Positions 1 through 64,000 of a stretch of DNA of 64,000 nucleotides are shown piece by piece. Positions within the stretch are counted from its first letter, which is position 1, and the number at the start of each line of letters is the position of its first letter. The DNA is from Hasllibacter sp. MH4015 (GTDB taxonomy: Bacteria; Pseudomonadota; Alphaproteobacteria; Rhodobacterales; Rhodobacteraceae): the NCBI RefSeq assembly GCF_020177575.1, contig NZ_JAHTBK010000001.1:682001-746000 (forward strand), written 5' to 3'. A program made the translations under genes and the position numbers. The notes beneath the pieces are model-generated. The model searched no databases, had not been told where the DNA came from, and worked only from the letters and a program-made list of their open reading frames with translations.

Positions 1-806
1 TCATCGGCCAATTCATCGGCCATGGCCGCCAGTGGCGCATCCTCCCCCTCACCCGTAATCAGGACGGTCGGTCCGACCTCCGCGATATCAGCGCAGGGAA
101 ACGCCCCGTTGATGCTGATCGCGTAGACACCTTTGCGGGCCTCGAAGGCACGGGCCATGGCCTGGCGGTCGATCATCGGGCCGATATCGGTGCGCCCGCC
201 GTTTGCCTCCTCCAGCATGGGCCGATGGGCGCGGTGCGTGTGCGGATTGATGTCTCCGGCCATCGTGCGATGTAGCAACTCCGCGGTGCGCCGTCCGGTG
301 GCTCGGACATCCACGTGGGGATAGGTGGTGAAGGAGACGAGGATCTGGGCCAGGTCACACATCGCATCCGTGACATTGGCGTGGGGGTCGAGGGTTGCGG
401 CCACGGGCAGGTCGGGGCCAATGATTGCGCGCAGGCGGCGCAGGATCTCGCCCTCTCCATCGTCATGGTCTTCGGTGACCATCGCGCCGTGGAGGATCAA
501 GAAGACCCCGTCCCAGCCGCCTTGCGCGGCGGCATCCAGCAGTGGGGCCAGCAACGTCTCGAAAGCCTCCCGCGTCACACGTCCACCCGGTCCGGCGGCG
601 GCGCTGATCACATGGGTGACGGCCCAGTCATGGTCGCGGGCCACGTCCAGCAGGCCAGCCAATTCGGTGTTCTTGTCCCCCTTCGCGCCAATCGCCGCAG
701 GGCCGTCCAGCAAATAGCGGTCGCGGAAGGCCTGGAGGTCAGTGGGCCGTATGTTGAACGTGTTGGTTTCGTGGGAGATTTCGGCGGAGAGTATCTTGAA
801 CCCCAA
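1..806 (-). CDS. M81 family metallopeptidase (MlrC-like), C-terminus cut by window edge
   Basis: Reading leftward from a TTG at 806, the frame stays open to base 1 for about 268 codons. The N-terminus has the MlrC/DUF1485 signature ILSAEISHETNTFN, followed by LILHGAMVTEDHDD and a TLDPHANVT segment. These regions hold the zinc-binding His/Asp residues of the family founded by microcystinase C of Sphingomonas. It continues to FPCADIAEVGPTVLITG before the edge. No in-frame ATG exists upstream of the conserved start; AGGAAGG lies just ahead of the TTG. It sits 17 nt after the second ABC ATPase gene and is likely the last visible gene of the RpiR-peptide transporter operon. A role in hydrolysing an imported peptide or amide is inferred; microcystin as a substrate is not implied. 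Confidence 0.85.
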   Translation of the reverse strand, partial: MGFKILSAEISHETNTFNIRPTDLQAFRDRYLLDGPAAIGAKGDKNTELAGLLDVARDHDWAVTHVISAAAGPGGRVTREAFETLLAPLLDAAAQGGWDGVFLILHGAMVTEDHDDGEGEILRRLRAIIGPDLPVAATLDPHANVTDAMCDLAQILVSFTTYPHVDVRATGRRTAELLHRTMAGDINPHTHRAHRPMLEEANGGRTDIGPMIDRQAMARAFEARKGVYAISINGAFPCADIAEVGPTVLITGEGEDAPLAAMADELAD

Positions 807-823
807 GTCCTTGTCCTTCCTGG

Positions 824-1777
824 TCAGATCGGGTGATGACAGGCGACGGCGTGGCCTGTCTCGGTCGACAGGGCGGGCGTCTCGATTCGGCACAGGGCGC
901 TGGCATTGGGGCAGCGATCCGCGAAGGCGCACCCGGGGGGCAGATCGAAGGGGCTTGGCACTTCGCCTTCCAGCGGCGCGATCAGGCGGCGCTTTTTCGG
1001 GTCGGGCTCGAACGTACTCTCCATGAGGGTTCTTGTATAAGGATGTCGTGCCGGGGCAGCGGTGTCGGGCAGGGCCTCCACCACGCGACCCAGATACATC
1101 ACGAGGATTTCGTCGCAGAAATACTTCACGAGGCTCAGGTCGTGGGAAATGAATAGATAGGTCAGTCCAAGATCGGTCCGCAGGTCTTCCAGCAGCCCAA
1201 TGATCTGCGCTTGGACCGATACGTCGAGGGATGCGGTCGGTTCATCCAGCACCAGCAGCGACGGGCGCAGGGCAAGCGTTCGCGCGATGCCCACACGCTG
1301 TTTCTGCCCCCCGGAAATCTGGTGTGGATAGCTGGCGGCCAGGCCGGGGTTGAGGCCAACCATCTCCAGCAGCTCCGCCACTTCGTCGGCCATTTTCCTG
1401 TTTGGCTTCACATTCTGGACCTCGAACGGCTCCGACACGGCGCGGGTCAGGGTGTAGCGGGGGTCGATGGCGGAGTAGGGGTCCTGAAACACCATCTGCA
1501 TCCGCGCGCGAAGCTTGCGCATCTGGGCGGGTGACTTGGCGAGCAGGTCATCGCCGTCGAAATTCACCGCGCCGCCCGAGGGTTCGATCAGACGCAGGAT
1601 CAAGCGGGCGAGGGTGGACTTGCCGCACCCGCTTTCACCGACGACGCCGATCACCCGACCCTCCGGCAGGTCGAAGGATACGCCGTTGACCGCATGCATC
1701 GACCGTGCCTTGCGGAAGGGGCCGCCTGCGGACGTGAATTGCTTGGACAAGTCGCGGACCTCAAGCAGGTTGGGCAT
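824..1777 (-). CDS. Peptide-type ABC transporter ATP-binding protein (OppF/DppF-like)
   Basis: A 317-residue nucleotide-binding subunit that powers import of a peptide or similar solute at the inner membrane. Walker A GESGCGKS lies near residues 47-54, followed by signature ISGGQKQR and Walker B LLVLDEPTASLD. A C-terminal Cys-bearing oligopeptide-transporter tail (CAFADRCP...C) is typical of OppD/OppF. The start at 1777 is chosen because GGAGG lies 6 nt upstream and the protein then begins at the usual place; an ATG at 1822 would add 15 non-conserved residues. It overlaps the preceding ATPase gene by 17 nt, suggesting translational coupling. Confidence 0.93.
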   Translation of the reverse strand: MPNLLEVRDLSKQFTSAGGPFRKARSMHAVNGVSFDLPEGRVIGVVGESGCGKSTLARLILRLIEPSGGAVNFDGDDLLAKSPAQMRKLRARMQMVFQDPYSAIDPRYTLTRAVSEPFEVQNVKPNRKMADEVAELLEMVGLNPGLAASYPHQISGGQKQRVGIARTLALRPSLLVLDEPTASLDVSVQAQIIGLLEDLRTDLGLTYLFISHDLSLVKYFCDEILVMYLGRVVEALPDTAAPARHPYTRTLMESTFEPDPKKRRLIAPLEGEVPSPFDLPPGCAFADRCPNASALCRIETPALSTETGHAVACHHPI

Positions 1778-2729
1778 CGGCAACCTCCGCGAAATGGCAA
1801 GCGGCGGCGCTGTCGCCCTCAACGGAGAAATCCGGCGGGTCGGTGGCGCAAATCGCCTCCGCCTTTGGACATCGCGGATGGAATGGGCAACCGCTGGGGT
1901 AATTCACGACCGTGGGCACGGTGCCTTCGATGCCGGTCAGCCGTGTGGCTTCGTCCAACCCGCGCGGGATACAGGCGATCAATGCTTGGGTATAGGGGTG
2001 CCGCGGGCGATCGAAAATCGCCTCGACCGGACCATGTTCCACGGCGCGACCGGCATACATCACCACGACCTTGTCACAGGTCTGGGCCACGACGCTCATG
2101 TCATGGGTGATGAGGACAAGCGCCAGATCACGCTCCTTCACCAGATCATCGAGCAGGCGGATGATCTGGGCCTGAACGGTCACATCCAGCGCCGTGGTCG
2201 GCTCATCGGCGATCAGCACGTCGGGGTCGGCGGCCAGCGCCATGGCGATGACGATCCGTTGCTTCATGCCGCCCGACATCTGGTGCGGGTAGCGTTCGCA
2301 GATCAGCGCGGGTTCCGGAATGCGCAGGGTGCCGAGGATTTCTTCGGTGCGGTCCCGCGCGGCCTTATCGGACAGCCCCAGATGCAGCTTGGCCACGTCA
2401 TCCACCTGCGGGCCGATCTTTTGCAGCGGGTCGAGCGAGGTCATCGGGTTTTGGGTAATCAACCCGATCCGACCGCCCCGCAGCTTGCGATAGGCGCGCT
2501 CCGGCAGCTTGGTCAGGTCCTGCCCGTCGAATTCGACCGTCCCGCCGGTGATGCGTCCGCCGCTCAGTGGCAGAAGGCCCATAACGCTCATCGCGGTGAG
2601 GGATTTACCCGATCCGCTTTCGCCCACGATCCCGATGGTTTCGCCTTTGCCGACAGTAAAGCTGACGCCCGAAAGGGGCTGAACTGCCCCGAAGGCCACA
2701 CCTAGATCGCGCACGCTGAGCATGCTCAT
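1761..2729 (-). CDS. Peptide-type ABC transporter ATP-binding protein (OppD/DppD-like)
   Basis: A 322-residue ABC ATPase, partner of the neighbouring OppF-like subunit. It has Walker A GESGSGKS (about residues 36-43), signature MSGGMKQR, Walker [13 protein letters not shown] and the Cys-containing C-terminal extension ([15 protein letters not shown]) of the oligopeptide/nickel family. The start codon overlaps the permease stop codon as ATGA, so all five transporter genes form one translation-coupled unit. The true substrate cannot be read from the ATPase. Confidence 0.94.
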
Positions 2730-3607
2730 GCCCCCCTTAGCCGGTCGCGGATATCGAGCGCGCGGATCAACTCATCCCCGAAGAGGTTCACGGCGATCAC
2801 GGTGACGGCGACGGCGACACCGGGGAAGATGATGACCCAGGGGCTAAGGAAAAGCTGTGCCGTGCCCGAGGACATCATCGCGCCCCAGGAGGGCGTGGGC
2901 GGCTGCGCGCCGAGGCCGAAGAAGCCGAGCGTCGCCTCCAACACGATGCCGTCGCCTATAGCCAGCATGCCGACCACGATCACCGGCGCGATGGCGTTGG
3001 GCATCAGGTGCTTCAGCAGGATATGGGACGGCTTCGCGCCGAGGTTTATCGTGGCTTCGATGAACGTCTCCCGCTTCAGGCGCACGATCTGGGCGCGGGT
3101 CAGGCGGGTGAACTGTGCCAGGTAGGCGATGGCGATGGCGAAGGTGGTCGAGGTCAGGCCGGGGCCGATGATGGCCACGAAGATCAGCGCGATCAGGATA
3201 TCCGGGAAGGACCAGGTGAGATCGACCACTGTCATCACGGCGCGCTCGAAAAATCCGCCGAAATAGCCCGCCGCCGCGCCAAGGGTCATGCCCGCGGCCA
3301 TGGAGATGGCGATAGCCGTGGCGCTGACCGAGAGCGACGTACGCGCGCCATGAATCACGCGGCTCAGCACGTCGCGTCCGAATTCGTCGGTCCCCAGAAG
3401 ATGTGGCCAGCCCGGGGCGGCATTGGCGTTCATCAGGTTCTGCGCCGCGTAATCGAAGGGCGCGATCCAAGGCGCGAAGATCGCAACCAGCACCAGCAGG
3501 ATCAGGAAGCCGCCGGCCACCATCCCCACGCCCGAGGCAAAGGCGCGCCCCACGCTCATCCGCGCGAAAGCATCGAGTGACCGGACGGCCATTTGGGAAA
3601 CGTTCAT
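2726..3607 (-). CDS. Peptide-type ABC transporter permease (DppC-like)
   Basis: A 293-residue inner-membrane permease of the DppC/OppC type. It has a first membrane segment near residues 25-50, a periplasmic loop containing the family motif HLLGTDEFGRDVLSRVI, then five further hydrophobic segments. The cytoplasmic EAA-like loop (TFIEATINLGAKPSHILLKH) contacts the ATPases. Its start overlaps the stop of the DppB-like gene by 4 nt. The HLLGTDEFGRD motif is diagnostic for the C-type permease of peptide importers. Confidence 0.94.
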   Translation of the reverse strand: MNVSQMAVRSLDAFARMSVGRAFASGVGMVAGGFLILLVLVAIFAPWIAPFDYAAQNLMNANAAPGWPHLLGTDEFGRDVLSRVIHGARTSLSVSATAIAISMAAGMTLGAAAGYFGGFFERAVMTVVDLTWSFPDILIALIFVAIIGPGLTSTTFAIAIAYLAQFTRLTRAQIVRLKRETFIEATINLGAKPSHILLKHLMPNAIAPVIVVGMLAIGDGIVLEATLGFFGLGAQPPTPSWGAMMSSGTAQLFLSPWVIIFPGVAVAVTVIAVNLFGDELIRALDIRDRLRGA

Positions 3608-4533
3608 GCTTTTCTCTCACGAATTCGGGGGTCCATGGAAGCTTGGGCCACGTCGCCGATTAGCGTTCCAAGCATGACGGCCAATGCCAGCATCAGCAGG
3701 CAGGCCTGCACCACCGGGTAATCGCGCTGGCCCAAGGCGCGGATCAGAAGCGAGCCAAGCCCGGGGCGGCCAAAGACAAATTCCACCGTGACGGCCCCGC
3801 CTAGGATCCAGCCGATGCGCAGGGCCAGGATCGTGACGACGGGCAGCAACGCATGGGGCATCAGGTGGCGGAACAGGATCGTGCGGGAAGAGAGGCCCTT
3901 GGCATGGAGCAGCGTCACGAAATCCTCCCGCTGCGCGTCCAGAAGCGCGACCCGCGTCACCCGAGCGACAAGCGCCACGCCGCCAAAACCGATGGTCAGC
4001 ACCGGCAGCACCAGCGATTTCCACCCGCCCGCACCAGAGACCGGGAACCAGCCCAGATTGACGGAAAACAGCAATATCAGCAGAAGCGCGAGCCAGAAGC
4101 CCGGTACGGTGGAGCCAAGCAGGATGAAGCCGCGCATGAACCGATCCAGTACCGGATGGCGAACGATGGCGGAAATCGTTCCAAGCGCCATGCCGACCGT
4201 GGAGGAGAAGAGGAAGGCCAGCCCGCCGAGCGTCAGGCTGTAGGGCAGGTTCTGCGCCACCAGATCGGCAACCGGGCGGCGCAGCACGATGGCCTGCCCG
4301 AACTCACCTTGGAACATGTTCCCGATCCAGACGAAGTATTGAACGATCAGGTTCCGGTCGAGGCCGTAGCGGGCAATCAACTCGGCCCGATCCTCCTCGG
4401 ATGATCCCACCCGCAGCAGGTTGTCGATGGGATCACCCGGCAGCAGGTAGACGATCATGAAGATCACCACCGAGATCGAGAATGACACCGGGATCAGCAT
4501 CAGCAAACGTTGGAACGTGTATCTGAGGATCAT
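3604..4533 (-). CDS. Peptide-type ABC transporter permease (DppB-like)
   Basis: A 309-residue permease with an N-terminal membrane segment, a periplasmic region containing LPGDPIDNLL and RYGLDRNLIVQYFVW as in DppB/OppB, and five further hydrophobic helices. The coupling loop reads DFVTLLHAKGLSSRTILFRH. A strong Shine-Dalgarno AAGGAGG lies 7 nt before the ATG. It is 32 nt downstream of the solute-binding protein gene and pairs with the DppC-like permease to form the channel. Confidence 0.94.
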   Translation of the reverse strand: MILRYTFQRLLMLIPVSFSISVVIFMIVYLLPGDPIDNLLRVGSSEEDRAELIARYGLDRNLIVQYFVWIGNMFQGEFGQAIVLRRPVADLVAQNLPYSLTLGGLAFLFSSTVGMALGTISAIVRHPVLDRFMRGFILLGSTVPGFWLALLLILLFSVNLGWFPVSGAGGWKSLVLPVLTIGFGGVALVARVTRVALLDAQREDFVTLLHAKGLSSRTILFRHLMPHALLPVVTILALRIGWILGGAVTVEFVFGRPGLGSLLIRALGQRDYPVVQACLLMLALAVMLGTLIGDVAQASMDPRIRERKA

Positions 4534-4565
4534 CCCGGTGCCTCCTTTCCTTGGCGCTCAGGGCC

Positions 4566-6146
4566 CTATTCGACGATCTGGATGTCCATGAACGATTGCC
4601 CGCGGAAGCGGGAGCCGCGCACCGGATCGGGCACGCTGATGGCTTCTGCGTTGAACGCGATGTTCTGGGTCGGCTGGTAGATCGGCACGAAGAGGTGCTG
4701 GCTCAGGACATACTCGTGATACGCGGTGAAATTCGCAATCCGCTCTGCCGCCGTGGCGCTTTCGGTCATGGCGACATCGTTCAGGCGCTGGCCTTCTTCG
4801 TCCTCCCACATCGACACGTTCGGGTAGCCGAGGCGATTGCCGCTGAAGAACCAGTCGAGGATGTCGGAATTGTTCCAATCATAGGCCCGAACGGCGAGTT
4901 GGTGGGCGTTGCGGCGATATTCGTCGCGGATCGTGGAGCTGTCGAAGACGGTGATCGTCGCCTCCATTCCGATCTCGGCCAGTTGCGCCTGCACGACCTG
5001 CGTGAGGCGCGTGAACTCCGTGCTGTTGGCGGTGAACAGGTCGACCGACAAGCGCTCACCGTCTTTCACACGCACACCGTCGTCGCCCATCGTCCAACCC
5101 GCCTCTTCCAGCAGCTCTCCCGCGCGGGCGGGGTCATACATGACATTCAGGGACGGATCGACATCGGCCTCGGGCAGGGAGGAGATCAGGAAGTTTCGCG
5201 CGGGTGCGCCGACACCGCCATAGACAGCGGCCACGATGGAATCCTGGTCGATCGCCATTCCGGTGGCCTGCCGCACGAGAATGTCGTCGAAAGGCGGCGC
5301 GGTCACGTTGATCGGCATGTAGCTGATCCCGGTGCCGGGCATCTGAATGACCTGGATATTCGCCTCGGCCTCCAAGATCGCCAGGAAATCCGTCGGCACG
5401 CCCAGAAGCAGGTCGATGCCGCCGGTGCGCAATTCCAGAAACGCGGTGGATTGATCCGGTATCTCGCGGAAAGTGAAGGTCTCGATATGGCCGGGGCCGG
5501 TGTTTTCCGACAGGTCCGAGCCCCAGGTATAATCCTCATTCCGCACAAGGACGGTTTCCAGCCCGATCTCGAAGCTTTGTAATTCGTAGGGGCCGGTCCC
5601 GATGGCAGCGGTCACGCCGAAATCGTCACCCAACTCGGCATAGGCCGTGGGGGAGGGGATGCCCATGAACGCGCTGGCGAGGTTGTAGAGCAGGTTCGGC
5701 TCCGGCCGGTCCATGTTGAACCGAACGGTCAGATCGTCGATCACGTCGACTGAGCCGATGGCTTCGACCAGGTATTCGTTTTCCGTGCCGGCATAGCTCG
5801 CGATCCAGGTCTGGACGGCCTCGGCGTTGAAGGGCGTGTCATCATGGAACGTGACGCCGTCGAGCAGGGTGAAGGTCCAAGCCATGCCGTCAGGCGTTTC
5901 CTCCCACGCGGTGGCAAGGTGGGGATGGTAGGATTGGTCGGCGTCCTGTTCCACCAACCGGTCATAGATCAGCGATGTGGCGGTGTTCAGGTTGCTTGCG
6001 GCGACGGGGTTGTAGGCGGTCGCGCCAAGCTCGCTTGCGGAAAACGCGATCGTCACGTTCTGCGCCATGGCGTTGGAGGAGAATAGCAAACCGGCTGCTA
6101 CGATAGCCGATCCTGTAAGAAGCTGGGTCTTGGTCGAATATCGCAT
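4566..6146 (-). CDS. Periplasmic solute-binding protein, SBP_bac_5 family
   Basis: A 526-residue extracytoplasmic binding protein. A Sec signal peptide spans about residues 1-28 (hydrophobic IVAAGLLFSSNAMA before QN). The body is the class C (dipeptide/oligopeptide/nickel) binding fold, with ATAWEETPDGMAWTFTLLDG and VTFHDDTPFNAEAV as in family 5 proteins. It delivers ligand to the DppBC-like permeases encoded directly downstream. The regulator gene ends 32 nt upstream, so regulator, binding protein and transporter appear co-transcribed. Ligand unknown; the adjacent MlrC peptidase and DauA-like dehydrogenase favour a peptide or modified or D-amino acid. Confidence 0.95.
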   Translation of the reverse strand: MRYSTKTQLLTGSAIVAAGLLFSSNAMAQNVTIAFSASELGATAYNPVAASNLNTATSLIYDRLVEQDADQSYHPHLATAWEETPDGMAWTFTLLDGVTFHDDTPFNAEAVQTWIASYAGTENEYLVEAIGSVDVIDDLTVRFNMDRPEPNLLYNLASAFMGIPSPTAYAELGDDFGVTAAIGTGPYELQSFEIGLETVLVRNEDYTWGSDLSENTGPGHIETFTFREIPDQSTAFLELRTGGIDLLLGVPTDFLAILEAEANIQVIQMPGTGISYMPINVTAPPFDDILVRQATGMAIDQDSIVAAVYGGVGAPARNFLISSLPEADVDPSLNVMYDPARAGELLEEAGWTMGDDGVRVKDGERLSVDLFTANSTEFTRLTQVVQAQLAEIGMEATITVFDSSTIRDEYRRNAHQLAVRAYDWNNSDILDWFFSGNRLGYPNVSMWEDEEGQRLNDVAMTESATAAERIANFTAYHEYVLSQHLFVPIYQPTQNIAFNAEAISVPDPVRGSRFRGQSFMDIQIVE

Positions 6147-6178
6147 GGCAGATTTCCCTGTTATGTTTTTTGGCAGTC

Positions 6179-7075
6179 TTAGGTGGTGCGGCGGCCCTCC
6201 GCGCGCGAAACGGCCGCGTCGCCGACATGGCCGGTGAAGCGTCCGTAGAGTTGGGCAAATGTGTTCATCCGCGCCTCGACCTCAGGGCCGAGTTCCAGAA
6301 ACACGCCGTTGACCAGCAGATTGGCGAGGCTCGCCATCTGGGCGGTCGATTCCCAGAACAGGTTGACCGCCGTGGGTACGACGAACATCTCGTCAGATAC
6401 GGCATGACCCCAATCGCAATAGGGGTCGGTGATGAGTGTGACGGGGATGCCAGCGGCCTTGGCGTCTTCGGCCAGCATCTGGGCGTGGCGGGAATAGCGG
6501 CGCGCCTCGAAGATCACGAGTGCGGCGTCATCGCCATCCATCGCCAGAAGCTCAGCGAAGTTGCCGCTTCCCGAATCCATCAGGTGCACGTCGTCGCGCA
6601 GGTACTGCAACTGATTGACGAAAATCTGTGCCATGCCGCGTTCGGTCTGGAACCCGGCGGCGAAGACTTTCCTGGCCGTGGCCAGCCGCGCAACGGTGCG
6701 TTGAAAGTCAGGGCTATGGGCGGCCTCGTAAACGGCCACGAGCGCAGCCATTTCCAGCTCCAGCCCGCGTGACAGCTGATCTTCGCCCGCCTTCGTCCGT
6801 TCCCGCAGGTCGCGCAACCGGTCGCCGATCAGCCACGGCTGATCGCCCATGTCATTCTTGAGGTTCTTCTTGAGGTCCTTGAACCCGTCATAGCCGATGG
6901 ACCGGCAAAAACGGCCCACGGTCGGTTCGCTGACCGCGACCTTGGTTGCGAGGCTGGCCGCCGTCTCGAACGGGAGGCTGGCCATATCCGACAGCATGTA
7001 ATTCGCAATCGCGCGGTCCGCCTTGGAGGCGGTTTGCAAAGCCTCATTCAGGCGATCGCGCAAGGGTTTGGACAT
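6179..7075 (-). CDS. RpiR family transcriptional regulator (HTH + SIS)
   Basis: A 298-residue regulator with an N-terminal HTH_6 domain (about residues 1-75, including ATKVAVSEPTVGRFCRSIGY) and a C-terminal SIS sugar-isomerase-like sensor domain (about 110-270). The ATG at 7075 is preferred; a GTG at 7099 in frame would add eight residues. It heads the leftward peptide-transporter operon and is divergent from the DauA-like dehydrogenase, so it probably controls both. GAAAG/CTTTC repeats in the intergenic space are candidate operators. RpiR proteins usually sense phosphosugars or amino-sugar derivatives, so the effector may be such a compound. Confidence 0.92.
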   Translation of the reverse strand: MSKPLRDRLNEALQTASKADRAIANYMLSDMASLPFETAASLATKVAVSEPTVGRFCRSIGYDGFKDLKKNLKNDMGDQPWLIGDRLRDLRERTKAGEDQLSRGLELEMAALVAVYEAAHSPDFQRTVARLATARKVFAAGFQTERGMAQIFVNQLQYLRDDVHLMDSGSGNFAELLAMDGDDAALVIFEARRYSRHAQMLAEDAKAAGIPVTLITDPYCDWGHAVSDEMFVVPTAVNLFWESTAQMASLANLLVNGVFLELGPEVEARMNTFAQLYGRFTGHVGDAAVSRAEGRRTT

Positions 7076-7125
7076 GAAAGTTTCCCGGTCAGTTGGCACG
7101 AGTAGGAAAGAAAACTTTCAGAAAG
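7076..7125. promoter_or_regulatory. Cluster of GAAAG/CTTTC half-sites, candidate RpiR operator
   Basis: Within 50 bp between the divergent rpiR-type gene and the DauA-like gene lie GAAAG (7076-7080), GAAAG-AAAA-CTTTC (7106-7119, perfect 5-bp arms) and CTTTC-A-GAAAG (7115-7125). The arrangement of overlapping inverted repeats in a divergent promoter next to a regulator gene suggests autoregulation. Assignment to RpiR is inference from position. Confidence 0.5.
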
Positions 7126-7225
7126 TCAACAGAATTCATTTTTCTTGCAAATCGGCAGGGATAAGCGCCTTGTAGCGGTCCGGCCGACCCACGGGATGGC
7201 ATCGCGAGAAAGGGACTCGATCGGC

Positions 7226-8335
7226 ATGATCCATGATTTTCTCGTGATCGGAGGGGGGATTTCCGGGGCGTCGGCGGCCTACGAGCTTGCCGCTGCGGCC
7301 TCCGTTCTGGTGTTGGAGGCCGAGTCCTCCCCGGGCTATCACAGCACCGGTCGATCGGCCGCGCTTTTCACGCGGAATTACGGCGGCCCGGTCGTGCGGA
7401 AGATCAATGCTGCAAGCGCGCCCTTCTTCGCGTCGCCGCCCGATGGTTTTTGCGAGACCCCGCTCCTGACGCCGCGCGGCGCATTGACCGTCGCAGACGC
7501 GGAGAGCCTGGATCACCTACCTGCCATTCTGGCCCTCTCAGAACCGGGCGAAGACGTGATCGAGATCACGCCGGAGGCCGCGCTGGACCTGGCACCCTAT
7601 CTGCGGCCCGACCGGATCGCCGGCGCGGTTTTTGAGGCAAACGTGGCTGATATCGACGTGGCGGGCCTCCACCAGGGCTATCTCAAGGGCATCCGGCAGC
7701 GTGGTGGGACCATCGTGACCGCTGCCGCCGCTCTTGGCCTCGTTCACAATGCCGGCGTTTGGGAGGTCCGAACAAGAGAGCAGACTTTCCGCGCCAGGAC
7801 GATCGTGAACGCCGCGGGGGCTTGGGCCGACGAAATCGGCACCCTGGCCGGAGCGCAAGGGATCGGCCTGGTGCCGATGCGCCGCACGGGCATCATCATC
7901 GACGCGCCCGACGGGCTCGACCTTGCCGCCAGCCCGGCCGTCGATTTCGTGGCGTCTGGCGCCTATATCAAACCCGATGCGGGCAAGTTGATGGCATCGC
8001 CCGGAGACGCAACGCCGACGATCGCGCAGGACGTGCGCCCGGAGGAGCTCGACATCGCGCAGCTCGCCCATTGGATCGAAACCGAAACGCTGATCCCGGT
8101 GCGCCGGATCTCGCATTCCTGGGCCGGGTTGCGAAGTTTCGTGGCCGACGAAGCCCCGGTCGTGGGGTTCGACAGCCGGGTCCCGGATTTCTTTTGGCTC
8201 GCGGCCCAGGGCGGTTACGGGATCATGATGGCGCCCGCGCTTGCCCGGCTTGCCGCCGGGATTTTACTGGGGCGGGGGGGCGATGGCGCCGATTTCGACA
8301 GCGACGCGATTTCGCCGGGTCGGTTGCGGGCCTAG
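7226..8335 (+). CDS. FAD-dependent D-amino-acid dehydrogenase, DauA-like
   Basis: A 369-residue DAO-superfamily flavoprotein. It opens with the Rossmann FAD motif VIGGGISGASAAYEL (residues 7-21), followed by GYHSTGRSAALFT (37-49), the lid/substrate region characteristic of Pseudomonas D-arginine dehydrogenase DauA. It also shares IVNAAGAWADEIG, YIKPDAGKLMASPGD, HSWAGLRSFVADEAP and FFWLAAQGGYGI with that family. The ATG at 7226 is chosen because it directly precedes the FAD motif. Likely reaction: oxidative deamination of a D-amino acid to a 2-oxo acid. Divergence from a peptide-type importer plus MlrC operon suggests it processes the imported substrate. Exact specificity is unknown. Confidence 0.88.
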   Translation: MIHDFLVIGGGISGASAAYELAAAASVLVLEAESSPGYHSTGRSAALFTRNYGGPVVRKINAASAPFFASPPDGFCETPLLTPRGALTVADAESLDHLPAILALSEPGEDVIEITPEAALDLAPYLRPDRIAGAVFEANVADIDVAGLHQGYLKGIRQRGGTIVTAAAALGLVHNAGVWEVRTREQTFRARTIVNAAGAWADEIGTLAGAQGIGLVPMRRTGIIIDAPDGLDLAASPAVDFVASGAYIKPDAGKLMASPGDATPTIAQDVRPEELDIAQLAHWIETETLIPVRRISHSWAGLRSFVADEAPVVGFDSRVPDFFWLAAQGGYGIMMAPALARLAAGILLGRGGDGADFDSDAISPGRLRA

Positions 8336-8438
8336 CGGAATCCTTTCGCCGTCGATTGGAACATCCATTACCCGTCCCACTTCCGTTTCGCTCTTCGCAT
8401 CACCCCGTTCCGATGTCGCCGTCCGCGCACTCACAAAC

Positions 8439-10844
8439 TCAGGACGCTGCGGGTGAATGCCGTTCTGTATGCGGCGTGCGATAGCCGTCCGTCAGCGCGT
8501 TGATGGATTGAACGATTGAATGCCGATCAAGACGGAAGTGCTCGTAGAGGTCGGTGATCGACCCGGTCTGGCCGAAATGTTCTACCCCATGGGGGATCGT
8601 CTTGTGGCCCGCAACGGCCCCGAGCCATGACAGGGTCGCCGGGTGCCCGTCGATGACGGTGACGATACTGCAGGAATTTGGCAGGTTGTCCAAAAGCGTC
8701 TCCACGTGGCTTCGGGCTTTCGTGTTGCCCCGGGCGCGCGCCCGCTGCGCCGCGGTCCAACCAGCGTTGAGCCGGTCCGCCGATGTCACCGCCAATACGC
8801 CCACGTCGCGGCGATGCTCACCGATCATCCCCGCCGCGGCGATCGCCTCAGGTGCGACGGCACCCTGATAGGCAAGAACGACCGAACAATTCGGCCCCGG
8901 CGCGCGCAGCCAATACGCGCCGTCGATGGCCCCTTGGCGGAACGCGTCATCGACCCGCTTTCCGGGCTGCTCGATGGGATTTGTCGTCAACCTCAGATAG
9001 ACGGAGCCGCCCGTCTCATCGCGCAACCAGGTGCGCTCGTCCGGGTCGCCTTCACCGTCGCGCTGCATGTAGTCGAACGCCCATTCCATGATAACGGCCA
9101 ACTCGTCCACAAAGGCGGGCTCAAACGCCGCGAGGCCGTCTTGGGACATGCCGATCAAGGGTGACCCGATGGATTGATGCGCGCCACCTTCGGGCGCGAG
9201 TGTCACACCGGACGGCGTTCCCACGATCATGAAGCGGGCATCCTGATAGCAGGCATAGTTCATTGCGTCCAAGCCGCGCGCGACGAACGGGTCGTAGACG
9301 GTGCCGATGGGGATCAGGCGTTTGCCGAACAATGAATGGGACAGGCCCGCCGCTCCCAGCAGGAGAAACAGGTTCATCTCCGCGATACCGAGTTCGATGT
9401 GCTGACCATCGGGGGCGAATTCCCATTTCGCGGTCGACGGTATGTTGTGGTCCCTGAATGTGTCGGCCTGTGCGGTGCGGGCAAACAACTTGCGCCGGTT
9501 GACCCACGGGCCGAGGTTCGTGGTTCCCGTCACGTCGGGTGAGGTCGTAACGATGCGGCTGGCCAACTCGCTGTCGCCCTTGGATAGCGCGTCCAGGATT
9601 TTGCCGAACCCCATCTGGGTCGAGATTTCGCGATCACCCGCGATCTCGATCGCCGGGACGTCCATGACCTTGTCAGACAGCCTTCGTGTCCCCTTGGCGA
9701 AGAACGGCACCCGCTCAAGGAACGCCTCGAATCCATCCACATCCTCGACCGTGGCGAGAGCGTCCCATTCCTGACCTTGCTTCACGCCCATATGGGCCTG
9801 CCATTCGGCCATCTGCGCCTTGGTCATCAGGCCGCCGTGATTGTCCTTGTGCCCGGCAATCGGGGTGCCCCATCCCTTGATCGTATATGCTAGAAAGCAG
9901 ACGGGCCGATCGTGGTCGATGGATGCAAAAATGTCCGCCATCGTGTGAACGCAATTCCCGCCGAGGTTTTCCATCAGGTGTGCAAGTTCGCTGTCCGACC
10001 GGCGCTCTAGAAGCGATGTGACATCCCCCTGATCCCCCAAATCGTCCATCAGCCGTGAACGCCAAACGGCCCCTCCCATATAGGTCAGTGCGGAATAAAG
10101 CTGGTTGGGGCAGCCGTCGATCCATTCGCGCAGCTTGTCGCCGCCGGGCTCGGAAAAGGCGGCGCGCTGCAACTGGCCGTACTTCACGCGGACCACGTCC
10201 CAGCCGAACGCTTCGAAAATCTTCTCCACCCGCGCGAAAAGACCTTCGCGCACGATCCCATCGAGGGATTGGCGATTGTAGTCGATGATCCACCACGTGT
10301 TGCGCAGATCGTTCTTCCAGCCCTCCTGAAGGCATTCGTAGATGTTGCCCTCGTCCAGTTCCGCATCGCCGATAAGCGAAACCATCCGACCTAGAGGGAT
10401 GTCGTTGCCCCAGCTTTTGGCCTGCACGTAATCCTGCGTGATGGACGCAAAAGACGTGATCGCAACGCCAAGCCCGACTGATCCGGTAGAGAAGTCCACA
10501 TCATCCACGTCCTTGGTGCGCGACGGATAGCTCTGCACGCCGCTGAAGCCGCGGAAATTCTCCATCTTCTCGCGCGTCATGTTGCCCATGAGGTACTGCA
10601 TTGCGTGAAAGACCGGGGATGCGTGGGGCTTGACCGCAACCCGGTCCTCCGGCCGGAGCACCGAGAAGTAGAGCGCCGTCATGATGGAGACCATGGACGC
10701 GGACGACGCCTGGTGTCCGCCGACCTTGATCCCGTCTTGTTTCGGCCGGATGTGATTGGCGTTGTGGATCATCCAGTGGGACAGCCACAGAAGGCGTTGT
10801 TCCACGGTCTTGAGGTGATCGGGGGAGCGCGTCATGGAAGTCAC
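8439..10844 (-). CDS. mdeB: Homodimeric-type 2-oxoacid dehydrogenase E1 (MdeB-like, 2-oxobutyrate)
   Basis: An 801-residue thiamine-diphosphate enzyme of the AceE/transketolase family. The ThDP motif begins GDAELDEGN and ends in DYNRQSLDG, a variant of GDG-X(25-27)-N. The transketolase-like middle domain includes ELGIAEMNLFLLLGAAGLS, and the C-terminal domain ends near HFGQTGSITDLYEHF. It lies 12 nt downstream of mdeA. In Pseudomonas putida the mdeA-mdeB pair encodes methionine gamma-lyase and an E1-type 2-oxobutyrate dehydrogenase, the same gene content as here, so oxidation of 2-oxobutyrate released from methionine is the likely role. A GTG start at 10844 is used; an ATG at 10835 is the alternative. 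No E2/E3 genes are present in the window. Confidence 0.88.
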   Translation of the reverse strand: MTSMTRSPDHLKTVEQRLLWLSHWMIHNANHIRPKQDGIKVGGHQASSASMVSIMTALYFSVLRPEDRVAVKPHASPVFHAMQYLMGNMTREKMENFRGFSGVQSYPSRTKDVDDVDFSTGSVGLGVAITSFASITQDYVQAKSWGNDIPLGRMVSLIGDAELDEGNIYECLQEGWKNDLRNTWWIIDYNRQSLDGIVREGLFARVEKIFEAFGWDVVRVKYGQLQRAAFSEPGGDKLREWIDGCPNQLYSALTYMGGAVWRSRLMDDLGDQGDVTSLLERRSDSELAHLMENLGGNCVHTMADIFASIDHDRPVCFLAYTIKGWGTPIAGHKDNHGGLMTKAQMAEWQAHMGVKQGQEWDALATVEDVDGFEAFLERVPFFAKGTRRLSDKVMDVPAIEIAGDREISTQMGFGKILDALSKGDSELASRIVTTSPDVTGTTNLGPWVNRRKLFARTAQADTFRDHNIPSTAKWEFAPDGQHIELGIAEMNLFLLLGAAGLSHSLFGKRLIPIGTVYDPFVARGLDAMNYACYQDARFMIVGTPSGVTLAPEGGAHQSIGSPLIGMSQDGLAAFEPAFVDELAVIMEWAFDYMQRDGEGDPDERTWLRDETGGSVYLRLTTNPIEQPGKRVDDAFRQGAIDGAYWLRAPGPNCSVVLAYQGAVAPEAIAAAGMIGEHRRDVGVLAVTSADRLNAGWTAAQRARARGNTKARSHVETLLDNLPNSCSIVTVIDGHPATLSWLGAVAGHKTIPHGVEHFGQTGSITDLYEHFRLDRHSIVQSINALTDGYRTPHTERHSPAAS

Positions 10845-10856
10845 TTGCTTTGCATC

Positions 10857-12062
10857 CTAGGCTGCGGATCGGATCGGGTGGCGCGGCAGGGCCTGGGCCA
10901 GATCGTCTAGCACGTCGTCGATCCCTTCAAGACCAATCGACAGCCGCACAAGCCCTTCGCTGATCCCGTGCGCCGCACGCTCTTCCGCCGTGTAGGTCGA
11001 GTGGGTCATGCTGGCCGGATGCTGCACGAGGGTTTCCGCATCGCCCAAGGACACCGCCCGCGTGATAAGCTTCAGCCGGTTCATGGTCTCGATCCCGGCC
11101 TCCAGGCCACCTTTCAACTCGAACGCGATCATGCCGCCAAACTGCGCCATCTGTCGTTTGGCGAGGTGGTGTTGCGCAAAGCTGCCAAGACCGGGGTAGT
11201 GGACATCTGCCACCGCCTCGTTTCGCGCCAGCATTTCCGCGACGCTCATCGCGCTGGCGCAATGTCGGTCCATCCGCAATTCGAGGGTCTTCAGACCGCG
11301 CAGGATCAACATGGCATTGAACGGGGCCATGACGGCGCCCGTCATGTCCTTCATGCCGACATGCCGGATTTCGCTGACCAGATCTTCTGACCCGACCAGA
11401 AGGCCCGCCACGACATCCCCGTGCCCGCCCAAATACTTGGTTGCCGAATGCACGACGATGTCCGCGCCATGTTCGATCGGCTTGGTCAGGTACGGCGTGG
11501 CATAGGTGTTATCCACCACGACCAAAGCGCCATTGGCATGGGCGATGTTCGACACCGCGCGAATGTCGACCAGCCGCATGTTCGGATTGGCTGGCGTCTC
11601 GAAATAGACCAGCTTGGTTTTCCGGCTAATGGCGGCTTCAAGGTTTTCGGCGCGCGTCAGGTCGATATGGGTCAATTCGATACCGAATTTTGCCAACCCG
11701 TGCTGCATGAAGGAAAACGTGCATCCATATAGCGTCTTGTCGAGGATTACCTCATCGCCGGGCGACAGGAGTGTCCACATCGCAGCGGAAATGGCGCCCA
11801 TCCCCGACGCAAGCGCAAGGCCAGCCTCGGCCCCTTCCAGCGCCGCGATGCGCCGTTCAAGCAGGGCCGTCGTTGGATTGGAAATGCGCGAATAGATGTG
11901 TCCCGCCCGCGCACCCTCGAACATCTCGCCGCCCGCTTCCGCAGTCTCGAATGCGAATGTCGATGTCAGGTGCAAGGGCGGTGTCAGCGCGCCCTCGTGG
12001 TCCATCGGATCATAGCCGTGGTGAATTGCGACAGTGGAAAAACTTTCGGGGCGGTTCCGCAT
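10857..12062 (-). CDS. mdeA: Methionine gamma-lyase
   Basis: A 401-residue cystathionine-family PLP enzyme that cleaves L-methionine to methanethiol, ammonia and 2-oxobutyrate. The PLP lysine lies in VVHSATKYLGGHGD (Lys209). Cys114 in LYGCTFSFMQHG matches the Cys116 that marks methionine gamma-lyases among cystathionine synthases and lyases, and KDMTGAV matches the Lys240-Asp241 segment of the P. putida enzyme. The start at 12062 has GGAG 6 nt upstream; open reading frame further upstream is not conserved. Followed by mdeB and divergent from an Lrp-type gene. Methanethiol production is relevant to marine sulfur cycling. Confidence 0.94.
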   Translation of the reverse strand: MRNRPESFSTVAIHHGYDPMDHEGALTPPLHLTSTFAFETAEAGGEMFEGARAGHIYSRISNPTTALLERRIAALEGAEAGLALASGMGAISAAMWTLLSPGDEVILDKTLYGCTFSFMQHGLAKFGIELTHIDLTRAENLEAAISRKTKLVYFETPANPNMRLVDIRAVSNIAHANGALVVVDNTYATPYLTKPIEHGADIVVHSATKYLGGHGDVVAGLLVGSEDLVSEIRHVGMKDMTGAVMAPFNAMLILRGLKTLELRMDRHCASAMSVAEMLARNEAVADVHYPGLGSFAQHHLAKRQMAQFGGMIAFELKGGLEAGIETMNRLKLITRAVSLGDAETLVQHPASMTHSTYTAEERAAHGISEGLVRLSIGLEGIDDVLDDLAQALPRHPIRSAA

Positions 12063-12115
12063 ATCAAACTCCTTGCTCTGTTGCGGCATGGTATGTCGTG
12101 ACTGCGCATGAAAGA

Positions 12116-12131
12116 TTGCCAAATGTGGCAA
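12116..12131. promoter_or_regulatory. Inverted repeat TTGCC-N6-GGCAA, candidate Lrp/MdeR operator 1
   Basis: A perfect 5-bp-arm inverted repeat in the 111-bp gap between mdeA and the Lrp-type gene. Its centre is about 30 bp (three helical turns) from the second repeat at 12146-12162, which has the same kind of half-site. Spacing on one DNA face is typical of multimeric Lrp-family binding. Confidence 0.65.
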
Positions 12132-12145
12132 GAGAACATATGAAA

Positions 12146-12162
12146 TTGGCATATTCTGCCAA
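12146..12162. promoter_or_regulatory. Inverted repeat TTGGC-N7-GCCAA, candidate Lrp/MdeR operator 2
   Basis: A second perfect 5-bp-arm repeat, 12 nt before the start codon of the Lrp-type gene. Its position would allow autorepression by blocking the promoter or start region, while operator 1 faces mdeA. The assignment is inferred from position and symmetry. Confidence 0.6.
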
Positions 12163-12173
12163 GGGATGCGGAA

Positions 12174-12632
12174 ATGGACGCAAAAGACCGCCAAATCATC
12201 CGTGCCCTTCAGCGCAATGGCCGGATGACGAATCAGGATCTTGCCGCAACGGTCAATTTGTCGCCGTCGCCATGTTTGCGCCGCCTCAAGCTGCTTGAAC
12301 AAAGCGGGGCGATCGTCGGCTACAGCGCGAGCATCGACGCCGCAGCCTACGGTCTTCCGGTCACGGTCTTTGTCAGCATCACTCTGACCGGACATACGGA
12401 GGCCGTGGTCAAACAGTTCGAGCAAGAGATCCGGCGCGTCGATCAGGTTCTGGAATGTTTCGTGATGACCGGCACATCGGATTACCTGTTGCGCGTCGTC
12501 GTGAAAGATCTGTCGGACTACGAAACCTTCGTCCGCAAGCGGCTGCACCCGATCGGCGGCATCGGCTCTATCGACAGCAGGTTTGTCTACGGTGTGGTAA
12601 AGAAAACGAACGTGTTTCCCGTGGTTGAGTGA
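12174..12632 (+). CDS. Lrp/AsnC family transcriptional regulator (MdeR-like)
   Basis: A 152-residue feast/famine regulator. An N-terminal winged HTH spans about residues 1-60 (DRQIIRALQRNGRMTNQDLA, then LSPSPCLRRLKLLEQSGAI), followed by the RAM/AsnC ligand-binding domain with VFVSITLTGHTEA and VLECFVMTGTSDYLLRVVV. It is divergent from mdeA-mdeB; an Lrp-type MdeR activates mdeAB in Pseudomonas, so the same relation is likely here, with methionine or a relative as effector. Two inverted repeats fill the shared promoter region. Confidence 0.92.
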   Translation: MDAKDRQIIRALQRNGRMTNQDLAATVNLSPSPCLRRLKLLEQSGAIVGYSASIDAAAYGLPVTVFVSITLTGHTEAVVKQFEQEIRRVDQVLECFVMTGTSDYLLRVVVKDLSDYETFVRKRLHPIGGIGSIDSRFVYGVVKKTNVFPVVE

Positions 12633-12976
12633 GGCCGTCCCCCTGATGAGTGCCGAGCCTTCAACCCTGAATGTCTGGCCTATCCTCCCTTCCGGCGGGC
12701 AATCACCCGACGGGCGTCGATCAGATGCCGTCACCTCACGTCTCAGTGTTGGCAATCGCCGGCATTCGTGACCTCGTGTCGCTTGCGCTTTCAATGGTCT
12801 AGGAAAGCAGGCCACGAGGCATACACGACTGCGGTTTGCGCGATCCAACTCGGCCCTCCCGTTGCAGGATTGCCGATCTTGAGCGCCTGCGCACGTGTTG
12901 TGCTTTGAAAACCGACGCGGATCGTATCTGATTGCCTATTGATGCGATTGGCGCCCGGTGACCGGATGATGACACG
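12633..12976. other. 344-bp non-coding gap between the Lrp-type and LacI-type genes
   Basis: I see no credible gene, tRNA or strong terminator here. It contains the promoter region of the downstream LacI gene and GC-rich sequence with only weak, short inverted repeats. Long open frames on the opposite strand across this region are shadows of the LacI gene. Confidence 0.5.
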
Positions 12977-14008
12977 ATGAAAGATACCCGATCCGTTCCG
13001 ACCCTTCAGGACGTGGCCGATCTTGCCCGGGTCTCCACGGCGACGGTATCGCGGTGCCTGAATTTTCCGGGCCAGGTGTCCGACAAGACGCGGCAAAGGG
13101 TCGACCGGGCGGTGGAGGCCTTGGGTTACACGCCGAATTTCGGGGCGCGCGCGATGGCCGCGCAGCGCACCAAGACAATCGGCGCCATCATCCCCACGAT
13201 GGAGAATTCCGTCTTCGCGCGCGGCATCCAGGCCGTGCAGGAGGAGCTTGACGCCAACGGCTACACGCTTCTGGTCGCCAGCTCGTCCTATCGGCCGGAT
13301 CTGGAGGAGCGGCAGATCAGATCGCTGGTTGCGCGCGGCGCGGATGCGCTGCTTCTCATCGGGCATGAACGGGACCCCGCGATCTTCAAATATCTGGAAG
13401 CCCGCAATATCCCCACGCTGGTGACGTGGGCGTTCGACCCGTCCCACGCGCGGCCCTCGGTCGGGTTCGACAATCGCCGCGCTATGGAAACGCTCACCCA
13501 AGAGGTCTTGCGCCTCGGCCACCGGCGGCTGGCCATGATCTCCGTCGATGCGATGTCCAACGACCGGGTCGCGGCGCGCGAACAGGGCGTGCGCGATGCG
13601 ATGCGCGCGGCCGGGCTGGACGAGACCGATCTGGTCATCGTCGGCTCCCGCTACAGTATCGAGGAGGGGGGGCACGGATTTTCGGCGCTGATGGGGCGGA
13701 CGCCACGGCCCACCATCGTCCTTTGTGCCAACGACGTCCTCGCCGTGGGGGCAATGCGGAGGGCACGGGAAATGGGCCTATGCGTCCCGCAAGACGTCTC
13801 CATCGTCGGGTTCGATGACATCGACCTGGCGCAGGTGACGTATCCGGAGCTGACCACCGTCCATGTCCCGCATCGGGAGATGGGCCGCCAAGCCGCGCGC
13901 GCCCTGATCGACCATCTGGAGCATGGACACGCGATCGTCGGGCGAGAATTGGCGGCGGAGCTTCGTCTGCGCGGCTCCCTCGGCCCGCCACCCCAGGGTC
14001 AGAGTTGA
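12977..14008 (+). CDS. LacI family transcriptional regulator
   Basis: A 343-residue LacI/GalR regulator. The N-terminal HTH (LQDVADLARVSTATVSRCLN, about residues 10-29) is followed by the hinge helix region GYTPNFGARAMA and a periplasmic-binding-like effector domain ending in a C-terminal SLGPP stretch. Late motifs VSIVGFDDIDLAQVTYPELT and VPHREMGRQAA are standard. It is convergent with the nitroreductase gene and 344 bp from the Lrp gene, so no target operon is obvious from context; it could act on the mde or complex II-like units or on a distant locus. Confidence 0.93.
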   Translation: MKDTRSVPTLQDVADLARVSTATVSRCLNFPGQVSDKTRQRVDRAVEALGYTPNFGARAMAAQRTKTIGAIIPTMENSVFARGIQAVQEELDANGYTLLVASSSYRPDLEERQIRSLVARGADALLLIGHERDPAIFKYLEARNIPTLVTWAFDPSHARPSVGFDNRRAMETLTQEVLRLGHRRLAMISVDAMSNDRVAAREQGVRDAMRAAGLDETDLVIVGSRYSIEEGGHGFSALMGRTPRPTIVLCANDVLAVGAMRRAREMGLCVPQDVSIVGFDDIDLAQVTYPELTTVHVPHREMGRQAARALIDHLEHGHAIVGRELAAELRLRGSLGPPPQGQS

Positions 14009-14012
14009 AGGC

Positions 14013-14855
14013 TCAGTCCAACTTGAAGCCTTGCGCGCGGATATAGGCGCCGAAATCCGCACGCTCGGGGCGGCTATATTGCCGGGCCTTGTCCTCGGAC
14101 CAGCCGTAATTCTGACTCTCTCCGTAAGCGCCCACAAACCTTTGCGTGCCGTAGGGCTGCGTGGCGGCCCGATCCGCATCATACGCGCGGATCGCCCCCG
14201 TCACATCGCCTTCGTCGAAGCGATCAACGTGGCAGGTGACGCGAAGCGGCAGGCGTTTGGCGACCTGCGGCGCGTCGGCGGGGTAGCCGATGGCAAGTCC
14301 CGCGAAGGGGAAGACGTGGGCGGGCAGGTGCAGCAGGTCCGACACGGCCCGCGCCTCATTGCGCACGGCACTGATTGGGCAACATCCGAGGCCCACCGCC
14401 TCCGCCGCCGCGACAAACGCGCCCAGTGCGATCGCCGCGTCCGTTGCCGCGTTCACCAGCGCGTCGAGATGATCGTTCGCAAAGGGAAGGCCATGCATCT
14501 CGTGGATGTGGCGCTGCCTGCGATTGTTCCCGCAAAACACCGCAAGCGTCGGCGCGTCCGCGACCCAGGCCTGACCGGACACCAATTCCGCCAATTGCCG
14601 CCGGATCGCCTCATCCCGCACCAAGATGATGTCGCGCTGTTGCAGATCACTTTTCGTGGGCGCGCAGAGGGCGGTCACGCAGAGCACCTTAAGCAGATCC
14701 ATCTCTACCGCACGCGCCTGAAACGACCGGCAGGACCCACGGCTCGCCACCGCCCGCAATGCGTCCGTCCGCGCGGTCCAGTCCCCGACATCCGGGGCGT
14801 CGGAAAAGCGTGCGTTCAAGAGGTCTTGCAGGCTGGGTTTCTCGGGCTGGGTCAT
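14013..14855 (-). CDS. Nitroreductase family protein (FMN-dependent)
   Basis: A 280-residue protein of the nitroreductase fold. Family features are SRGSCRSFQARAVEMDLL near residue 37, LQQRDIILVRD, an AATDAAIALGAFVAAAEAVG helix and GCCPISAVRN, with LPAHVFPFAGLAIGYPAD. The start at 14855 is chosen because sequence upstream is not protein-like. Divergent from the complex II-like operon with a 127-bp shared promoter region, suggesting joint regulation. Likely an NAD(P)H-dependent reductase of an organic electron acceptor; substrate unknown. Confidence 0.85.
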   Translation of the reverse strand: MTQPEKPSLQDLLNARFSDAPDVGDWTARTDALRAVASRGSCRSFQARAVEMDLLKVLCVTALCAPTKSDLQQRDIILVRDEAIRRQLAELVSGQAWVADAPTLAVFCGNNRRQRHIHEMHGLPFANDHLDALVNAATDAAIALGAFVAAAEAVGLGCCPISAVRNEARAVSDLLHLPAHVFPFAGLAIGYPADAPQVAKRLPLRVTCHVDRFDEGDVTGAIRAYDADRAATQPYGTQRFVGAYGESQNYGWSEDKARQYSRPERADFGAYIRAQGFKLD

Positions 14856-14982
14856 CGCATCCTGTCCACGGAAATTGTAAGCATTGCTTTCGGTTCGCTT
14901 TAGAATTTGTCGTCTGAATGAAGTTCCGCTGTCGATTGAACTGTGGCATGTTCCGTGCAGCCAGGGGAAGACTCGAGCGGAC

Positions 14983-15699
14983 ATGACCACAGACACCTTG
15001 AAAGTGACCATCGAACGGGGGCCGGGCATCGCGCGGCGCGATTTCGAGGTTCCGGCCTATGACAACCAGACGGTCCTGGACGTGGTCAGCTGGGTGCAGC
15101 AGAACTCTGATCCGACGCTGAGTTACCGCTTCGCCTGCCGGGTGGGCATGTGCGGATCATGCGCGATGATGGTCAACGGCGTGCCGCGCTGGACGTGCCG
15201 AACGCACATCTCCAAGGTACTGGACGGGGACGAGGTGACGATCGCGCCGCTCAGAAACCTGCCCGTTATCAAGGATCTGGCCGTCGACATGGATCCGTTC
15301 TTCGACAAATGGGTCGCGGCGGAAGGGGTGCATCACGGCGGCCTGACGCGCGAGGATCCAATCGCACCCGTGGATGCGGAGAGTGGCGCGCGGGTGGAAG
15401 CGAATGCCGGGATCGAATGCATCAATTGCTCGGTCTGCTACGCCGCGTGTGACACGGTGGCGGGCAATGCCGATTACCTTGGCCCTGCGGCATTGCAGCG
15501 AGCCTGGACGCTGCTCAACGATGCCAAGGACGAGGGGCGCGTGGCCATTCTGGACGCGGTCAGCGGATCGGGCGGGTGCCACAATTGCCATTCCATGGGA
15601 TCGTGCACGGCCTATTGCCCGAATGATCTGGACCCGATGTCGGCCATCGCGGGGCTGAAACGCGAGACGGCGCGCAATTTCTTTCGGAGGGGGCGCTGA
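14983..15699 (+). CDS. Succinate dehydrogenase/fumarate reductase-like iron-sulfur subunit
   Basis: A 238-residue SdhB/FrdB-type electron-transfer subunit. It has a plant-type [2Fe-2S] site (CRVGMCGSC plus a later Cys in RWTCRTH), a [4Fe-4S] motif CINCSVCYAAC and a [3Fe-4S]-type motif CHNCHSMGSCTAYCP. It should carry electrons between the flavoprotein encoded three genes downstream and membrane quinone. The ATG at 14983 follows a GAGCGG-type weak ribosome site; upstream frame extension is not conserved. Gene order Fe-S, anchor, anchor, flavoprotein differs from the usual sdhCDAB. Confidence 0.93.
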   Translation: MTTDTLKVTIERGPGIARRDFEVPAYDNQTVLDVVSWVQQNSDPTLSYRFACRVGMCGSCAMMVNGVPRWTCRTHISKVLDGDEVTIAPLRNLPVIKDLAVDMDPFFDKWVAAEGVHHGGLTREDPIAPVDAESGARVEANAGIECINCSVCYAACDTVAGNADYLGPAALQRAWTLLNDAKDEGRVAILDAVSGSGGCHNCHSMGSCTAYCPNDLDPMSAIAGLKRETARNFFRRGR

Positions 15700-16031
15700 T
15701 GCTGGGAATGCGGCTCTACATGGCGCAGCGCATCACGGCGCTCTTGATGGGGCCTTTCGTGCTCGGACACATCGCGGTGATGATTTATGCGATCCAGGGC
15801 GGGCTGAGCGCGGCGGAGATCTTGGGGCGCACGCAGGGATCGTTCCTGTGGTTCGCGTTTTACGGCCTTTTCGTGGTGGCGGTGTCCATCCACGGCGCCA
15901 TCGGGTTACGGGTCATCGCCCATGAATGGGCGGGCGTGAAGGGCGCGGCGCTTGAGGCGCTGATGTGGATCATAGGCGCAGGATTGTTCGCGATGGGAGC
16001 ACGGGCCGTCTGGGCCGTGACCTTCGCATGA
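15699..16031 (+). CDS. Complex II-like membrane anchor subunit, first
   Basis: A 110-residue membrane protein with three predicted helices: ITALLMGPFVLGHIAVMIYA, LWFAFYGLFVVAVSIHGAIG and ALMWIIGAGLFAMGARAVWA. A QR-I-T segment near the start and SIHGAIGLRV before the third helix match SdhC/FrdC-type anchors and supply possible heme-ligating His. Its start overlaps the Fe-S gene stop by one base (TGATG). It should form the quinone site together with the next gene product. Confidence 0.82.
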   Translation: MLGMRLYMAQRITALLMGPFVLGHIAVMIYAIQGGLSAAEILGRTQGSFLWFAFYGLFVVAVSIHGAIGLRVIAHEWAGVKGAALEALMWIIGAGLFAMGARAVWAVTFA

Positions 16032-16369
16032 AGGCGGTGGCGCGCGCGCATCCGCTGTGGGTGGCCTATATCGTTCACCGGCTCTCGGGCCTGGCGCTGG
16101 CGCTGTTCCTGCCCATGCATTTCTGGGTGCTGGCGATGGCGGTGAGCGACCCGGGGCGGCTTGACGGGTTCTTGGCGTTGACCGAGGCCGGGATCGTCAA
16201 GGTGGCGGAGTTCGGGCTGGTGTTCCTTTTGGCGGTTCACATGTTCGGCGGGCTGCGATTGCTGGCGTTGGAATGGTTGCCGTGGCGGCCCGCGCAGAAG
16301 ACGCTGGCGGCGGGCGCGGCGGCGGTTTCGTTCCTGATCGCGGGCGCGTTTTTGGTACAGGCGGTATGA
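16028..16369 (+). CDS. Complex II-like membrane anchor subunit, second (cytochrome b556-type)
   Basis: A 113-residue protein with three hydrophobic helices. It carries the SdhC signature YIVHRLSGLALALFLPMHFW (the HRxSG motif with a downstream His) and LLAVHMFGGLRLLALEW, the second family motif with a candidate heme His. Start overlaps the preceding stop as ATGA. Having two SdhC-like anchors of three helices each is consistent with a two-subunit diheme or monoheme anchor. Confidence 0.85.
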   Translation: MKAVARAHPLWVAYIVHRLSGLALALFLPMHFWVLAMAVSDPGRLDGFLALTEAGIVKVAEFGLVFLLAVHMFGGLRLLALEWLPWRPAQKTLAAGAAAVSFLIAGAFLVQAV

Positions 16370-18124
16370 ATGATGGTTGAGATCGAACGCCACGACACGG
16401 ATATCCTGATCCTTGGTACCGGGGGCGCGGGCCTGTTCGCAGCCCTCCACGCGCAGCAGACGGCCCCCGAAGGCACGAAAATCACCATCGCCGTGAAAGG
16501 CTTGATCGGCAAGTGCGGCTGCACGCGGATGGTGCAGGGCGGCTATAATGTCGCTTTGGGCGGCGGCGACACGGTCGAGCGGCATTTCATGGACACGATC
16601 AACGGCGGCAAGTGGCTGCCCAATCAGAACATGGCGTGGCGGTTGTGCGAACAGGCCGTGGTGCGCATCCGAGAGCTGGAGAATGAGGTTGGGTGCTTCT
16701 TCGACCGCAACCCCGACGGCACGCTGCACCAGAAGGCCTTCGCCGGCCAGACGGCGGACCGGACCGTGCACAAGGGCGACCTGACGGGCATCGAGATCAT
16801 CAACCGGTTGATGGAAAAGGTGCTGGCGAGCGGGGTTGAGAAGCTGCAGGAACACCGTGCGATCGGCCTGATCCCGACGAAAGATGGCAGCGCGCTTGCC
16901 GGTGTTCTGATGATCGACATGCGGACAGGCGGCTTCCGCTTCGTGCGGGCGAAAACGGTGCTGATGGCGACGGGCGGCGGCCCGACCATGTACAAGTACC
17001 ACACGCCGTCCGGCGACAAGACGATGGACGGCCTCGCCATGGCCCTGCGCGCCGGTCTGAAACTGCGCGATATGGAGATGGTACAGTTTCATCCCACCGG
17101 CCTTCTGGCGGGCGATCACACGCGGATGACCGGCACCGTGCTGGAAGAAGGCCTGCGCGGCGCGGGCGGACAGCTTATCAACCACGCGGGCCAGCGGTTC
17201 ATGTTCGACCATGACGGCAAGGGCGAGCGAGCGACACGCGACGTGGTCAGCCGCGGGATCTACGCCGAGATGCGCAAGAACAACAATCCGGAGCAGGAGG
17301 GTGTCTTCATCTCGATGTCCCACCTTGGGCCGGAATGGGTGGCGCAGAAATTCAAAGGCATGGTCAAACGCTGCGCCGATAGCGGCTTCGACCTAGCGGC
17401 GGGCAAGGTGGAGGTCGTGCCGACCGCGCATTACTTCATGGGCGGTGTGGTCGTCGACGTGGATACGAGGACCGAGATGGAAGGGCTTTACGTCGCTGGC
17501 GAAGATGCCGGCGGCGCCCATGGGTCGAACCGTTTGGGCGGCAACGGCGTGGCAAACTCGACCGTGTATGGCGGCATCGCCGGAGACACGATGGGCCGCG
17601 ACGTGACAGCGATGTCGCTGCGCGCGCCCGATGAAGAGGTGCTGGCCGCCGAAGTGGCGCGCGCCGTCTATCCGCTCACGAGAAAGCCTGATCTGGTCCT
17701 CCCCCTGCGCAAGCAATTGCAGGAGGTGATGTGGGACGAGGTCGGCGTGATGCGCACGGCGGCCGGGATGAAGCGTGGGCTGACGGGGATCGCCACGGTC
17801 TCGGACGCGCTGATGGATGTGGGCGTGGAAGGCAGCAATCTGGCATTCAACCTCACATGGCACGATTGGCTGAACTTGCGCTCCCTTTGCGATATCTCCG
17901 AAGTGATCACGAAGGCCGGGCTGGCGCGTGAGAATTCACGCGGCGCCCACTTCCGGGAAGATTTCCCCGAGCCGGGCGCGATGGAAGACAGCGAATTCAC
18001 TGTTGCGCGCATGGACGGTGCCGACGTCACCGTCACGCGACAGCCCGTTCAATTCACAATCGTTCGACCCGGCGAGACGATCTTGCCGGAGGGCGAACCA
18101 GAAACATTGGTGGCTGCACAATGA
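16370..18124 (+). CDS. FrdA/SdhA-like flavoprotein with Cys at the covalent-FAD position
   Basis: A 584-residue FAD-binding subunit. The Rossmann motif ILGTGGAGLFAALHA is at residues 14-28. In SdhA/FrdA the FAD-linked His sits in SHT..AQGG; here the aligned stretch is GCTRMVQGG, putting Cys51 in its place. Also, the substrate-site motif TEG.RGEGG reads EEGLRGAGG. HPTG, RDVVSRGI, HYFMGGV and the FAD-binding GSNRLGGNG are retained. Known E. coli FrdA variants lacking this His bind FAD non-covalently and lose succinate oxidation while keeping some fumarate reduction. The enzyme may therefore work reductively or on a different dicarboxylate. It starts directly after the anchor stop and overlaps the next gene. 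Confidence 0.9.
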   Translation: MMVEIERHDTDILILGTGGAGLFAALHAQQTAPEGTKITIAVKGLIGKCGCTRMVQGGYNVALGGGDTVERHFMDTINGGKWLPNQNMAWRLCEQAVVRIRELENEVGCFFDRNPDGTLHQKAFAGQTADRTVHKGDLTGIEIINRLMEKVLASGVEKLQEHRAIGLIPTKDGSALAGVLMIDMRTGGFRFVRAKTVLMATGGGPTMYKYHTPSGDKTMDGLAMALRAGLKLRDMEMVQFHPTGLLAGDHTRMTGTVLEEGLRGAGGQLINHAGQRFMFDHDGKGERATRDVVSRGIYAEMRKNNNPEQEGVFISMSHLGPEWVAQKFKGMVKRCADSGFDLAAGKVEVVPTAHYFMGGVVVDVDTRTEMEGLYVAGEDAGGAHGSNRLGGNGVANSTVYGGIAGDTMGRDVTAMSLRAPDEEVLAAEVARAVYPLTRKPDLVLPLRKQLQEVMWDEVGVMRTAAGMKRGLTGIATVSDALMDVGVEGSNLAFNLTWHDWLNLRSLCDISEVITKAGLARENSRGAHFREDFPEPGAMEDSEFTVARMDGADVTVTRQPVQFTIVRPGETILPEGEPETLVAAQ

Positions 18125-19077
18125 TACCGATCCAACTTATTCAAAAAACGGCCGAGACCCTGATGGACAAGGCCGCCATAGAGATCCCGCAGGATTATCT
18201 CGATGGTCTCAAAAAGGCCGCAGAGACGGAGGATGGCGATCTGTCCTCCTTCGTGCTCAAGGCGATGCTCGACAATTACGAAGCCGCCAAGGAAGACCGC
18301 CGCGCGATGTGCGGCGATACCGGCGTGCCGCGCTGGTTCGTGAAGATGGGCAACGAGGCGCGGGTCGAGGGCGGGATGGTCGCGCTGGAGGCCGCGTTGC
18401 GTCGGGCCACTGCGAATGCCACCAACGGTGTCCCGCTGAGGCCCAACCGCGTGCATCCGCTCTGGCGGACAGACCATAACAACAATGTCGGCATTGGTGC
18501 GCCCGAGATTGAATATGGCTTTGAGCCGGAGGGGGAGTGGATCGACCTGATCACTGTCCACAAGGGCGGGCTTTTCGGGACCGATTACCGGATGCTCTTC
18601 CCCTCTGACGGCGTGCAGGGGATCAAGCGCTTCTACCTCGACAGCCTGATGGCCTTTGGCAAGCGCGGCCTGGCTTGCCAGCCCGCCATCATCGGGATCG
18701 GGTTGGGCGGGTCGAAGGACATTTGCATGACCCTTGGCAAGCGCGCCTCGGTCCTGCGCACGGTCGGCAGCCGGAACAGCGATCCCCGCATTGCCGAGAT
18801 GGAGGATGAGTTCAAGGAATTGGGCAATTCCATCGGTATGGGAGCGATGGGATTTGTCGGCAAAAACATGGTGATAGATTGCAATATCGAGGTCGGGTAT
18901 TGCCACACTGGCGGCATGCCGATGAGCGTCCACGCTTTCTGCCTGTCCTCCCGCCGGGCGGTTGCGCGCATCCACGCCAATGGGCGGGTGGAGCACCGAA
19001 CGGACCCCGATTGGTTCACCGATTACCAGCGGCGTGAAACGGTGGAATGGGAACCGGCTTTGGAGGCAGCGGAATGA
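18121..19077 (+). CDS. Class I fumarase/L-tartrate-dehydratase-type alpha subunit
   Basis: A 318-residue Fe-S hydro-lyase subunit (fumarate hydratase class I N-terminal family, TtdA-type). Three Cys expected to bind the [4Fe-4S] cluster are visible in RAMCGDTGVPRWF, KDICMTLGKRA and GYCHTGGMP. It starts in an ATGA overlap with the flavoprotein gene, so its product should act on the same metabolite chain, e.g. hydrating the enoic diacid used or formed by the flavoprotein. Split alpha/beta architecture is shared by archaeal-type fumarases, tartrate dehydratase and mesaconate hydratases, and sequence alone does not decide among them. Confidence 0.88.
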   Translation: MIPIQLIQKTAETLMDKAAIEIPQDYLDGLKKAAETEDGDLSSFVLKAMLDNYEAAKEDRRAMCGDTGVPRWFVKMGNEARVEGGMVALEAALRRATANATNGVPLRPNRVHPLWRTDHNNNVGIGAPEIEYGFEPEGEWIDLITVHKGGLFGTDYRMLFPSDGVQGIKRFYLDSLMAFGKRGLACQPAIIGIGLGGSKDICMTLGKRASVLRTVGSRNSDPRIAEMEDEFKELGNSIGMGAMGFVGKNMVIDCNIEVGYCHTGGMPMSVHAFCLSSRRAVARIHANGRVEHRTDPDWFTDYQRRETVEWEPALEAAE

Positions 19078-19742
19078 GCGGGCCGCGCGAAATTATCCTG
19101 TCCACGACGCCCACGGACGAGGATATCGCCAAGCTGCGGCTCGGCGATGTCGTCTACCTCAGCGGTCTGATGTATACGGCGCGGGAAGGCGTCTACATGC
19201 GCGCGCTGCAGGATCGGGCGAATATCCCGATGGAACTGCCCACGCAATCGGCGGCGAATTTCCACTGTTCTCCCGCCGCGCGGATCAACGCCGACGGCTC
19301 CTTCGACATGGGAGCGGTGACGGCCACGGCCTCCTTCCGCTTTGCCAAGTGGTTGCCTGAATGGATGGCCAAGACCGGCGCGAAACTGATCGTCGGCAAG
19401 GGCGGCATGACGTCCAAAGATTACAAGGAATACTTCGTGCCCAACGGCGCGGTTTACCTGTCGACGGTGGGTTACGGAACCGGTGCGCTTCTGGGGCGCG
19501 GGGTGGAGAATGTGGAAGCCGTCCATTGGAACGAGGAACTGGGCCTCGCCCAGGCCATGTGGGTCATAAAATGCAACAAGATGGGGCCGTTCATCGTCGC
19601 CTCCGACCTCAACGGCGACTGCCTGTTCGAGCGAGAGAATGCCAAGATCGCGGAGAACGTCGCGCGGGTCTACGAGGGCACGAAGCCGGCGGTCCTGAAA
19701 CGCTACGGCGAAAGCGATGACCGCACGGATGAGGTGATCTGA
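19074..19742 (+). CDS. Class I fumarase/L-tartrate-dehydratase-type beta subunit
   Basis: A 222-residue subunit matching the fumarate hydratase class I C-terminal domain. Motifs include LRLGDVVYLSGLMYTARE, the ARINADGSF loop, LIVGKGGMTSKDYKEYF and AMWVIKCNKMGPFIVA. Start overlaps the alpha-subunit stop as ATGA; the alternative ATG nine codons upstream lies within the alpha gene. It is the last gene of the six-gene complex II-like operon and is convergent with the TSUP permease gene. Confidence 0.88.
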   Translation: MSGPREIILSTTPTDEDIAKLRLGDVVYLSGLMYTAREGVYMRALQDRANIPMELPTQSAANFHCSPAARINADGSFDMGAVTATASFRFAKWLPEWMAKTGAKLIVGKGGMTSKDYKEYFVPNGAVYLSTVGYGTGALLGRGVENVEAVHWNEELGLAQAMWVIKCNKMGPFIVASDLNGDCLFERENAKIAENVARVYEGTKPAVLKRYGESDDRTDEVI

Positions 19743-19774
19743 GCGCGAGTGCCGAAACCCTATCCGGCTGACCG

Positions 19775-20515
19775 TCACATCAATTCGCTCACCCCCACGC
19801 CGATCCCCATGGCCAAGGTCAACAGGATCAGGACCCACCGAAACGCGGTGTCGGTCAACCTTCGGAAGACGGCGATGCCGATCTGCGCGGCGATCAGGCC
19901 GGTGGGGATGGTGATCAGCAGCGCGGGCCCCGCAGTTGCGAACGCGCCGCGCAGGAACAGCAGCGTCACGGTCGTGGACAGCATGACGATGTTGAACGGT
20001 TGCAGGACCGCCCGCGTCTCGAACTTGGTCCAGGGCCGTAGCGACATCCACATCGACGGCACCGCCCCGGACATGCCCGCCGCTCCCCCCAGAACACCGC
20101 CAATACCGCCGATCGCGCAATCAATGACCGGAGTTGGCCGGGCAAAGGCAGGCAGGGACCGGCGAACCGCGAAATAACCGCCGTAAAGGATCAGGAACCC
20201 AGCGACGCCAAGGCGCAGAACGCTGGCATCCAGCCCGTTGAGAAGCCACACCCCGATGGGCACCCCGACCAGCCCCGGCAGCACGAACCGCATCAGGCGC
20301 CGCGGTTGCGCCAATATCGCCCGGCGCACCACCCAGACGCCCTGAAGCCCGGCTATGACCGACATCAGCGCCACGATTGCCACCGCCGTCACCGGATCCA
20401 GAACCACCAGGTAGAATCCCAGCGCGAACAACGCCGTACCGGTTCCGGACAGCCCGTTGATGAACCCGCCCGCCGCTGCCCCAAGCAGGAGGAACACGAT
20501 CATTTCCGCGCTCAT
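19775..20515 (-). CDS. TauE/SafE (TSUP) family permease
   Basis: A 246-residue membrane protein with about seven or eight hydrophobic segments. It opens with FLLLGAAAGGFINGLSGTGTALFAL, the TSUP glycine-rich signature, which recurs as IGGIGGVLGGAAGMSGAVPSM in the second half. TSUP proteins move sulfite, sulfonates or small organic anions. It is convergent with the fumarase-type operon and overlaps the LysR gene stop/start by 4 nt, so LysR and permease are one unit. Substrate unknown; a dicarboxylate or sulfonate is possible. Confidence 0.88.
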   Translation of the reverse strand: MSAEMIVFLLLGAAAGGFINGLSGTGTALFALGFYLVVLDPVTAVAIVALMSVIAGLQGVWVVRRAILAQPRRLMRFVLPGLVGVPIGVWLLNGLDASVLRLGVAGFLILYGGYFAVRRSLPAFARPTPVIDCAIGGIGGVLGGAAGMSGAVPSMWMSLRPWTKFETRAVLQPFNIVMLSTTVTLLFLRGAFATAGPALLITIPTGLIAAQIGIAVFRRLTDTAFRWVLILLTLAMGIGVGVSELM

Positions 20516-21414
20516 TGCATGACATCCCCCGCATCCGAACGGGCCGCATGAATGACATGGCGCAACGCCGCGATGACCTCATCGACAGCGCGGGTTTTGA
20601 CCTGATCGGCCCGGTGGACCAGCCCCATGATCCGCACCGGCGCGTCCGGGCCAAGCGGCAGGCGCTTGACCGCGATCCGGTCGGTGGGGGGCACGACCAG
20701 CCGCGGTACGATAGACACGCCGAGATTGGCGCGCACCATGCTCTCGATCGCTTCCGGACTGTCGAGTTCCATGGTCTCAGCCACGCGCAGGCGCTTTGAC
20801 AGGATCCAGTTGTCGATCAGGGTGCCGAGGACGGCATTGCGGTTGAACCGGATATAGGGCCGTGTGCGGAGGAGTTCGATCGCGTCCATCTCTCCTTCCT
20901 CGATTGCGGCGATCAGCTCCAAAGGCTCTCGGGCCAGTTCATGGAAGGTGAGGCCCACGGGCAATTGATGCGGTTGGGTGATGATCGCGGCGTCCAGATT
21001 GCCGCGTTCCAACTCCGCCAACAATGGCCCGGTCAAGCCGGGCTGGATATGCAGGCCGATCTTCGGAAACTTGTCCTTGAGGATCGCCATCGCCTGCGGC
21101 GTCAGCCCCGTCAGCGTGGTGCCAAGCGTGCCGAGCCGGATAGTTCCCGAAAGCCCGCCATCCTCCATCACGGACGGCACCAGATTGTCGTAATCGGCAA
21201 TCAGGTGTCGGGCCTTCGTGACGATCTGTCGGGCCACCGGCGTCAGTTCGGGCGTTCGGCCGCCGCGATCAAACAGGGATACGCCCAGATCAGCCTCCAA
21301 TGCCTGCATCTGTTGGCTGACAGCGGCGTGGGTCACGTGAACGACATCCGCTGCCGCGCTGAACGTCTTTGTGTCGGCAATGGCGACAAGGGTGCGCAAT
21401 CGGCGGATGGTCAT
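20512..21414 (-). CDS. LysR family transcriptional regulator
   Basis: A 300-residue LTTR. The N-terminal winged HTH reads RLRTLVAIADTKTFSAAADV followed by VTHAAVSQQMQALEADLGVSLFDR, and the effector domain covers about residues 90-295. It is co-transcribed with the TSUP permease. A perfect inverted repeat ACAATT-C-AATTGT lies 74 bp upstream of its start and may be its operator. It could also regulate the neighbouring complex II-like operon. Confidence 0.92.
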   Translation of the reverse strand: MTIRRLRTLVAIADTKTFSAAADVVHVTHAAVSQQMQALEADLGVSLFDRGGRTPELTPVARQIVTKARHLIADYDNLVPSVMEDGGLSGTIRLGTLGTTLTGLTPQAMAILKDKFPKIGLHIQPGLTGPLLAELERGNLDAAIITQPHQLPVGLTFHELAREPLELIAAIEEGEMDAIELLRTRPYIRFNRNAVLGTLIDNWILSKRLRVAETMELDSPEAIESMVRANLGVSIVPRLVVPPTDRIAVKRLPLGPDAPVRIMGLVHRADQVKTRAVDEVIAALRHVIHAARSDAGDVMQ

Positions 21415-21487
21415 GGAAGGCGGGCGTCGATGTAAGAGACGATTTCAGAAGCGAGTGCGTCAACTGTCGAGCAATCAAGCGCTGCTT

Positions 21488-21500
21488 ACAATTCAATTGT
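21488..21500. promoter_or_regulatory. Palindrome ACAATT-C-AATTGT upstream of LysR gene
   Basis: A perfect 13-bp inverted repeat in the 178-bp gap between the LysR gene and the small membrane-protein gene. Its AT-richness stands out from the surroundings. It may be a regulator site or part of a promoter. Confidence 0.4.
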
Positions 21501-21592
21501 GCCGGGTAGGTGGGTTAACGATGTTAATGCATTGCCGAGGATGCGCCATTCCAACGTTGCGCGGGCCGGACAGGGCTGGCATCACGGGTCAC

Positions 21593-21787
21593 ATGCGCCT
21601 GATCGACCCCAAGCACCCCTTCTTCCAACCGGCCTGGCGTCGGTATCTGCTTGTGGCGGCCCCATTTGCCTGGGCCTTCGTCGAACTCAGCTTCGACAAC
21701 ACGATCTGGGCCTACCTGTTTGCCGGGATCGGCGGCTTCCTCGGTTGGACCCTGATCGTCGCCTGGCCGAAGGACGGGGCGGAGTGA
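21593..21787 (+). CDS. Small membrane protein of unknown function (64 aa)
   Basis: A 64-residue protein with two hydrophobic stretches: RRYLLVAAPFAWAFVELSF, then WAYLFAGIGGFLGWTLIVAW. The N-terminus is RLIDPKHPFFQPAWRRY, a basic/aromatic lead-in resembling small conserved Rhodobacterales membrane proteins. The ATG at 21593 starts this conserved-looking part; in-frame sequence upstream is not protein-like. It is convergent with iolG, two bases apart. Function unknown. Confidence 0.65.
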   Translation: MRLIDPKHPFFQPAWRRYLLVAAPFAWAFVELSFDNTIWAYLFAGIGGFLGWTLIVAWPKDGAE

Positions 21788-21788
21788 C

Positions 21789-22781
21789 CTAATCCTCCAG
21801 CGCCACCGGCATTCCGGTCTCACGCGAACGGCTCGCCGCGTCAGCAAGGATTTGCGCGCGCAGCCCGTCTTCGATGCCGGGAACAGCCGTGTCTTTACCG
21901 TTAAGCATGTCGATAAACGCTTTCATTTCAGCGGCATAAGCTGCTTCGTAGCGTTCCAGGAAGAAATGCATCGTGGGCGCGCGGCGGAACCCCGCCTCGG
22001 TCGCGACTTCAACGGAGGTCTCAAGAATATTCTCCGCCCGCAACATGCCCTTGACGCCGTGGACCTCGATCCGTTGATCGTAGCCATAGGCCGCGCGGCG
22101 AGAATTGGTGATCGTGCAGATGCGCCCCGATGCGGTCGTCAACGTCACCGCGGCTGTATCGACATCGCCGGCCTTCCCGATTTCCGGATCGACAAGGCAG
22201 GACCCCACGGCGCTGAGATGGCTGAACTCCTCCCCCATCAAGAAGCGCGCCATGTCGAAATCATGGATCATCATGTCCCGGAAAATCCCGCCCGAACTTT
22301 CGATGTAGGAGATCGGCGGCGGCGCAGGATCGCGGGAGGTGATCTGGATCAGCTCGATCGCGCCGATCTCTCCGTCCCGCAGCCGGGCCTGCAAAGCGGC
22401 GAAATTCGGGTCGAAGCGCCGGTTGAACGCGGTGAAAAAGGCAACGCCCGATTTTCTGATATCCTCGACCAGCGTGCGGATGTTCCCGACGGACATATCC
22501 ACAGGTTTTTCGCAGAAGATCGCTTTAGAACCCTCTGACGCCAAACGGATTTGATCGAAATGCGTGTCGGTCGGTGTGCCGATGATTACGGCATCGACAT
22601 CCTTTGCCGACAGGATATCTTCGGTCGATCTGACCTCCGCGCCGGTTGCGGAGGCAAGCGCATGCGCCGCGTCCGCTACTGCGTCCGCGACCGCCACGAT
22701 CCGCGCGCCGTCCATGGCTCGAAGTGTCCGGGCATGGACCTGCCCGATGCGGCCGCAGCCAAGAAGTCCGATGCGGATCAT
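21789..22781 (-). CDS. iolG: Inositol 2-dehydrogenase (Gfo/Idh/MocA family)
   Basis: A 330-residue NAD-dependent dehydrogenase expected to oxidise myo-inositol to scyllo-inosose. The Rossmann motif IGLLGCGRIGQVHART is at residues 4-19, the family EKP motif appears as AIFCEKPVD, and the substrate-site helix as GGIFRDMMIHDFDMARFL with the catalytic Asp/His pair. It starts in an ATGA overlap with iolJ and is the last gene of iolDCBJG. Operon content makes IolG more likely than other Gfo/Idh/MocA functions. Confidence 0.9.
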   Translation of the reverse strand: MIRIGLLGCGRIGQVHARTLRAMDGARIVAVADAVADAAHALASATGAEVRSTEDILSAKDVDAVIIGTPTDTHFDQIRLASEGSKAIFCEKPVDMSVGNIRTLVEDIRKSGVAFFTAFNRRFDPNFAALQARLRDGEIGAIELIQITSRDPAPPPISYIESSGGIFRDMMIHDFDMARFLMGEEFSHLSAVGSCLVDPEIGKAGDVDTAAVTLTTASGRICTITNSRRAAYGYDQRIEVHGVKGMLRAENILETSVEVATEAGFRRAPTMHFFLERYEAAYAAEMKAFIDMLNGKDTAVPGIEDGLRAQILADAASRSRETGMPVALED

Positions 22782-23620
22782 GTCACCCTCCCCGAAGCGC
22801 CAGTGGACCGGATCGCGGCGCGCGCTGCGGCGACCGTCGGATCGTGGGTGTCGCGCAGGATGTGGACGCGGTCGAACCGGTCAGGATCTGCGTTCACCGA
22901 CATCCGTAGCGCCGCCCCGAACGCCATGCGCAGCTCCGTCCCGATGTTGAACTTGCAGATGCCCGAGGATGTCGCCAGCGACAGGCGTTGCGCCGTCGGC
23001 ACACCGGACCCGCCGTGGATCACCAACGGCACGTCCGTCACGGCCTCGATCGCGCGGATGCGCGGCTCGTCCAATCCGCCTTCGTGATCCTGCTGCAGGT
23101 GCACGTTGCCGACGGATATCGCCATGGCATCCACCCCCGTTTCCCGGGCGAAAAACGCCGCCTCCTCGGGGTCCGTGCCCGCGCTCGCTTCGCCGCCGGA
23201 ATAGCCGACAAACCCGATCTCTCCCTCGCAGGAGATACCGGCGGAATGGGCCAGGGACACGACGGCCTTCGTCTCTTTCACGTTTTCGTCCAACGGCTTG
23301 CGCGACCCGTCGAACATGAGCGACGTGAACCCGGCGGCCAACGCCGCCTCGCAATCCTCGAGCGTATATCCATGGTCGAGATGCGCCACGACAGGAACGG
23401 ACGCCCCTTCGGCCAGGTACCGGAACATCGCGCCAAGGATCGGCAAGGGCGTGTGGTCCCGGCAAGACGGACCTGCCTGCAAGATCACCGGCGCGCGTTC
23501 CAATTCCGCCGCGGCCACGAATGCGCGCATGTCCTCCCAGCCAAGGCAGACAAGGCCCGGCACAGCATAACCGTCGCGCCGCGCGGGCTGCAGGACCTCT
23601 GCAAGGGTGGCCAGCGTCAT
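22778..23620 (-). CDS. iolJ: Class II aldolase, IolJ-type (2-deoxy-5-keto-gluconate 6-phosphate aldolase)
   Basis: A 280-residue class II fructose-bisphosphate aldolase family protein. It has the zinc-binding AHLDHGYTLEDCEAAL, the SLMFDGSRKPLDENV phosphate region, a second metal site near AISVGNVHLQ and the IHGGSGVP and FNIGTELR motifs. In inositol catabolism the IolJ enzyme splits the 6-phosphate into malonate semialdehyde and dihydroxyacetone phosphate. It overlaps iolB and iolG by 4 nt each. The role rests on operon membership, since the fold alone also fits other aldolases. Confidence 0.88.
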   Translation of the reverse strand: MTLATLAEVLQPARRDGYAVPGLVCLGWEDMRAFVAAAELERAPVILQAGPSCRDHTPLPILGAMFRYLAEGASVPVVAHLDHGYTLEDCEAALAAGFTSLMFDGSRKPLDENVKETKAVVSLAHSAGISCEGEIGFVGYSGGEASAGTDPEEAAFFARETGVDAMAISVGNVHLQQDHEGGLDEPRIRAIEAVTDVPLVIHGGSGVPTAQRLSLATSSGICKFNIGTELRMAFGAALRMSVNADPDRFDRVHILRDTHDPTVAAARAAIRSTGASGRVT

Positions 23621-24456
23621 TTGAACTTCGCCACCATGTCCATGATCCCCGGGATCGTGTGCAATTGCTCCGCATGGGTGGGCTGAAAGTATTGTTTAAG
23701 GCTCCGTTGGCTCAATCCGCCGAGGATCGTGAAATAGTACATTTCATACCCCGGCAGGACACAGCAGGGATGATAGCCCTTGTCGATCAGGACCGTTGAT
23801 CCGTTCATGATATGGTATGCGTCCCCCGGCTCGTTATCGGCTCGCTGCAGCATCTGAAGCCCCGACCCGTAGTCCGGCTTGAACCGGAAATTGTAACATT
23901 CGTCGTGGCGTGTTTCCTCGGGCAGGCGGTCCGTATCATGCTTGTGGGACGGGAACCCGGACCAGCCACCGGCGCCCACGGTGAACAGCTCCGACACAAG
24001 CAAACGACCCACGCGATCATGGTGGCCTGCGCCAAGTATGTGCTTGATCTTCCGATGGGTTTTCGTATCATCACTGCCATATTGCACGAGGTCAAGGTCC
24101 GTCGAACGGACCGCGAAAGCCGTCAATGTCTCGGCAAACCGCGCCCCTGCGATGAAGGTCTCGGTATCCGTCAGCGCGGTGATCCTCGCACCGGTGTCGG
24201 TGGGCACGTAGACGCCCTCCGGCTCCCCGTCCCAGACATCTGCGCCGCGGTCCCCGATATCGGTGAATGTCTCGCCTCCTGTCTCAACCGTCACGGTGCC
24301 GGTGGCGGGAACGACGCAGGTCTCGTACCCTTTCAGACGATATTCAAAATGTTCCCCGGCTTTCAGTTTTACGATATTGAAGTAGGTGAGCGGCACATGC
24401 GCGTCGTCGATATCGACGATCGCCTTATTCTTGTTGTCGAAGGGGGGGATATGCAT
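23617..24456 (-). CDS. iolB: 5-deoxy-glucuronate isomerase (first copy)
   Basis: A 279-residue bicupin of the KduI/IolB family converting 5-deoxy-D-glucuronate to 2-deoxy-5-keto-gluconate. The metal-binding signature GFPSHKHDTDRLPEE and the tyrosine-rich ETRHDECYNFRF region are clear, and the C-terminal half has KGYHPCCVLPGYEMYYF. The ATG at 24456 begins MHIPPFDN; upstream frame is not conserved. It lies 13 nt after iolC and overlaps iolJ by 4 nt. A second, shorter IolB is encoded at 35991-36764. Confidence 0.93.
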   Translation of the reverse strand: MHIPPFDNKNKAIVDIDDAHVPLTYFNIVKLKAGEHFEYRLKGYETCVVPATGTVTVETGGETFTDIGDRGADVWDGEPEGVYVPTDTGARITALTDTETFIAGARFAETLTAFAVRSTDLDLVQYGSDDTKTHRKIKHILGAGHHDRVGRLLVSELFTVGAGGWSGFPSHKHDTDRLPEETRHDECYNFRFKPDYGSGLQMLQRADNEPGDAYHIMNGSTVLIDKGYHPCCVLPGYEMYYFTILGGLSQRSLKQYFQPTHAEQLHTIPGIMDMVAKFK

Positions 24457-24469
24457 CGAATTCGTCCTC

Positions 24470-25441
24470 TCAGGCCACGGTCGGGCCGGGATGGCCATCC
24501 AGGAAATCGCGTAACTCGGCGCGTGTGGGCATCGCGGGCGCGCAACCGACGCGGGCGACCACCATCGCCGCGGCGGCGGATCCCTGCAGGACCGCGTCGC
24601 GTATGTCCAAGCCATCGGCCAGGCCCGAGACGAAGCCGCCCATGAAACTGTCGCCGGCGCCTGTGGGTTTCAGGGCGTCGGTGCGGTAGATGCCGGTGCG
24701 AAACTCGCCGTCCGGCGTGATCGTGACGGCCCCGTCCTCCCCCATCTTGTAGACGGCGATCTTTGCCCCCTGGGCCACTAATTCACGTGCCTTATCAAGA
24801 CCTTGATCGTAGTCGCCCGCCATGAAGCCGAATTCCACGTCATTGCCGACGATGATATCGCACATCGAACCCGCGCGGGAATAGACCTCCGCTGCCTCCT
24901 GTGCAGACGGCCAGGTATAGGGCCGGTAGTCGATGTCGAAGATCAGCGGAAGTCCCGCTGCTTTCGCCCATTCGAATCCCGCAAACGCCGCCGTCCGGGA
25001 CGGCTCCGCCGCGAACACCGTCCCCGTTGTGATGAGCGCGTCGAACGCCCCGTAATCGACGGCGGTGACGTCCTCTTCCGTCATCGCGAAATCCGCTGCA
25101 CCGTTGCGGTAAATGACGGATTGATGGTCCTCGACTCTTGTCTCCACCAGCGCCAGGGAGTTCCGGGCATCACCGCCCTCCGCATGTACATGGGTCCGGT
25201 CGATGCCGTAATGGTCCAGCTGGTTGCAGGCGAAGCGCCCGATCGCATCGTCCGCCACGCGCGTGACGAGGGCGGCGGACCCGCCAAGCTTCGTGATCGC
25301 CACGCCGATATTGGCCGATGACCCGCCGAGGCAGGCGAAGAAATTCACCGCTTCCTCCGTACGTGTGCCGGGCGGGTCGGGGTAAAGGTCCATGCCCGCG
25401 CGTCCGATGATGACGAAGCGATTTCCGGCAAGTTGCATCAC
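24470..25441 (-). CDS. iolC: 5-dehydro-2-deoxygluconokinase
   Basis: A 323-residue PfkB/ribokinase-family sugar kinase. It has GGSSANIGVAITKLGGSAAL near residues 34-53 and the anion-hole/catalytic-base motif PTGAGDSFMGGFVSGLADG near residue 258. It phosphorylates 2-deoxy-5-keto-gluconate, making the substrate for IolJ. Start overlaps the iolD stop by 4 nt. Assignment from family plus position between iolD and iolB. Confidence 0.94.
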   Translation of the reverse strand: MMQLAGNRFVIIGRAGMDLYPDPPGTRTEEAVNFFACLGGSSANIGVAITKLGGSAALVTRVADDAIGRFACNQLDHYGIDRTHVHAEGGDARNSLALVETRVEDHQSVIYRNGAADFAMTEEDVTAVDYGAFDALITTGTVFAAEPSRTAAFAGFEWAKAAGLPLIFDIDYRPYTWPSAQEAAEVYSRAGSMCDIIVGNDVEFGFMAGDYDQGLDKARELVAQGAKIAVYKMGEDGAVTITPDGEFRTGIYRTDALKPTGAGDSFMGGFVSGLADGLDIRDAVLQGSAAAAMVVARVGCAPAMPTRAELRDFLDGHPGPTVA

Positions 25442-27309
25442 ACACCCTGCCTTTGCTTGGTACGGTCCGCTTCAATCTCCGCGTGTTTGGCGCGAACATC
25501 GGGATTGTCGGACACTTCGGGCGTCCCGACCTCCCACCAGGTGTGGCCTTGCGTCGTCCAGCCGTCATAGGGATCGACCTTCATGACGATGACGCAGGTC
25601 TTGTCCGCCGCCTTCGCGCGCTTGAACGCCTCACCCAGTTCTGCCGGATTGGCGACCGTCACGGCATCCGCGCCCATGGCCCGCGCGTGGGCCTCGAAAT
25701 CGACGGCGAAGGCATCGGGCACCGTGGGGCAGTCGGCGATGAGGTTGTTGAAACTCTCGTTCCCGGTGTTGTTCTGGAGCTTGTTGATGACCGCGAAGCC
25801 GCCATTGTCCAGCACCAGAACGATCATCTTCTTCTGGGTCAGAACACTTGAGTAGATGTCGGAATTCATCAACAGATAGCTTCCGTCACCGCAGAAAACC
25901 ACGGTATCCGCTGTGGGTTCGCGTTCGGATTGTGCAATGCGCGCACCCCATCCGCCGGCGATCTCATAACCCATGCAGGAAAATCCGAACTCCACATCGA
26001 CCGTGCCGGTATCCAATGTGCGCCAATTCGCGGTTACTTCCGCCGGAAGCCCGCCCGCTGCGGCCACGACCCGGTCCCGTTTGTCGCAAAGCGCGTTTAC
26101 CACGCCGATGGCCTGGGCGTAGGAATTCGGTCGATTGCCATGGGCCACGTTGTCCGCGACGTATTCGCGCCACGTTGAGCGTTCCGCCTTTGCCCTGTCG
26201 GTCCAGTCCGTCGGGCTCTCGTACCCATCCAAAACCGCGCCAAGCGCCTCAAGCCCCAGGCGCGCATCCCCCACGACCGGAAGGGACAGGTGTTTCGCGG
26301 CGTCGTGGCGGCCCACATTCAGGCCGATGAATTTCGCGTCCTTGGCGAAAGCGGTCCAAGACCCGGTGGTGAAATCCTGCAACCGTGTCCCCACCGCGAG
26401 GATCACGTCCGCCTCTTCCGCGATCGCGTTGGCGGAATCAGAGCCGGTCACACCAATCGGCCCGATATTGAGAACGTTTTCATCGAGCAGGTTGGCCCGT
26501 CCGGCAATCGTTTCGACCACGGGGATCTGGTGCGCCTCCGCGAAATCAGTCAGCGTGGCCACCGCCCCGGAATATTGCACCCCGCCGCCCGCAATGATCA
26601 TCGGGCGCTTGGCCTGTCGCAACAGGGCCGCAGCGTAGGCGACTTCCGCCGCATCTGGCGGCTGACGGCGAATGCGATGGACACGCCGGTCGAAAAACGA
26701 CGCGGGATAATCATGTGCGCACCCCTGCACATCCTGTGGCAGGCCAAGAAACGCGGGCCCGCAATCGGCGGGGTCAAGCAGGGTGGCCAAGGCGGCAGGC
26801 AATGACTGGATGATCTGTGCGGGATGCGTGATCCGGTCCCAATAGCGCGTGACCGCCCGGAACGCATCATTGACGCCAAGCGTCGGATTTCCGAAGTGCT
26901 CCAGTTGTTGCAGCACCGGATCGGGCAGACGGGTCAGAAACGTATCCCCGCACAGCATCAGCATCGGCAGGCGATTGGCATGGGCAAGCGCGGAGGCCGT
27001 CAGAAGGTTTGCGGTGCCAGGCCCGGCAGATGCGGTGCAGAACATGAACCGACGCCGCAGGTGATATTTGGCATAGGCCGCCGCGGCAAACCCCATGCTC
27101 TGTTCGTTCTGGCCCCGGTAAAGCGGCATCTCATCCTGCACCGGATATAGCGCCTCCCCCAGGCAGGGGACGTTCCCATGGCCGAAAATGCCGAAGCCGC
27201 CGCCACAAACCCGTGTCTCGACCCCATCAATCTCGATATATTGATTCATCAGGAACCGGACGATGGCCTGCGCCACGGTCAGCCGGAAGGTTCCGTCCGT
27301 TGAGGTCAT
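25438..27309 (-). CDS. iolD: 3D-(3,5/4)-trihydroxycyclohexane-1,2-dione acylhydrolase
   Basis: A 623-residue thiamine-diphosphate enzyme that hydrolytically opens the inositol-derived ring to 5-deoxy-glucuronate. The N-terminal ThDP domain starts LTVAQAIVRFLMNQ and includes GHGNVPCLGEAL and RGQNEQSMGFAAAAYA (catalytic Glu). The central NAD-like domain has IIAGGGVQYSGA and the C-terminal ThDP-binding motif has VFCGDGSYLLMNSD. The ATG at 27309 has GGAGA upstream; a longer upstream frame is non-conserved. It is the first gene of iolDCBJG and 78 bp from a LacI-type palindrome. Confidence 0.95.
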   Translation of the reverse strand: MTSTDGTFRLTVAQAIVRFLMNQYIEIDGVETRVCGGGFGIFGHGNVPCLGEALYPVQDEMPLYRGQNEQSMGFAAAAYAKYHLRRRFMFCTASAGPGTANLLTASALAHANRLPMLMLCGDTFLTRLPDPVLQQLEHFGNPTLGVNDAFRAVTRYWDRITHPAQIIQSLPAALATLLDPADCGPAFLGLPQDVQGCAHDYPASFFDRRVHRIRRQPPDAAEVAYAAALLRQAKRPMIIAGGGVQYSGAVATLTDFAEAHQIPVVETIAGRANLLDENVLNIGPIGVTGSDSANAIAEEADVILAVGTRLQDFTTGSWTAFAKDAKFIGLNVGRHDAAKHLSLPVVGDARLGLEALGAVLDGYESPTDWTDRAKAERSTWREYVADNVAHGNRPNSYAQAIGVVNALCDKRDRVVAAAGGLPAEVTANWRTLDTGTVDVEFGFSCMGYEIAGGWGARIAQSEREPTADTVVFCGDGSYLLMNSDIYSSVLTQKKMIVLVLDNGGFAVINKLQNNTGNESFNNLIADCPTVPDAFAVDFEAHARAMGADAVTVANPAELGEAFKRAKAADKTCVIVMKVDPYDGWTTQGHTWWEVGTPEVSDNPDVRAKHAEIEADRTKQRQGV

Positions 27310-27386
27310 GGGATCTCTCCGTTGGTGAGCTTCGGGTTGGCCCCGAACGATTGCATATTGCGCGTGTCCGAGTCTCAGGATACGAG

Positions 27387-27402
27387 TTTTGCAACCGGTT
27401 GC
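27387..27402. promoter_or_regulatory. LacI-type operator TTGCAACCGGTTGCAA, copy 1
   Basis: A perfect 16-bp palindrome between divergent iolD and the Gfo/Idh/MocA gene, 29 nt before the latter start. The central CG, TTGCAACCGG and arm length are characteristic of LacI/GalR operators. The same 19-bp block (with GTT in front) recurs at 31741-31759 next to the LacI gene, tying both promoters to one regulator. Confidence 0.85.
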
Positions 27403-27430
27403 AACAGGCATCGTCGGGAGGGGGGATCGC

Positions 27431-28534
27431 ATGGCGCGCATCGGCATTGGCTTGATCGGCGGCGGTTATATGGGCAAGGCCCATGCGGTGGCCATGGCGG
27501 CGGTCGGCGCGGTGTTCGACACCGGCCTGCGCCCGCAGCTGGAAATGGTCGCGGCGTCCAATGCAGCCTCCGCGTCGCGGTACCGCGACGCCTACGGATT
27601 CGCGCGATCCAGCGGCGATTGGCGCGACGTGGTGGCCGACCCGGGCGTGGACGCGGTCGTCATCGCCTCGCCCCAGGCTACCCACCGTCAGATCGCCGAA
27701 GCGGCGTTTGCCGCCGGAAAGCCCGTCTTTTGCGAAAAACCGCTCGGCGCTTCACTGGATGACGCGAAGGCGATGGCGCAGGCGGCGGAGGCGAGCGGCC
27801 TGCCCAACATGATCGGTTTCAACTATGTTCGCACGCCCGCCACGCAATTCGTGCGCAAGCTGCTGCAGGACGGCGCGATCGGCGATGTCACGTGGTTCCG
27901 GGGGGAGCACACGGAGGATTTCCTCGCCGACCCGGACTTGCCCGCGAACTGGCGCACCAGCGGGCGGGCGAACGGCTGCATGGGGGACCTGTCGCCGCAC
28001 ATGATAAACTGCGCGCTGGCGCTGATGGGGCCGATTGCGGAACTCTCGGCCCGGATCGAGACGATCCATCCAATGCGCGGCGGCGTGGAGGTCGACAACG
28101 ACGACCACGCCCAGATGATGGTGCGATTTGCGCAAGGTGCCATGGGACACCTCTATTTCAGCCGCGCGGCGACCGGGCGCAAGATGGGCTATGCCTATGA
28201 AATCCATGGCACAAAAGGCGCGATCCGGTTCGACCAGGAGGATCAGAACGCCGTGCACATCTACCGGGCCGAGGGGACGGAGGCGACGCGCGGGTTCACG
28301 CGAATCCTGACCGGACCGGAGCATCCCGACTACCTCGCCTTCTGCCAGGGACCGGGGCATGGGACCGGTTATCAGGACCAGATCATTATCGAGGCGCGCG
28401 ATTTCCTGCGCGCCATCGAAACTGGCACCCCCGTCTGGCCCACCTTCCGCGACGGGCTGGAGGTGGCGGCGATCATCGACACGGCCTTCACCTCTGCTGA
28501 ACGCGGCAGCTGGCTTCCTATCCCTCAGACCTGA
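27431..28534 (+). CDS. Gfo/Idh/MocA family oxidoreductase (inositol/scyllo-inositol dehydrogenase-like)
   Basis: A 367-residue dehydrogenase with Rossmann motif IGLIGGGYMGKAHAVAM, the FCEKPLGASLDDAK segment and the MGDLSPHMINCALALMG helix carrying the catalytic His. It starts at 27431 after a G-rich ribosome site. It leads the rightward branch of the inositol island and has the LacI operator 29 nt upstream. Likely oxidises an inositol isomer or derivative other than the IolG substrate, e.g. scyllo- or D-chiro-inositol; which one cannot be decided from sequence. Confidence 0.88.
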   Translation: MARIGIGLIGGGYMGKAHAVAMAAVGAVFDTGLRPQLEMVAASNAASASRYRDAYGFARSSGDWRDVVADPGVDAVVIASPQATHRQIAEAAFAAGKPVFCEKPLGASLDDAKAMAQAAEASGLPNMIGFNYVRTPATQFVRKLLQDGAIGDVTWFRGEHTEDFLADPDLPANWRTSGRANGCMGDLSPHMINCALALMGPIAELSARIETIHPMRGGVEVDNDDHAQMMVRFAQGAMGHLYFSRAATGRKMGYAYEIHGTKGAIRFDQEDQNAVHIYRAEGTEATRGFTRILTGPEHPDYLAFCQGPGHGTGYQDQIIIEARDFLRAIETGTPVWPTFRDGLEVAAIIDTAFTSAERGSWLPIPQT

Positions 28535-28545
28535 AAGGGAAAATA

Positions 28546-29436
28546 ATGACCATTCGTATCGGCAACGCGCCGTGTTCCTGGGGCGTCGAATTCGCGGACG
28601 ATCCGCGCAATCCGCCGTGGCGCAGCGTCCTGAAGGAATGTGCGGAGGCGGGGTACACGGGGATTGAATTGGGGCCGGTGGGCTTCATGCCGGAAGATCC
28701 GGTCGTTCTGGCCGAGGCGCTGTCGGAACATGATCTGGAGCTGATCGGTGGCGTCGTCTTTCGCCCGTTTCACGATCCGGCAGCGTGGGACGATGTGCTG
28801 GACGGGGCGGTGCGGACCTGCAAGGCTCTGACGGCACACGGCGCGCAACACCTTGTTTTGATTGACTCAATCTCGCCGCGCCGTGCGCCGACGGCGGGTC
28901 GGGCAAGTGCGGCGGAGCAGATGGATGCCGACGAGTGGGCCGCGTATCGCGATCGGATCGCCCGAATTGCACGCCTGGGGTCCGAGGAATACGGCCTCAC
29001 TGTCGGCATCCATGCGCACGCTGCTGGATTCATGGACTTTGAACCGGAGCTGGACAGACTTCTAAATGAAATCCCTGAAGAAACGCTTAAGATATGTTTC
29101 GATACCGGCCATCATTCCTATGCGGGGTTCGATCCGGTCGCGTTCATGGCGCGGAACATCGGCCGAATTTCCTACATGCATTTCAAGGACATCGACCCGA
29201 TGGTGAAGGCCGACGTCATCGCGAAGGGCACCGGGTTCTATGATGCGTGCGGGCAGGGCATTTTCTGCAACCTGGGGCAGGGCGATGTGCAGTTTCCGGC
29301 GGTGCGAAAGGTGCTTCTGGACGCCGGATTCGAGGGCTGGTGCACGGTGGAGCAGGATTGCGATCCGACGCTGGATGTGCGGCCGATGGATGATGCAGTG
29401 GCCAACCGCAAATACCTGGAATCCATTGGGTTTTGA
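28546..29436 (+). CDS. Sugar phosphate isomerase/epimerase-type TIM barrel (IolE/IolI/IolH-like)
   Basis: A 296-residue xylose-isomerase-like TIM barrel. It opens IRIGNAPCSWGVEF, has GYTGIELGPVGF near residue 40, metal-site residues in VGIHAHAAGFMDF and KICFDTGHHSYAGFDP, then HFKDIDP and EGWCTVEQDCDP. In this context it should supply inosose dehydratase (IolE) or inosose isomerase (IolI) activity. The N-terminus differs from canonical IolE, yet no other IolE candidate exists in the window. It follows the dehydrogenase gene by 11 nt. Confidence 0.85.
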   Translation: MTIRIGNAPCSWGVEFADDPRNPPWRSVLKECAEAGYTGIELGPVGFMPEDPVVLAEALSEHDLELIGGVVFRPFHDPAAWDDVLDGAVRTCKALTAHGAQHLVLIDSISPRRAPTAGRASAAEQMDADEWAAYRDRIARIARLGSEEYGLTVGIHAHAAGFMDFEPELDRLLNEIPEETLKICFDTGHHSYAGFDPVAFMARNIGRISYMHFKDIDPMVKADVIAKGTGFYDACGQGIFCNLGQGDVQFPAVRKVLLDAGFEGWCTVEQDCDPTLDVRPMDDAVANRKYLESIGF

Positions 29437-29475
29437 CGATCCCCGGGCGAAAGCTCGGTCTTTGGGAGGTGCGTG

Positions 29476-30612
29476 ATGGCACGGTTGAATTGGGGCATGA
29501 TCGGCGGCGGGGAGGGCTCTCAAATCGGGCCTGCGCATCGTTTGGGGGCGCAGGCGGACGGCAATTTTCTGTTATCTGCCGGGGCCTTGGACCATGATGC
29601 CGAGAAGGGTCGGGCCTATGCGCAGCGTCTTGGGGTAGCCGAGGATCGGGCTTATGGCGACTGGCGGGAGATGCTGGCGGGGGAGGCGGCCCGCGATGAT
29701 CGCGTCGACCTGGTGACGGTGGCTACCCCCAACTCCACCCATTTCGAGATCACGAAGGCGTTTTTGGAGAATGGTTTCAACGTCTTGTGCGAGAAACCGA
29801 TGACGATGAGCGTCGAGGAGGGGGAGGAAATCGTAAAGATCGCGGAGGCGTCCGGGGCGATCTGCGCGGTCAATTATTGCTACTCCGCCTACCCGATGGT
29901 GCGGGAGATGAAGCACCTTGTAGCCTCTGATTTCATTGGAAAAATCCGACTTGTCGTAACCTCGTTCTCCCACGGGCACCATGGCGATGCGGCGGATGCG
30001 GACAATCCGCGGGTGCGCTGGCGCTATGATCCGGCGATGGCGGGGGTGTCGGGCCAATTTGCCGATTGCGGAATTCACGCGCTGCACATGGCCAGCTTCA
30101 TCGTGGGCGACGAGGTGCGGGAGCTGTCGGCGGACTTCGCCAGCACCATTCCGAGCCGCACTTTGGAAGACGACGCGATGGTCAATTTCCGCATGGAAAA
30201 CGGCACGGTCGGGCGGCTTTGGACAAGCTCCGTCGCGGTTGGTCGTCAGCACGGCTTCGACATCCAAGTCTTTGGAGAGACTGGAGGATTCCGGTGGGCG
30301 AGCGAGCAGCCGAACCAGGTATTCTACACGCCCGTGGGCGGCAGGACGCAGATCATGGAGAAGGGCGAGGGCGGCCTGTCGGAGGAGGCGCAGCGCCTGT
30401 CCCGCGTGGCGATTGCGCACCCGGAAGGCTTCCCCCTGGCAGTGGCGAATATCTATGTCGATTTGGCCGCCGCGATCCGGGGGGAGGCGCACGGGGCCTA
30501 TCCCACGGCGGAGGATGGGTTGCGGTCGATGGCGGCGGTTTACGGGGCGGTGGCATCGGCGAAACAGCGCGGCGCCTGGGTCGATGCGCGCCCCCCGATG
30601 TTGCGAAAATAG
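29476..30612 (+). CDS. Gfo/Idh/MocA family oxidoreductase, third paralogue
   Basis: A 378-residue NAD(P)-dependent dehydrogenase with MIGGGEGSQIGPAHRLGA at the N-terminus, VATPNSTHFEITKAFLENG, VLCEKPMTMSVEEGEE and QFADCGIHALHMASFIVGD. The ATG at 29476 has GGAGG six bases upstream; a GTG one codon earlier is in frame. Its GG(E)GS.IG variant of the Rossmann loop resembles inositol and glucose-fructose-type dehydrogenases of rhizobia and rhodobacters. It completes the rightward inositol operon and converges on the LacI gene. Confidence 0.87.
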   Translation: MARLNWGMIGGGEGSQIGPAHRLGAQADGNFLLSAGALDHDAEKGRAYAQRLGVAEDRAYGDWREMLAGEAARDDRVDLVTVATPNSTHFEITKAFLENGFNVLCEKPMTMSVEEGEEIVKIAEASGAICAVNYCYSAYPMVREMKHLVASDFIGKIRLVVTSFSHGHHGDAADADNPRVRWRYDPAMAGVSGQFADCGIHALHMASFIVGDEVRELSADFASTIPSRTLEDDAMVNFRMENGTVGRLWTSSVAVGRQHGFDIQVFGETGGFRWASEQPNQVFYTPVGGRTQIMEKGEGGLSEEAQRLSRVAIAHPEGFPLAVANIYVDLAAAIRGEAHGAYPTAEDGLRSMAAVYGAVASAKQRGAWVDARPPMLRK

Positions 30613-30623
30613 GGATATAGGGC

Positions 30624-30653
30624 CGGTATATCTGCGGTATATTTCCGGTATAT
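30624..30653. repeat. Three CGGTATAT direct repeats at 11-bp period
   Basis: CGGTATAT occurs at 30624-30631, 30635-30642 and 30646-30653, exactly 11 bp apart, in the 52-bp gap between convergent genes. A GATATA/TATATC stem overlaps the first repeat. The AT-rich block contrasts with about 63% GC around it. Function unknown; helically phased repeats suggest protein binding or DNA bending. Confidence 0.75.
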
Positions 30654-30664
30654 ACGCGAGAATA

Positions 30665-31663
30665 TCACCCCAAGGGGCGCAGCGTCCCACGCTCGATCAC
30701 CTTGCAGGGGAAGAGGCGGGTTTCGGGATGGCGAGTCGGATCCTCCACCGTGCCGATGACCAGGTCGATGGAGGCCCCGATGATCTGGGCCACGGGCTGA
30801 CGTATGGTGGTGAGGTTGATATTCTGCCAGCCCGCCATCTGCATGTCGTTCAACCCGATGATCCCGATGTCGCGGGGGCAGTTCAGCCCGGCCTCCTGCA
30901 CGGCGGACAGTGCGCCGACCGACAGCACGTCATCCCCGCAGAAATACGCCTGCGCCGGGTCGGCCATCAGGCGCTTGGTCATCTCCACCCGGCCGGCATC
31001 GAAGGAATAGGCCGAGGCGTAGCTGACGGAGACCTCGATCTCCGGGTGTTCGTGGAGCGCGCCGAGAAACCCGAGCGCCCGGTCCTGGGTCGAGGTCGCG
31101 CCCTCGGGACCGCCAAGGAAGGCCACGCGTCTGTAGCCGCGCGCGATCAGCGTCTCACCCGCCATCCGGCCACAGGCGACGTTGTCGATGCCCACCACAT
31201 GGACCTGCGGGGCGGTGGTGTAGCGCCCGAAGGAATGGACCACGGGGATGCCCGCATCGCGATACGCCTCCGCGAAGGAGGGCGGCAGGGTGGAGGAGGC
31301 GATGATGGCACCGTCCACGGAATATTGCCGCATCATGCGGACGGAATGGACCGGGTCGGTTTCATCGGAGAGGTTGACGAGAAGCGGGCGCAGGCCGCGA
31401 TCCTGAAGCCCGCGCGTGAAGCGGTCGAAGACTTCGAGGAACAGGGGGTTGTGGAAGTTGTTGGAGATCAGGCCGATCAGCTTGGTGCGGCCCGTGGTGA
31501 GCGAGGAGGCGAGTGCGTTGGGCGAGTAGCCGAGCGCATCGGCGGCCTTTTCCACCTTCGCGCGGGTTTTGGCGGAGACCGAGGCGCCATCGGTGAACGT
31601 GCGCGACACCGCCGAGGTGGAGACCCCGGCGCGTTCGGCAACATCCTTCAGCGTGACCGCCAT
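30665..31663 (-). CDS. LacI family regulator of the inositol island
   Basis: A 332-residue LacI/GalR protein with HTH VTLKDVAERAGVSTSAVSRTF (residues 3-23), hinge LGYSPNALASSLTTGRTKLIGL and a sugar-binding effector domain. It is divergent from the sugar ABC transporter and shares with it the palindrome at 31744-31759, which is identical to the one at 27387-27402 before iolD. Likely represses both inositol branches until an inositol catabolite binds. This differs from the RpiR-type IolR of rhizobia. Confidence 0.93.
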   Translation of the reverse strand: MAVTLKDVAERAGVSTSAVSRTFTDGASVSAKTRAKVEKAADALGYSPNALASSLTTGRTKLIGLISNNFHNPLFLEVFDRFTRGLQDRGLRPLLVNLSDETDPVHSVRMMRQYSVDGAIIASSTLPPSFAEAYRDAGIPVVHSFGRYTTAPQVHVVGIDNVACGRMAGETLIARGYRRVAFLGGPEGATSTQDRALGFLGALHEHPEIEVSVSYASAYSFDAGRVEMTKRLMADPAQAYFCGDDVLSVGALSAVQEAGLNCPRDIGIIGLNDMQMAGWQNINLTTIRQPVAQIIGASIDLVIGTVEDPTRHPETRLFPCKVIERGTLRPLG

Positions 31664-31743
31664 CTTTCGCCCTCGATTTCACGTGCCCCGTCGGCGTAAC
31701 AGCCCGCCCCGGTGACGTAAATCATCCGATTACCCAGAGGGTT

Positions 31744-31759
31744 TTGCAACCGGTTGCAA
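31744..31759. promoter_or_regulatory. LacI-type operator TTGCAACCGGTTGCAA, copy 2
   Basis: Identical perfect palindrome to 27387-27402, placed 81 bp before the LacI gene start and 83 bp before the binding-protein gene. Suited to repress both divergent promoters, including the regulator itself. Confidence 0.85.
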
Positions 31760-31841
31760 TGAATCGGAATCACCGCTACGCTTTCTGGCAAGGTGGACCG
31801 GCCGCGCCGTGATCCACCAACAGACCTTTTGGGAGGACATC

Positions 31842-32792
31842 ATGAAATCATTCTTGAAAACGGTTGCTGCCGCGGCACTGGTCGCGGCCACGCCGTTCAT
31901 GGCCGCAGCCGACGGCCATCTGGGTGGCGAACGCTACATCCTTGTCAGCCACGCCCCCGACAGCGACAGCTGGTGGAACACGATCCGCAACGCCCTGACC
32001 CTGGCGGGCGAGCAGATGGGCGTGGAAGTGGAATACCGCAATCCGCCCACGGGCGACATCGCCGACATGGCGCGCATCATCGAGCAGGCGGCAGCCTCCG
32101 GCCCCGACGGGATCATCACGACGCTGGCCGACCCGACCGTTCTGGGCGACAGCATCCGCGCGGCGGTCGATGCGGGCATCGACGTCATCATCATGAATTC
32201 CGGCACGCCGGAGCAGGCCCGCGAAGTGGGTGCGCTGATGTATGTGGGCCAGCCGGAATACGACGCGGGCTTTGCCGCCGGTCAACGCGCGGCAGGGGAT
32301 GGTGTGACCAGCTTCCTGTGCGTGAACCACGTGATCTCCAACCCCGTCGTGGCAGAGCGGTGCCAGGGCTTCGCGGATGGTCTGGGCGTGGAACTGGGCG
32401 AGTCGATGATCGACGCGGGCCAAGACCCGCAGGAGATCCAGAACCGGGTCATGGCCTATCTGAACGCCAACCCCGACACCGACGGTATCCTGACCCTCGG
32501 GCCGACCTCCGCCGATCCCACGATCCTCGCGCTTGAAGAGCTTGGGTTGGCCGGGGACATCTATTTCGGCACGTTCGACCTGGGTGAGAACATCGTCGCC
32601 GGTATCCGCGACGGCGTGATCGAGTGGGGCATCGACCAGCAGCCCTTCCTGCAGGCCTATCTGCCGGTGGTCGTGCTGACGAATTATCACCGTTACGGCG
32701 TTCTGCCGGGCAACAACATCAACTCCGGTCCCGGTTTCATCACCGCTGACGGTCTGGAGCTGGTCGAGGCGCTGGCCGGCGAATACCGCTGA
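31842..32792 (+). CDS. Sugar ABC transporter substrate-binding protein (probable inositol)
   Basis: A 316-residue periplasmic binding protein of the ribose/galactose (Peripla_BP_4) type. A Sec signal peptide covers about residues 1-24 (FLKTVAAAALVAATPFMAAA). The mature part has YILVSHAPDSDSWWNTIRN, DGIITTLADP and TDGILTLGPTSADP. Start at 31842 has GGGAGGA upstream. First gene of a transport operon with permease and ATPase next; control by the adjacent LacI operator and inositol catabolic genes around it point to an inositol-type ligand. Confidence 0.92.
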   Translation: MKSFLKTVAAAALVAATPFMAAADGHLGGERYILVSHAPDSDSWWNTIRNALTLAGEQMGVEVEYRNPPTGDIADMARIIEQAAASGPDGIITTLADPTVLGDSIRAAVDAGIDVIIMNSGTPEQAREVGALMYVGQPEYDAGFAAGQRAAGDGVTSFLCVNHVISNPVVAERCQGFADGLGVELGESMIDAGQDPQEIQNRVMAYLNANPDTDGILTLGPTSADPTILALEELGLAGDIYFGTFDLGENIVAGIRDGVIEWGIDQQPFLQAYLPVVVLTNYHRYGVLPGNNINSGPGFITADGLELVEALAGEYR

Positions 32793-32909
32793 GGCCTGAC
32801 GGCGTGAACGATCGGGGCAGGCAGCGGTGACGGTGCCTGCCCCTTTTGACGAGAGACAGTGACGGCGGCGCGCGCGCGCAGCCGGACAGGTGGCGGGGGA
32901 GACACGCAG

Positions 32910-34049
32910 ATGAGCGACAGTGACACGGGGAATGCGGCCCAAGCGGGCGGGCCGGAGGATGAACGCATCAAGGAGATCGGAGGCCTGCGCCAATGGCTGA
33001 TCCGGCCGGAGTTGGGCGGGATCGTCGGCACCATTGCGGTCTTCGTCTTCTTCGGCATCCTGGCGGGCGACAGCGGCATGTTCAACGCGCAGGGCATCAT
33101 GAACTGGTCCCTGATCTCGGCCCAGTTCATGATTATCGCGGTGGGGGCCTGCATGCTGATGGTGGCGGGCGAATTCGACCTCTCGGTCGGTTCCATGATC
33201 GGGTTCGCGGGCATTTCCATTGCCATGTTCGGCGTGGTCTGGGGCCTGCCGATGTGGCTTGCCATCCTTGTCACCTTCGCGATCTGCATCGCGATCGGCG
33301 CGATCAACGGCTTCATCGTGGTGCGCACGGGCCTGCCCAGTTTCATCGTGACGCTGGCCTTCCTGTTCATCTTGCGCGGCTTCACCATCTTCATCCCCCA
33401 GACGGTCGAGAACCGGACTATCATCGGCGGGATCGAGGAGGCGGCGGAGGGCGATTGGCTGGCCGCCCTCTTCGCCTCCGACATCATGGGGTGGCTGTTC
33501 GTGTGGCTGGCCGATATCGGACTTGTGGACACGTTCCAGCGCGGCACGCGGGAAGGGCAGCCGGTGGTCGACGGCATCCCGATGCTGATCGTCTGGGCGA
33601 TCGTGCTGGTCATTGTCGGCCATACGATCCTGACCCGCACGCGGTTCGGCAACTGGATCTTCGCAGCGGGCGGTGACGCGCAGGCCGCGCGTTATGTGGG
33701 GGTGCCGGTGGATCGGGTGAAGATCACAATGTTCATGACCACGGCGTTCTGTGCGACGGTCTTTGCCTGTTGCCAAGTCTTCGAATTCGGCTCTGCCGCC
33801 GCGGATCGGGGGATCCTGAAGGAGTTCGAGGCGATCATCGCGGTGGTGATCGGTGGCGCGCTTCTGACGGGGGGCTACGGCTCCGTCATGGGGGCGGCGT
33901 TGGGGGCGCTTATTTTCGGGGTCGTCCAGCAGGGCTTGTTCTTCGCGGATGTGGAATCGAGCCTGTTCCGCGTGTTCCTTGGCGTGATCCTGCTGCTGGC
34001 GGTGATCCTGAACACCTATATCCGCCGCATCATCACGGGGGAGCGTTGA
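32910..34049 (+). CDS. Sugar ABC transporter permease (RbsC/XylH-like)
   Basis: A 379-residue BPD_transp_2 family permease with about ten hydrophobic segments and the family motifs [17 protein letters not shown] and [22 protein letters not shown], plus [19 protein letters not shown] near the end. The ATG at 32910 is used because GGGGGAG precedes it; a GTG at 32859 would add 17 residues. Between residues 160 and 215 there is a longer non-membrane insert than in RbsC. Partner of the binding protein and ATPase on either side. Confidence 0.9.
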
Positions 34050-34051
34050 TC

Positions 34052-34819
34052 ATGGCCGATCCGATTGTCCATATGGAGAATATCACCAAGCATTTCGGCC
34101 CGGTGATCGCGCTGAACGGCGTGTCGTTCGATGTGAAGGCGGGGGAGTGCCATTGCCTTCTGGGCGATAACGGCGCCGGGAAATCGACCTTCATCAAGAC
34201 CATGTCGGGGGTGCACAAGCCCACCTCCGGCACGATCATGTTCGAGGGGCGGGAGATGAATTTCAACTCCCCCCGCGACGCGATGGAGGCGGGGATCGCG
34301 ACGGTTTACCAAGACCTTGCCATGATCCCGCTGATGTCGGTGACGCGGAACTTCTGGATGGGGCGAGAGCCGAAGAAGGGGTTCTTCATCGACTTCGACA
34401 AGGCCAATTCCACGACCATGGCCGAGATGAAGAAGATGGGGATCAACTTGCGCTCCCCCGATCAGGCGGTGGGTACGCTGTCGGGGGGCGAGCGGCAGAC
34501 GGTGGCCATTGCGCGGGCGGTCTATTTCGGGGCGAAGGTCCTGATCCTCGATGAGCCGACCAGCGCCCTGGGTGTGCGCCAGACCTCCAACGTGTTGGCC
34601 ACGGTGGACCGGGTGCGCAAATCGGGCATCGGGGTGGTGTTCATCACCCACAACGTGCGCCATGCCATGGCGGTGGGCGACAGATTCACGGTGCTCAACC
34701 GCGGCAAGACGCTGGGCACCGCGGCGCGCGGCGAGATCACGCCGGAGGAGTTGCAGGACCTGATGGCCGGGGGGCAGGAGATGGCGGAGCTTGAAGGCTC
34801 CCTCGGCGGGACGGTCTGA
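34052..34819 (+). CDS. Sugar ABC transporter ATP-binding protein (single-domain)
   Basis: A 255-residue ATPase with Walker [10 protein letters not shown] (about residues 37-45), signature [14 protein letters not shown] and Walker [13 protein letters not shown]. Unlike RbsA/XylG it has a single nucleotide-binding domain, as in the FrcA/inositol-type transporters of rhizobia. The start at 34052 directly follows the permease stop, with GGGGGAG upstream. It energises the preceding permease. Confidence 0.92.
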
Positions 34820-34821
34820 AC

Positions 34822-35994
34822 ATGGCGATGGCCGGGGGCTGGTTCGGGCAAGACCTGGATGTGGCGGCGTTCCGCACGCTGATCGGCCAGAGCCTCGACC
34901 CCGCAAGCGTGCCGATGGCCGCCCGGATCGAGGGGAATGTGCCGGTCTATGATGTCAGCGCGGGGGCCGCCGATGGCGGTATCCTGAACACCTATGACAA
35001 ATGGGCGTTGATGCGGGAATGGATGTGGGTCCTGCGCTCGGGGCCGGGGGCGCTGAAGATCGAGAATGCCTATCGCGACACCGGCGTGATCGACGCGGCG
35101 ACGGAGGTGTTCGAGCGGATCATCGCAGAGGAGGCCGAGGCGGGCGCGGGCGGCGGCGATCATTTCGCCAAGGCAGGCACGAATGCCCGGATCTGGAACG
35201 CGCTGGAAAAGCTGTGCCGGGCCGATCCCGAAATCTTCGCCCGCTACCACGGCTGCGCCGCGATTGATGCGGTGTCGGAGGCGTGGGTCGGCCCATGGTA
35301 CCAGATGACGGCGCAGGTCAATGTGGTGCGCCCCGGCGGCCGCGCGCAGGAGGCGCATCGGGATTATCATCTGGGGTTTATGGATCCCGTCCATGCCGGG
35401 GAATTTCCGCCCCATATCCACGAATTGTCCCCCATGCTGACCTTGCAGGGCGGCGTGGCCCATTGCGACGTGCCACTGGAGGCGGGGCCCACGAAGCTGC
35501 TGCCGTTTTCGCAAGGCTTCGGACCGGGCTACATGGCGTTCCACCGGCCCGACTTCGCGGAGATGTTCGAAGCGGCCCATGTGCAGCTTCCCCTGTCCAA
35601 GGGCGATCTGATCTTCTTCAACCCCGCCATGTTCCATGCCGCGGGCGAAAACCGGACGGGCGACGTGCAGCGGATGGTGAACCTGTTCCAGGTATCGTCG
35701 TGCATGGGCCGCGCGATGGAGGCGGTGGACCGGGACGCGATGTGCCGGTTGCTGTACCCGGTCGTGCAGCGGATGCTGGTGGACCTGCAATTCGGGCCGG
35801 GAGAGATGGAAGCCGCGATCAACGCGGCGGCGGAGGGCTATGCCTTTCCGACGCATCTGGATACCGATCCGCCCATTGGCGGGCGCGCCCCGGAAAGCAT
35901 GTTGTTCCTGTTCCGCCGCGCGTTGGAACAGGCCATGTCGGCGGAGCAATTCGGGGCAGAGCTGGACAGGTTGAAGGAAAGGCGGGCGGGATGA
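34822..35994 (+). CDS. Phytanoyl-CoA dioxygenase (PhyH) family protein
   Basis: A 390-residue protein resembling Fe(II)/2-oxoglutarate oxygenases of the PhyH family. The metal motif H-x-D appears in QEAHRDYHLGF; the distal His lies in FFNPAMFHAAGENRTGD, followed by an Arg (VQRMVNLFQ) suited to bind 2-oxoglutarate. It starts 2 nt after the transporter ATPase stop and overlaps the second iolB by 4 nt, so it belongs to the inositol import operon. A dioxygenase is not part of the known inositol pathway. It may hydroxylate or O-demethylate an inositol derivative before it enters the pathway; that is inference. Confidence 0.8.
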   Translation: MAMAGGWFGQDLDVAAFRTLIGQSLDPASVPMAARIEGNVPVYDVSAGAADGGILNTYDKWALMREWMWVLRSGPGALKIENAYRDTGVIDAATEVFERIIAEEAEAGAGGGDHFAKAGTNARIWNALEKLCRADPEIFARYHGCAAIDAVSEAWVGPWYQMTAQVNVVRPGGRAQEAHRDYHLGFMDPVHAGEFPPHIHELSPMLTLQGGVAHCDVPLEAGPTKLLPFSQGFGPGYMAFHRPDFAEMFEAAHVQLPLSKGDLIFFNPAMFHAAGENRTGDVQRMVNLFQVSSCMGRAMEAVDRDAMCRLLYPVVQRMLVDLQFGPGEMEAAINAAAEGYAFPTHLDTDPPIGGRAPESMLFLFRRALEQAMSAEQFGAELDRLKERRAG

Positions 35995-36764
35995 CGTTGC
36001 TGGTGAAACCGAGTGGCACGTCCGGCCGCGTCCACGCGATCACGCCCGAGACGGCCGGCTGGGGATTTGTGGGCTTCGACCTTTGGCATCTGGCACCGGG
36101 GGAGGTGGCGGATGGCGGCGTGGCGGGGCGCGAGGTGATCCTTGTGCTGGTCGAGGGCCGCGCGGTTGTCGATGGTCTGGGCGAGATGGGGGAGCGGATG
36201 AGCGTCTGGGAGAAGACGCCGCCCGCCTGCGCGTATATGCCGGGGGCCTGGCGGGTGGAGGCGGTGACGGATTGCGTGCTGGCCGTGTGTTCCGCGCCCG
36301 GCTCCGGCGATCGGCCCGCACAGGAATTGGGGCCGGAGGGGATCGAGATGGTGGACCGGGGCGAGGGGACGAACCTGCGCCACATCCACAACATCGCCAT
36401 GGAGGATCGGGATGTGGCCGACAGCCTGCTGGTGACGGAGGTGTTCACGCCCGCCGGTCACTGGAGCAGCTACGCGCCGCATCGCCATGACGAGGATGAT
36501 TTTCCGAACATCACCTATCTGGAAGAGACCTATTATCACCGGCTGAACCCGGCCAAGGGGTTCGGCGTGCAGAGAGTCTTTACCGAGGACGGATCGCTGG
36601 ACGAAACCATGGCGGTGTCCGATGGCGACGTGGTGCTGGTGCCGCGCGGGCATCATCCCTGCGGCACGCCCTACGGGGTGGAGATGTATTATCTCAACGT
36701 CATGGCCGGGCCGCTGCGCAAATGGCGCTTCGCGGCGCACCCCGATTTCGCGCATCTGATGTGA
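35991..36764 (+). CDS. iolB: 5-deoxy-glucuronate isomerase (second copy)
   Basis: A 257-residue IolB-family bicupin. The metal-site motif is SSYAPHRHDEDDFPNITYLEE, the Tyr pair EETYYHRLNPAKGFGVQRVF and C-terminal PRGHHPCGTPYGVEMYYLNVM match the family. It is shorter than the copy at 23617-24456 and clearly divergent from it. Start overlaps the PhyH gene as ATGA. Two IolB genes in one island suggest either isofunctional use in the transporter operon or specialisation on a related uronate. Confidence 0.88.
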   Translation: MTLLVKPSGTSGRVHAITPETAGWGFVGFDLWHLAPGEVADGGVAGREVILVLVEGRAVVDGLGEMGERMSVWEKTPPACAYMPGAWRVEAVTDCVLAVCSAPGSGDRPAQELGPEGIEMVDRGEGTNLRHIHNIAMEDRDVADSLLVTEVFTPAGHWSSYAPHRHDEDDFPNITYLEETYYHRLNPAKGFGVQRVFTEDGSLDETMAVSDGDVVLVPRGHHPCGTPYGVEMYYLNVMAGPLRKWRFAAHPDFAHLM

Positions 36765-36828
36765 GTCCCTCCAGGCGGGGCTGACGAACGGGCCCCTTTG
36801 TCATAGCCTCGGGGCCGGGGGACATGCC

Positions 36829-37221
36829 ATGGCGGATCGGATCACGGGGCGGTGCAAATGCGGGCAGGTGACGTATGAGGGCACGCGGCTCGACGCGGCG
36901 AGCTTTCGATGCCATTGCCGCGATTGTCAGCAACTGACTGGCACGGGACATGCGGACATGCTGCCCCTGTCGCTGGAAGGCTTCTCGGTCAGCGATGCGT
37001 GCAAGATCTTCGAGATGGAAGGCGGCTCCGGCCAGCCGACCTATAGCGGCTTCTGCCCGGAATGCGGGGCGCAGATCCTGCGGCGGAGCGCGCGGATGTC
37101 GGACCGGGTCTATGTGCATGCGGGATCGCTGGATGATCCGAGCGCTTATGCGCCGGACCGCTCGATCTATGACGGCGCGGCGCAGCCCTGGGACACGGGG
37201 TCGATCATCGATAGGTCGTAG
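36829..37221 (+). CDS. GFA family protein (CENP-V/GFA zinc-binding)
   Basis: A 130-residue protein with the GFA cysteine pattern: CKCGQV, CHCRDCQQLTG and CPECGAQI, expected to bind one or two zinc ions. The family is named after glutathione-dependent formaldehyde-activating enzyme Gfa, but most members have no proven activity. It lies 64 nt after the second iolB; the ATG has GGGGGACATGCC upstream. Could be in the same transcript as the PhyH-iolB genes. Confidence 0.9.
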   Translation: MADRITGRCKCGQVTYEGTRLDAASFRCHCRDCQQLTGTGHADMLPLSLEGFSVSDACKIFEMEGGSGQPTYSGFCPECGAQILRRSARMSDRVYVHAGSLDDPSAYAPDRSIYDGAAQPWDTGSIIDRS

Positions 37222-37266
37222 CGCGCCCGGTTTGGACAGGCCCGGCGATCATGGTATGATCCGCCC

Positions 37267-37614
37267 ATGCCCACGATCGCTCAACCCGTTATCGCCTTGC
37301 CCGTGCCGGACGTGCCGGAGGCGCAGGCCTGGTATCGCGACCATCTGGGGTTCGAGATCCGATGGTATCACGAGGGCGGCCGCATCGGTGGCGTCGCCCA
37401 TGGCGAGGCGGCGATATTCCTGCGGGAAAGCAAGGGCAAGATCCAGCCCAACATCCTGTGGATCTTCTGCGCGGATGTGGACGCGGTGCATGCGGACCTG
37501 ACGGCGCGCGGCGCGCCGATCACAGGGCCCGTGGGGGACACGCCGTGGGATTTGCGGGAGTTTACCGTAACGGACCCCCAGGGTCACGAGCTGAATTTCT
37601 TCCACGATATCTGA
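37267..37614 (+). CDS. VOC superfamily (glyoxalase/bleomycin-resistance fold) protein
   Basis: A 115-residue vicinal-oxygen-chelate protein. It opens VIALPVPDVPEAQAWYRDHLG, typical of the first beta-alpha-beta unit, and ends REFTVTDPQGHELNFFHDI, which includes the C-terminal Glu of the metal site. Substrate unknown. Followed by a GC-rich hairpin element at 37641-37697 that probably ends its transcript. Confidence 0.88.
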   Translation: MPTIAQPVIALPVPDVPEAQAWYRDHLGFEIRWYHEGGRIGGVAHGEAAIFLRESKGKIQPNILWIFCADVDAVHADLTARGAPITGPVGDTPWDLREFTVTDPQGHELNFFHDI

Positions 37615-37640
37615 GCGATGCGATCGAATGGCGGGCTCGG

Positions 37641-37697
37641 CAGGGGGGCTGTCTGCCCCCCGCTGCCTGCGGCAGCCCCCCCGAGGATATTTTTGGC
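37641..37697 (+). terminator. GC-rich double hairpin followed by GAGGATATTTTTG; dispersed repeat copy 1
   Basis: GGGGGG pairs with CCCCCC (37643-37648 with 37656-37661). GCTGCC-TGC-GGCAGC forms a second perfect stem (37662-37676). A C-run and then GAGGATATTTTTGG follow. It sits between convergent VOC and DUF2783 genes, as expected for a terminator. A related element with the same CCCCGAGG-TATTTTTG tail occurs at 48846-48895, indicating a dispersed repeat family. Confidence 0.75.
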
Positions 37698-37719
37698 ACA
37701 TGGAAGAGGAACGATCGGC

Positions 37720-37908
37720 TCAGCCGTTCTGAGCCGCCTCCAGGGCGGCGCGCAGGATGTCCCGGTCGCCGACATGGTTGGCGAGGATCAGGATGAGCCG
37801 CGCGTTCAGCGCGTCGGATTGATCCTTGGTCAGGCCTTGATGCGTAGCGAGCAACTCATCGTAGAAGCCGTCGGGATCGGGGATGTTGGGATCGGTGTTG
37901 AGAATCAT
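37720..37908 (-). CDS. DUF2783 domain protein
   Basis: A 62-residue soluble protein: NIPDPDGFYDELLATHQGL near the N-terminus, then an amphipathic helical stretch including ALNARLILILANHVGD. It matches the small DUF2783 family typically encoded right after FAD-dependent aromatic hydroxylases; its start overlaps the monooxygenase stop as ATGA. Likely a partner or stability factor of that enzyme; mechanism unknown. Confidence 0.85.
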   Translation of the reverse strand: MILNTDPNIPDPDGFYDELLATHQGLTKDQSDALNARLILILANHVGDRDILRAALEAAQNG

Positions 37909-39509
37909 GGCTGGCTCGTGGCTTTGGCAAGGGCGGCTTGGATCGCGGCGGCATCGGCGGAGGGCCAGCGCGCCGCGACGTGCTGGTCGGGCCGGATGAG
38001 GTAGAGCGCGCGGGGCGCGTCGCCCAGGTAACGCGCGCGGAGGGCATCGGTCAGGTCCGCACCGCTCAGGGTAAGCGTGCCGAAGGGCAGCGCGGTGGCG
38101 ATGTCGGGCGCATCCATATCGAGCGCGAGAAGCGTGAAGCGCCCCGGCAGGCGGTCGAGCAGGTAGCCTTCCACGAGCGGCGCGTCGGGGCAGGGCGCGC
38201 CTGGGCGGGTGCGCGCGGGGCCGTCCGGCAATCCGTCAGGCGTGTTGAGCGGCAGGTCATCATAGGTGCAGGGCACGGAGAGGCGGCCGGAATTGACCAT
38301 GGGTCGCGCGAAGGGATGGTCGCGCGCGAGCGTCAGCACCGCGTTGCGGAAGATCTTCGACATCTCGGATTTCGGCGTCAGGAAGTCCGTGGCGCGGGTG
38401 GAGTTCAGGATGTTTTCGTCCGCCCCGTGGGCGCGCTCGGCGTCGTAGGTGTCGAGCAGGGTGTCGGGGGCGAGGCCTTTGAGGACCAGATCCAGTTTCC
38501 ACGCGAGGTTGTCGGCGTCCTGAATGCCGGAATTCGCCCCCCGCGCGCCGAAGGGAGAGACCTGGTGCGCGGCGTCGCCGGCGAACATCACGCGGCCATG
38601 GCGGAAGTGGTCCATCCGGCGGCATTGGAACGTGTAGATGGAGGTCCAGACCAGCTCGTATTCCGTGCCGTCGGGCAGGAATTCGTCGATGCGGTGACGG
38701 ATTTTCGCAGGGTCGAGTTCCGCTTCGCGGTCGATGTCCCAGCCAAGCTGGAAGTCGATGCGCCAGACATCGTCGGGCTGCTTGTGCAGGAGCGCCGATT
38801 GCGGGGCTTCGGCCAGCGGCGGCTCGAACCAGAACCAGCGTTCGGTGGGGAAATCGGCTGTCATGCGGACATCGGCGATGAGGAAGTTATCCTCGAAGAC
38901 GCGGCCATCGAAGCTCAACCCCATCATCTGCCGCGTGGGCGAGCGGGCCCCGTCGCACGCGATGACGTAATCGGCGGTCAGTTGATAGGGACCGTCCGGC
39001 GTGTCGATGTCGAGCGTGACGTGATTGCCCGACTGGGTCAGGCCGGTCACGACATTGCGGCCCCGGATCTCGATCGGTTGACCGGCCGCCTCCGCCCGGC
39101 GGAGCGCGTCGATCAGGAACTTCTCGAAATAGGGTTGCTGGAGGTTGATGAAGGCGGGATTCTTGTGGCCGTCTTCGGGCAGGAGGTTGAAATTGAAGAC
39201 CTCCTGCGGGCCATGGAACACCCGGCCCACGTTCCACACGACCCCCTTGTCGACCATGTCGCGACCCGCGCCGAGGCGGTCGGCGATTTCCAGCGTGCGT
39301 TTGGCGAAGCAGATCGCGCGGGAACCCTGGCCCACGCCGTCGTGGTCATCAAGGATCAGGGCAGGCGTGCCTTTCTGCGCCAGGTCGAGGCCGGTCGCCA
39401 CGCCAATGGGGCCGCCGCCGATGATTACGACCGGGTGGTGGCCGGCGCGCGCGGTGACGGGGTCATAGGGGTAGAGTTCGTGGGCGAGGGCATAGGTTGC
39501 GCCGACCAT
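37905..39509 (-). CDS. FAD-dependent aromatic monooxygenase (MhpA/PheA-type)
   Basis: A 534-residue class A flavin hydroxylase. It has the dinucleotide motif VVIIGGGPIGVATGLDLA near residue 22, the DG motif YVIACDGARSPTR and the GD motif MFAGDAAHQVSPFGARGANSG, plus a C-terminal thioredoxin-like domain. The ATG at 39509 has GGAGG 7 nt upstream. It probably hydroxylates a phenolic acid with NAD(P)H and O2. Its location near hmgA suggests it may make homogentisate-pathway substrates, e.g. from a hydroxyphenylacetate; this is inferred. Confidence 0.88.
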   Translation of the reverse strand: MVGATYALAHELYPYDPVTARAGHHPVVIIGGGPIGVATGLDLAQKGTPALILDDHDGVGQGSRAICFAKRTLEIADRLGAGRDMVDKGVVWNVGRVFHGPQEVFNFNLLPEDGHKNPAFINLQQPYFEKFLIDALRRAEAAGQPIEIRGRNVVTGLTQSGNHVTLDIDTPDGPYQLTADYVIACDGARSPTRQMMGLSFDGRVFEDNFLIADVRMTADFPTERWFWFEPPLAEAPQSALLHKQPDDVWRIDFQLGWDIDREAELDPAKIRHRIDEFLPDGTEYELVWTSIYTFQCRRMDHFRHGRVMFAGDAAHQVSPFGARGANSGIQDADNLAWKLDLVLKGLAPDTLLDTYDAERAHGADENILNSTRATDFLTPKSEMSKIFRNAVLTLARDHPFARPMVNSGRLSVPCTYDDLPLNTPDGLPDGPARTRPGAPCPDAPLVEGYLLDRLPGRFTLLALDMDAPDIATALPFGTLTLSGADLTDALRARYLGDAPRALYLIRPDQHVAARWPSADAAAIQAALAKATSQP

Positions 39510-39601
39510 GTCAGGACCTCCGACAATGTTGCGAATGGGAACCGGGGCCGGGATATGCGCGTTTCCCGGAAGAAGACGCAACCGACCCAACGAGGTATTC
39601 G

Positions 39602-40240
39602 ATGTCTGATGCAACCTTTGATGCGCGCTCCGGCGCGCCCGAGCCGGTGGACCCGGTCGTCGCCCGCGCGGAGGCGACGGACGATGACGCGCAAGGATCA
39701 GCCGACCGTCCCAACCTGAACTGGAAATGGATGCTGTTCGCCGGGATCGTGTACCTGATCGGCGGCTTCGTGGCCTTCCTGAACCCGTTCGTCGCGTCGC
39801 TCGTGGCCAATGGCCTGTTCGCGGCCGCGTTCCTGGTCGGCGGTGCCATCGCGATGTGGCTGGCGTTCAAGAACGAGGACGGGACCACGGGCGGGCGGCT
39901 TCTGGGGGGCCTTGGCGGATTGCTTGCCGTGATCTTCGCCGTGGCGTTGTGGGCCAATCCGCTGGCGGGGCTGCTGTCGCTGACGCTGACTGTTGCGGCA
40001 TTCCTGCTTGTGATGGGCGTCGTGCGGATCTGGATCGGCGTGCGGATGCGGGAGCGTGAAGGCTGGGGCTGGATCGTGGCGTCGGGCGTGCTGACGGCCG
40101 TCCTGGGCGTGATGATCTTCGCGACCCTGCCCGCATCCTCCCTCACCATCCTGGGGTTGTTCCTGGGCGTGGAGCTGACATTCGCCGGGGTCGCCCATGT
40201 GGCGACGGCCTGGGCTGCGCGCAAGGGCGAAACCGCCTGA
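39602..40240 (+). CDS. HdeD family membrane protein (DUF308)
   Basis: A 212-residue membrane protein. A hydrophilic acidic N-terminus of about 40 residues is followed by six hydrophobic segments arranged as DUF308 pairs: WMLFAGIVYLIGGFVAFLNP, LFAAAFLVGGAIAMWLAF, LLAVIFAVALWANPLAGL and others. HdeD proteins are linked to acid stress in enterobacteria, but here the role is unknown. Divergent from the flavin hydroxylase gene; ATG at 39602 has GAGG upstream. Confidence 0.88.
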   Translation: MSDATFDARSGAPEPVDPVVARAEATDDDAQGSADRPNLNWKWMLFAGIVYLIGGFVAFLNPFVASLVANGLFAAAFLVGGAIAMWLAFKNEDGTTGGRLLGGLGGLLAVIFAVALWANPLAGLLSLTLTVAAFLLVMGVVRIWIGVRMREREGWGWIVASGVLTAVLGVMIFATLPASSLTILGLFLGVELTFAGVAHVATAWAARKGETA

Positions 40241-40513
40241 GCCGCGCGGCGAACGACCGGATTGTGGGGCGTGGGCCGGAGGGGGCCTGCGCCCTCTTTC
40301 CGTTTGGCGGGGTCGCCGGGGCGGTGGGTTGCGGAGGTCGTAGGGGCTGGTGCGTAGATGGGGAGACAGGGGACCGGCCGCGATCTTGCAGGCGACGGCA
40401 GCGGGGTGGCCGGATGGTGGCTGTGACACGTCGTTGCGGCGGCGCGAAGGTGGGTTCGCAGGGGGTGGGCGAAGATTGCGAAGATCATGTTTCGGCTCCT
40501 TGACCAGGCCCAG

Positions 40514-40840
40514 CTATTGCTCAGCGGATGGTACCGGTTGACCTCTGCCATCAGAGGAGACGTCGCAGATTGCGTTGTCGCTGCCGTCGCTGATTGGAAA
40601 ATGGCAAAGGGCCTTGTTTAACTGCATCAATGTGATTGAAACACCTCCGGCCACCAGCATAGCGAACATGCTTTTCGTCCTGCGCAGTCTGAGGATGGAC
40701 AGGCGCGGTTGTTCAATGGCCCCGCCACCCCCTGCGAAACCCGGCTGTTCGTTGGACCGCCGAATGCGCCAGTCCCAATACAGCCAAGACCCACCCGTCA
40801 CGAATACCGCGGCGGTGCTGACGTAGAATATCAGGGTCAT
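40514..40840 (-). CDS. Hypothetical small membrane protein
   Basis: A 108-residue protein with an N-terminal hydrophobic segment (LIFYVSTAAVFVTGGSWLYW) and a weaker second one (MFAMLVAGGVSITLMQL), separated by a basic linker. C-terminal tail is hydrophilic with two Cys. It ends in a region otherwise without genes and begins 15 nt after the MBL-fold gene stop, so it may be the last gene of the hmg operon. No family recognised; it may also be a spurious frame. A 273-bp stretch (40241-40513) beyond it shows no convincing gene. Confidence 0.45.
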   Translation of the reverse strand: MTLIFYVSTAAVFVTGGSWLYWDWRIRRSNEQPGFAGGGGAIEQPRLSILRLRRTKSMFAMLVAGGVSITLMQLNKALCHFPISDGSDNAICDVSSDGRGQPVPSAEQ

Positions 40841-40854
40841 TGCGGTCACGGGCC

Positions 40855-41805
40855 CTATCCCTGCAACGCCTCCCACATCTCGATATCGCGTTCCGCTGTC
40901 CAGATGCGGGGGTGGTCGAGGCCGCGCGCCTCGTCATAGGCGCGGGCGACGTTGAAGGGCAGGCAATGCTCGTAGATCGCGTAATCGCTGAATTTCGGGT
41001 CGCATTCGGCGCGCACGGCGTCCCAGGCCTCCTTCAGCGAGCCGTTTCGGGCCGCGACCCGGGCGGCGGGTGCGTAGGTGCTGTCAACGAAATCGCGGGT
41101 GGAGGCGATGGCGCGGGCAACCGCGTCCTCACCGATCAGCGCGGCCCCGCGACCGGGCGCGATGGCGTCGGGCTGGAAGGCCGCGATATTGTCGAGCGTG
41201 TCACCCCAATCGGCGAAGTGACCATCGCCGCAATAGCAGGCGGAGTGATCCTCCACGATGTCGCCGGTAAACAGCACATTTGCATCGGGGACGTGGATGA
41301 CCGCGTCGCCTCCGGTATGGGCGCGGCCCACATGGCCGATGTCGACGCGGCGGTTGCCGAGATAGACGCTCATCGCGTCCGAGAAGGTGGTGGTGGGCCA
41401 GGTGAGGCCGGGGATGCTTTCATGCCCCTCGAAGAGGCGCGGGAAACGCTGGAATTCGCTGTCCCAATCCTCTTGGCCCCTCTCCACCACCATGGCGCGC
41501 GCGGTGTCGGACATGATGATCTGGTCCGCGCCATAGGCCGACGCACCGAGGACGCGGACGGCGTGGTAATGGGTCAGCACCAGGTGGCTGATCGGCTTGT
41601 CGGTGACGGTGCGCACGCAGTCGATCACCTTCTGGGCAAGGCGGGGCGTGGCCTGCGCCTCCACGATCATCACGCTGTCGTCGCCGATGATGACGCCGGA
41701 ATTGGGATCGCCCTCGGCGGTGAAGGCATAGAGCCCGTCGCCGATTTCATCGAAGGTGATTGTCTTTTCGGTCATGTCGCCTTGGGAGGCGAAGGCTTTG
41801 GCCAT
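40855..41805 (-). CDS. Metallo-beta-lactamase-fold protein with altered metal site
   Basis: A 316-residue MBL-fold protein. The usual HxHxDH reads H79-Y-H81-A-V83-R84, so the Asp and His of metal site 2 are lost, and the C-terminal PGHG His reads PGRG (R219). Site 1 His79, His81 and His163 (RAHTGGD) and Asp182 (FTGDIVED) remain. It could bind a single metal or act non-hydrolytically. It is 74 nt downstream of fahA in the homogentisate operon. Start at 41805; an ATG at 41775 is an alternative. Confidence 0.85.
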   Translation of the reverse strand: MAKAFASQGDMTEKTITFDEIGDGLYAFTAEGDPNSGVIIGDDSVMIVEAQATPRLAQKVIDCVRTVTDKPISHLVLTHYHAVRVLGASAYGADQIIMSDTARAMVVERGQEDWDSEFQRFPRLFEGHESIPGLTWPTTTFSDAMSVYLGNRRVDIGHVGRAHTGGDAVIHVPDANVLFTGDIVEDHSACYCGDGHFADWGDTLDNIAAFQPDAIAPGRGAALIGEDAVARAIASTRDFVDSTYAPAARVAARNGSLKEAWDAVRAECDPKFSDYAIYEHCLPFNVARAYDEARGLDHPRIWTAERDIEMWEALQG

Positions 41806-41879
41806 GTGGTGTCACTTTCGTGGGTTGGCGCGGGCAAGGCGCGCGGGTCTTTGTTGGTATCTCCGGAACCGGGACGCGG

Positions 41880-43130
41880 TCAGGGGGCAAGTGGATCGTC
41901 GGAGGCGGGCAGCACCGTGCCGGTGCAGGGGCCGAAGCCGATCCGGTAGCCGTCGCCTTGCGCCGCACCGTGCAGCGCCAACGTGTCGCCATCCTCGATG
42001 AACGAGCGGGGGCCGGAGGCGGTCTCCAGCGGCTCCTTCCCGCCCCATGACAGTTCCAGCAGCGACCCACGCTGGTGTTTTTCGGGGCCGGAGATGGTGC
42101 CGGAGCCGAGCAGATCGCCCGCGCGCATCGGGCAACCGGCGCTGGTGTGGTGGGTCAGTTGCTGAGCGGCGGAATAGTAAAGCTCGTTGGCGTTGGTCTC
42201 GGCAATCGTCTCTCCGTTCAGGGTGACGCTGAGCGCGATGTCGTGGTTCATGGGCGACGTGTCGGCCAGGTGCGGAAGAAGCGGCGTTTCGCGGGGCGGT
42301 GTGGGGATACGGAAGGGCGCGAGTGCCGCGGCGGTGACGATCCAGGGGCTGATGGTCGTGGCGGTGGCCTTGGCCTGGAACGGACCCAGAGGCTGGTATT
42401 CCCAAGCCTGGATGTCGCGGGCGGACCAGTCGTTCAGAAGGACGTATCCGAAGATATGCTCGAACGCGCGATCGACGCTCAGCGGGCCGTCGGAGGGCAG
42501 GCCCACGATGGCACCCAGTTCCAGTTCGATATCGAAGCGCGCGGACGGGGCCCACCGGGGCGCATCGTCATTGGGGGCCTTCAACTGCCCCCAGGGCCTG
42601 CGGATATCGGTGCCGGAGACGACGACGGAGGAGGCGCGGCCATTGTAGCCGATGGGGATGTGCAGCCAGTTGGGCGGCAGCGCATTCTCCGCGCCCCGGA
42701 ACATGGTGCCGACATTGGTGGCGTGGTGACGGCCCGCGTAGAAATCGGTGTATTCGGCCACACGGAACGGCATGTGCAGGGTGGCTTGCGCCATTGGCAC
42801 GGAGAAGGTTGTGATGAGGTCCTGCACGTCATCGCTCGCCCCCTCGGCAAGGATCGCGGTGAGTGCCAGGCGATAGGCCTCCCACACGGCGGGGCCCAGT
42901 TCCATGAAATCGTTCCAGTAGGGCGCGTCCAGCACGTCGGCGTCGGGGTCCGGGCGCAGGTGGCCTGCTGCCTCCAGCCCCGTGGCGTCCACGATCCGGT
43001 CCCCGATGGCCACGCCGCAGCGCAGGTCCCCGTCATCCACCGAGAAGACGCCATAGGGCAGGTTGTTGAGGGGAAACTCCGTCTCGGGCGCGTTGGCGGA
43101 GGGGAGCCAGCTTTTGATCAGGTCGGACAT
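41880..43130 (-). CDS. fahA: Fumarylacetoacetase
   Basis: A 416-residue fumarylacetoacetate hydrolase, final step of homogentisate catabolism to fumarate and acetoacetate. N-terminal SH3-like domain with FPLNNLPYGVFS; catalytic domain with YTDFYAGRHHATNVGTMFR, YNGRASSVVVSGTDIRRP, FDIELELGAIVG and LLNDWSARDIQAWEYQPLGP. Length matches the usual ~419. The start at 43130 begins MSDLIKSWLPSAN. It lies 68 nt after maiA. Confidence 0.96.
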   Translation of the reverse strand: MSDLIKSWLPSANAPETEFPLNNLPYGVFSVDDGDLRCGVAIGDRIVDATGLEAAGHLRPDPDADVLDAPYWNDFMELGPAVWEAYRLALTAILAEGASDDVQDLITTFSVPMAQATLHMPFRVAEYTDFYAGRHHATNVGTMFRGAENALPPNWLHIPIGYNGRASSVVVSGTDIRRPWGQLKAPNDDAPRWAPSARFDIELELGAIVGLPSDGPLSVDRAFEHIFGYVLLNDWSARDIQAWEYQPLGPFQAKATATTISPWIVTAAALAPFRIPTPPRETPLLPHLADTSPMNHDIALSVTLNGETIAETNANELYYSAAQQLTHHTSAGCPMRAGDLLGSGTISGPEKHQRGSLLELSWGGKEPLETASGPRSFIEDGDTLALHGAAQGDGYRIGFGPCTGTVLPASDDPLAP

Positions 43131-43198
43131 GTATGGCTTTCGTGTATTGGCGCGGCGGATCGGCGCGCCGGAGGGCGTTTTGTGGGCAAGGGCGGGGA

Positions 43199-43843
43199 TC
43201 AGGGCGGCGGGGCCGCATCGGGTTGGCGTTCGGGCGCGGCGGCGGCGATGGCCGGGTTTGCGAGGCAGGCAGACTCCACCCGGGCGATCTTGGGGAACGG
43301 CGCGAGGTCGAGGCCCCAGCGATGCGCATTGTAGGCCTGCGCGGTGATGCAAAGGTCCGGCAGCGTGGGCGCGTCGCCAAAGGAAAACGGCGCGGGCGTG
43401 TCGGGCAGAAGCGCCTCCGTCGCGGTGAAGCCTTCGGCCATCCAGTGCTGCATCCACGCCTTCGCGTCGTCGGGGGAGGCGTTGAAACGGGCCTTGAGCT
43501 GACCGATCACGCGCAGATTGTTGACCGGATGGATATCGGTGGCCACCGAGAGCGCCACGGCAAGCTGGCCCGCCCGCGTGGTGGTGTCGCCCGACAGCAT
43601 CGGCGGCTCGGGGAAGGTCGCGTCGAGATAGTCGATGATGGCGAGGCTTTGGGTCAGGATCGTGCCATCGTCGAGACGCAGGGCCGGGACACCGCCGCCG
43701 GGATTGAGGGCGAGGTAATCGGGCGTCGTCTGATCGCCCGCCACCAGATCGACCGCGCGCGTCTCGTAAGGGACGCCCTTGAGATTCAGCGCCGCGCGGA
43801 CGCGGTAGGAGGTGGTGGAGCGCCAGTAGGAATAGAGGATCAT
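43199..43843 (-). CDS. maiA: Maleylacetoacetate isomerase
   Basis: A 214-residue zeta-class GST-fold enzyme isomerising maleylacetoacetate to fumarylacetoacetate. It has the signature YSYWRSTTSYRVRAALNLKG at the N-terminus, the glutathione-site VPALRLDDGTILTQSLAIIDYL and the zeta-class DIHPVNNLRV motif. Start at 43843 overlaps DUF1428 stop by 4 nt. It ends 68 nt before fahA. Confidence 0.95.
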   Translation of the reverse strand: MILYSYWRSTTSYRVRAALNLKGVPYETRAVDLVAGDQTTPDYLALNPGGGVPALRLDDGTILTQSLAIIDYLDATFPEPPMLSGDTTTRAGQLAVALSVATDIHPVNNLRVIGQLKARFNASPDDAKAWMQHWMAEGFTATEALLPDTPAPFSFGDAPTLPDLCITAQAYNAHRWGLDLAPFPKIARVESACLANPAIAAAAPERQPDAAPPP

Positions 43844-44196
43844 CGGACGTCCAGGACCGTTTCGAACCCGCCGAAGATCATGCGTTTTCCGTCGATCAGA
43901 TCGGTCTGCATCATCGCGTCCATCTCGGGGTCTGACCAGACGGCCTGGTGCGCGGCGTCGCTTGTGGCCTTGTCGGGAAATTCCATCCAGGAGAACACGA
44001 TCGCCTCGTCCTGCGCCGCTTCGACCGCGCGGGGAAAGGAAGTGCGCGCGCCGTGGTCGATCCCTTCGCCCCACGCCTCCACGCAGCGGGTTGCGCCGTG
44101 CTTGCGGTACAGGTCGATCATGCGCTGCGCCATCGCCACATACTCCGCCTTGCGGGCGGATTTCACGGGGATCACGAAGCCGTCGATATGGGGCAT
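43840..44196 (-). CDS. DUF1428 domain protein
   Basis: A 118-residue protein of the dimeric alpha-beta barrel-like DUF1428 family: HIDGFVIPVKSARKAEYVA at the N-terminus, then RCVEAWGEGIDHG and IVFSWMEFPDKATSDA. The ATG at 44196 is chosen because GGAGG sits 6 nt upstream; an ATG two codons earlier would directly abut the GGAGG. Co-transcribed between hmgA and maiA. No enzymatic role is established for the family. Confidence 0.9.
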   Translation of the reverse strand: MPHIDGFVIPVKSARKAEYVAMAQRMIDLYRKHGATRCVEAWGEGIDHGARTSFPRAVEAAQDEAIVFSWMEFPDKATSDAAHQAVWSDPEMDAMMQTDLIDGKRMIFGGFETVLDVR

Positions 44197-44216
44197 TGGC
44201 ATCCTCCCGAATGCGA

Positions 44217-44333
44217 TCAGTCTTGTGTCGTTCTGCGCCGACCCGCGCGGCGCGCAACGGCGATGATGACGAGCGGCGCGGCACTTGTCACGGCAATCAC
44301 GCAGGCGATGATGAGCCAGGCGGTTGTCGTCAT
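44217..44333 (-). CDS. 38-residue single-span membrane protein coupled to hmgA
   Basis: A small frame whose ATG overlaps the hmgA stop codon as ATGA and ends 20 nt before the DUF1428 start. The product has a hydrophobic segment ([20 protein letters not shown]) followed by a strongly basic tail (ARRAGRRR). The exact start/stop overlap, fit into the otherwise empty space of the operon and clean membrane topology support a real gene. Not recognised; it could anchor or regulate the pathway, or be a translational coupling device. Confidence 0.6.
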
Positions 44334-45685
44334 TTCTTGCCCGGCGTGCCGTCGAACTTCTTCTCCAGCGTGGTCCAGCAGTCAATGTAGTCGTCCTGCA
44401 GCGGTGCCTCCCGCGCGGCGAAGGTGGTCAGGTGCTGGGGGAAGCGGGTCTCGAACATGAAGGACATCGTGTTGTCCAGCTTCTCCGCCTTCAGATCGGC
44501 GTTCGACGCGCCCTCGAAGGCCTGTTTGTCCGGGCCGTGGGGCAGCATCATGTTGTGCAGGCTCATGCCCCCGGGGACGAAGCCCTTGGGCTTGGCATCG
44601 TACTGGCCATAGATGTTGCCCATCAGCTCGGACATGATGTTCTTGTGATACCAGGGCGGGCGGAACGTATCCTCGGCCACCATCCAGCGTTCGCGGAACA
44701 GCACGAAGTCGATATTGGCGGTGCCGGGCTGGCCCGAGGGTGCGGTGAGCACGGTGAAGATCGACGGATCGGGATGGTCGAACAGGATTGCGCCGACCGG
44801 GCAATAGGTTTTCAAATCATACTTGTAGGGCGCGTAATTGCCGTGCCAGGCCACGACATCGAGCGGGCTTTGGTTGATCTTGGTCTCGTGGAATTGGCCG
44901 CACCATTTGATGGTGACGGTGGAGGGCACTTCGCGATCCTCGTAGGCCGCAACGGGGGCCTTGAAGTCGCGCGGATTGGCCATGCAGTTCGCTCCGATGG
45001 GACCGCGGCCCGGAAGCTCGAACTTCTGGCCGTAATTCTCGCACACGAAGCCGCGGGCGGGGCCGTCGAGCAGCTCGACCCGGTAAAGCAGGCCGCGCGG
45101 CAGGATCGCGATTTCCTGGGGCTCCAGGTCGATGATGCCAAGTTCCGTGCAGAAGCGCAGGCGGCCTTCCTGCGGCACCACCAGAAGCTCGCTGTCGGCG
45201 GAGAAAAAGTATTCATCCACCATGCTTTGCGTCACGAGGTAGATGTGTGACGCCATGCCGACCTGGGTGTTCACATCCCCCGCCGTGGTCATCGTGCGCA
45301 TGCCCGTGAGCCACGTCAGCGGCGTGTCGGAATGGGGCACGGGATCCCAGCGGTATTGCCCAAGCGACGTGACATCCGGGTCCACATCGGGGGCGGAGCG
45401 CCAATGGGGCAGGTCGATTCTCGTGTAGCGGTGGGAATGCTTGACCGATGGCCGGATGCGGTAACACCACGTCCGTTCGGGGCGCACATCGGTGAAGGCG
45501 GTCCCCGACAGCTGTTCGCCGTAGAGGCCGTAGTTCACCTTCTGGGGCGAATTCATCCCCTGCGGCAGTGCGCCGGGCAGCGCCTCCGTCTCGAAATCAT
45601 TGCCGAAGCCGGGCATGTAGCCCTCGTGCGGGCCGGGATGGCTGGGGGCCTGGATCATCGGGCGGGGGGTGGCTTGTTCGTTCAT
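44330..45685 (-). CDS. hmgA: Homogentisate 1,2-dioxygenase
   Basis: A 451-residue Fe(II) ring-cleavage enzyme turning homogentisate into maleylacetoacetate. Visible family blocks are [59 protein letters not shown] and the C-terminal iron-ligand area [15 protein letters not shown] followed by [15 protein letters not shown]. Start at 45685 has GGGAG 7 nt upstream. First gene of the operon; an inverted repeat lies 35 bp before it. Confidence 0.96.
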
Positions 45686-45719
45686 CATGGATCTCCCGTG
45701 CTTGGTATGGGAGATAACA

Positions 45720-45733
45720 GTTACCTTTGTAAC
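45720..45733. promoter_or_regulatory. Inverted repeat GTTAC-N4-GTAAC before hmgA
   Basis: A perfect 5-bp-arm repeat centred about 42 bp upstream of the hmgA start, in an AT-rich patch. Its lower strand begins GTTACAAA, an octamer shared with the palindrome before the HxlR gene at 46266-46288. This suggests a common regulator, probably the HxlR protein encoded next to it. Confidence 0.55.
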
Positions 45734-45863
45734 TAACAAGAAGAGAGATGGGCGATTGAGGCGGTTTCAGGTGCCGCCCGGACGTGCGTGTAACGTGTGC
45801 TTCGGTCCGGGCGGGTCATGACCCTCCGGTTACGCATATCCGGTTCGCCTCACCCAAGGCGAT

Positions 45864-46244
45864 CTACTTCCGGTTGGCGTTGTCAGGCGCGTGGGGAAGG
45901 CGTTCGCTCCACTTGCGGAGCTGATCGAGAAATCCGAGGGCGGTTCTTCCAAAATCCGTGATGTCGTATGTGACCGAGAGGGGCTTCGTGTCGGCGACCA
46001 CGCGGCTCAGCAACCCCTCCGCCTCAAGCTGGCGAAGCCTCGCCGTGATCATCTTATTGCTGGCCCCCTCGATCATGCGCGCGAGATCATTGAACCGCAC
46101 CGGTCCGTCCTTGAGATGCCAAAGGATCGACCCGGTCCATTTGCCACCGATGATCCTCATCCCGCGTTCAATCGCACACGGCGTGGCGCAAGCGTTGTCG
46201 ACGGTCTTGCGACCGCCTTCATGTTCTTTGATGCGGGCGTCCAT
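45864..46244 (-). CDS. HxlR family transcriptional regulator
   Basis: A 126-residue winged-helix protein with the HxlR features: a conserved N-terminal Cys (NACATPCAIERGMRIIGGKW), WTGSILWHLKDGPVRFNDLA, the recognition region MITARLRQLEAEGLL and VTYDITDFGRTALGFLDQL. HxlR proteins of the YodB/HypR/QorR type often sense electrophiles through the N-terminal Cys. It is upstream of hmgA on the same strand and divergent from a GST, a setting suited to sensing quinone-like or electrophilic compounds. Confidence 0.92.
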   Translation of the reverse strand: MDARIKEHEGGRKTVDNACATPCAIERGMRIIGGKWTGSILWHLKDGPVRFNDLARMIEGASNKMITARLRQLEAEGLLSRVVADTKPLSVTYDITDFGRTALGFLDQLRKWSERLPHAPDNANRK

Positions 46245-46265
46245 GCGGCGTTCGATCTCTGCAAG

Positions 46266-46288
46266 CTAGGTTACAAAAAGTACACTAG
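46266..46288. promoter_or_regulatory. Imperfect 23-bp palindrome between HxlR and GST genes
   Basis: Arms CTAGGTTAC and GTACACTAG (7 of 9 positions complementary) flank AAAAA. It is in the divergent promoter region, 22 bp from the HxlR start. GTTACAAA inside it recurs in the hmgA promoter repeat. Likely HxlR autoregulatory operator. Confidence 0.6.
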
Positions 46289-46359
46289 TTGATTTTCTTC
46301 CCCGGATAATCAGCTTTGGTCAAGTCCCGTGACACATGCATCCTGATCGGAGAACCTTG

Positions 46360-47076
46360 ATGACCCAAGCTGCCATTCAACTGTTCACTGCCGCGACGAT
46401 GAACGGCTACAAGCCGGTCATCTTCCTGGAAGAGGCGGGCGTGCCATACGATCTTGTTGCGGTGGATTTCTCTAAGCAGGAACAGAAAACACCCGACTAC
46501 CTGCGCATGAACCCTAACGGAAAAATCCCGACCATTTTCGACCGAGATGAGGATCGCGCTATCTTCGAAAGTGGCGCCATCCTTTGGCACCTGGCCGAGA
46601 AGTACGGGACGTTTCTACCAAAGGACCCCCTGAAGCGGTCGGAGGTCATGCAGTGGATGTTCTTTCAGGTGGGTCATGTCGGCCCGATGATGGGGCAGGC
46701 CATGTACTTCCAGCATATCGCGGCGCCGAACGGACACGAGGAGCCCTTTTCAATAAAGCGCTACGTGGACGAATCCCGCAGGTTGCTTGAGGTCCTGGAC
46801 ACACATCTAAATGGTCGCGACTGGCTGGCGGCGGGGGACTACACGATTGCGGACATGATGACCTATCCATGGGCACGGGCCTATGTCTGGGCGCGCACGA
46901 GTGTCGAGGGATTGCCGCATCTGCAGGCGTGGTTCGACAGGATTGATGCCCGACCCGCCGTTCAGAGAGCGTTGACCATTCCCAAGGCCAACCCGCAATT
47001 CTGGGATGCGACCGCGGATGCGAGTGCCTTTGCGAAGGAGAATGCCGCACGGTTTGCCGGCGATGTGAAATCCTGA
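46360..47076 (+). CDS. Glutathione S-transferase family protein (YfcG/Ure2p-like)
   Basis: A 238-residue GST. The thioredoxin-fold N-domain has FTAATMNGYKPVIFLEEAG, RMNPNGKIPTIFDRDED and IFESGAILWHLAEKYG; the all-helical C-domain includes WLAAGDYTIADMMTYPWAR, the N-capping box motif. The ATG at 46360 has GGAG 7 nt upstream. Divergent from the HxlR regulator across a palindrome, so it is probably induced by an electrophile. Confidence 0.92.
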   Translation: MTQAAIQLFTAATMNGYKPVIFLEEAGVPYDLVAVDFSKQEQKTPDYLRMNPNGKIPTIFDRDEDRAIFESGAILWHLAEKYGTFLPKDPLKRSEVMQWMFFQVGHVGPMMGQAMYFQHIAAPNGHEEPFSIKRYVDESRRLLEVLDTHLNGRDWLAAGDYTIADMMTYPWARAYVWARTSVEGLPHLQAWFDRIDARPAVQRALTIPKANPQFWDATADASAFAKENAARFAGDVKS

Positions 47077-47163
47077 CGGCCACGGACATCGCCCCGCGCT
47101 GCCACTGAGGCATCCCTTGAAGAGGGCTCTACGCGGACGTGACGCAAACTCAGGTTGCGGCAC

Positions 47164-48036
47164 TCACCGCTTGCCGTAGTAAAGCCCCACCACATGCTCG
47201 GCCTCGGCGAAGAACAGCCAGCGGGCGATGGCGACGCCGATCAGGTGGCTGAGGATCGCGATGGCGGCGGTGACGTGGTTGACCAGCGCGACCATCAACA
47301 GGATCGGGATGATAAAGGCGAACACGAAGGCGAGGATGCGCAGGTTCATGGCGTGTTTGCGGCCCACGACATGGACGAATTCGCGCAAGAGGTAATTGGT
47401 GCCCGTGTGCGGCGGCTCGAACGCCTTGACGCGGCCGATGGCGCCGAGGCCCGTGGCGGTTTCCATGTCGGTGCCGGATTTCTCGAACGCGCCGTCGCCG
47501 ATGATCCAGGTGGCGATCGTGATCGCGGCGGCGATCAGCAGAAGGAAGATCGCGGCGAAGGCCTGACCCGCCAGCAGCGCGCCACCGGCGAGCGACAGGG
47601 CGAGGAACTTCACCGGTGTCAGTGGCGTGTGCCAGCGCGGGACGGTCTTCATCTGGGTGTAGATCATCGAGGTGGTGAAGACGGTGGCGAGGCTGAGGAG
47701 CGCGCCGAGATAGCCGAGCGGTTGCCAGGCCGCGTTGAAGAAGACGAGGCCCGCGCCGTAAAGTGCCATGGTCAGAAGGGCGGCGACCGCGCAGATGCCT
47801 TCGCGGGAGAGCCACGAGGTTTTCCACTGCGTGAAGGCCTTGAGCGCGCGTTCGGGATGGCCGAGGTGGAACGTCGACGAGATCAGGCCGCCCACGGCCA
47901 GCACATAGCCGATCAAGAAGAACCAGAAAGCAACCCAGCCGGAGACCTCCGGCAGGCCGAGGCCGAGAAAGGTCAGGAGGCCGAAGCCAAGGCCCGAGAG
48001 GGTTGTGAAGATGATGACGGAGGGGGCGGGATGCAT
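47164..48036 (-). CDS. soeC: DmsC-family membrane anchor, SoeC-like
   Basis: A 290-residue membrane protein with about eight helices, matching the DMSO reductase anchor family: PSVIIFTTLSGLGFGLLTFL at the start, STFHLGHPERALKAFTQWKTSWLSRE region (the conserved HLG.P..A..A...W..SWLSRE block), then GRKHAMNLR near the end. It should pass electrons between quinone and the SoeB-like Fe-S subunit. It is adjacent to soeB (one base apart) and convergent with the GST gene. Confidence 0.88.
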   Translation of the reverse strand: MHPAPSVIIFTTLSGLGFGLLTFLGLGLPEVSGWVAFWFFLIGYVLAVGGLISSTFHLGHPERALKAFTQWKTSWLSREGICAVAALLTMALYGAGLVFFNAAWQPLGYLGALLSLATVFTTSMIYTQMKTVPRWHTPLTPVKFLALSLAGGALLAGQAFAAIFLLLIAAAITIATWIIGDGAFEKSGTDMETATGLGAIGRVKAFEPPHTGTNYLLREFVHVVGRKHAMNLRILAFVFAFIIPILLMVALVNHVTAAIAILSHLIGVAIARWLFFAEAEHVVGLYYGKR

Positions 48037-48037
48037 C

Positions 48038-48820
48038 TCAGTTCGCTCCCTTGGCGGGCAATTTGTCGAGCGCGCGGTCGAGCCAGCCGATGAAGCCGCC
48101 GGGACTCTCGGCCACCGGCTCCAGGTAGGGGGCGAGGACGTCGAATTCCGGCAGGTCGTCCTTGGGGCGGGGGGGAAGGTATTTGTTGACGGGCTTCGTG
48201 CCCTGTTCGGGCATCAGGTCGATGCCGCCGCGTTCTTTGACAAGAATGCTGACGTCGCTGTCCGGATCACCCAGATCGCCGAAATGGCGGGCACCGGCGG
48301 GGCAGGTGCGCACGCAGGACGGGGTGCGGTCGATCTCGGGCAGGTTTTCGTTGTAAATGCGGTCGACGCAAAGCGTGCATTTCTTCATCACGCCCTCATC
48401 GGCGTCCAGCTCCCGCGCGCCGTAGGGGCAGGCCCAGGCGCAAAGGCCGCAGCCGATGCAGTCGGTCTCGTTCACCAGAACGATGCCGTCTTCGACGCGC
48501 TTGTAGGAGGCGCCGGTGGGGCAGACGGTAACGCAGGGCGCGTCCTCGCAATGCAGGCAGGATTTCGGGAAATGGATCGTCTGCGCCGCCGGGTGCGGTT
48601 TGGCGGAGGTGGCGAGCGGCTGCACCTCGTAGCTGTGGACGCGATTGAGGAAGGTGCCGGTGGGATTGGCACCGTAGGGGTCCTGATCTGAGAGCGGCGC
48701 GCCGTAATTCTCGGTGTTCCAGCCTTTGCACGAGATCACGCAGGCATGGCAGCCGACGCAGGTGTCGAGGTCGATGACGAGGCCAAGTTTCTTCTGGGTG
48801 GAGGGGGGAAGCTGGGTCAT
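48038..48820 (-). CDS. soeB: Four-cluster ferredoxin subunit, SoeB/DmsB-like
   Basis: A 260-residue Fe-S protein with four cluster motifs: CVGCHACVISCK, CLHCEDAPCVTVCP, CIGCGLCAWACPYG and CTLC...CVRTCPAGA. It starts KKLGLVIDLDTCVGCHAC with no signal peptide and carries the GWNTENYGAPLSDQDPYG insert typical of SoeB-type subunits in purple and roseobacter bacteria. It wires the molybdenum subunit to the SoeC-like anchor. Confidence 0.9.
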   Translation of the reverse strand: MTQLPPSTQKKLGLVIDLDTCVGCHACVISCKGWNTENYGAPLSDQDPYGANPTGTFLNRVHSYEVQPLATSAKPHPAAQTIHFPKSCLHCEDAPCVTVCPTGASYKRVEDGIVLVNETDCIGCGLCAWACPYGARELDADEGVMKKCTLCVDRIYNENLPEIDRTPSCVRTCPAGARHFGDLGDPDSDVSILVKERGGIDLMPEQGTKPVNKYLPPRPKDDLPEFDVLAPYLEPVAESPGGFIGWLDRALDKLPAKGAN

Positions 48821-48845
48821 GGGTCAGGCCTGGCTGAGAGGGCGG

Positions 48846-48895
48846 GAGCGAGGGGCCAGCCCCTCGCGCTCCCCGAGGTATTTTTGAAGCAAAGA
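48846..48895. repeat. GC-rich hairpin with CCCCGAGGTATTTTTG tail; dispersed repeat copy 2
   Basis: GAGCG-AGGGG (48846-48855) pairs with CCCCT and CGCTC (ending at 48871) around CCAG with a CG bulge. CCCGAGGTATTTTTGAAGCAAAG follows. The tail matches the element at 37641-37697. All genes here run left, so the T-run is downstream of the hairpin only for rightward transcripts. It separates soeA-hypothetical from soeB-soeC. Confidence 0.75.
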
Positions 48896-48908
48896 GGGGC
48901 GGTGCGGG

Positions 48909-49421
48909 TCATGACAAGGCCTCCAAACCGGCTGCGCCGAAAATGTAGGCTACGTCGCCCTCGACCTGGAACGATATGAAATCCAGATCGCCGATGAGTG
49001 TTGCAGTGTTGGATCGCAGAATACAAATGCCTTGCCGCATGGGCCATTGCGCCATGATTTCCTGTGGCCAATCGTTAGCATCGGCCACCTCGCGCACGGC
49101 CAAAGCTGCGGTGCGCGGGACATTTGGCGCGAGGTCCACGTCGAAGGCCCAACTGCAGGTTTCGGATCTGAGATCGTAGATGGCGATCAATTCGACGACA
49201 AAGGTGAAGGTGCTTCCATCTAAAGCGAGGTGTGTGACCGTCCCGTCCGTTTCAAACGCCGAAAGATCAAAGCGACCGATGTCATGACGCTCACGGAAGC
49301 GCACATATTCGGCGTAACTCTCATCCTGTGCCGCATCAAAAGCGGTTTGGAAGTGGCGGAGTCCGTCTGCATTGGCAGGGACAGTCAACAGAAACGCCAG
49401 CGATAGGATTAGGCGCCTCAT
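48909..49421 (-). CDS. Hypothetical secreted protein inserted in the soe operon
   Basis: A 170-residue protein with an N-terminal signal peptide (RRLILSLAFLLTVPANA, cleavage near residue 18). The mature part has an aromatic-rich helix (FQTAFDAAQDESYAEYVRF), a beta-like region and two Cys (ETCSWAFD and QGICILRS) that could form a disulfide. Start overlaps the soeA stop as ATGA. No family recognised. A periplasmic protein coupled to a cytoplasmic-facing molybdoenzyme is unusual. Confidence 0.7.
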   Translation of the reverse strand: MRRLILSLAFLLTVPANADGLRHFQTAFDAAQDESYAEYVRFRERHDIGRFDLSAFETDGTVTHLALDGSTFTFVVELIAIYDLRSETCSWAFDVDLAPNVPRTAALAVREVADANDWPQEIMAQWPMRQGICILRSNTATLIGDLDFISFQVEGDVAYIFGAAGLEALS

Positions 49422-52207
49422 CCGCCGACCTTCCAGGCGAGGTCTTTGGGGCCTTTGCCCACGGGCGATTTGATGGGCGGGTAGGCGGGTTGGCTTTCCG
49501 CCGGTGCCGGGGCCTTCTCAACGCGGACCTTGAGGTCGAACCATGCGGCCTGTCCCGTGATCGGGTCCGAATTCGTCCAGCGGTGGCCGTCGCCTTTGGG
49601 CGGCAGAAGCTCGTGGATCAGGTGGTTGAGGAGGAAACCCTTCGTGGCCTCGGGCGCGTTTTCATCGAGCGCCCACGCCCCCTTGCGCTTGCCGATGGCG
49701 TTCCACGTCCAGACGGTGGCTTCATTCAGCGCGGCCATCTCCATGACCGGCACGGTGATCGTGCCGTGTGGGGAGGTGACCTTGGCCCAGTCGCCGTCCG
49801 CGAGCCCATGTTCGCGCATGAGCTTGGTGGGCATGTAGAGCGGGTTGTGGCCGTGGAGCTGGCGCAGCCAGGCGTTTTGCGTGCCCCAGGAGTGGTACAT
49901 CGCCATGGGGCGTTGGGTCAGCGCGGTGATGGGGTAATCGTCCACCTTGTTGGCAGGGGCGGGGTCGGACCAGAAGGGCAGCGGGTCCATGTTCACGCGG
50001 ACCTGTTCGCGCAGGTGTTCGGGCGGCTGGATGTCGCCATGGCCCTCAGCCGCGCGGCGGAATTTCTGCATCGGCTCCACGTAGAGCGTGAAGAGATAGG
50101 GTTGCGGCGTGTCGTAGAGGCCCATTTCGACGGCCCAGTCCTGGTAGGCATTGTTCCAGGGCTTCATGTAATTCGCGCCCTCGGGGATGTGGCTGACGAA
50201 GAAGCCGCCGTTTTCGATGTAGCGGTCAAGCTGATCGGGGTTCGCCTCGCCGCGCCCGTGCTGGTCGCCGTCCTCCCCACGCCATCCGGCCAGCGGGCCG
50301 ATGCCGGGTCGGCGGATGTGGTTGGTGATGTAATCGCCGTAATCGGCGTATTTCTGGGAGCCGTCCTCGTTCACGAAACCGGGCAGGCCGAGGCGTGCGC
50401 CGAGATCGCAGAGGGCGGATTGGAAGCCCTTCACGTCACGGTCAGGCTCGATCACCGGCCAGCGGATCGCGTCGGCGGCGGCGTCGGCCTCGCAAATCGG
50501 GCGGTCGAGCAGCGAGATGCAATCGTGGCGTTCGAGGTAGGTGGTGTCGGGCAGGATCAGGTCGGCATAGGCGACCATCTCGGAGCTATAGGCATCGGAA
50601 TAGATGATGTGGGGGATGACGTAGTCGCCGTTTTCATCCTTGTCGGTGAGCATCTGCATCACACCGCCGGAATTCATGGACGAATTCCACGACATGTTCG
50701 CCATGTACATGAAAAGCGTGTCGATCTTGTAGGGATCGCCCGCGTGCGCGTTGGAGATGACCATGTGCATCAGGCCATGGGCGGACATCGGGTTTTCCCA
50801 GGTATAGGCCTTGTCGATGCGGGCGGGGGTGCCGTCTTCTTTCAGGGCCAGATCCTCGGGGTCGTGGACGAAGCCAAGATGAGGGCCGTCGAGCGGTTGG
50901 CCGGGTGTGACCTTGCAATGGGGCTTGGGGTGGATTTTGGAGGGTTTGGGGTAGGGCGGCTTGAAGCGGAAGCCGCCGGGGGCCTCCACGGTGCCGAGGA
51001 TGATCTGCAGGACGTGGAGCGCACGGCAGGTCTGGAAGCCGTTGGCATGGGCCGAGATGCCGCGCATGGCATGCATGGAGACGGGGCGCGCGGTCATCGA
51101 ATTGTGGGTCTCGCCGCGGAAATCGGTCCACTCGATCGGGAGTTCGAAACTTTCCTCGAACGCCACGCGGGCCAGTTCGGCGGCGATGGCGCGGATCCTG
51201 TCGGCGGGGATGCCGCAGCGTTCGGCCACGGCCTCGGGCGCGTAGTCGTCGCTGAGGTAGCGATCGGCCATGTGATGGAGGACAGGCTTGTGGCCGTCCT
51301 TGTGAACCGCTGACAGATCGGGCTGCACGCCTTTCTTGTCGAAGGCGGTGGGCTTGCCCGTCTTGCGGTCGATGACCAGTTCCTTGCCGTCCTTGTCGCG
51401 CAGCAGCAGGCCGGTGTCCTTGTCGACGAGCACCGGCGCGTTGGTCCAGCGGGCGAGGTAGTCGAGGTCGATCTTGCCGGCCTTCATCAGGCAGTGGACC
51501 ATCGACAAGATGAACAGGCCGTCGGTGCCGGGCGTGATGCCGACCCATTCGTCGGCCACGGCGTTGTAGCCGGACCGGATCGGGTTGACGCCAATGACCT
51601 TTGCGCCCCGCGCCTTTATCTTGCCGAGGCCCATCTTGATCGGGTTGCTGTCGTGATCCTCCGCCACTCCGAACAGCATGAAGAGCTTTGTGTGGTCCCA
51701 ATCGGGCTGGCCGAATTCCCAGAACGCGCCGCCCATCGTGTAGATGCCGGCGGCGGCCATGTTGACGGAGCAGAAGCCGCCATGGGCCGCGTAATTCGGC
51801 GTGCCGAAATTCTGCGCCCAGAAGCTCGTGAAGCTTTGCGATTGGTCGCGGCCGGTGAAGAAGGCGAGTTTGGAGGGGTCTTCCTCCCGGATCGGGCGCA
51901 GCCAGCCTTCGGCGATCTGGTAGGCTTCTTCCCAAGAGATCTCTTCGAATTCACCGGAGCCGCGCGGGCCGACCCGCTTCAGGGGCGCGCGCAGGCGGGA
52001 GGGCGCGTTGACCTGCATGATCCCCGCGCTGCCCTTGGCGCAGAGCACGCCCTGATTGACGGGATGGTCGCGATTGCCCTCGATATAGGCGACTTTGCCC
52101 TCCTTCATATGCACGTTGATCCCGCAGCGGCAGGCGCACATGTAGCAGGTCGTCTTGCGTATCTCGTCCGAGACCTTGGGCGACAGGTCCAGTGTCGGTT
52201 GCGCCAT
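49418..52207 (-). CDS. soeA: Molybdopterin oxidoreductase large subunit, SoeA-like sulfite dehydrogenase
   Basis: A 929-residue DMSO-reductase-family catalytic subunit. The N-terminal [4Fe-4S] site is CYMCACRCGINVHMKEGKV with a fourth Cys in GVLCAKGSAG. MGD-binding blocks include FGVAEDHDSNPIKMG, VNPIRSGYNAVADEW and ALTQRPMAMYHSWGTQNAWL. There is no twin-arginine signal, so the active site faces the cytoplasm, as in SoeABC sulfite dehydrogenase and unlike DmsABC. Start at 52207 has GGAGG upstream. Sulfite oxidation to sulfate with electrons to quinone is the probable role; related polysulfide or thiosulfate reductases cannot be fully excluded. Confidence 0.88.
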   Translation of the reverse strand: MAQPTLDLSPKVSDEIRKTTCYMCACRCGINVHMKEGKVAYIEGNRDHPVNQGVLCAKGSAGIMQVNAPSRLRAPLKRVGPRGSGEFEEISWEEAYQIAEGWLRPIREEDPSKLAFFTGRDQSQSFTSFWAQNFGTPNYAAHGGFCSVNMAAAGIYTMGGAFWEFGQPDWDHTKLFMLFGVAEDHDSNPIKMGLGKIKARGAKVIGVNPIRSGYNAVADEWVGITPGTDGLFILSMVHCLMKAGKIDLDYLARWTNAPVLVDKDTGLLLRDKDGKELVIDRKTGKPTAFDKKGVQPDLSAVHKDGHKPVLHHMADRYLSDDYAPEAVAERCGIPADRIRAIAAELARVAFEESFELPIEWTDFRGETHNSMTARPVSMHAMRGISAHANGFQTCRALHVLQIILGTVEAPGGFRFKPPYPKPSKIHPKPHCKVTPGQPLDGPHLGFVHDPEDLALKEDGTPARIDKAYTWENPMSAHGLMHMVISNAHAGDPYKIDTLFMYMANMSWNSSMNSGGVMQMLTDKDENGDYVIPHIIYSDAYSSEMVAYADLILPDTTYLERHDCISLLDRPICEADAAADAIRWPVIEPDRDVKGFQSALCDLGARLGLPGFVNEDGSQKYADYGDYITNHIRRPGIGPLAGWRGEDGDQHGRGEANPDQLDRYIENGGFFVSHIPEGANYMKPWNNAYQDWAVEMGLYDTPQPYLFTLYVEPMQKFRRAAEGHGDIQPPEHLREQVRVNMDPLPFWSDPAPANKVDDYPITALTQRPMAMYHSWGTQNAWLRQLHGHNPLYMPTKLMREHGLADGDWAKVTSPHGTITVPVMEMAALNEATVWTWNAIGKRKGAWALDENAPEATKGFLLNHLIHELLPPKGDGHRWTNSDPITGQAAWFDLKVRVEKAPAPAESQPAYPPIKSPVGKGPKDLAWKVGG

Positions 52208-52312
52208 GTGCTTGTCCCTCCCGAGATGTGGTACAGGTGGAGTTATTCTCGCACCGCACCACAACGCCATATGACCAAAACGCGCGGGTGTTAGGGCCAA
52301 GTTGAGCGCGAT

Positions 52313-52333
52313 TTTGAGACTTCCGGTCTCAAA
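52313..52333. promoter_or_regulatory. Inverted repeat TTTGAGAC-N5-GTCTCAAA
   Basis: A perfect 8-bp-arm repeat in the divergent promoter region between soeA (start 106 bp away) and the Rieske oxygenase (start 94 bp away). Size and symmetry suit a GntR- or IclR-type dimer site. No such regulator is encoded nearby. Confidence 0.6.
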
Positions 52334-52426
52334 TGGCAAGGGCGGGAGGGCACGCGCCCATGGCCTCGCGTTGACATGGCCGGGTTTTCTGGAAAGCCTG
52401 CGGCAACGCAAGGGGAGGGTCCGCCG

Positions 52427-53740
52427 ATGATGAGCCAGGAGATGAACGACCAGATCACGCGGGTCGGGCCGGGGGCGCCTGCGGGCAAGGTCCTGCGCCA
52501 CTATTGGCAACCCGCCGCGCTGTCCGATGAGTTGATCGGCGCGCGACCCGTGGTGCCGGTCAAGTTGATGGGGGAGGATCTTGTCCTCTTCCGTGACGAG
52601 GGCGGCACGCTTGGCCTGATCGGACGGCATTGCCCCCATCGGGGCGCCGACCTTGCCTATGGGCGGCTCGAGGATAACGGGCTGCGCTGCCCGTTCCACG
52701 GTTGGCATTTCGATTGCACCGGCCAATGTGTCGAACAACCCGGCGAGCCTGAGGGCAGCCGGATGCACGAGCAGATCAAGGCGGTCAGTTATCCCGTTCA
52801 GGAGAAGAACGGGATCATCTGGGCCTATATGGGGGAAGGCAATCCGCCGCCGTTCGCCGATTTCGACTGTTTCCGTGCGCCCGATACCCACGTCTTCGCT
52901 TTCAAGGGCCTGTGGGAATGCAACTGGCTGCAAGCGATGGAGGTCGGCATCGACCCGGCCCATGCGAGCTTCCTGCACCGGTTCTTGCAGGATGAGGACC
53001 CGGCGGACAGTTACGGCAAACAGTTCCGCGATAAGGCCGGGAACACCGAATTCCCGATGACGAAACTGCTGCGCGAGTACCCGCGTCCCGAGATCAGCGT
53101 GGATGAGACGGAGTACGGGCTGAAGCTGACCGCTTTGCGCCATCTCGATGATGGCCGCACCCATGTGCGGGTGACGAACCAGATTTTTCCGCAAGCCATC
53201 TGCATCCCGATGAGCCGGGAGATGACGATCACCCAGTGGCACGTGCCGGTCGATGACGAGACCTGTTACTGGTACTCGATGTTCACCAGCTTCAACGCGC
53301 CCGTGGACAAGGTGAAGATGCGTGAGCAGCGGTTGGCAGAGCATCGGCTGCCGGATTACGCGCCCCTGAAGAACGCGCGGAACAATTACGGCTATGATGC
53401 CGAGGAACAGGGGAAGATGACCTATACCGGCATGGGGCTGGACATCAACGTCCATGACCAATGGGCGGTGGAAAGCATGGGGCGGATACAGGACCGCCGG
53501 TTCGAGCATCTGGGCAAGACGGATGTGGGCATCATCAAGTATCGGCGGATGCTGCGCGCCGCAATCGCTGCGGTCGAGGCGGGCGATGCCGCAGGCCTAA
53601 AGATGCAGAACGGCGGGACGTCTGGCATTAAGGGGCCGCTTTCGAACGACGCCATCGCGCCCGATGACGATTGGAAGGCGGCCTCCGTTCAGGCGGATCT
53701 TGAGCGTCGGGGCCAATGCCCGTGGGATGCAAGCGTTTGA
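52427..53740 (+). CDS. Rieske non-heme iron oxygenase, alpha subunit (phthalate dioxygenase-like)
   Basis: A 437-residue aromatic-ring oxygenase. The Rieske [2Fe-2S] site is CPHRGADLAYG followed by CPFHGWHFD (about residues 73-98). The mononuclear iron site is in DPAHASFLHRFL. Architecture matches the phthalate 4,5-dioxygenase/phenoxybenzoate group, which uses a separate reductase; none is encoded nearby. GGAGG lies 8 nt before the ATG at 52427; an ATG at 52376 would add 17 residues. Overlaps the GS-like gene, so the two act in one pathway. Confidence 0.9.
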   Translation: MMSQEMNDQITRVGPGAPAGKVLRHYWQPAALSDELIGARPVVPVKLMGEDLVLFRDEGGTLGLIGRHCPHRGADLAYGRLEDNGLRCPFHGWHFDCTGQCVEQPGEPEGSRMHEQIKAVSYPVQEKNGIIWAYMGEGNPPPFADFDCFRAPDTHVFAFKGLWECNWLQAMEVGIDPAHASFLHRFLQDEDPADSYGKQFRDKAGNTEFPMTKLLREYPRPEISVDETEYGLKLTALRHLDDGRTHVRVTNQIFPQAICIPMSREMTITQWHVPVDDETCYWYSMFTSFNAPVDKVKMREQRLAEHRLPDYAPLKNARNNYGYDAEEQGKMTYTGMGLDINVHDQWAVESMGRIQDRRFEHLGKTDVGIIKYRRMLRAAIAAVEAGDAAGLKMQNGGTSGIKGPLSNDAIAPDDDWKAASVQADLERRGQCPWDASV

Positions 53741-55137
53741 CGACAGAAGATATTCTTCGGCAGGTGGAGAAGGACGGGATCGAGACGATCCGCGTGGTCT
53801 TCACCGATCCCCATGGGGTGTTGCGGGGCAAGACGGTTACGGCTTCGGCTCTGCCGGGCGTGCTGCGCGATGGGCTGCGGGTGCCGTCGACACTGCTGTT
53901 GAAAGACCTGTCGCATCGCACGGCGTTTCCGGTTTGGGCGGGCGAGGGCGCGCCGATGCAGGGGGCGTCGGATGTGATGCTTTGGCCTGATCCGGCGACA
54001 TTTCGAAGGCTCCCTTGGTCGCCGCATTCGGCTTTGATCCATTGTGATGTGTCCACCATGTTAGGTGTGCCCGTCGCATTCTCGTCGCGCGAAGTTCTGC
54101 GCCGCGCTGAAGGGGCGCTCGTAGACGTTGGAGGCATGTCGCCTGAGGCAATGCGATCCGTACCTCGCGACGGCAAGGCGCACCTGAATTGGGGCGCAAC
54201 GCCGAAGGTGGGCGTAGAAATCGAGTTTCAGGTCTTCCGCGTACTCGACCCGAGCCTCTCGCCCGACCAATCCAAGATGCCCGGCCAACCGCCGCAGGTG
54301 GAGAATACGACGCAAGGCTACCAGTATCTGACCGAGACGCGATACGCGGAAGTGGAGCCGATGCTCGACCGCCTGCGCCGCGCTGCGGAGGAGATGGGGA
54401 TCGACGTGCGGTCGGTCGAGGTGGAGATGGGGCCGTCGCAGTACGAGGTGACGTTTGCGCCAGGGTCGCCGATGGACGTGGCGGAGCAGGCGGTGAATTT
54501 CCGCATGCTTGCCAAGGAATTGAGCCATCGACACGGGATGCTGGCCAGCTTCATGCCGAAACCCGCGCTGCCCAATGCAGTGGCGAACGGGTGGCACATC
54601 CACCAGAGCATCGGAGGGTTCAAACCCGAATCCGCCCGCGCGATGCATTGGATTGCAGGCCTGCTGGAACACGCACCAGCATGTGCGCTTCTGACCAATC
54701 CGACGGTGAACAGCTACAAGCGCTTCACACCTTACCAGCTTGCCCCGACCCGTATCGGATGGGCGCGGGACAATCGCGGGGCGATGGTGCGCGCTTTGCT
54801 GGATGACACGCCCGCCAGCCGCGTGGAAAACCGTCTGCCGGACAGCGCGGCGAACCCCTATTTCGCTTTGGCGGCCCAGTTGATCTCGGGGCGCGCGGGC
54901 TTGAAGGCGGCACAGGCCCCGCCGCCTGAAATGACCGATCCTTATGGCGGCGATGCGCCTGTCTTGCCGGCGAGCCTGGGGGCGGCGATCGAGGCGTTCG
55001 CAGCCTCCGACACGCTGCGCGACGCGCTGACGCCGGAGGTGCACGATTGGCTCGTCACGCTCAAGCGCCACGAATGGAACCGCTACCTTGCCCATATCTC
55101 GGATTGGGAACAGGCGGAGTATTTCACCGCGCTTTGA
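53716..55137 (+). CDS. Glutamine synthetase-like ligase (gamma-glutamylamide synthetase type)
   Basis: A 473-residue GS-superfamily enzyme. The beta-Grasp N-domain has IETIRVVFTDPHGVLRGKT; the catalytic domain has VGVEIEFQVF (metal Glu), NGWHIHQSIGG (ATP/His site), NPTVNSYKRF and RVENRLPDSAANPYFALAA. It is divergent from housekeeping GlnA and fits enzymes that gamma-glutamylate amines, such as those for anilines or alkylamines. It overlaps the Rieske gene by 25 nt from ATG 53716; a TTG at 53737 would give a 4-nt TTGA overlap and is plausible. Confidence 0.88.
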   Translation: MPVGCKRLTTEDILRQVEKDGIETIRVVFTDPHGVLRGKTVTASALPGVLRDGLRVPSTLLLKDLSHRTAFPVWAGEGAPMQGASDVMLWPDPATFRRLPWSPHSALIHCDVSTMLGVPVAFSSREVLRRAEGALVDVGGMSPEAMRSVPRDGKAHLNWGATPKVGVEIEFQVFRVLDPSLSPDQSKMPGQPPQVENTTQGYQYLTETRYAEVEPMLDRLRRAAEEMGIDVRSVEVEMGPSQYEVTFAPGSPMDVAEQAVNFRMLAKELSHRHGMLASFMPKPALPNAVANGWHIHQSIGGFKPESARAMHWIAGLLEHAPACALLTNPTVNSYKRFTPYQLAPTRIGWARDNRGAMVRALLDDTPASRVENRLPDSAANPYFALAAQLISGRAGLKAAQAPPPEMTDPYGGDAPVLPASLGAAIEAFAASDTLRDALTPEVHDWLVTLKRHEWNRYLAHISDWEQAEYFTAL

Positions 55138-55157
55138 TATACTCGTATCCGATATCA
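55135..55157. promoter_or_regulatory. LysR-type box TGATAT-N11-ATATCA
   Basis: Perfect 6-bp arms around 11 nt, the T-N11-A form typical of LysR regulators. It overlaps the stop codon of the GS-like gene and lies 75 bp before the dioxygenase gene. The LysR protein at 58918-59853 is the natural candidate. Confidence 0.55.
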
Positions 55158-55204
55158 GCTTAGAAAATCCGCGCTTGCGGTTATACCAGACGCGGTCATG
55201 CTGA

Positions 55205-56863
<1,659 letters not shown>

Positions 56864-56908
56864 GGCTCAGGCCCGGGTGGCACGCTTGCGACCCGGGCTA
56901 ACACCCTG

Positions 56909-57457
56909 ATGCTACTCAAAATTTCAAATCTGTGGGCGCGGGTCGAGCTGGCCGCCGCCGCCGTTCTGGCGGTTGGCGTCACGCTGCTGATCTTGCTGAA
57001 TGTCGTGACGCGCACGGCGGGTGCACCGATCTATTGGGTGGATGAGGCGGCGATCTACACGATGGTCTGGATGACCTTTCTGGGGGCGTCCGCCGCGATC
57101 CAGATGCGGCAACAGGTGGCGATCACGATCCTGACCGACGCGTTGCCGGAAGGCGCGCGGCGCGTGGCGGGCAAGCTGGTCGATGTGGCGGTTTTCGTCT
57201 TTGCCTGCGCGATGGTCTGGTTCTGCTGGCGCTGGTTCAATCCCTGGGCGCTGGCGAAGGCGGGTTGGGACCTGATGGCGTTCCAGGGGTCCACTTTCAA
57301 CTTCATTTATGCGGAGCCGACGAGCACATTGGGCGTGCCGAAATGGGTGATCTGGCTGGTGATGCCCCTGTTTTCGGCGGGCGTCTTTCTGCATGCATTG
57401 GCGCATCTGGTGAGTTTCTCGCCGCCCGAGACCCGTGGGCCGGAGGTCGCGACGTGA
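56909..57457 (+). CDS. dctQ: TRAP transporter small permease DctQ-type
   Basis: A 182-residue membrane protein with four hydrophobic segments: LAAAAVLAVGVTLLILLNVV, WVDEAAIYTMVWMTFLGASA, VFVFACAMVWFCWRWF and WVIWLVMPLFSAGVFLHAL. The WVDE near the second helix is typical of DctQ. Begins 45 nt after dctP. Confidence 0.92.
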   Translation: MLLKISNLWARVELAAAAVLAVGVTLLILLNVVTRTAGAPIYWVDEAAIYTMVWMTFLGASAAIQMRQQVAITILTDALPEGARRVAGKLVDVAVFVFACAMVWFCWRWFNPWALAKAGWDLMAFQGSTFNFIYAEPTSTLGVPKWVIWLVMPLFSAGVFLHALAHLVSFSPPETRGPEVAT

Positions 57458-57647
57458 GATACGGTCCCCGGTCACACGGCGCGGAATCAAGGCGAAGCCG
57501 CCGCGCATTGCTGGACCGTCCCCCGGTCCGGCGATTTGGCTGGCCTTGGCACTTCGTTTGTTTTGGGGAAAGGCTTGGCAACCATAAAGTGCCTGAGCTC
57601 AGTCGTTTGATCGCCGCATCACGGCCCGCCGATGCACGGCTTCCGCT
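57458..57647. other. 190-bp intra-operon gap between dctQ and dctM
   Basis: TRAP small and large permease genes usually abut or overlap, so this space is odd. It holds a hairpin GGACCG-N5-CGGTCC near 57509-57525 without a T-run. No credible gene is seen. It could tune dctM expression or be a remnant. Confidence 0.4.
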
Positions 57648-58910
57648 ATGACTCCAGCCCTGTTCTTCGCCAAGCTCCTGCTCGCCGTGCCGGTCGCCAT
57701 CACGCTCGCCCTCACCGCGATGTGGTATATTTGGGAGAGTGACAACACGATCCTCTACGACAGCTTCGCGCAGCGGATGTTTTCGGGGATCGAGGCCTAT
57801 GGCTTGCTGGCAATTCCGCTTTTCATGCTGACCGGCGAGTTGATGAACGAAGGCGGCATGACCCGCCGACTTATCAACGCGGCGCGCGTTTTCGTGGGCG
57901 GATTTCGCGGCGGCCTTGCCTATATCAACCTTCTGGCGAACATGTTCATGGCGGCCATCGTAGGGTCCGCCGCCGCGCAGATCGCGGTAATGTCGCGCGC
58001 CATGGTCCCCGCGATGGAGGACGAAGGCTATGACCGGGGCTTCGCCGCCGCCACGACCGCCGCCGGCGGGTTGCTGGCCCCCGTCATCCCGCCCTCGATG
58101 CTGTTCGTCATTTACGGCGTTCTCGCGCAGATCCCCATCGGCGACATGTTCCTGGCGGGCATCATTCCGGGGCTGATCCTGTCGGTCTGTTTCGCAATCG
58201 TGATCGCGCTGATCGGGTTGAAGCAGCAATTCCCGAAGGGGGAGTGGCTGTCGTCGGAGGCCGCGCGGAAGGCATTGCTGTACGCGCTGCCCGCGATGCT
58301 GATCCCGGCGGCGATCATCGGGGGGATCATTGGCGGGGTTGCCACGCCGACGGAGTCCGCCGCCGTCGCGTCCGTTGTCGCGTTCCTGCTGGGATGGCTG
58401 CTGTACCGGGAATTGAAGCCCGAAAAGCTGTTCGAGATGTTCAAGCGCACGGCGCTCAACGCCTCTCTCATCATCTTCATGATCGCCGCCGCCAATGTCT
58501 TCGGCTGGGTCATCATTTACGAGGCGCTGCCGCAGCGGCTGGCGGAATTCATCACGACAATCACGGCCAATCCGTTCGTGTTCCTGCTGATCGTCAATAT
58601 CGTGCTGCTGTTCGTGGGCATGTTGATCGACGGGATCGCGGCGATCATCCTCGTGACGCCGATCCTGCTGCCCATCGCGATCGAAAGCTACGGGATCAGC
58701 CCCTATCAATTCGGCGTCGTGATCTCGCTCAACCTCGTTCTGGGCCTTCTGACGCCGCCCGTGGGTGTGGGCCTCTATATCGCCAGCGCGATGAGCGAGA
58801 CGCCGACGGGACGTATCCTGAGGGCGCTGTGGCCGTTCCTGCTGGCGGTGGCGGCGGTGCTGATCCTGCTCAGCTACGTGCCGGAATTGTCGACCGTCCT
58901 GATCCGATAG
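57648..58910 (+). CDS. dctM: TRAP transporter large permease DctM-type
   Basis: A 420-residue permease with about 12 hydrophobic segments. Family features are AYGLLAIPLFMLTGELMNEGG, VGGFRGGLAYINLLANMFMA, GSAAAQIAVMSR, PPSMLFVIYGVL, and late LTPPVGVGLYIASAM. Forms the sodium-driven channel with DctQ. Convergent with the LysR gene. Confidence 0.94.
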   Translation: MTPALFFAKLLLAVPVAITLALTAMWYIWESDNTILYDSFAQRMFSGIEAYGLLAIPLFMLTGELMNEGGMTRRLINAARVFVGGFRGGLAYINLLANMFMAAIVGSAAAQIAVMSRAMVPAMEDEGYDRGFAAATTAAGGLLAPVIPPSMLFVIYGVLAQIPIGDMFLAGIIPGLILSVCFAIVIALIGLKQQFPKGEWLSSEAARKALLYALPAMLIPAAIIGGIIGGVATPTESAAVASVVAFLLGWLLYRELKPEKLFEMFKRTALNASLIIFMIAAANVFGWVIIYEALPQRLAEFITTITANPFVFLLIVNIVLLFVGMLIDGIAAIILVTPILLPIAIESYGISPYQFGVVISLNLVLGLLTPPVGVGLYIASAMSETPTGRILRALWPFLLAVAAVLILLSYVPELSTVLIR

Positions 58911-58917
58911 GTGCGCG

Positions 58918-59853
58918 TCATGCCGCGGCCTCGTCCACCAGCGCCTGAAGAAAAACCTTTGCCGCCGGGGACAGCTGATCCGCGCCACGATGGGTTGCGC
59001 CGATGGGGCCGGAGCCGAAGGGCAATTCGAAATCCAGCGGCACCAGCATCGCCGTGCCGATGTCCAGCAAGACGCCCTGACGCGGGGCCAGCCCGATCAG
59101 CTTGCCTTGGCCCAGAAGGGCGCGGTTCGTCAGGTAGTTGACGCTCTCGACGATGACGGGGGGCTGGTATTGATCGTGCTCCACAAATGCCTCGTCGATC
59201 TGGCGGCGGAGCGTGGTCTCCGAAGGCGGGAGAATCCAGCCGAAGGGTCGCAGGTCATCGAAGCTGAGCCCGGCGCGTTGGGCCAAGGGGTGGGCGCGTC
59301 CGACCAGAAGGTGAATTTTCTCCTCCCCCAAGGCGAGTTGGTGCAGGTCGCGGCGGTGTCGATGGGTGGGCAGGCGGCCCACGACCATGTCGATCTCTCC
59401 GGTGCGCAGGCGCGGCATGAGGATCTCGTTCGTGCCCTCCACCACCTTGATCGTCACGTTCGGACGCTCCGCCAGGACACGCCCGATGGCGTGGGGGACA
59501 AGGCGCGCGGACCCGGCGACAAGCGTGCCGATCACCACACGCCCGGTGGCGCCGTCGGTGAGGTCCTTCATCTCCTGCGCCGCATTGCCCAATTGCGCGA
59601 AGATCAGCTGCGCATGGCGGATCAGCGCCCGTCCATGGGCCGTGGGAATCGCCCCGCGATTGGTGCGATCGAAAAGGCGGACATCGAAATCGGCCTCCAC
59701 ATCCTTGATCATCTTGGTGGCGGCGGGTTGCGAGATGTTGAGCTCCTGCGCCGCGTGAAGGATCGCCCGGTGCTTGCCCACCGCGATCAGCAGGCGAAGC
59801 TGGGTGAGTTTCAGGCGGTTGACGGCCCGGTCGAGGGATACGGGGCGCGCCAT
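58918..59853 (-). CDS. LysR family transcriptional regulator
   Basis: A 311-residue LTTR. HTH region LTQLRLLIAVGKHRAILHAA with NISQPAATKMIKDVEADFDV (PAATK motif of the GbpR/CbbR-like group), effector domain from about residue 95. It is divergent from the molybdenum hydroxylase gene across an 18-bp palindrome and convergent with dctM, so it probably regulates the cluster 52427-63045. Confidence 0.93.
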   Translation of the reverse strand: MARPVSLDRAVNRLKLTQLRLLIAVGKHRAILHAAQELNISQPAATKMIKDVEADFDVRLFDRTNRGAIPTAHGRALIRHAQLIFAQLGNAAQEMKDLTDGATGRVVIGTLVAGSARLVPHAIGRVLAERPNVTIKVVEGTNEILMPRLRTGEIDMVVGRLPTHRHRRDLHQLALGEEKIHLLVGRAHPLAQRAGLSFDDLRPFGWILPPSETTLRRQIDEAFVEHDQYQPPVIVESVNYLTNRALLGQGKLIGLAPRQGVLLDIGTAMLVPLDFELPFGSGPIGATHRGADQLSPAAKVFLQALVDEAAA

Positions 59854-59906
59854 CAGGGCTTGGCCGTTGCGCTCTCAGACATATGCGAACGTTAAGCTCA
59901 AAGCCG

Positions 59907-59924
59907 ATTGATATCCAGATCAAT
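59907..59924. promoter_or_regulatory. Palindrome ATTGAT-N6-ATCAAT in LysR/molybdenum hydroxylase gap
   Basis: Perfect 6-bp arms, centred in the 151-bp divergent promoter region and 54 bp from the LysR start. Probable LysR operator. It resembles an FNR box, but the spacer is six instead of four bases. Confidence 0.6.
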
Positions 59925-60004
59925 TATACCAACGGCGTCTTTTGCTATTTTATCTCACCCCGCCGAAATGGTTGTCTGCACGGCGGAGGGCGAGGGACAG
60001 TGAC

Positions 60005-62095
60005 ATGATCGGGCAATCCCATCCGGACCGACGCGCGGCGGCGCGCTTGCGTGGTGCGGGGTGTTTCGTGGCGGATGTGGCGCTCGACGCGCCGCTTCAC
60101 CTCGCGTTCCTGCGCGCGCCGGTCGGTGCCGGTCAATTGGCCACGCTCGACATCGCCGGGGCGCTGGAGGTTCCGGGCGTGGTCGCGATCCATACCGGGG
60201 ACGATGTGGCCCATCTGGGTAAGCTGAGCGTCAATCCCGTGCTGCCGATCCTGCGTGAGGCGCCCTACCCGATCCTCGCCCGTGGCCGCGTCCTGCATCT
60301 GGGGCAGCCGATTGCGGCCGTCCTGGCCGAAACCGCCCATGCCGCCCAGGACGGGGTGGAGGCGTTGTGGCCGGACATCGCCGAGGACGGTGAGGCCGAA
60401 GATGCCACGGTGGCGGAGCGGACCTGGCGTACCGGCGATTGCGTGGCGGAATTCGACCGCGCGGACCACGTGGTGGAGGTGCATGTTCAGCATCCCCGCC
60501 TCGCACCGTCCCCGATGGAGCCGCGGGCCATCGCGGTTGCGTGGGGGGAGGAGGGGCTGACGATCTGGCACTCCACCCAGACCCCGCATCGCAGCCGGTC
60601 GGAACTGGCGCGGATCATCGGGCTCGACCCCGCGCGCTTGCGGGTGATCGCGCCCGATGTGGGCGGTGCGTTCGGGATGAAAGCCTCGCTCTATCCCGAG
60701 GAGGTCTTTGCGGTCTGGGCGGCCTTGCACCATCGCCAAGCGGTGCGGTGGTGCGCCAACCGGGGGGAGGATTTACTATCGGCCACCCACGGGCGCGGCA
60801 TCCGGTCTATCGGTCGGCTGGCGGTCGACAAGAACGGCATGTTCCTGGCGTTGCAGGCCGAAATTCGTGCTCCGGTCGGGCCGTGGTTGCCGAATTCCGC
60901 GCTTGTGCCGGGTTGGAACGCGGCGCGTATTCTGCCCGGCGGCTACGACGTCCCGACGCTCGACATAAGCGTTGACGTTCGCCCGGACGGCCACGGCCCG
61001 GTCGGCATCTACCGCGGGGCCGGACGCCCGGAGGCTGCGTGCCTGATGGAGCGGTTGGCGGACGCGGCGGCGCGGAAAGTGGGCCTCGACCCGCTGACGA
61101 TCCGGCGGCGCAACGTCCACGCGTCCGGCGCGCTGCCCTTGCGGAACGCCACGGGGAATTATCTCGATAGCGGCGATTACCCCGCCGCCCTTGAGGCCGC
61201 GTCGGAGGCGGCGGATTACCCCGCGTTGCAGGTGCGCCGGGCAGAGGCGCGGGCGGACGGAAAGCTGTCGGGCCTCGGCCTGGCCTTCTACCTGGAGCCG
61301 TCGGGCGAGGGGTTCGAGACGGCGCGCGTCACGTGGCGGGCCGACGGTAGCGTGGAGGTGGCCAGTGGTTCGTCCAGCCAGGGCCACGGACGCGAAACCG
61401 CGTATGCCCAGATCGCGGCGGAGGTGCTGGACCTGCCATTGGATGGCATCACGGTGCGGCAGGGGGATACCGAAACCTGCCCTGCTGGGATCGGAGCCGT
61501 CGCGTCCCGCGGCACGGCCATCGGCGGCAGCGCCGTGTTCACCGCCTGTGAACGACTGCGGGCGCGGCGGCTCAAGGGTGAAACGCTGCCATTGCGCGAG
61601 GATGCCCATTACGAGAACGCGGGGCAGGCCTGGGGTTACGGCGTTTATGTCGTCGCGGTCGAGGTCGACCGGGAGACCGGGGCGGTCGAGATCACCCATG
61701 CCACCTGCGTCGACGATGCCGGGCGGCTCGTGAACCCGGCCTTTGCCGAGGGGCAGATCCGGGGCGGCTTCGCGCAGGGATTGGGCGAGGCGTTGATGGA
61801 AGAGGTCGTGTTCGATGCCGACGGCCAGTTGCTGACCGGTTCCCTCATGGATTACGCCCTGCCGCGCGCGACGGATATGCCGGATGTGGCAATCCACAGC
61901 AGCGAACATCCCACGGCGCTGAATGCCCTTGGGGCCAAAGGCGTGGGGGAGGCCGGGACGATCGGCGCGCCCGTGGCGATCCTCAACGCGGTCCTTGATG
62001 CGCTGTCGCCCCTGGGCGTGCGGGATCTGGACATGCCGCTGACACCTTGCAAGATCTGGTCCGCCATCGCGGCGGCGGAAAGGGAGACCCCATGA
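60005..62095 (+). CDS. Molybdenum hydroxylase large subunit (xanthine oxidase/CoxL family), orphan
   Basis: A 696-residue molybdopterin-binding subunit. Motifs: GGAFGMKASLYPEE (Moco region), YRGAGRPEAACLMERL, SGSSSQGHGRETAYAQIAAE and the catalytic Glu in GAKGVGEAGTIGAP. It lacks the AYxCSFR loop of CO dehydrogenase. It is about 80-100 residues shorter than usual; the stretch after FTACERLRARRLKG is very brief. FAD and [2Fe-2S] subunits are not encoded next to it. Likely hydroxylates an N-heterocycle or aldehyde. Start at 60005 has GAGGG upstream; overlaps the next gene by 4 nt. Confidence 0.88.
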   Translation: MIGQSHPDRRAAARLRGAGCFVADVALDAPLHLAFLRAPVGAGQLATLDIAGALEVPGVVAIHTGDDVAHLGKLSVNPVLPILREAPYPILARGRVLHLGQPIAAVLAETAHAAQDGVEALWPDIAEDGEAEDATVAERTWRTGDCVAEFDRADHVVEVHVQHPRLAPSPMEPRAIAVAWGEEGLTIWHSTQTPHRSRSELARIIGLDPARLRVIAPDVGGAFGMKASLYPEEVFAVWAALHHRQAVRWCANRGEDLLSATHGRGIRSIGRLAVDKNGMFLALQAEIRAPVGPWLPNSALVPGWNAARILPGGYDVPTLDISVDVRPDGHGPVGIYRGAGRPEAACLMERLADAAARKVGLDPLTIRRRNVHASGALPLRNATGNYLDSGDYPAALEAASEAADYPALQVRRAEARADGKLSGLGLAFYLEPSGEGFETARVTWRADGSVEVASGSSSQGHGRETAYAQIAAEVLDLPLDGITVRQGDTETCPAGIGAVASRGTAIGGSAVFTACERLRARRLKGETLPLREDAHYENAGQAWGYGVYVVAVEVDRETGAVEITHATCVDDAGRLVNPAFAEGQIRGGFAQGLGEALMEEVVFDADGQLLTGSLMDYALPRATDMPDVAIHSSEHPTALNALGAKGVGEAGTIGAPVAILNAVLDALSPLGVRDLDMPLTPCKIWSAIAAAERETP

Positions 62096-63045
62096 ACTAC
62101 AATCGCCTGGACGCCAAGGATTACGCGCGGGAGCATTTTCGCGGGATCTGGGCCGCCTGCTTGAATCCGTGGCGCACGGACGGCGCCTTCGACGAGGCCG
62201 GGTTCCGGTCCAACATCCGGCACTGGATCGACGATCTGTCGATTGCCGGGTTCTTCATCGCGGGCAAGCAGGGGGAATTCTTCTCCATGTCGCTGGAGGA
62301 GCGGAAGCGGAATATCGAGGTCGCGGTGGAGGAATGTGACGGGCGTGCGGGCACCATCTTCTCCGCGTCCGATCAGAATTTCGAAACGGTCGTGGAACTG
62401 GCGCAACACGCGCAGGATTGCGGGGCGGATTACGTGGTGGTTCACGCGCCGGTTCTGCACTTCGTGACGGATCAGGACGAGGTTCTGTTCAACTATTACA
62501 AGGCGATCTGCGAGCGGGTGGATATCGGCATCGCGATGTGGAGCCACCCCGACAGCGGCTACCTGATGTCCCCGCAACTTTGCGCGCGGATCGCGGAATT
62601 GCCCAATATCGTGGCGATCAAGTATTCCGTGCCGCGCCCCCTCTACGCCGAACTGACCCGGCTAGCAGGCGACAAGATCCACGTCTCCACCGCGTCCGAG
62701 GCTGAATGGCTGGACAATATCGAGGAGTTGGGGTGGATGCTCTACCTCTGCTCTTCCCCGCCGTACCAGATCCAGACCACGGCCGATCAACGGATGAACG
62801 ATTATACGAAGCTGGCCTTCGAGGGGCGTTTCGACGAGGCGCGGCTGATCCGTGACAGCCTGAATCCGGTGCGCGAGGCGTTCAAACGCACCAAACCCGC
62901 GGACAAGCCGCAGGCCCACGGGAAATACTGGCAGGAGTTGCTTGGACAGGTCGGCGGGCCGGTTCGCGCGCCGATGCTGAACCTGACAGATGCGGAGAAG
63001 GCCGCGACCCGCGAGGCGTTCGAGGGCTGTGGCCTGAAGGTTTAG
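62092..63045 (+). CDS. Dihydrodipicolinate synthase family lyase, atypical
   Basis: A 317-residue TIM-barrel protein. The GxxGE motif is FIAGKQGEFFSMSLEER and the Schiff-base Lys177 is in IVAIKYSVP. The canonical TPYY with catalytic Tyr is replaced by HAPVLHF, so it is unlikely to be DapA. Start overlaps the molybdenum hydroxylase stop as ATGA. Family members include pyruvate lyases and hydratase-aldolases, so it may cleave a late pathway intermediate. Confidence 0.87.
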   Translation: MNYNRLDAKDYAREHFRGIWAACLNPWRTDGAFDEAGFRSNIRHWIDDLSIAGFFIAGKQGEFFSMSLEERKRNIEVAVEECDGRAGTIFSASDQNFETVVELAQHAQDCGADYVVVHAPVLHFVTDQDEVLFNYYKAICERVDIGIAMWSHPDSGYLMSPQLCARIAELPNIVAIKYSVPRPLYAELTRLAGDKIHVSTASEAEWLDNIEELGWMLYLCSSPPYQIQTTADQRMNDYTKLAFEGRFDEARLIRDSLNPVREAFKRTKPADKPQAHGKYWQELLGQVGGPVRAPMLNLTDAEKAATREAFEGCGLKV

Positions 63046-63266
63046 GCCATCAACCTGTCGCGGTTTCGGCAGAAGCTTGGCGGTGCGTCCAGCTGCGTCG
63101 CCGTCTCTTGCAGCTTCGCGCATCCGTCCGGGTTGCTGCATCCGCGGCACGCCATGACCATGGACCGGAATTGCCGGTAATTGTCCGGTGCCGTCAGGTC
63201 GAAGCCGGTCCGCTCGGCCATGCCCGCAACTAGTTCGGCGGCGTTGGTGATGCTGTTCTTGGCCAT
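63042..63266 (-). CDS. Small Cys-containing protein (DUF6455-like)
   Basis: A 74-residue protein with FRSMVMACRGCSNPDGCAKL and a later Cys in PPSFCRNRDRL, giving four Cys in the C-x2-C-x6-C...C pattern of DUF6455. The N-terminal half is helical (NAAELVAGMAERTGF). ATG at 63266 is used. It lies 63 bp downstream of a perfect FNR-type box. Its stop overlaps the DapA-family stop region. Function unknown; metal or redox binding is plausible. Confidence 0.75.
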   Translation of the reverse strand: MAKNSITNAAELVAGMAERTGFDLTAPDNYRQFRSMVMACRGCSNPDGCAKLQETATQLDAPPSFCRNRDRLMA

Positions 63267-63328
63267 GGGATCTGCCCCTTTGGGTTCAGTGGATGGGGCG
63301 ATGTTTGCCGATGGTCGGCGGGGCAACC

Positions 63329-63342
63329 TTGATCCAGATCAA
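63329..63342. promoter_or_regulatory. FNR/FnrL box TTGAT-CCAG-ATCAA
   Basis: A perfect match to the TTGAT-N4-ATCAA FNR consensus used by FnrL in Rhodobacter. It is centred about 70 bp before the start of the DUF6455-like gene, so oxygen-limited activation of that gene is likely. Confidence 0.8.
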
Positions 63343-63352
63343 GGAACGCGGC

Positions 63353-64000
63353 CTAGATCGGAAGATTTTCCCGCAGGATCAGGCTGAGCCGGGGCGGGAA
63401 GGGCGTATGGGGCAGATCGCGGGCCCGGGCGACGAGGATCGCCAGCGCCTCCCGCGCCTCGGCCCGCGCGTCCTGGTCGATCACGGCGTCGAGTGTCCCG
63501 CTGAGCAGCAGCGCGCGGTTGCTGTCCGTCACCTCATGGGCGGCGAAGACGATGTTGGCCTGCCGATCGGTCTGTTCCAGCGCCTCGGCGATGCCGGTGG
63601 TGCCGCCGCCCGCGTTGTAGATCGCCAGGAGGTCGGGGTGGTCGCGCAGAAGGGCGAGGGTCTGTTCGCGCGCGCGGTCCCGGTCCTCCCGGTTCTCGCG
63701 CAGGTCGAGGAGGGTGAGGCCGGGGTAATCCTGTGCGAGGATCTGGCGCAGCCCCATCTCCCGCTCCTGATGGCCGCGATAGGCGAGGGTGCCTGCGAAA
63801 AAGGCCACTTTTCCGGTGGGAGCGCCGCCAAGGAACCGTCCGATGACCTGACCCGCAAGGCGCCCGGCACGCTCGTTGTCGACCCCGACATAGGCCAGGC
63901 GTTCGGTCCCGGTCAGGTCGGTCGCGAGGGTCACGACGGGGATGCCGCGGTCGGTCAGCCGGGTGATGGCGTCGGCGACGCGCGGATGGTTGAACGCCAC
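63353..64000 (-). CDS. LacI-type regulator or sugar-binding domain, N-terminus outside window
   Basis: The last 215 residues of a periplasmic-binding-fold protein: VDNERAGRLAGQVIGRFLGG, VAFFAGTLAYRGHQEREMGL and AIYNAGGGTTGIAEAL. The lack of a visible N-terminus prevents deciding, but VFAAHEVTDSNRALLLSGTLDAVIDQD and a short C-tail fit LacI regulators acting on sugar or polyol operons (as in RbsR/IolR-like) better than secreted binding proteins. Confidence 0.8.
   Translation of the reverse strand: MAFNHPRVADAITRLTDRGIPVVTLATDLTGTERLAYVGVDNERAGRLAGQVIGRFLGGAPTGKVAFFAGTLAYRGHQEREMGLRQILAQDYPGLTLLDLRENREDRDRAREQTLALLRDHPDLLAIYNAGGGTTGIAEALEQTDRQANIVFAAHEVTDSNRALLLSGTLDAVIDQDARAEAREALAILVARARDLPHTPFPPRLSLILRENLPI

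Follow-up and report, generated by a model that had tools for sequence, protein, structure and literature searches.

A probable ACMSD-independent pathway for 3-hydroxyanthranilate in Hasllibacter and other alphaproteobacteria

A gene cluster of the marine bacterium Hasllibacter sp. MH4015 (positions 55232 to 63045; all window coordinates are positions in the 64,000-nt stretch of DNA that we analyzed, called the window below) probably encodes a catabolic pathway for 3-hydroxyanthranilate (3-HAA) that operates independently of ACMSD. 3-HAA and the kynurenines are widespread tryptophan metabolites, and the described routes for 3-HAA, to our knowledge, all pass ACMSD or end in quinolinate. More tentatively, we suggest that Schiff-base lyases of an undescribed subfamily split what HAA ring cleavage yields into a C3 unit (malonate semialdehyde) and a C4 unit (iminoaspartate/oxaloacetate), with a dedicated aspartate dehydrogenase (AspDH) salvaging the nitrogen; such a split would mirror, in the opposite direction, the way quinolinate is built from iminoaspartate. 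The titles and abstract openings that came up in searches of open-licence literature contained no description of a 3-HAA 3,4-dioxygenase (HAO) together with a DapA-family lyase or an AspDH.

Gene content and conservation of the locus

The locus is composed of two modules, of which the first (55232–63045) comprises the genes for HAO, a TRAP importer, a LysR regulator, a molybdenum hydroxylase large subunit (MoL), and an atypical DapA-family lyase (DapAl), while the second (52427–55137) encodes a Rieske oxygenase and a glutamine synthetase (GS)-like ligase. All genes lie on the plus strand except that of the divergent regulator. Every gene and family named by an earlier note on this DNA is present, among them its carboxylate-type TRAP importer and, found by Pfam, its LysR regulator and molybdenum hydroxylase, and the catabolic system that it could match to no described operon found no match here either. 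Its division into subsets 52427–55774 and 55880–63045 was misplaced, however, given that HAO groups with the right-hand set.

The importer consists of DctP, a solute-binding protein whose ligand is probably an aromatic acid (55880–56863; PF03480), the small permease DctQ (56909–57457; PF04290), and the large permease DctM (57648–58910; PF06808 and, over its cut-off, TIGR00786). The closest relative of DctP is SPO1773 of Ruegeria pomeroyi, with 65% identity and an rmsd of 0.8 Å between PDB structure 4paf and the predicted model. Structures 4paf, 4pai, and 4pbh of SPO1773 presumably hold benzoate-type ligands, and the substrate of DctP is a prediction. Relatives of the LysR regulator (58918–59853, minus strand; PF00126 and PF03466) adjoin AspDH and DapAl in other genera.

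The cluster is not a chance assembly, because its gene set is kept across 13 genomes of the genus: Rieske, GS-like, HAO, and DctPQM genes occur together in all of them (with the Rieske gene split over two frames in one metagenome copy), and MoL and DapAl lie beside them in 11, one contig ending first. Genome G008 is without MoL and DapAl at its main cluster; its DapAl gene, together with one for an NAD-aldehyde dehydrogenase (ALDH), accompanies kynureninase and a second HAO at another locus. Among 198 genomes of the family, HAO (E<=1e-50) and DapAl (E<=1e-90) are found in the same 20, a co-occurrence with p 8e-28 under the assumption, not valid here, that genomes are independent. In three of these 20, HAO and DapAl are on different contigs, with DapAl in a LysR-AspDH-MoL-DapAl block. 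Beyond the genus, HAO, DapAl, AspDH, and MoL (or ALDH) form a unit of their own in Rhodobacterales, Stappiaceae, and Rhizobiales, which kynureninase joins at loci L020, L102, and L104, in Shinella (L160), and in Phaeobacter (L159). On account of this unit and of kynureninase in some loci, 3-HAA is most likely the central compound.

De novo NAD synthesis from tryptophan, with quinolinate made by HAO and iminoaspartate by AspDH, is a very improbable alternative. It is in line with the GO term "NAD biosynthetic process" that PLSDB assigns to AspDH on the two plasmids examined, but it would leave the importers, ALDH/MoL, and DapAl without a role, and the set is accessory (20/198 genera) and also plasmid-borne. 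NAD synthesis was rejected as the main role.

Ring cleavage and comparison with the classical pathway

Judged by its sequence, the protein encoded at 55232–55774 is a genuine HAO of the bacterial type with CxxC pairs, as the earlier note had held in calling it a true 3-hydroxyanthranilate-type extradiol cupin. It scores over the cut-offs of two NCBIfam models (271 bits for NF009763 and 262 bits for TIGR03037), matches PDB 1YFU at 1.4e-71, and retains N26, R46, H50, E56, H94, R98, E109, C124, C127, C161, and C164, which we take to be the cupin metal ligands, the two substrate arginines, and the rubredoxin-like CxxC pairs.

The HAO-ACMSD-RidA-hydroxymuconate pathway of beta-proteobacteria, actinomycetes, and fungi (2-nitrobenzoate/kynurenine type) shares ring cleavage by HAO with our locus and the ALDH step with some of its relatives. 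Unlike in that pathway, there is no ACMSD match in the genome, and the cluster lacks both a RidA deaminase and a pyruvate aldolase, whereas DapAl is present here, AspDH in many relatives, and MoL can stand for ALDH. Three classical HAO clusters, used as controls, differ in encoding an ACMSD-like amidohydrolase along with a RidA protein. The amidohydrolase of one control, used as query, matches the other two at 75% and 53% but has no match in any of the 94 neighborhoods; at E<=1e-15 it also has none in 17 of the 20 HAO genomes, among them the window genome, the best match in the 198 family genomes being 36%. The other three HAO genomes have amidohydrolase relatives (32–34%; best E 3e-44, in G174), which counts against an ACMSD-free reading. 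No RidA-type 2-aminomuconate deaminase lies next to HAO in the window; strong matches are limited to the three classical controls, and matches of 29–32% occur in four of the 94 loci (L073, L075, L090, and L092).

The earlier note had seen no kynurenine genes, which is true near the cluster but not genome-wide: the genes for tryptophan 2,3-dioxygenase (TDO) and kynureninase lie side by side at 1,244,726–1,246,659 of the genome, a pair shared by all 13 genus genomes. Standard tryptophan breakdown with kyn genes elsewhere, which the note had weighed against its own reading, therefore has TDO and kynureninase on its side, but neither ACMSD nor KMO was recognized. PF01494 is too unspecific for a KMO search; nine places of genome G000, among the matches listed, were taken, and a weak search of six of its PF01494 proteins (NCBIfam, best 25 models each) recognized no KMO, with two passing UbiH-type cut-offs and the others nearest to 3HB6H-, urate-hydroxylase-, or unnamed hydroxylase-type models. 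The lack of a recognized KMO counts against the proposed pathway as far as 3-HAA made inside the cell is concerned. Elsewhere, kynureninase-bearing versions of the set were seen in some rhizobial, Phaeobacter, and sister-genome loci.

Several known routes were considered and set aside. NF006101, which we take for the 2-aminobenzoyl-CoA monooxygenase family, is found in seven of the 13 genus genomes and absent from six, including the window genome, and 2-aminobenzoyl-CoA breakdown was rejected on this ground. The fungal 3-HAA pathway is ACMSD-based in the parts of PMC7842363 consulted, the parts seen of PMC12633357 on the indole-3-acetate (iad) pathway mention neither "3-hydroxyanthranil" nor "glutamine synthetase", and no hom operon paper for the homarine pathway came up in the literature as far as it was covered. 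The anthranilate pathway of Geobacillus thermodenitrificans NG80-2, according to the portion of PMC4539516 consulted, also has 3-HAA as its central compound followed by meta cleavage, but uses an FAD-dependent anthranilate hydroxylase, unlike the set in the window.

The Rieske-GS module

The Rieske oxygenase alpha subunit (52427–53740; PF00355 and PF19301, scanned from 52376) is of the LigXa/phthalate-dioxygenase type, with PDB 9ina (2.3e-66) and 7fhr (phthalate 4,5-dioxygenase type; 8.2e-61) as best matches, a CPH-CPFH Rieske motif, and a DPAHASFLH metal motif. Its gene overlaps that of the GS-like ligase (53716–55137; PF00120) by 25 bp, bearing out the overlap noted earlier, and all 20 fetched loci have a GS-like gene no more than about 5 kb from the Rieske gene. 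The GS-like protein is probably an arylamine gamma-glutamyl ligase, to go by its closest PDB relative, 8wwu (NpaA1, an enzyme of this kind; 1.2e-71, compared to 7.1e-48 for the next GS).

The earlier note had inferred that the whole locus serves one pathway, its substrate an unspecified amino-aromatic acid or N-heteroaromatic acid, but the HAO set and the Rieske-GS pair are separable elsewhere. A version of this idea in which an imported amino-aromatic acid, or for example anthranilate from TDO and kynureninase, is glutamylated by the GS-like ligase and hydroxylated by the Rieske oxygenase to give 3-HAA for HAO appears rather unlikely. It would explain why Rieske-GS lies beside HAO in 13/13 genomes of the genus and also in two further genera of the sample (G074 and G151), is consistent with the occurrence of the Rieske gene in 7/20 HAO genera versus 15/178 others (p 0.002), and draws on the similarity to NpaA1 and on a TDO-kynureninase pair in all 13 genomes, of which six are without NF006101. 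Yet of the 22 sampled genera with a close Rieske relative (22/198 family genomes), 15 have no HAO at E<=1e-50, which makes Rieske-GS a separate module. In addition, aniline-type GS-Rieske systems expel the amine that is kept in 3-HAA. The aniline and 1-naphthylamine systems (AtdA1 and NpaA1) do have a GS-like ligase beside a Rieske oxygenase, as here, but our locus has a single alpha-type phthalate/LigXa Rieske protein, and the nine genes of 52427–63045 include no amidotransferase-like gene and none for a Rieske small subunit or a reductase. In this genus, the Rieske-GS pair may nonetheless feed 3-HAA into the pathway.

Proposed aldehyde oxidation and the role of AspDH

MoL (start refined to 60005, ending at 62095; PF01315, PF02738, and PF20256, scanned from 59999) carries YRGAGR and GVGE motifs, which we take as molybdenum hydroxylase signatures, and resembles quinoline 2-oxidoreductase and CoxL-type hydroxylases. 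No gene for a small (FeS) subunit lies beside it in the cluster, which counts against the pathway proposed here; the five Fer2_2 places of the genome are all elsewhere, no free partner for MoL was recognized among them, and at least two (L176 and L180) adjoin a large ORF resembling their own large subunit. Near HAO, MoL and ALDH replace each other: out of 90 distinct loci, 41 have only MoL, 32 only ALDH, one both (its ALDH being 35% identical), and two neither (contig ends), while the remaining 14 show no DapAl within the stretch. On the DapAl tree the MoL state switches four times, at least two of which are forced by well-supported branches. From this replacement we infer that MoL performs an aldehyde-oxidizing step.

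HAO requires an aminophenol as substrate, which speaks against the improbable alternative that the locus serves the breakdown of quinolinate or another N-heteroaromatic acid, with MoL as ring hydroxylase. The relatives of MoL named above would suit that role, but in 32 of the 90 loci it is replaced by ALDH, which would not hydroxylate a pyridine ring. Also in favor of this alternative, the HAO product, 2-amino-3-carboxymuconate semialdehyde (ACMS), closes spontaneously to quinolinate, as given in the part of PMC7842363 consulted.

Of the 76 distinct DapAl loci, 59 encode AspDH and the other 17 show none within the stretch; the protein at L013 scores 331 bits against an NCBIfam cut-off of 177. 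In 10 of the 13 genomes of the genus the gene adjoins the cluster. The window genome is not one of these, its single match (48% identical) belonging to a different catabolic cluster, at 1,260,226. The lack of AspDH from the window cluster and from the 17 loci counts against the pathway proposed here. ACMS contains the skeleton of aspartate, which on chemical grounds fits an AspDH.

DapAl, an atypical lyase

DapAl (start refined to 62092, in ATGA overlap with MoL, and ending at 63045; PF00701) shares the TIM barrel (predicted model with pLDDT 90.9) and the Schiff-base lysine of the DapA/N-acetylneuraminate lyase superfamily, and on both counts is a class I lyase of it. The earlier note was right that the catalytic Tyr of DapA is lacking: Trp stands at the position of Tyr133, and this Trp and the Lys are each kept in >=99% of 75 aligned DapAl sequences and invariant in a set of 47. 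Alignments with 6xgs and 3pb0, compared by eye, place Lys-Gln at Thr44, Val-Leu at Tyr107, and Ser or a gap at Arg138, the Thr44-Tyr107-Tyr133 triad and Arg138 (E. coli numbering) being what we take as the DapA catalytic set. DapAl has invariant features of its own instead, W151 and K60-Q61 (counted from codon 62089; subtract 1 for numbering from Met) and the motifs GKQGE and WSHPDSGY. Since the catalytic set is changed, aldolase chemistry is not a given for DapAl. NahE and PhdJ are examples of hydratase-aldolases within the superfamily.

Among NCBIfam models, DapAl comes closest, at 2.6e-23 and far under the cut-off, to the 5-dehydro-4-deoxyglucarate dehydratase KdgD, a decarboxylating enzyme. 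This would agree with DapAl being a Schiff-base enzyme that decarboxylates ACMS (a beta-imino acid) at C3 and so directly fills the place of the missing ACMSD, after which MoL or ALDH would form 2-aminomuconate and AspDH would act on the imino acid to give 2-oxoadipate or oxalocrotonate. We consider this unlikely, as the RidA deaminase, decarboxylase, hydratase, and pyruvate aldolase are outside the conserved set and the compact sets L104 and L160 have five catalytic genes plus an importer.

In the pathway that we propose instead, the TRAP importer would take up 3-HAA or a related aromatic acid and HAO would open the ring of 3-HAA to ACMS, and we infer all chemistry from there on. MoL, or ALDH in relatives, would oxidize the aldehyde to 2-amino-3-carboxymuconate, on which DapAl would form a Schiff base at C2, hydrate C4, and cleave C3–C4 by retro-aldol reaction. 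The products would probably be malonate semialdehyde and iminoaspartate, the latter hydrolyzing to oxaloacetate or, in genomes with AspDH, being reduced to aspartate by this enzyme, which would thus handle the nitrogen. Oxidation and cleavage could also occur in reverse order with unchanged end products.

Implications

If true, this pathway would give bacteria a second general way of degrading 3-HAA, one that bypasses ACMSD and the neurotoxic quinolinate, and it would be small enough to be reconstituted from four or five enzymes. It would assign a function to genes annotated as "dihydrodipicolinate synthase family" and "aspartate dehydrogenase" that by name misfit their neighbors, and a compact route of this kind in marine Rhodobacterales, in soil Rhizobiales, and on plasmids would change how alphaproteobacterial HAO genes are annotated.

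The Rieske-GS pair

Between 52427 and 63045, the window of Hasllibacter sp. MH4015 (positions 682001-746000 of contig C1; genome size 3.7 Mb) carries in order a Rieske oxygenase, a glutamine-synthetase-like (GS-like) ligase, a 3-hydroxyanthranilate 3,4-dioxygenase (HAO), the TRAP importer DctP-DctQ-DctM, a LysR regulator on the reverse strand, a molybdenum hydroxylase large subunit (MoL) and an atypical DapA-family lyase (DapAl). The closest named HAO loci are those of Roseicyclus and of Rhodobacterales bacterium HKCCE4037. Upstream lies a reverse-strand gene that we call a SoeA-like molybdoenzyme from its sequence, and downstream, also on the reverse strand, the end of a Peripla_BP_4 protein gene that sister genomes, read by eye, indicate to be a LacI-type regulator. 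A FAD_binding_3 hydroxylase of ca. 570 aa is encoded at 37905-39614 (reverse strand), and several sister genomes have a match at a distance of 11 to 14 kb from the cluster.

The earlier note took all these cluster genes for one catabolic system, but they are best explained as two, with the Rieske-GS pair (52427-55137) as a separate module. Close Rieske relatives (E<=1e-120) occur in 22 of the 198 genera of our family sample, with a GS-like gene within about 5 kb in all 20 fetched loci (20 of the 21 outside the window genome) and an IclR relative in 15 of these 20 stretches. HAO is also present in 7 of the 22 Rieske genera (p 0.002), and the pair adjoins HAO in this genus and in genomes G074 (locus L150) and G151 (L158, on the same contig as L044). 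Because the closest solved relative of the GS-like protein is NpaA1, for which naphthylamine and anilines are described as substrates for glutamylation (PMC11335346), the pair probably acts on an arylamine, and it may yield 3-hydroxyanthranilate.

Conservation within the genus

Rieske, GS, HAO and DctPQM genes stand together in all 13 genus genomes. MoL and DapAl come next in 11 of them; the contig ends in G006, and both genes are missing from the main cluster of G008 (L019), whose second locus (L020) has DapAl, HAO, kynureninase and an aldehyde dehydrogenase. LysR adjoins the cluster in 8/13 genomes, and an IclR gene (8/13) and aspartate dehydrogenase (AspDH, 10/13) are further members that the window cluster lacks. 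Where AspDH is missing from the cluster (three genomes), a relative of 45% to 49% identity lies elsewhere, in a common second catabolic cluster; this second kind is only a candidate member of the pathway. Counting these, AspDH occurs in every genus genome (in two pieces in G006).

A second catabolic region of the window genome (G000:C1:1253500-1273400, L173) holds flavoprotein hydroxylases, AspDH, aldehyde dehydrogenase, a TRAP importer, a sulfatase-like gene, an SDR and a Rieske gene, most of which are also found in G001 and G003. Identity between genus members is 65% to 72% for MoL versus 86% to 93% for HAO at the main locus. In one metagenome-assembled copy, the Rieske gene appears in two frames (L017 3891-5200 and L028, the same contig), which may reflect an assembly error or a real break.

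HAO and DapAl co-occur

We compared 14 genus loci (13 main loci and the second of G008) with the 80 named HAO loci that rank best among 305 confirmed places. Four of these 80 (L026-L029) lie on contigs already present as genus loci, leaving 90 distinct loci in 94 rows. DapAl shares the stretch with HAO in 76 of the 90. The other 14 comprise three short contigs (L045, L063, L067), L017 with its early end, L019 of G008 and nine HAO-TRAP loci. In G085, G043 and G050 of the family sample, DapAl is on another contig than HAO, inside a LysR-AspDH-MoL-DapAl block. This sample has one genome per genus. At thresholds of E<=1e-50 for HAO and E<=1e-90 for DapAl, each gene was detected in 20/198 genomes, the identical 20 with no exception seen, though the formal co-occurrence value is too strong because we chose the thresholds ourselves and the genomes are related.

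Plasmid records yielded DapAl in 47 (E<=1e-60) and HAO in 77 (E<=1e-5), with 40 of the 77 HAO rows inspected; by genus, the counts are equal for Phaeobacter (23/23), Ensifer (10/10), Tritonibacter (3/3), Ruegeria (2/2) and Rhizobium (2/2). Cupriavidus, Mycetohabitans and Streptomyces have plasmid HAO and are absent from the DapAl rows, and one locus of each has RidA, hydroxymuconic semialdehyde dehydrogenase and an amidohydrolase with HAO. The Mycetohabitans amidohydrolase, assigned as ACMSD from place and family, matches the other two control loci at 75% and 53%. As a query it found 42 of the 198 family genomes at E<=1e-15 with a top identity of 36%; among the 20 HAO genomes, it matched only G104 (2e-23), G151 (1e-23) and G174 (3e-44), the best match of each at 32% to 34%. 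No match was obtained in the window genome at E<=1e-15 or in any of the 94 neighbourhoods.

Links to kynurenine and substrate uptake

The earlier note saw no kynurenine genes; in all 13 genus genomes, TDO adjoins kynureninase away from the cluster. Kynureninase and DapAl flank the second HAO of G008, and Sinorhizobium (L104) and Shinella (L160) share a row of kynureninase, aldehyde dehydrogenase, LysR, DapAl, HAO and AspDH, preceded in Shinella by an ABC importer. One Phaeobacter inhibens plasmid gathers HAO, aldehyde dehydrogenase, kynureninase, importers, LysR, AspDH and DapAl within ca. 13 kb. In a review, formation of 3-hydroxyanthranilate (3-HAA) from anthranilate is termed a non-specific hydroxylation, and HAO is taken on to quinolinate (PMC10384668).

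The 76 distinct DapAl loci include 46 with TRAP and 21 with Liv-type ABC importers. Liv-type versions (L032, L047, L052 and similar) often end with an alpha/beta hydrolase, possibly a formylkynurenine hydrolase, whose closest NCBIfam model is hormone-sensitive lipase, below cut-off. The window's DctP and the R. pomeroyi protein SPO1773 share 65% identity, with an rmsd of 0.8 Å to 4paf; the structure entries of SPO1773 presumably carry benzoate-type ligands.

Proposed chemistry of MoL and DapAl

AspDH is present in 59 of the 76 distinct DapAl loci. By distinct locus, MoL alone occurs in 41, aldehyde dehydrogenase alone in 32, both in one and neither in two. A phylogeny of 75 DapAl sequences shows four changes of the MoL label, at least two of them forced by well-supported branches, and six of the aldehyde dehydrogenase label, a count that includes two contig-end rows having neither gene. 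The two enzymes have thus been exchanged more than once, which argues for aldehyde oxidation and not ring hydroxylation as the role of MoL. MoL (60005-62095) has no adjoining small subunit; three small-subunit queries against the 94 loci and ten more matched only in L085 and L193, far from MoL.

The AlphaFold model of DapAl (pLDDT 90.9) matches DHDPS and NAL structures at 20% to 26% identity (best 50 matches). Lys178 and the motifs GKQGE, WSHPDSGY and CSSPPY are at least 99% conserved in the 75 sequences (numbering from codon 62089; subtract one for the Met start). Aligned to 6xgs and 3pb0, DapAl has Lys-Gln at Thr44-Thr45, Val-Leu at Tyr106-Tyr107, Trp at Tyr133 and Ser or a gap at Arg138 of DapA (E. 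coli numbering). DapAl therefore looks like a class I lyase having a new active site.

Such a lyase might replace ACMSD as a Schiff-base decarboxylase of 2-amino-3-carboxymuconate semialdehyde (ACMS), the HAO product, but the compact gene sets hold no further catalytic genes, and we therefore favour a retro-aldol route. ACMS contains an aspartate skeleton (C1 carboxylate, C2 amine, C3 carboxylate); its C6 aldehyde would be oxidised, a Schiff base would form at C2, and hydration of C4 would precede retro-aldol cleavage between C3 and C4. This would yield malonate semialdehyde and either oxaloacetate or iminoaspartate, the latter reduced by AspDH, so that 55232-63045 would encode an ACMSD-independent pathway for 3-HAA.
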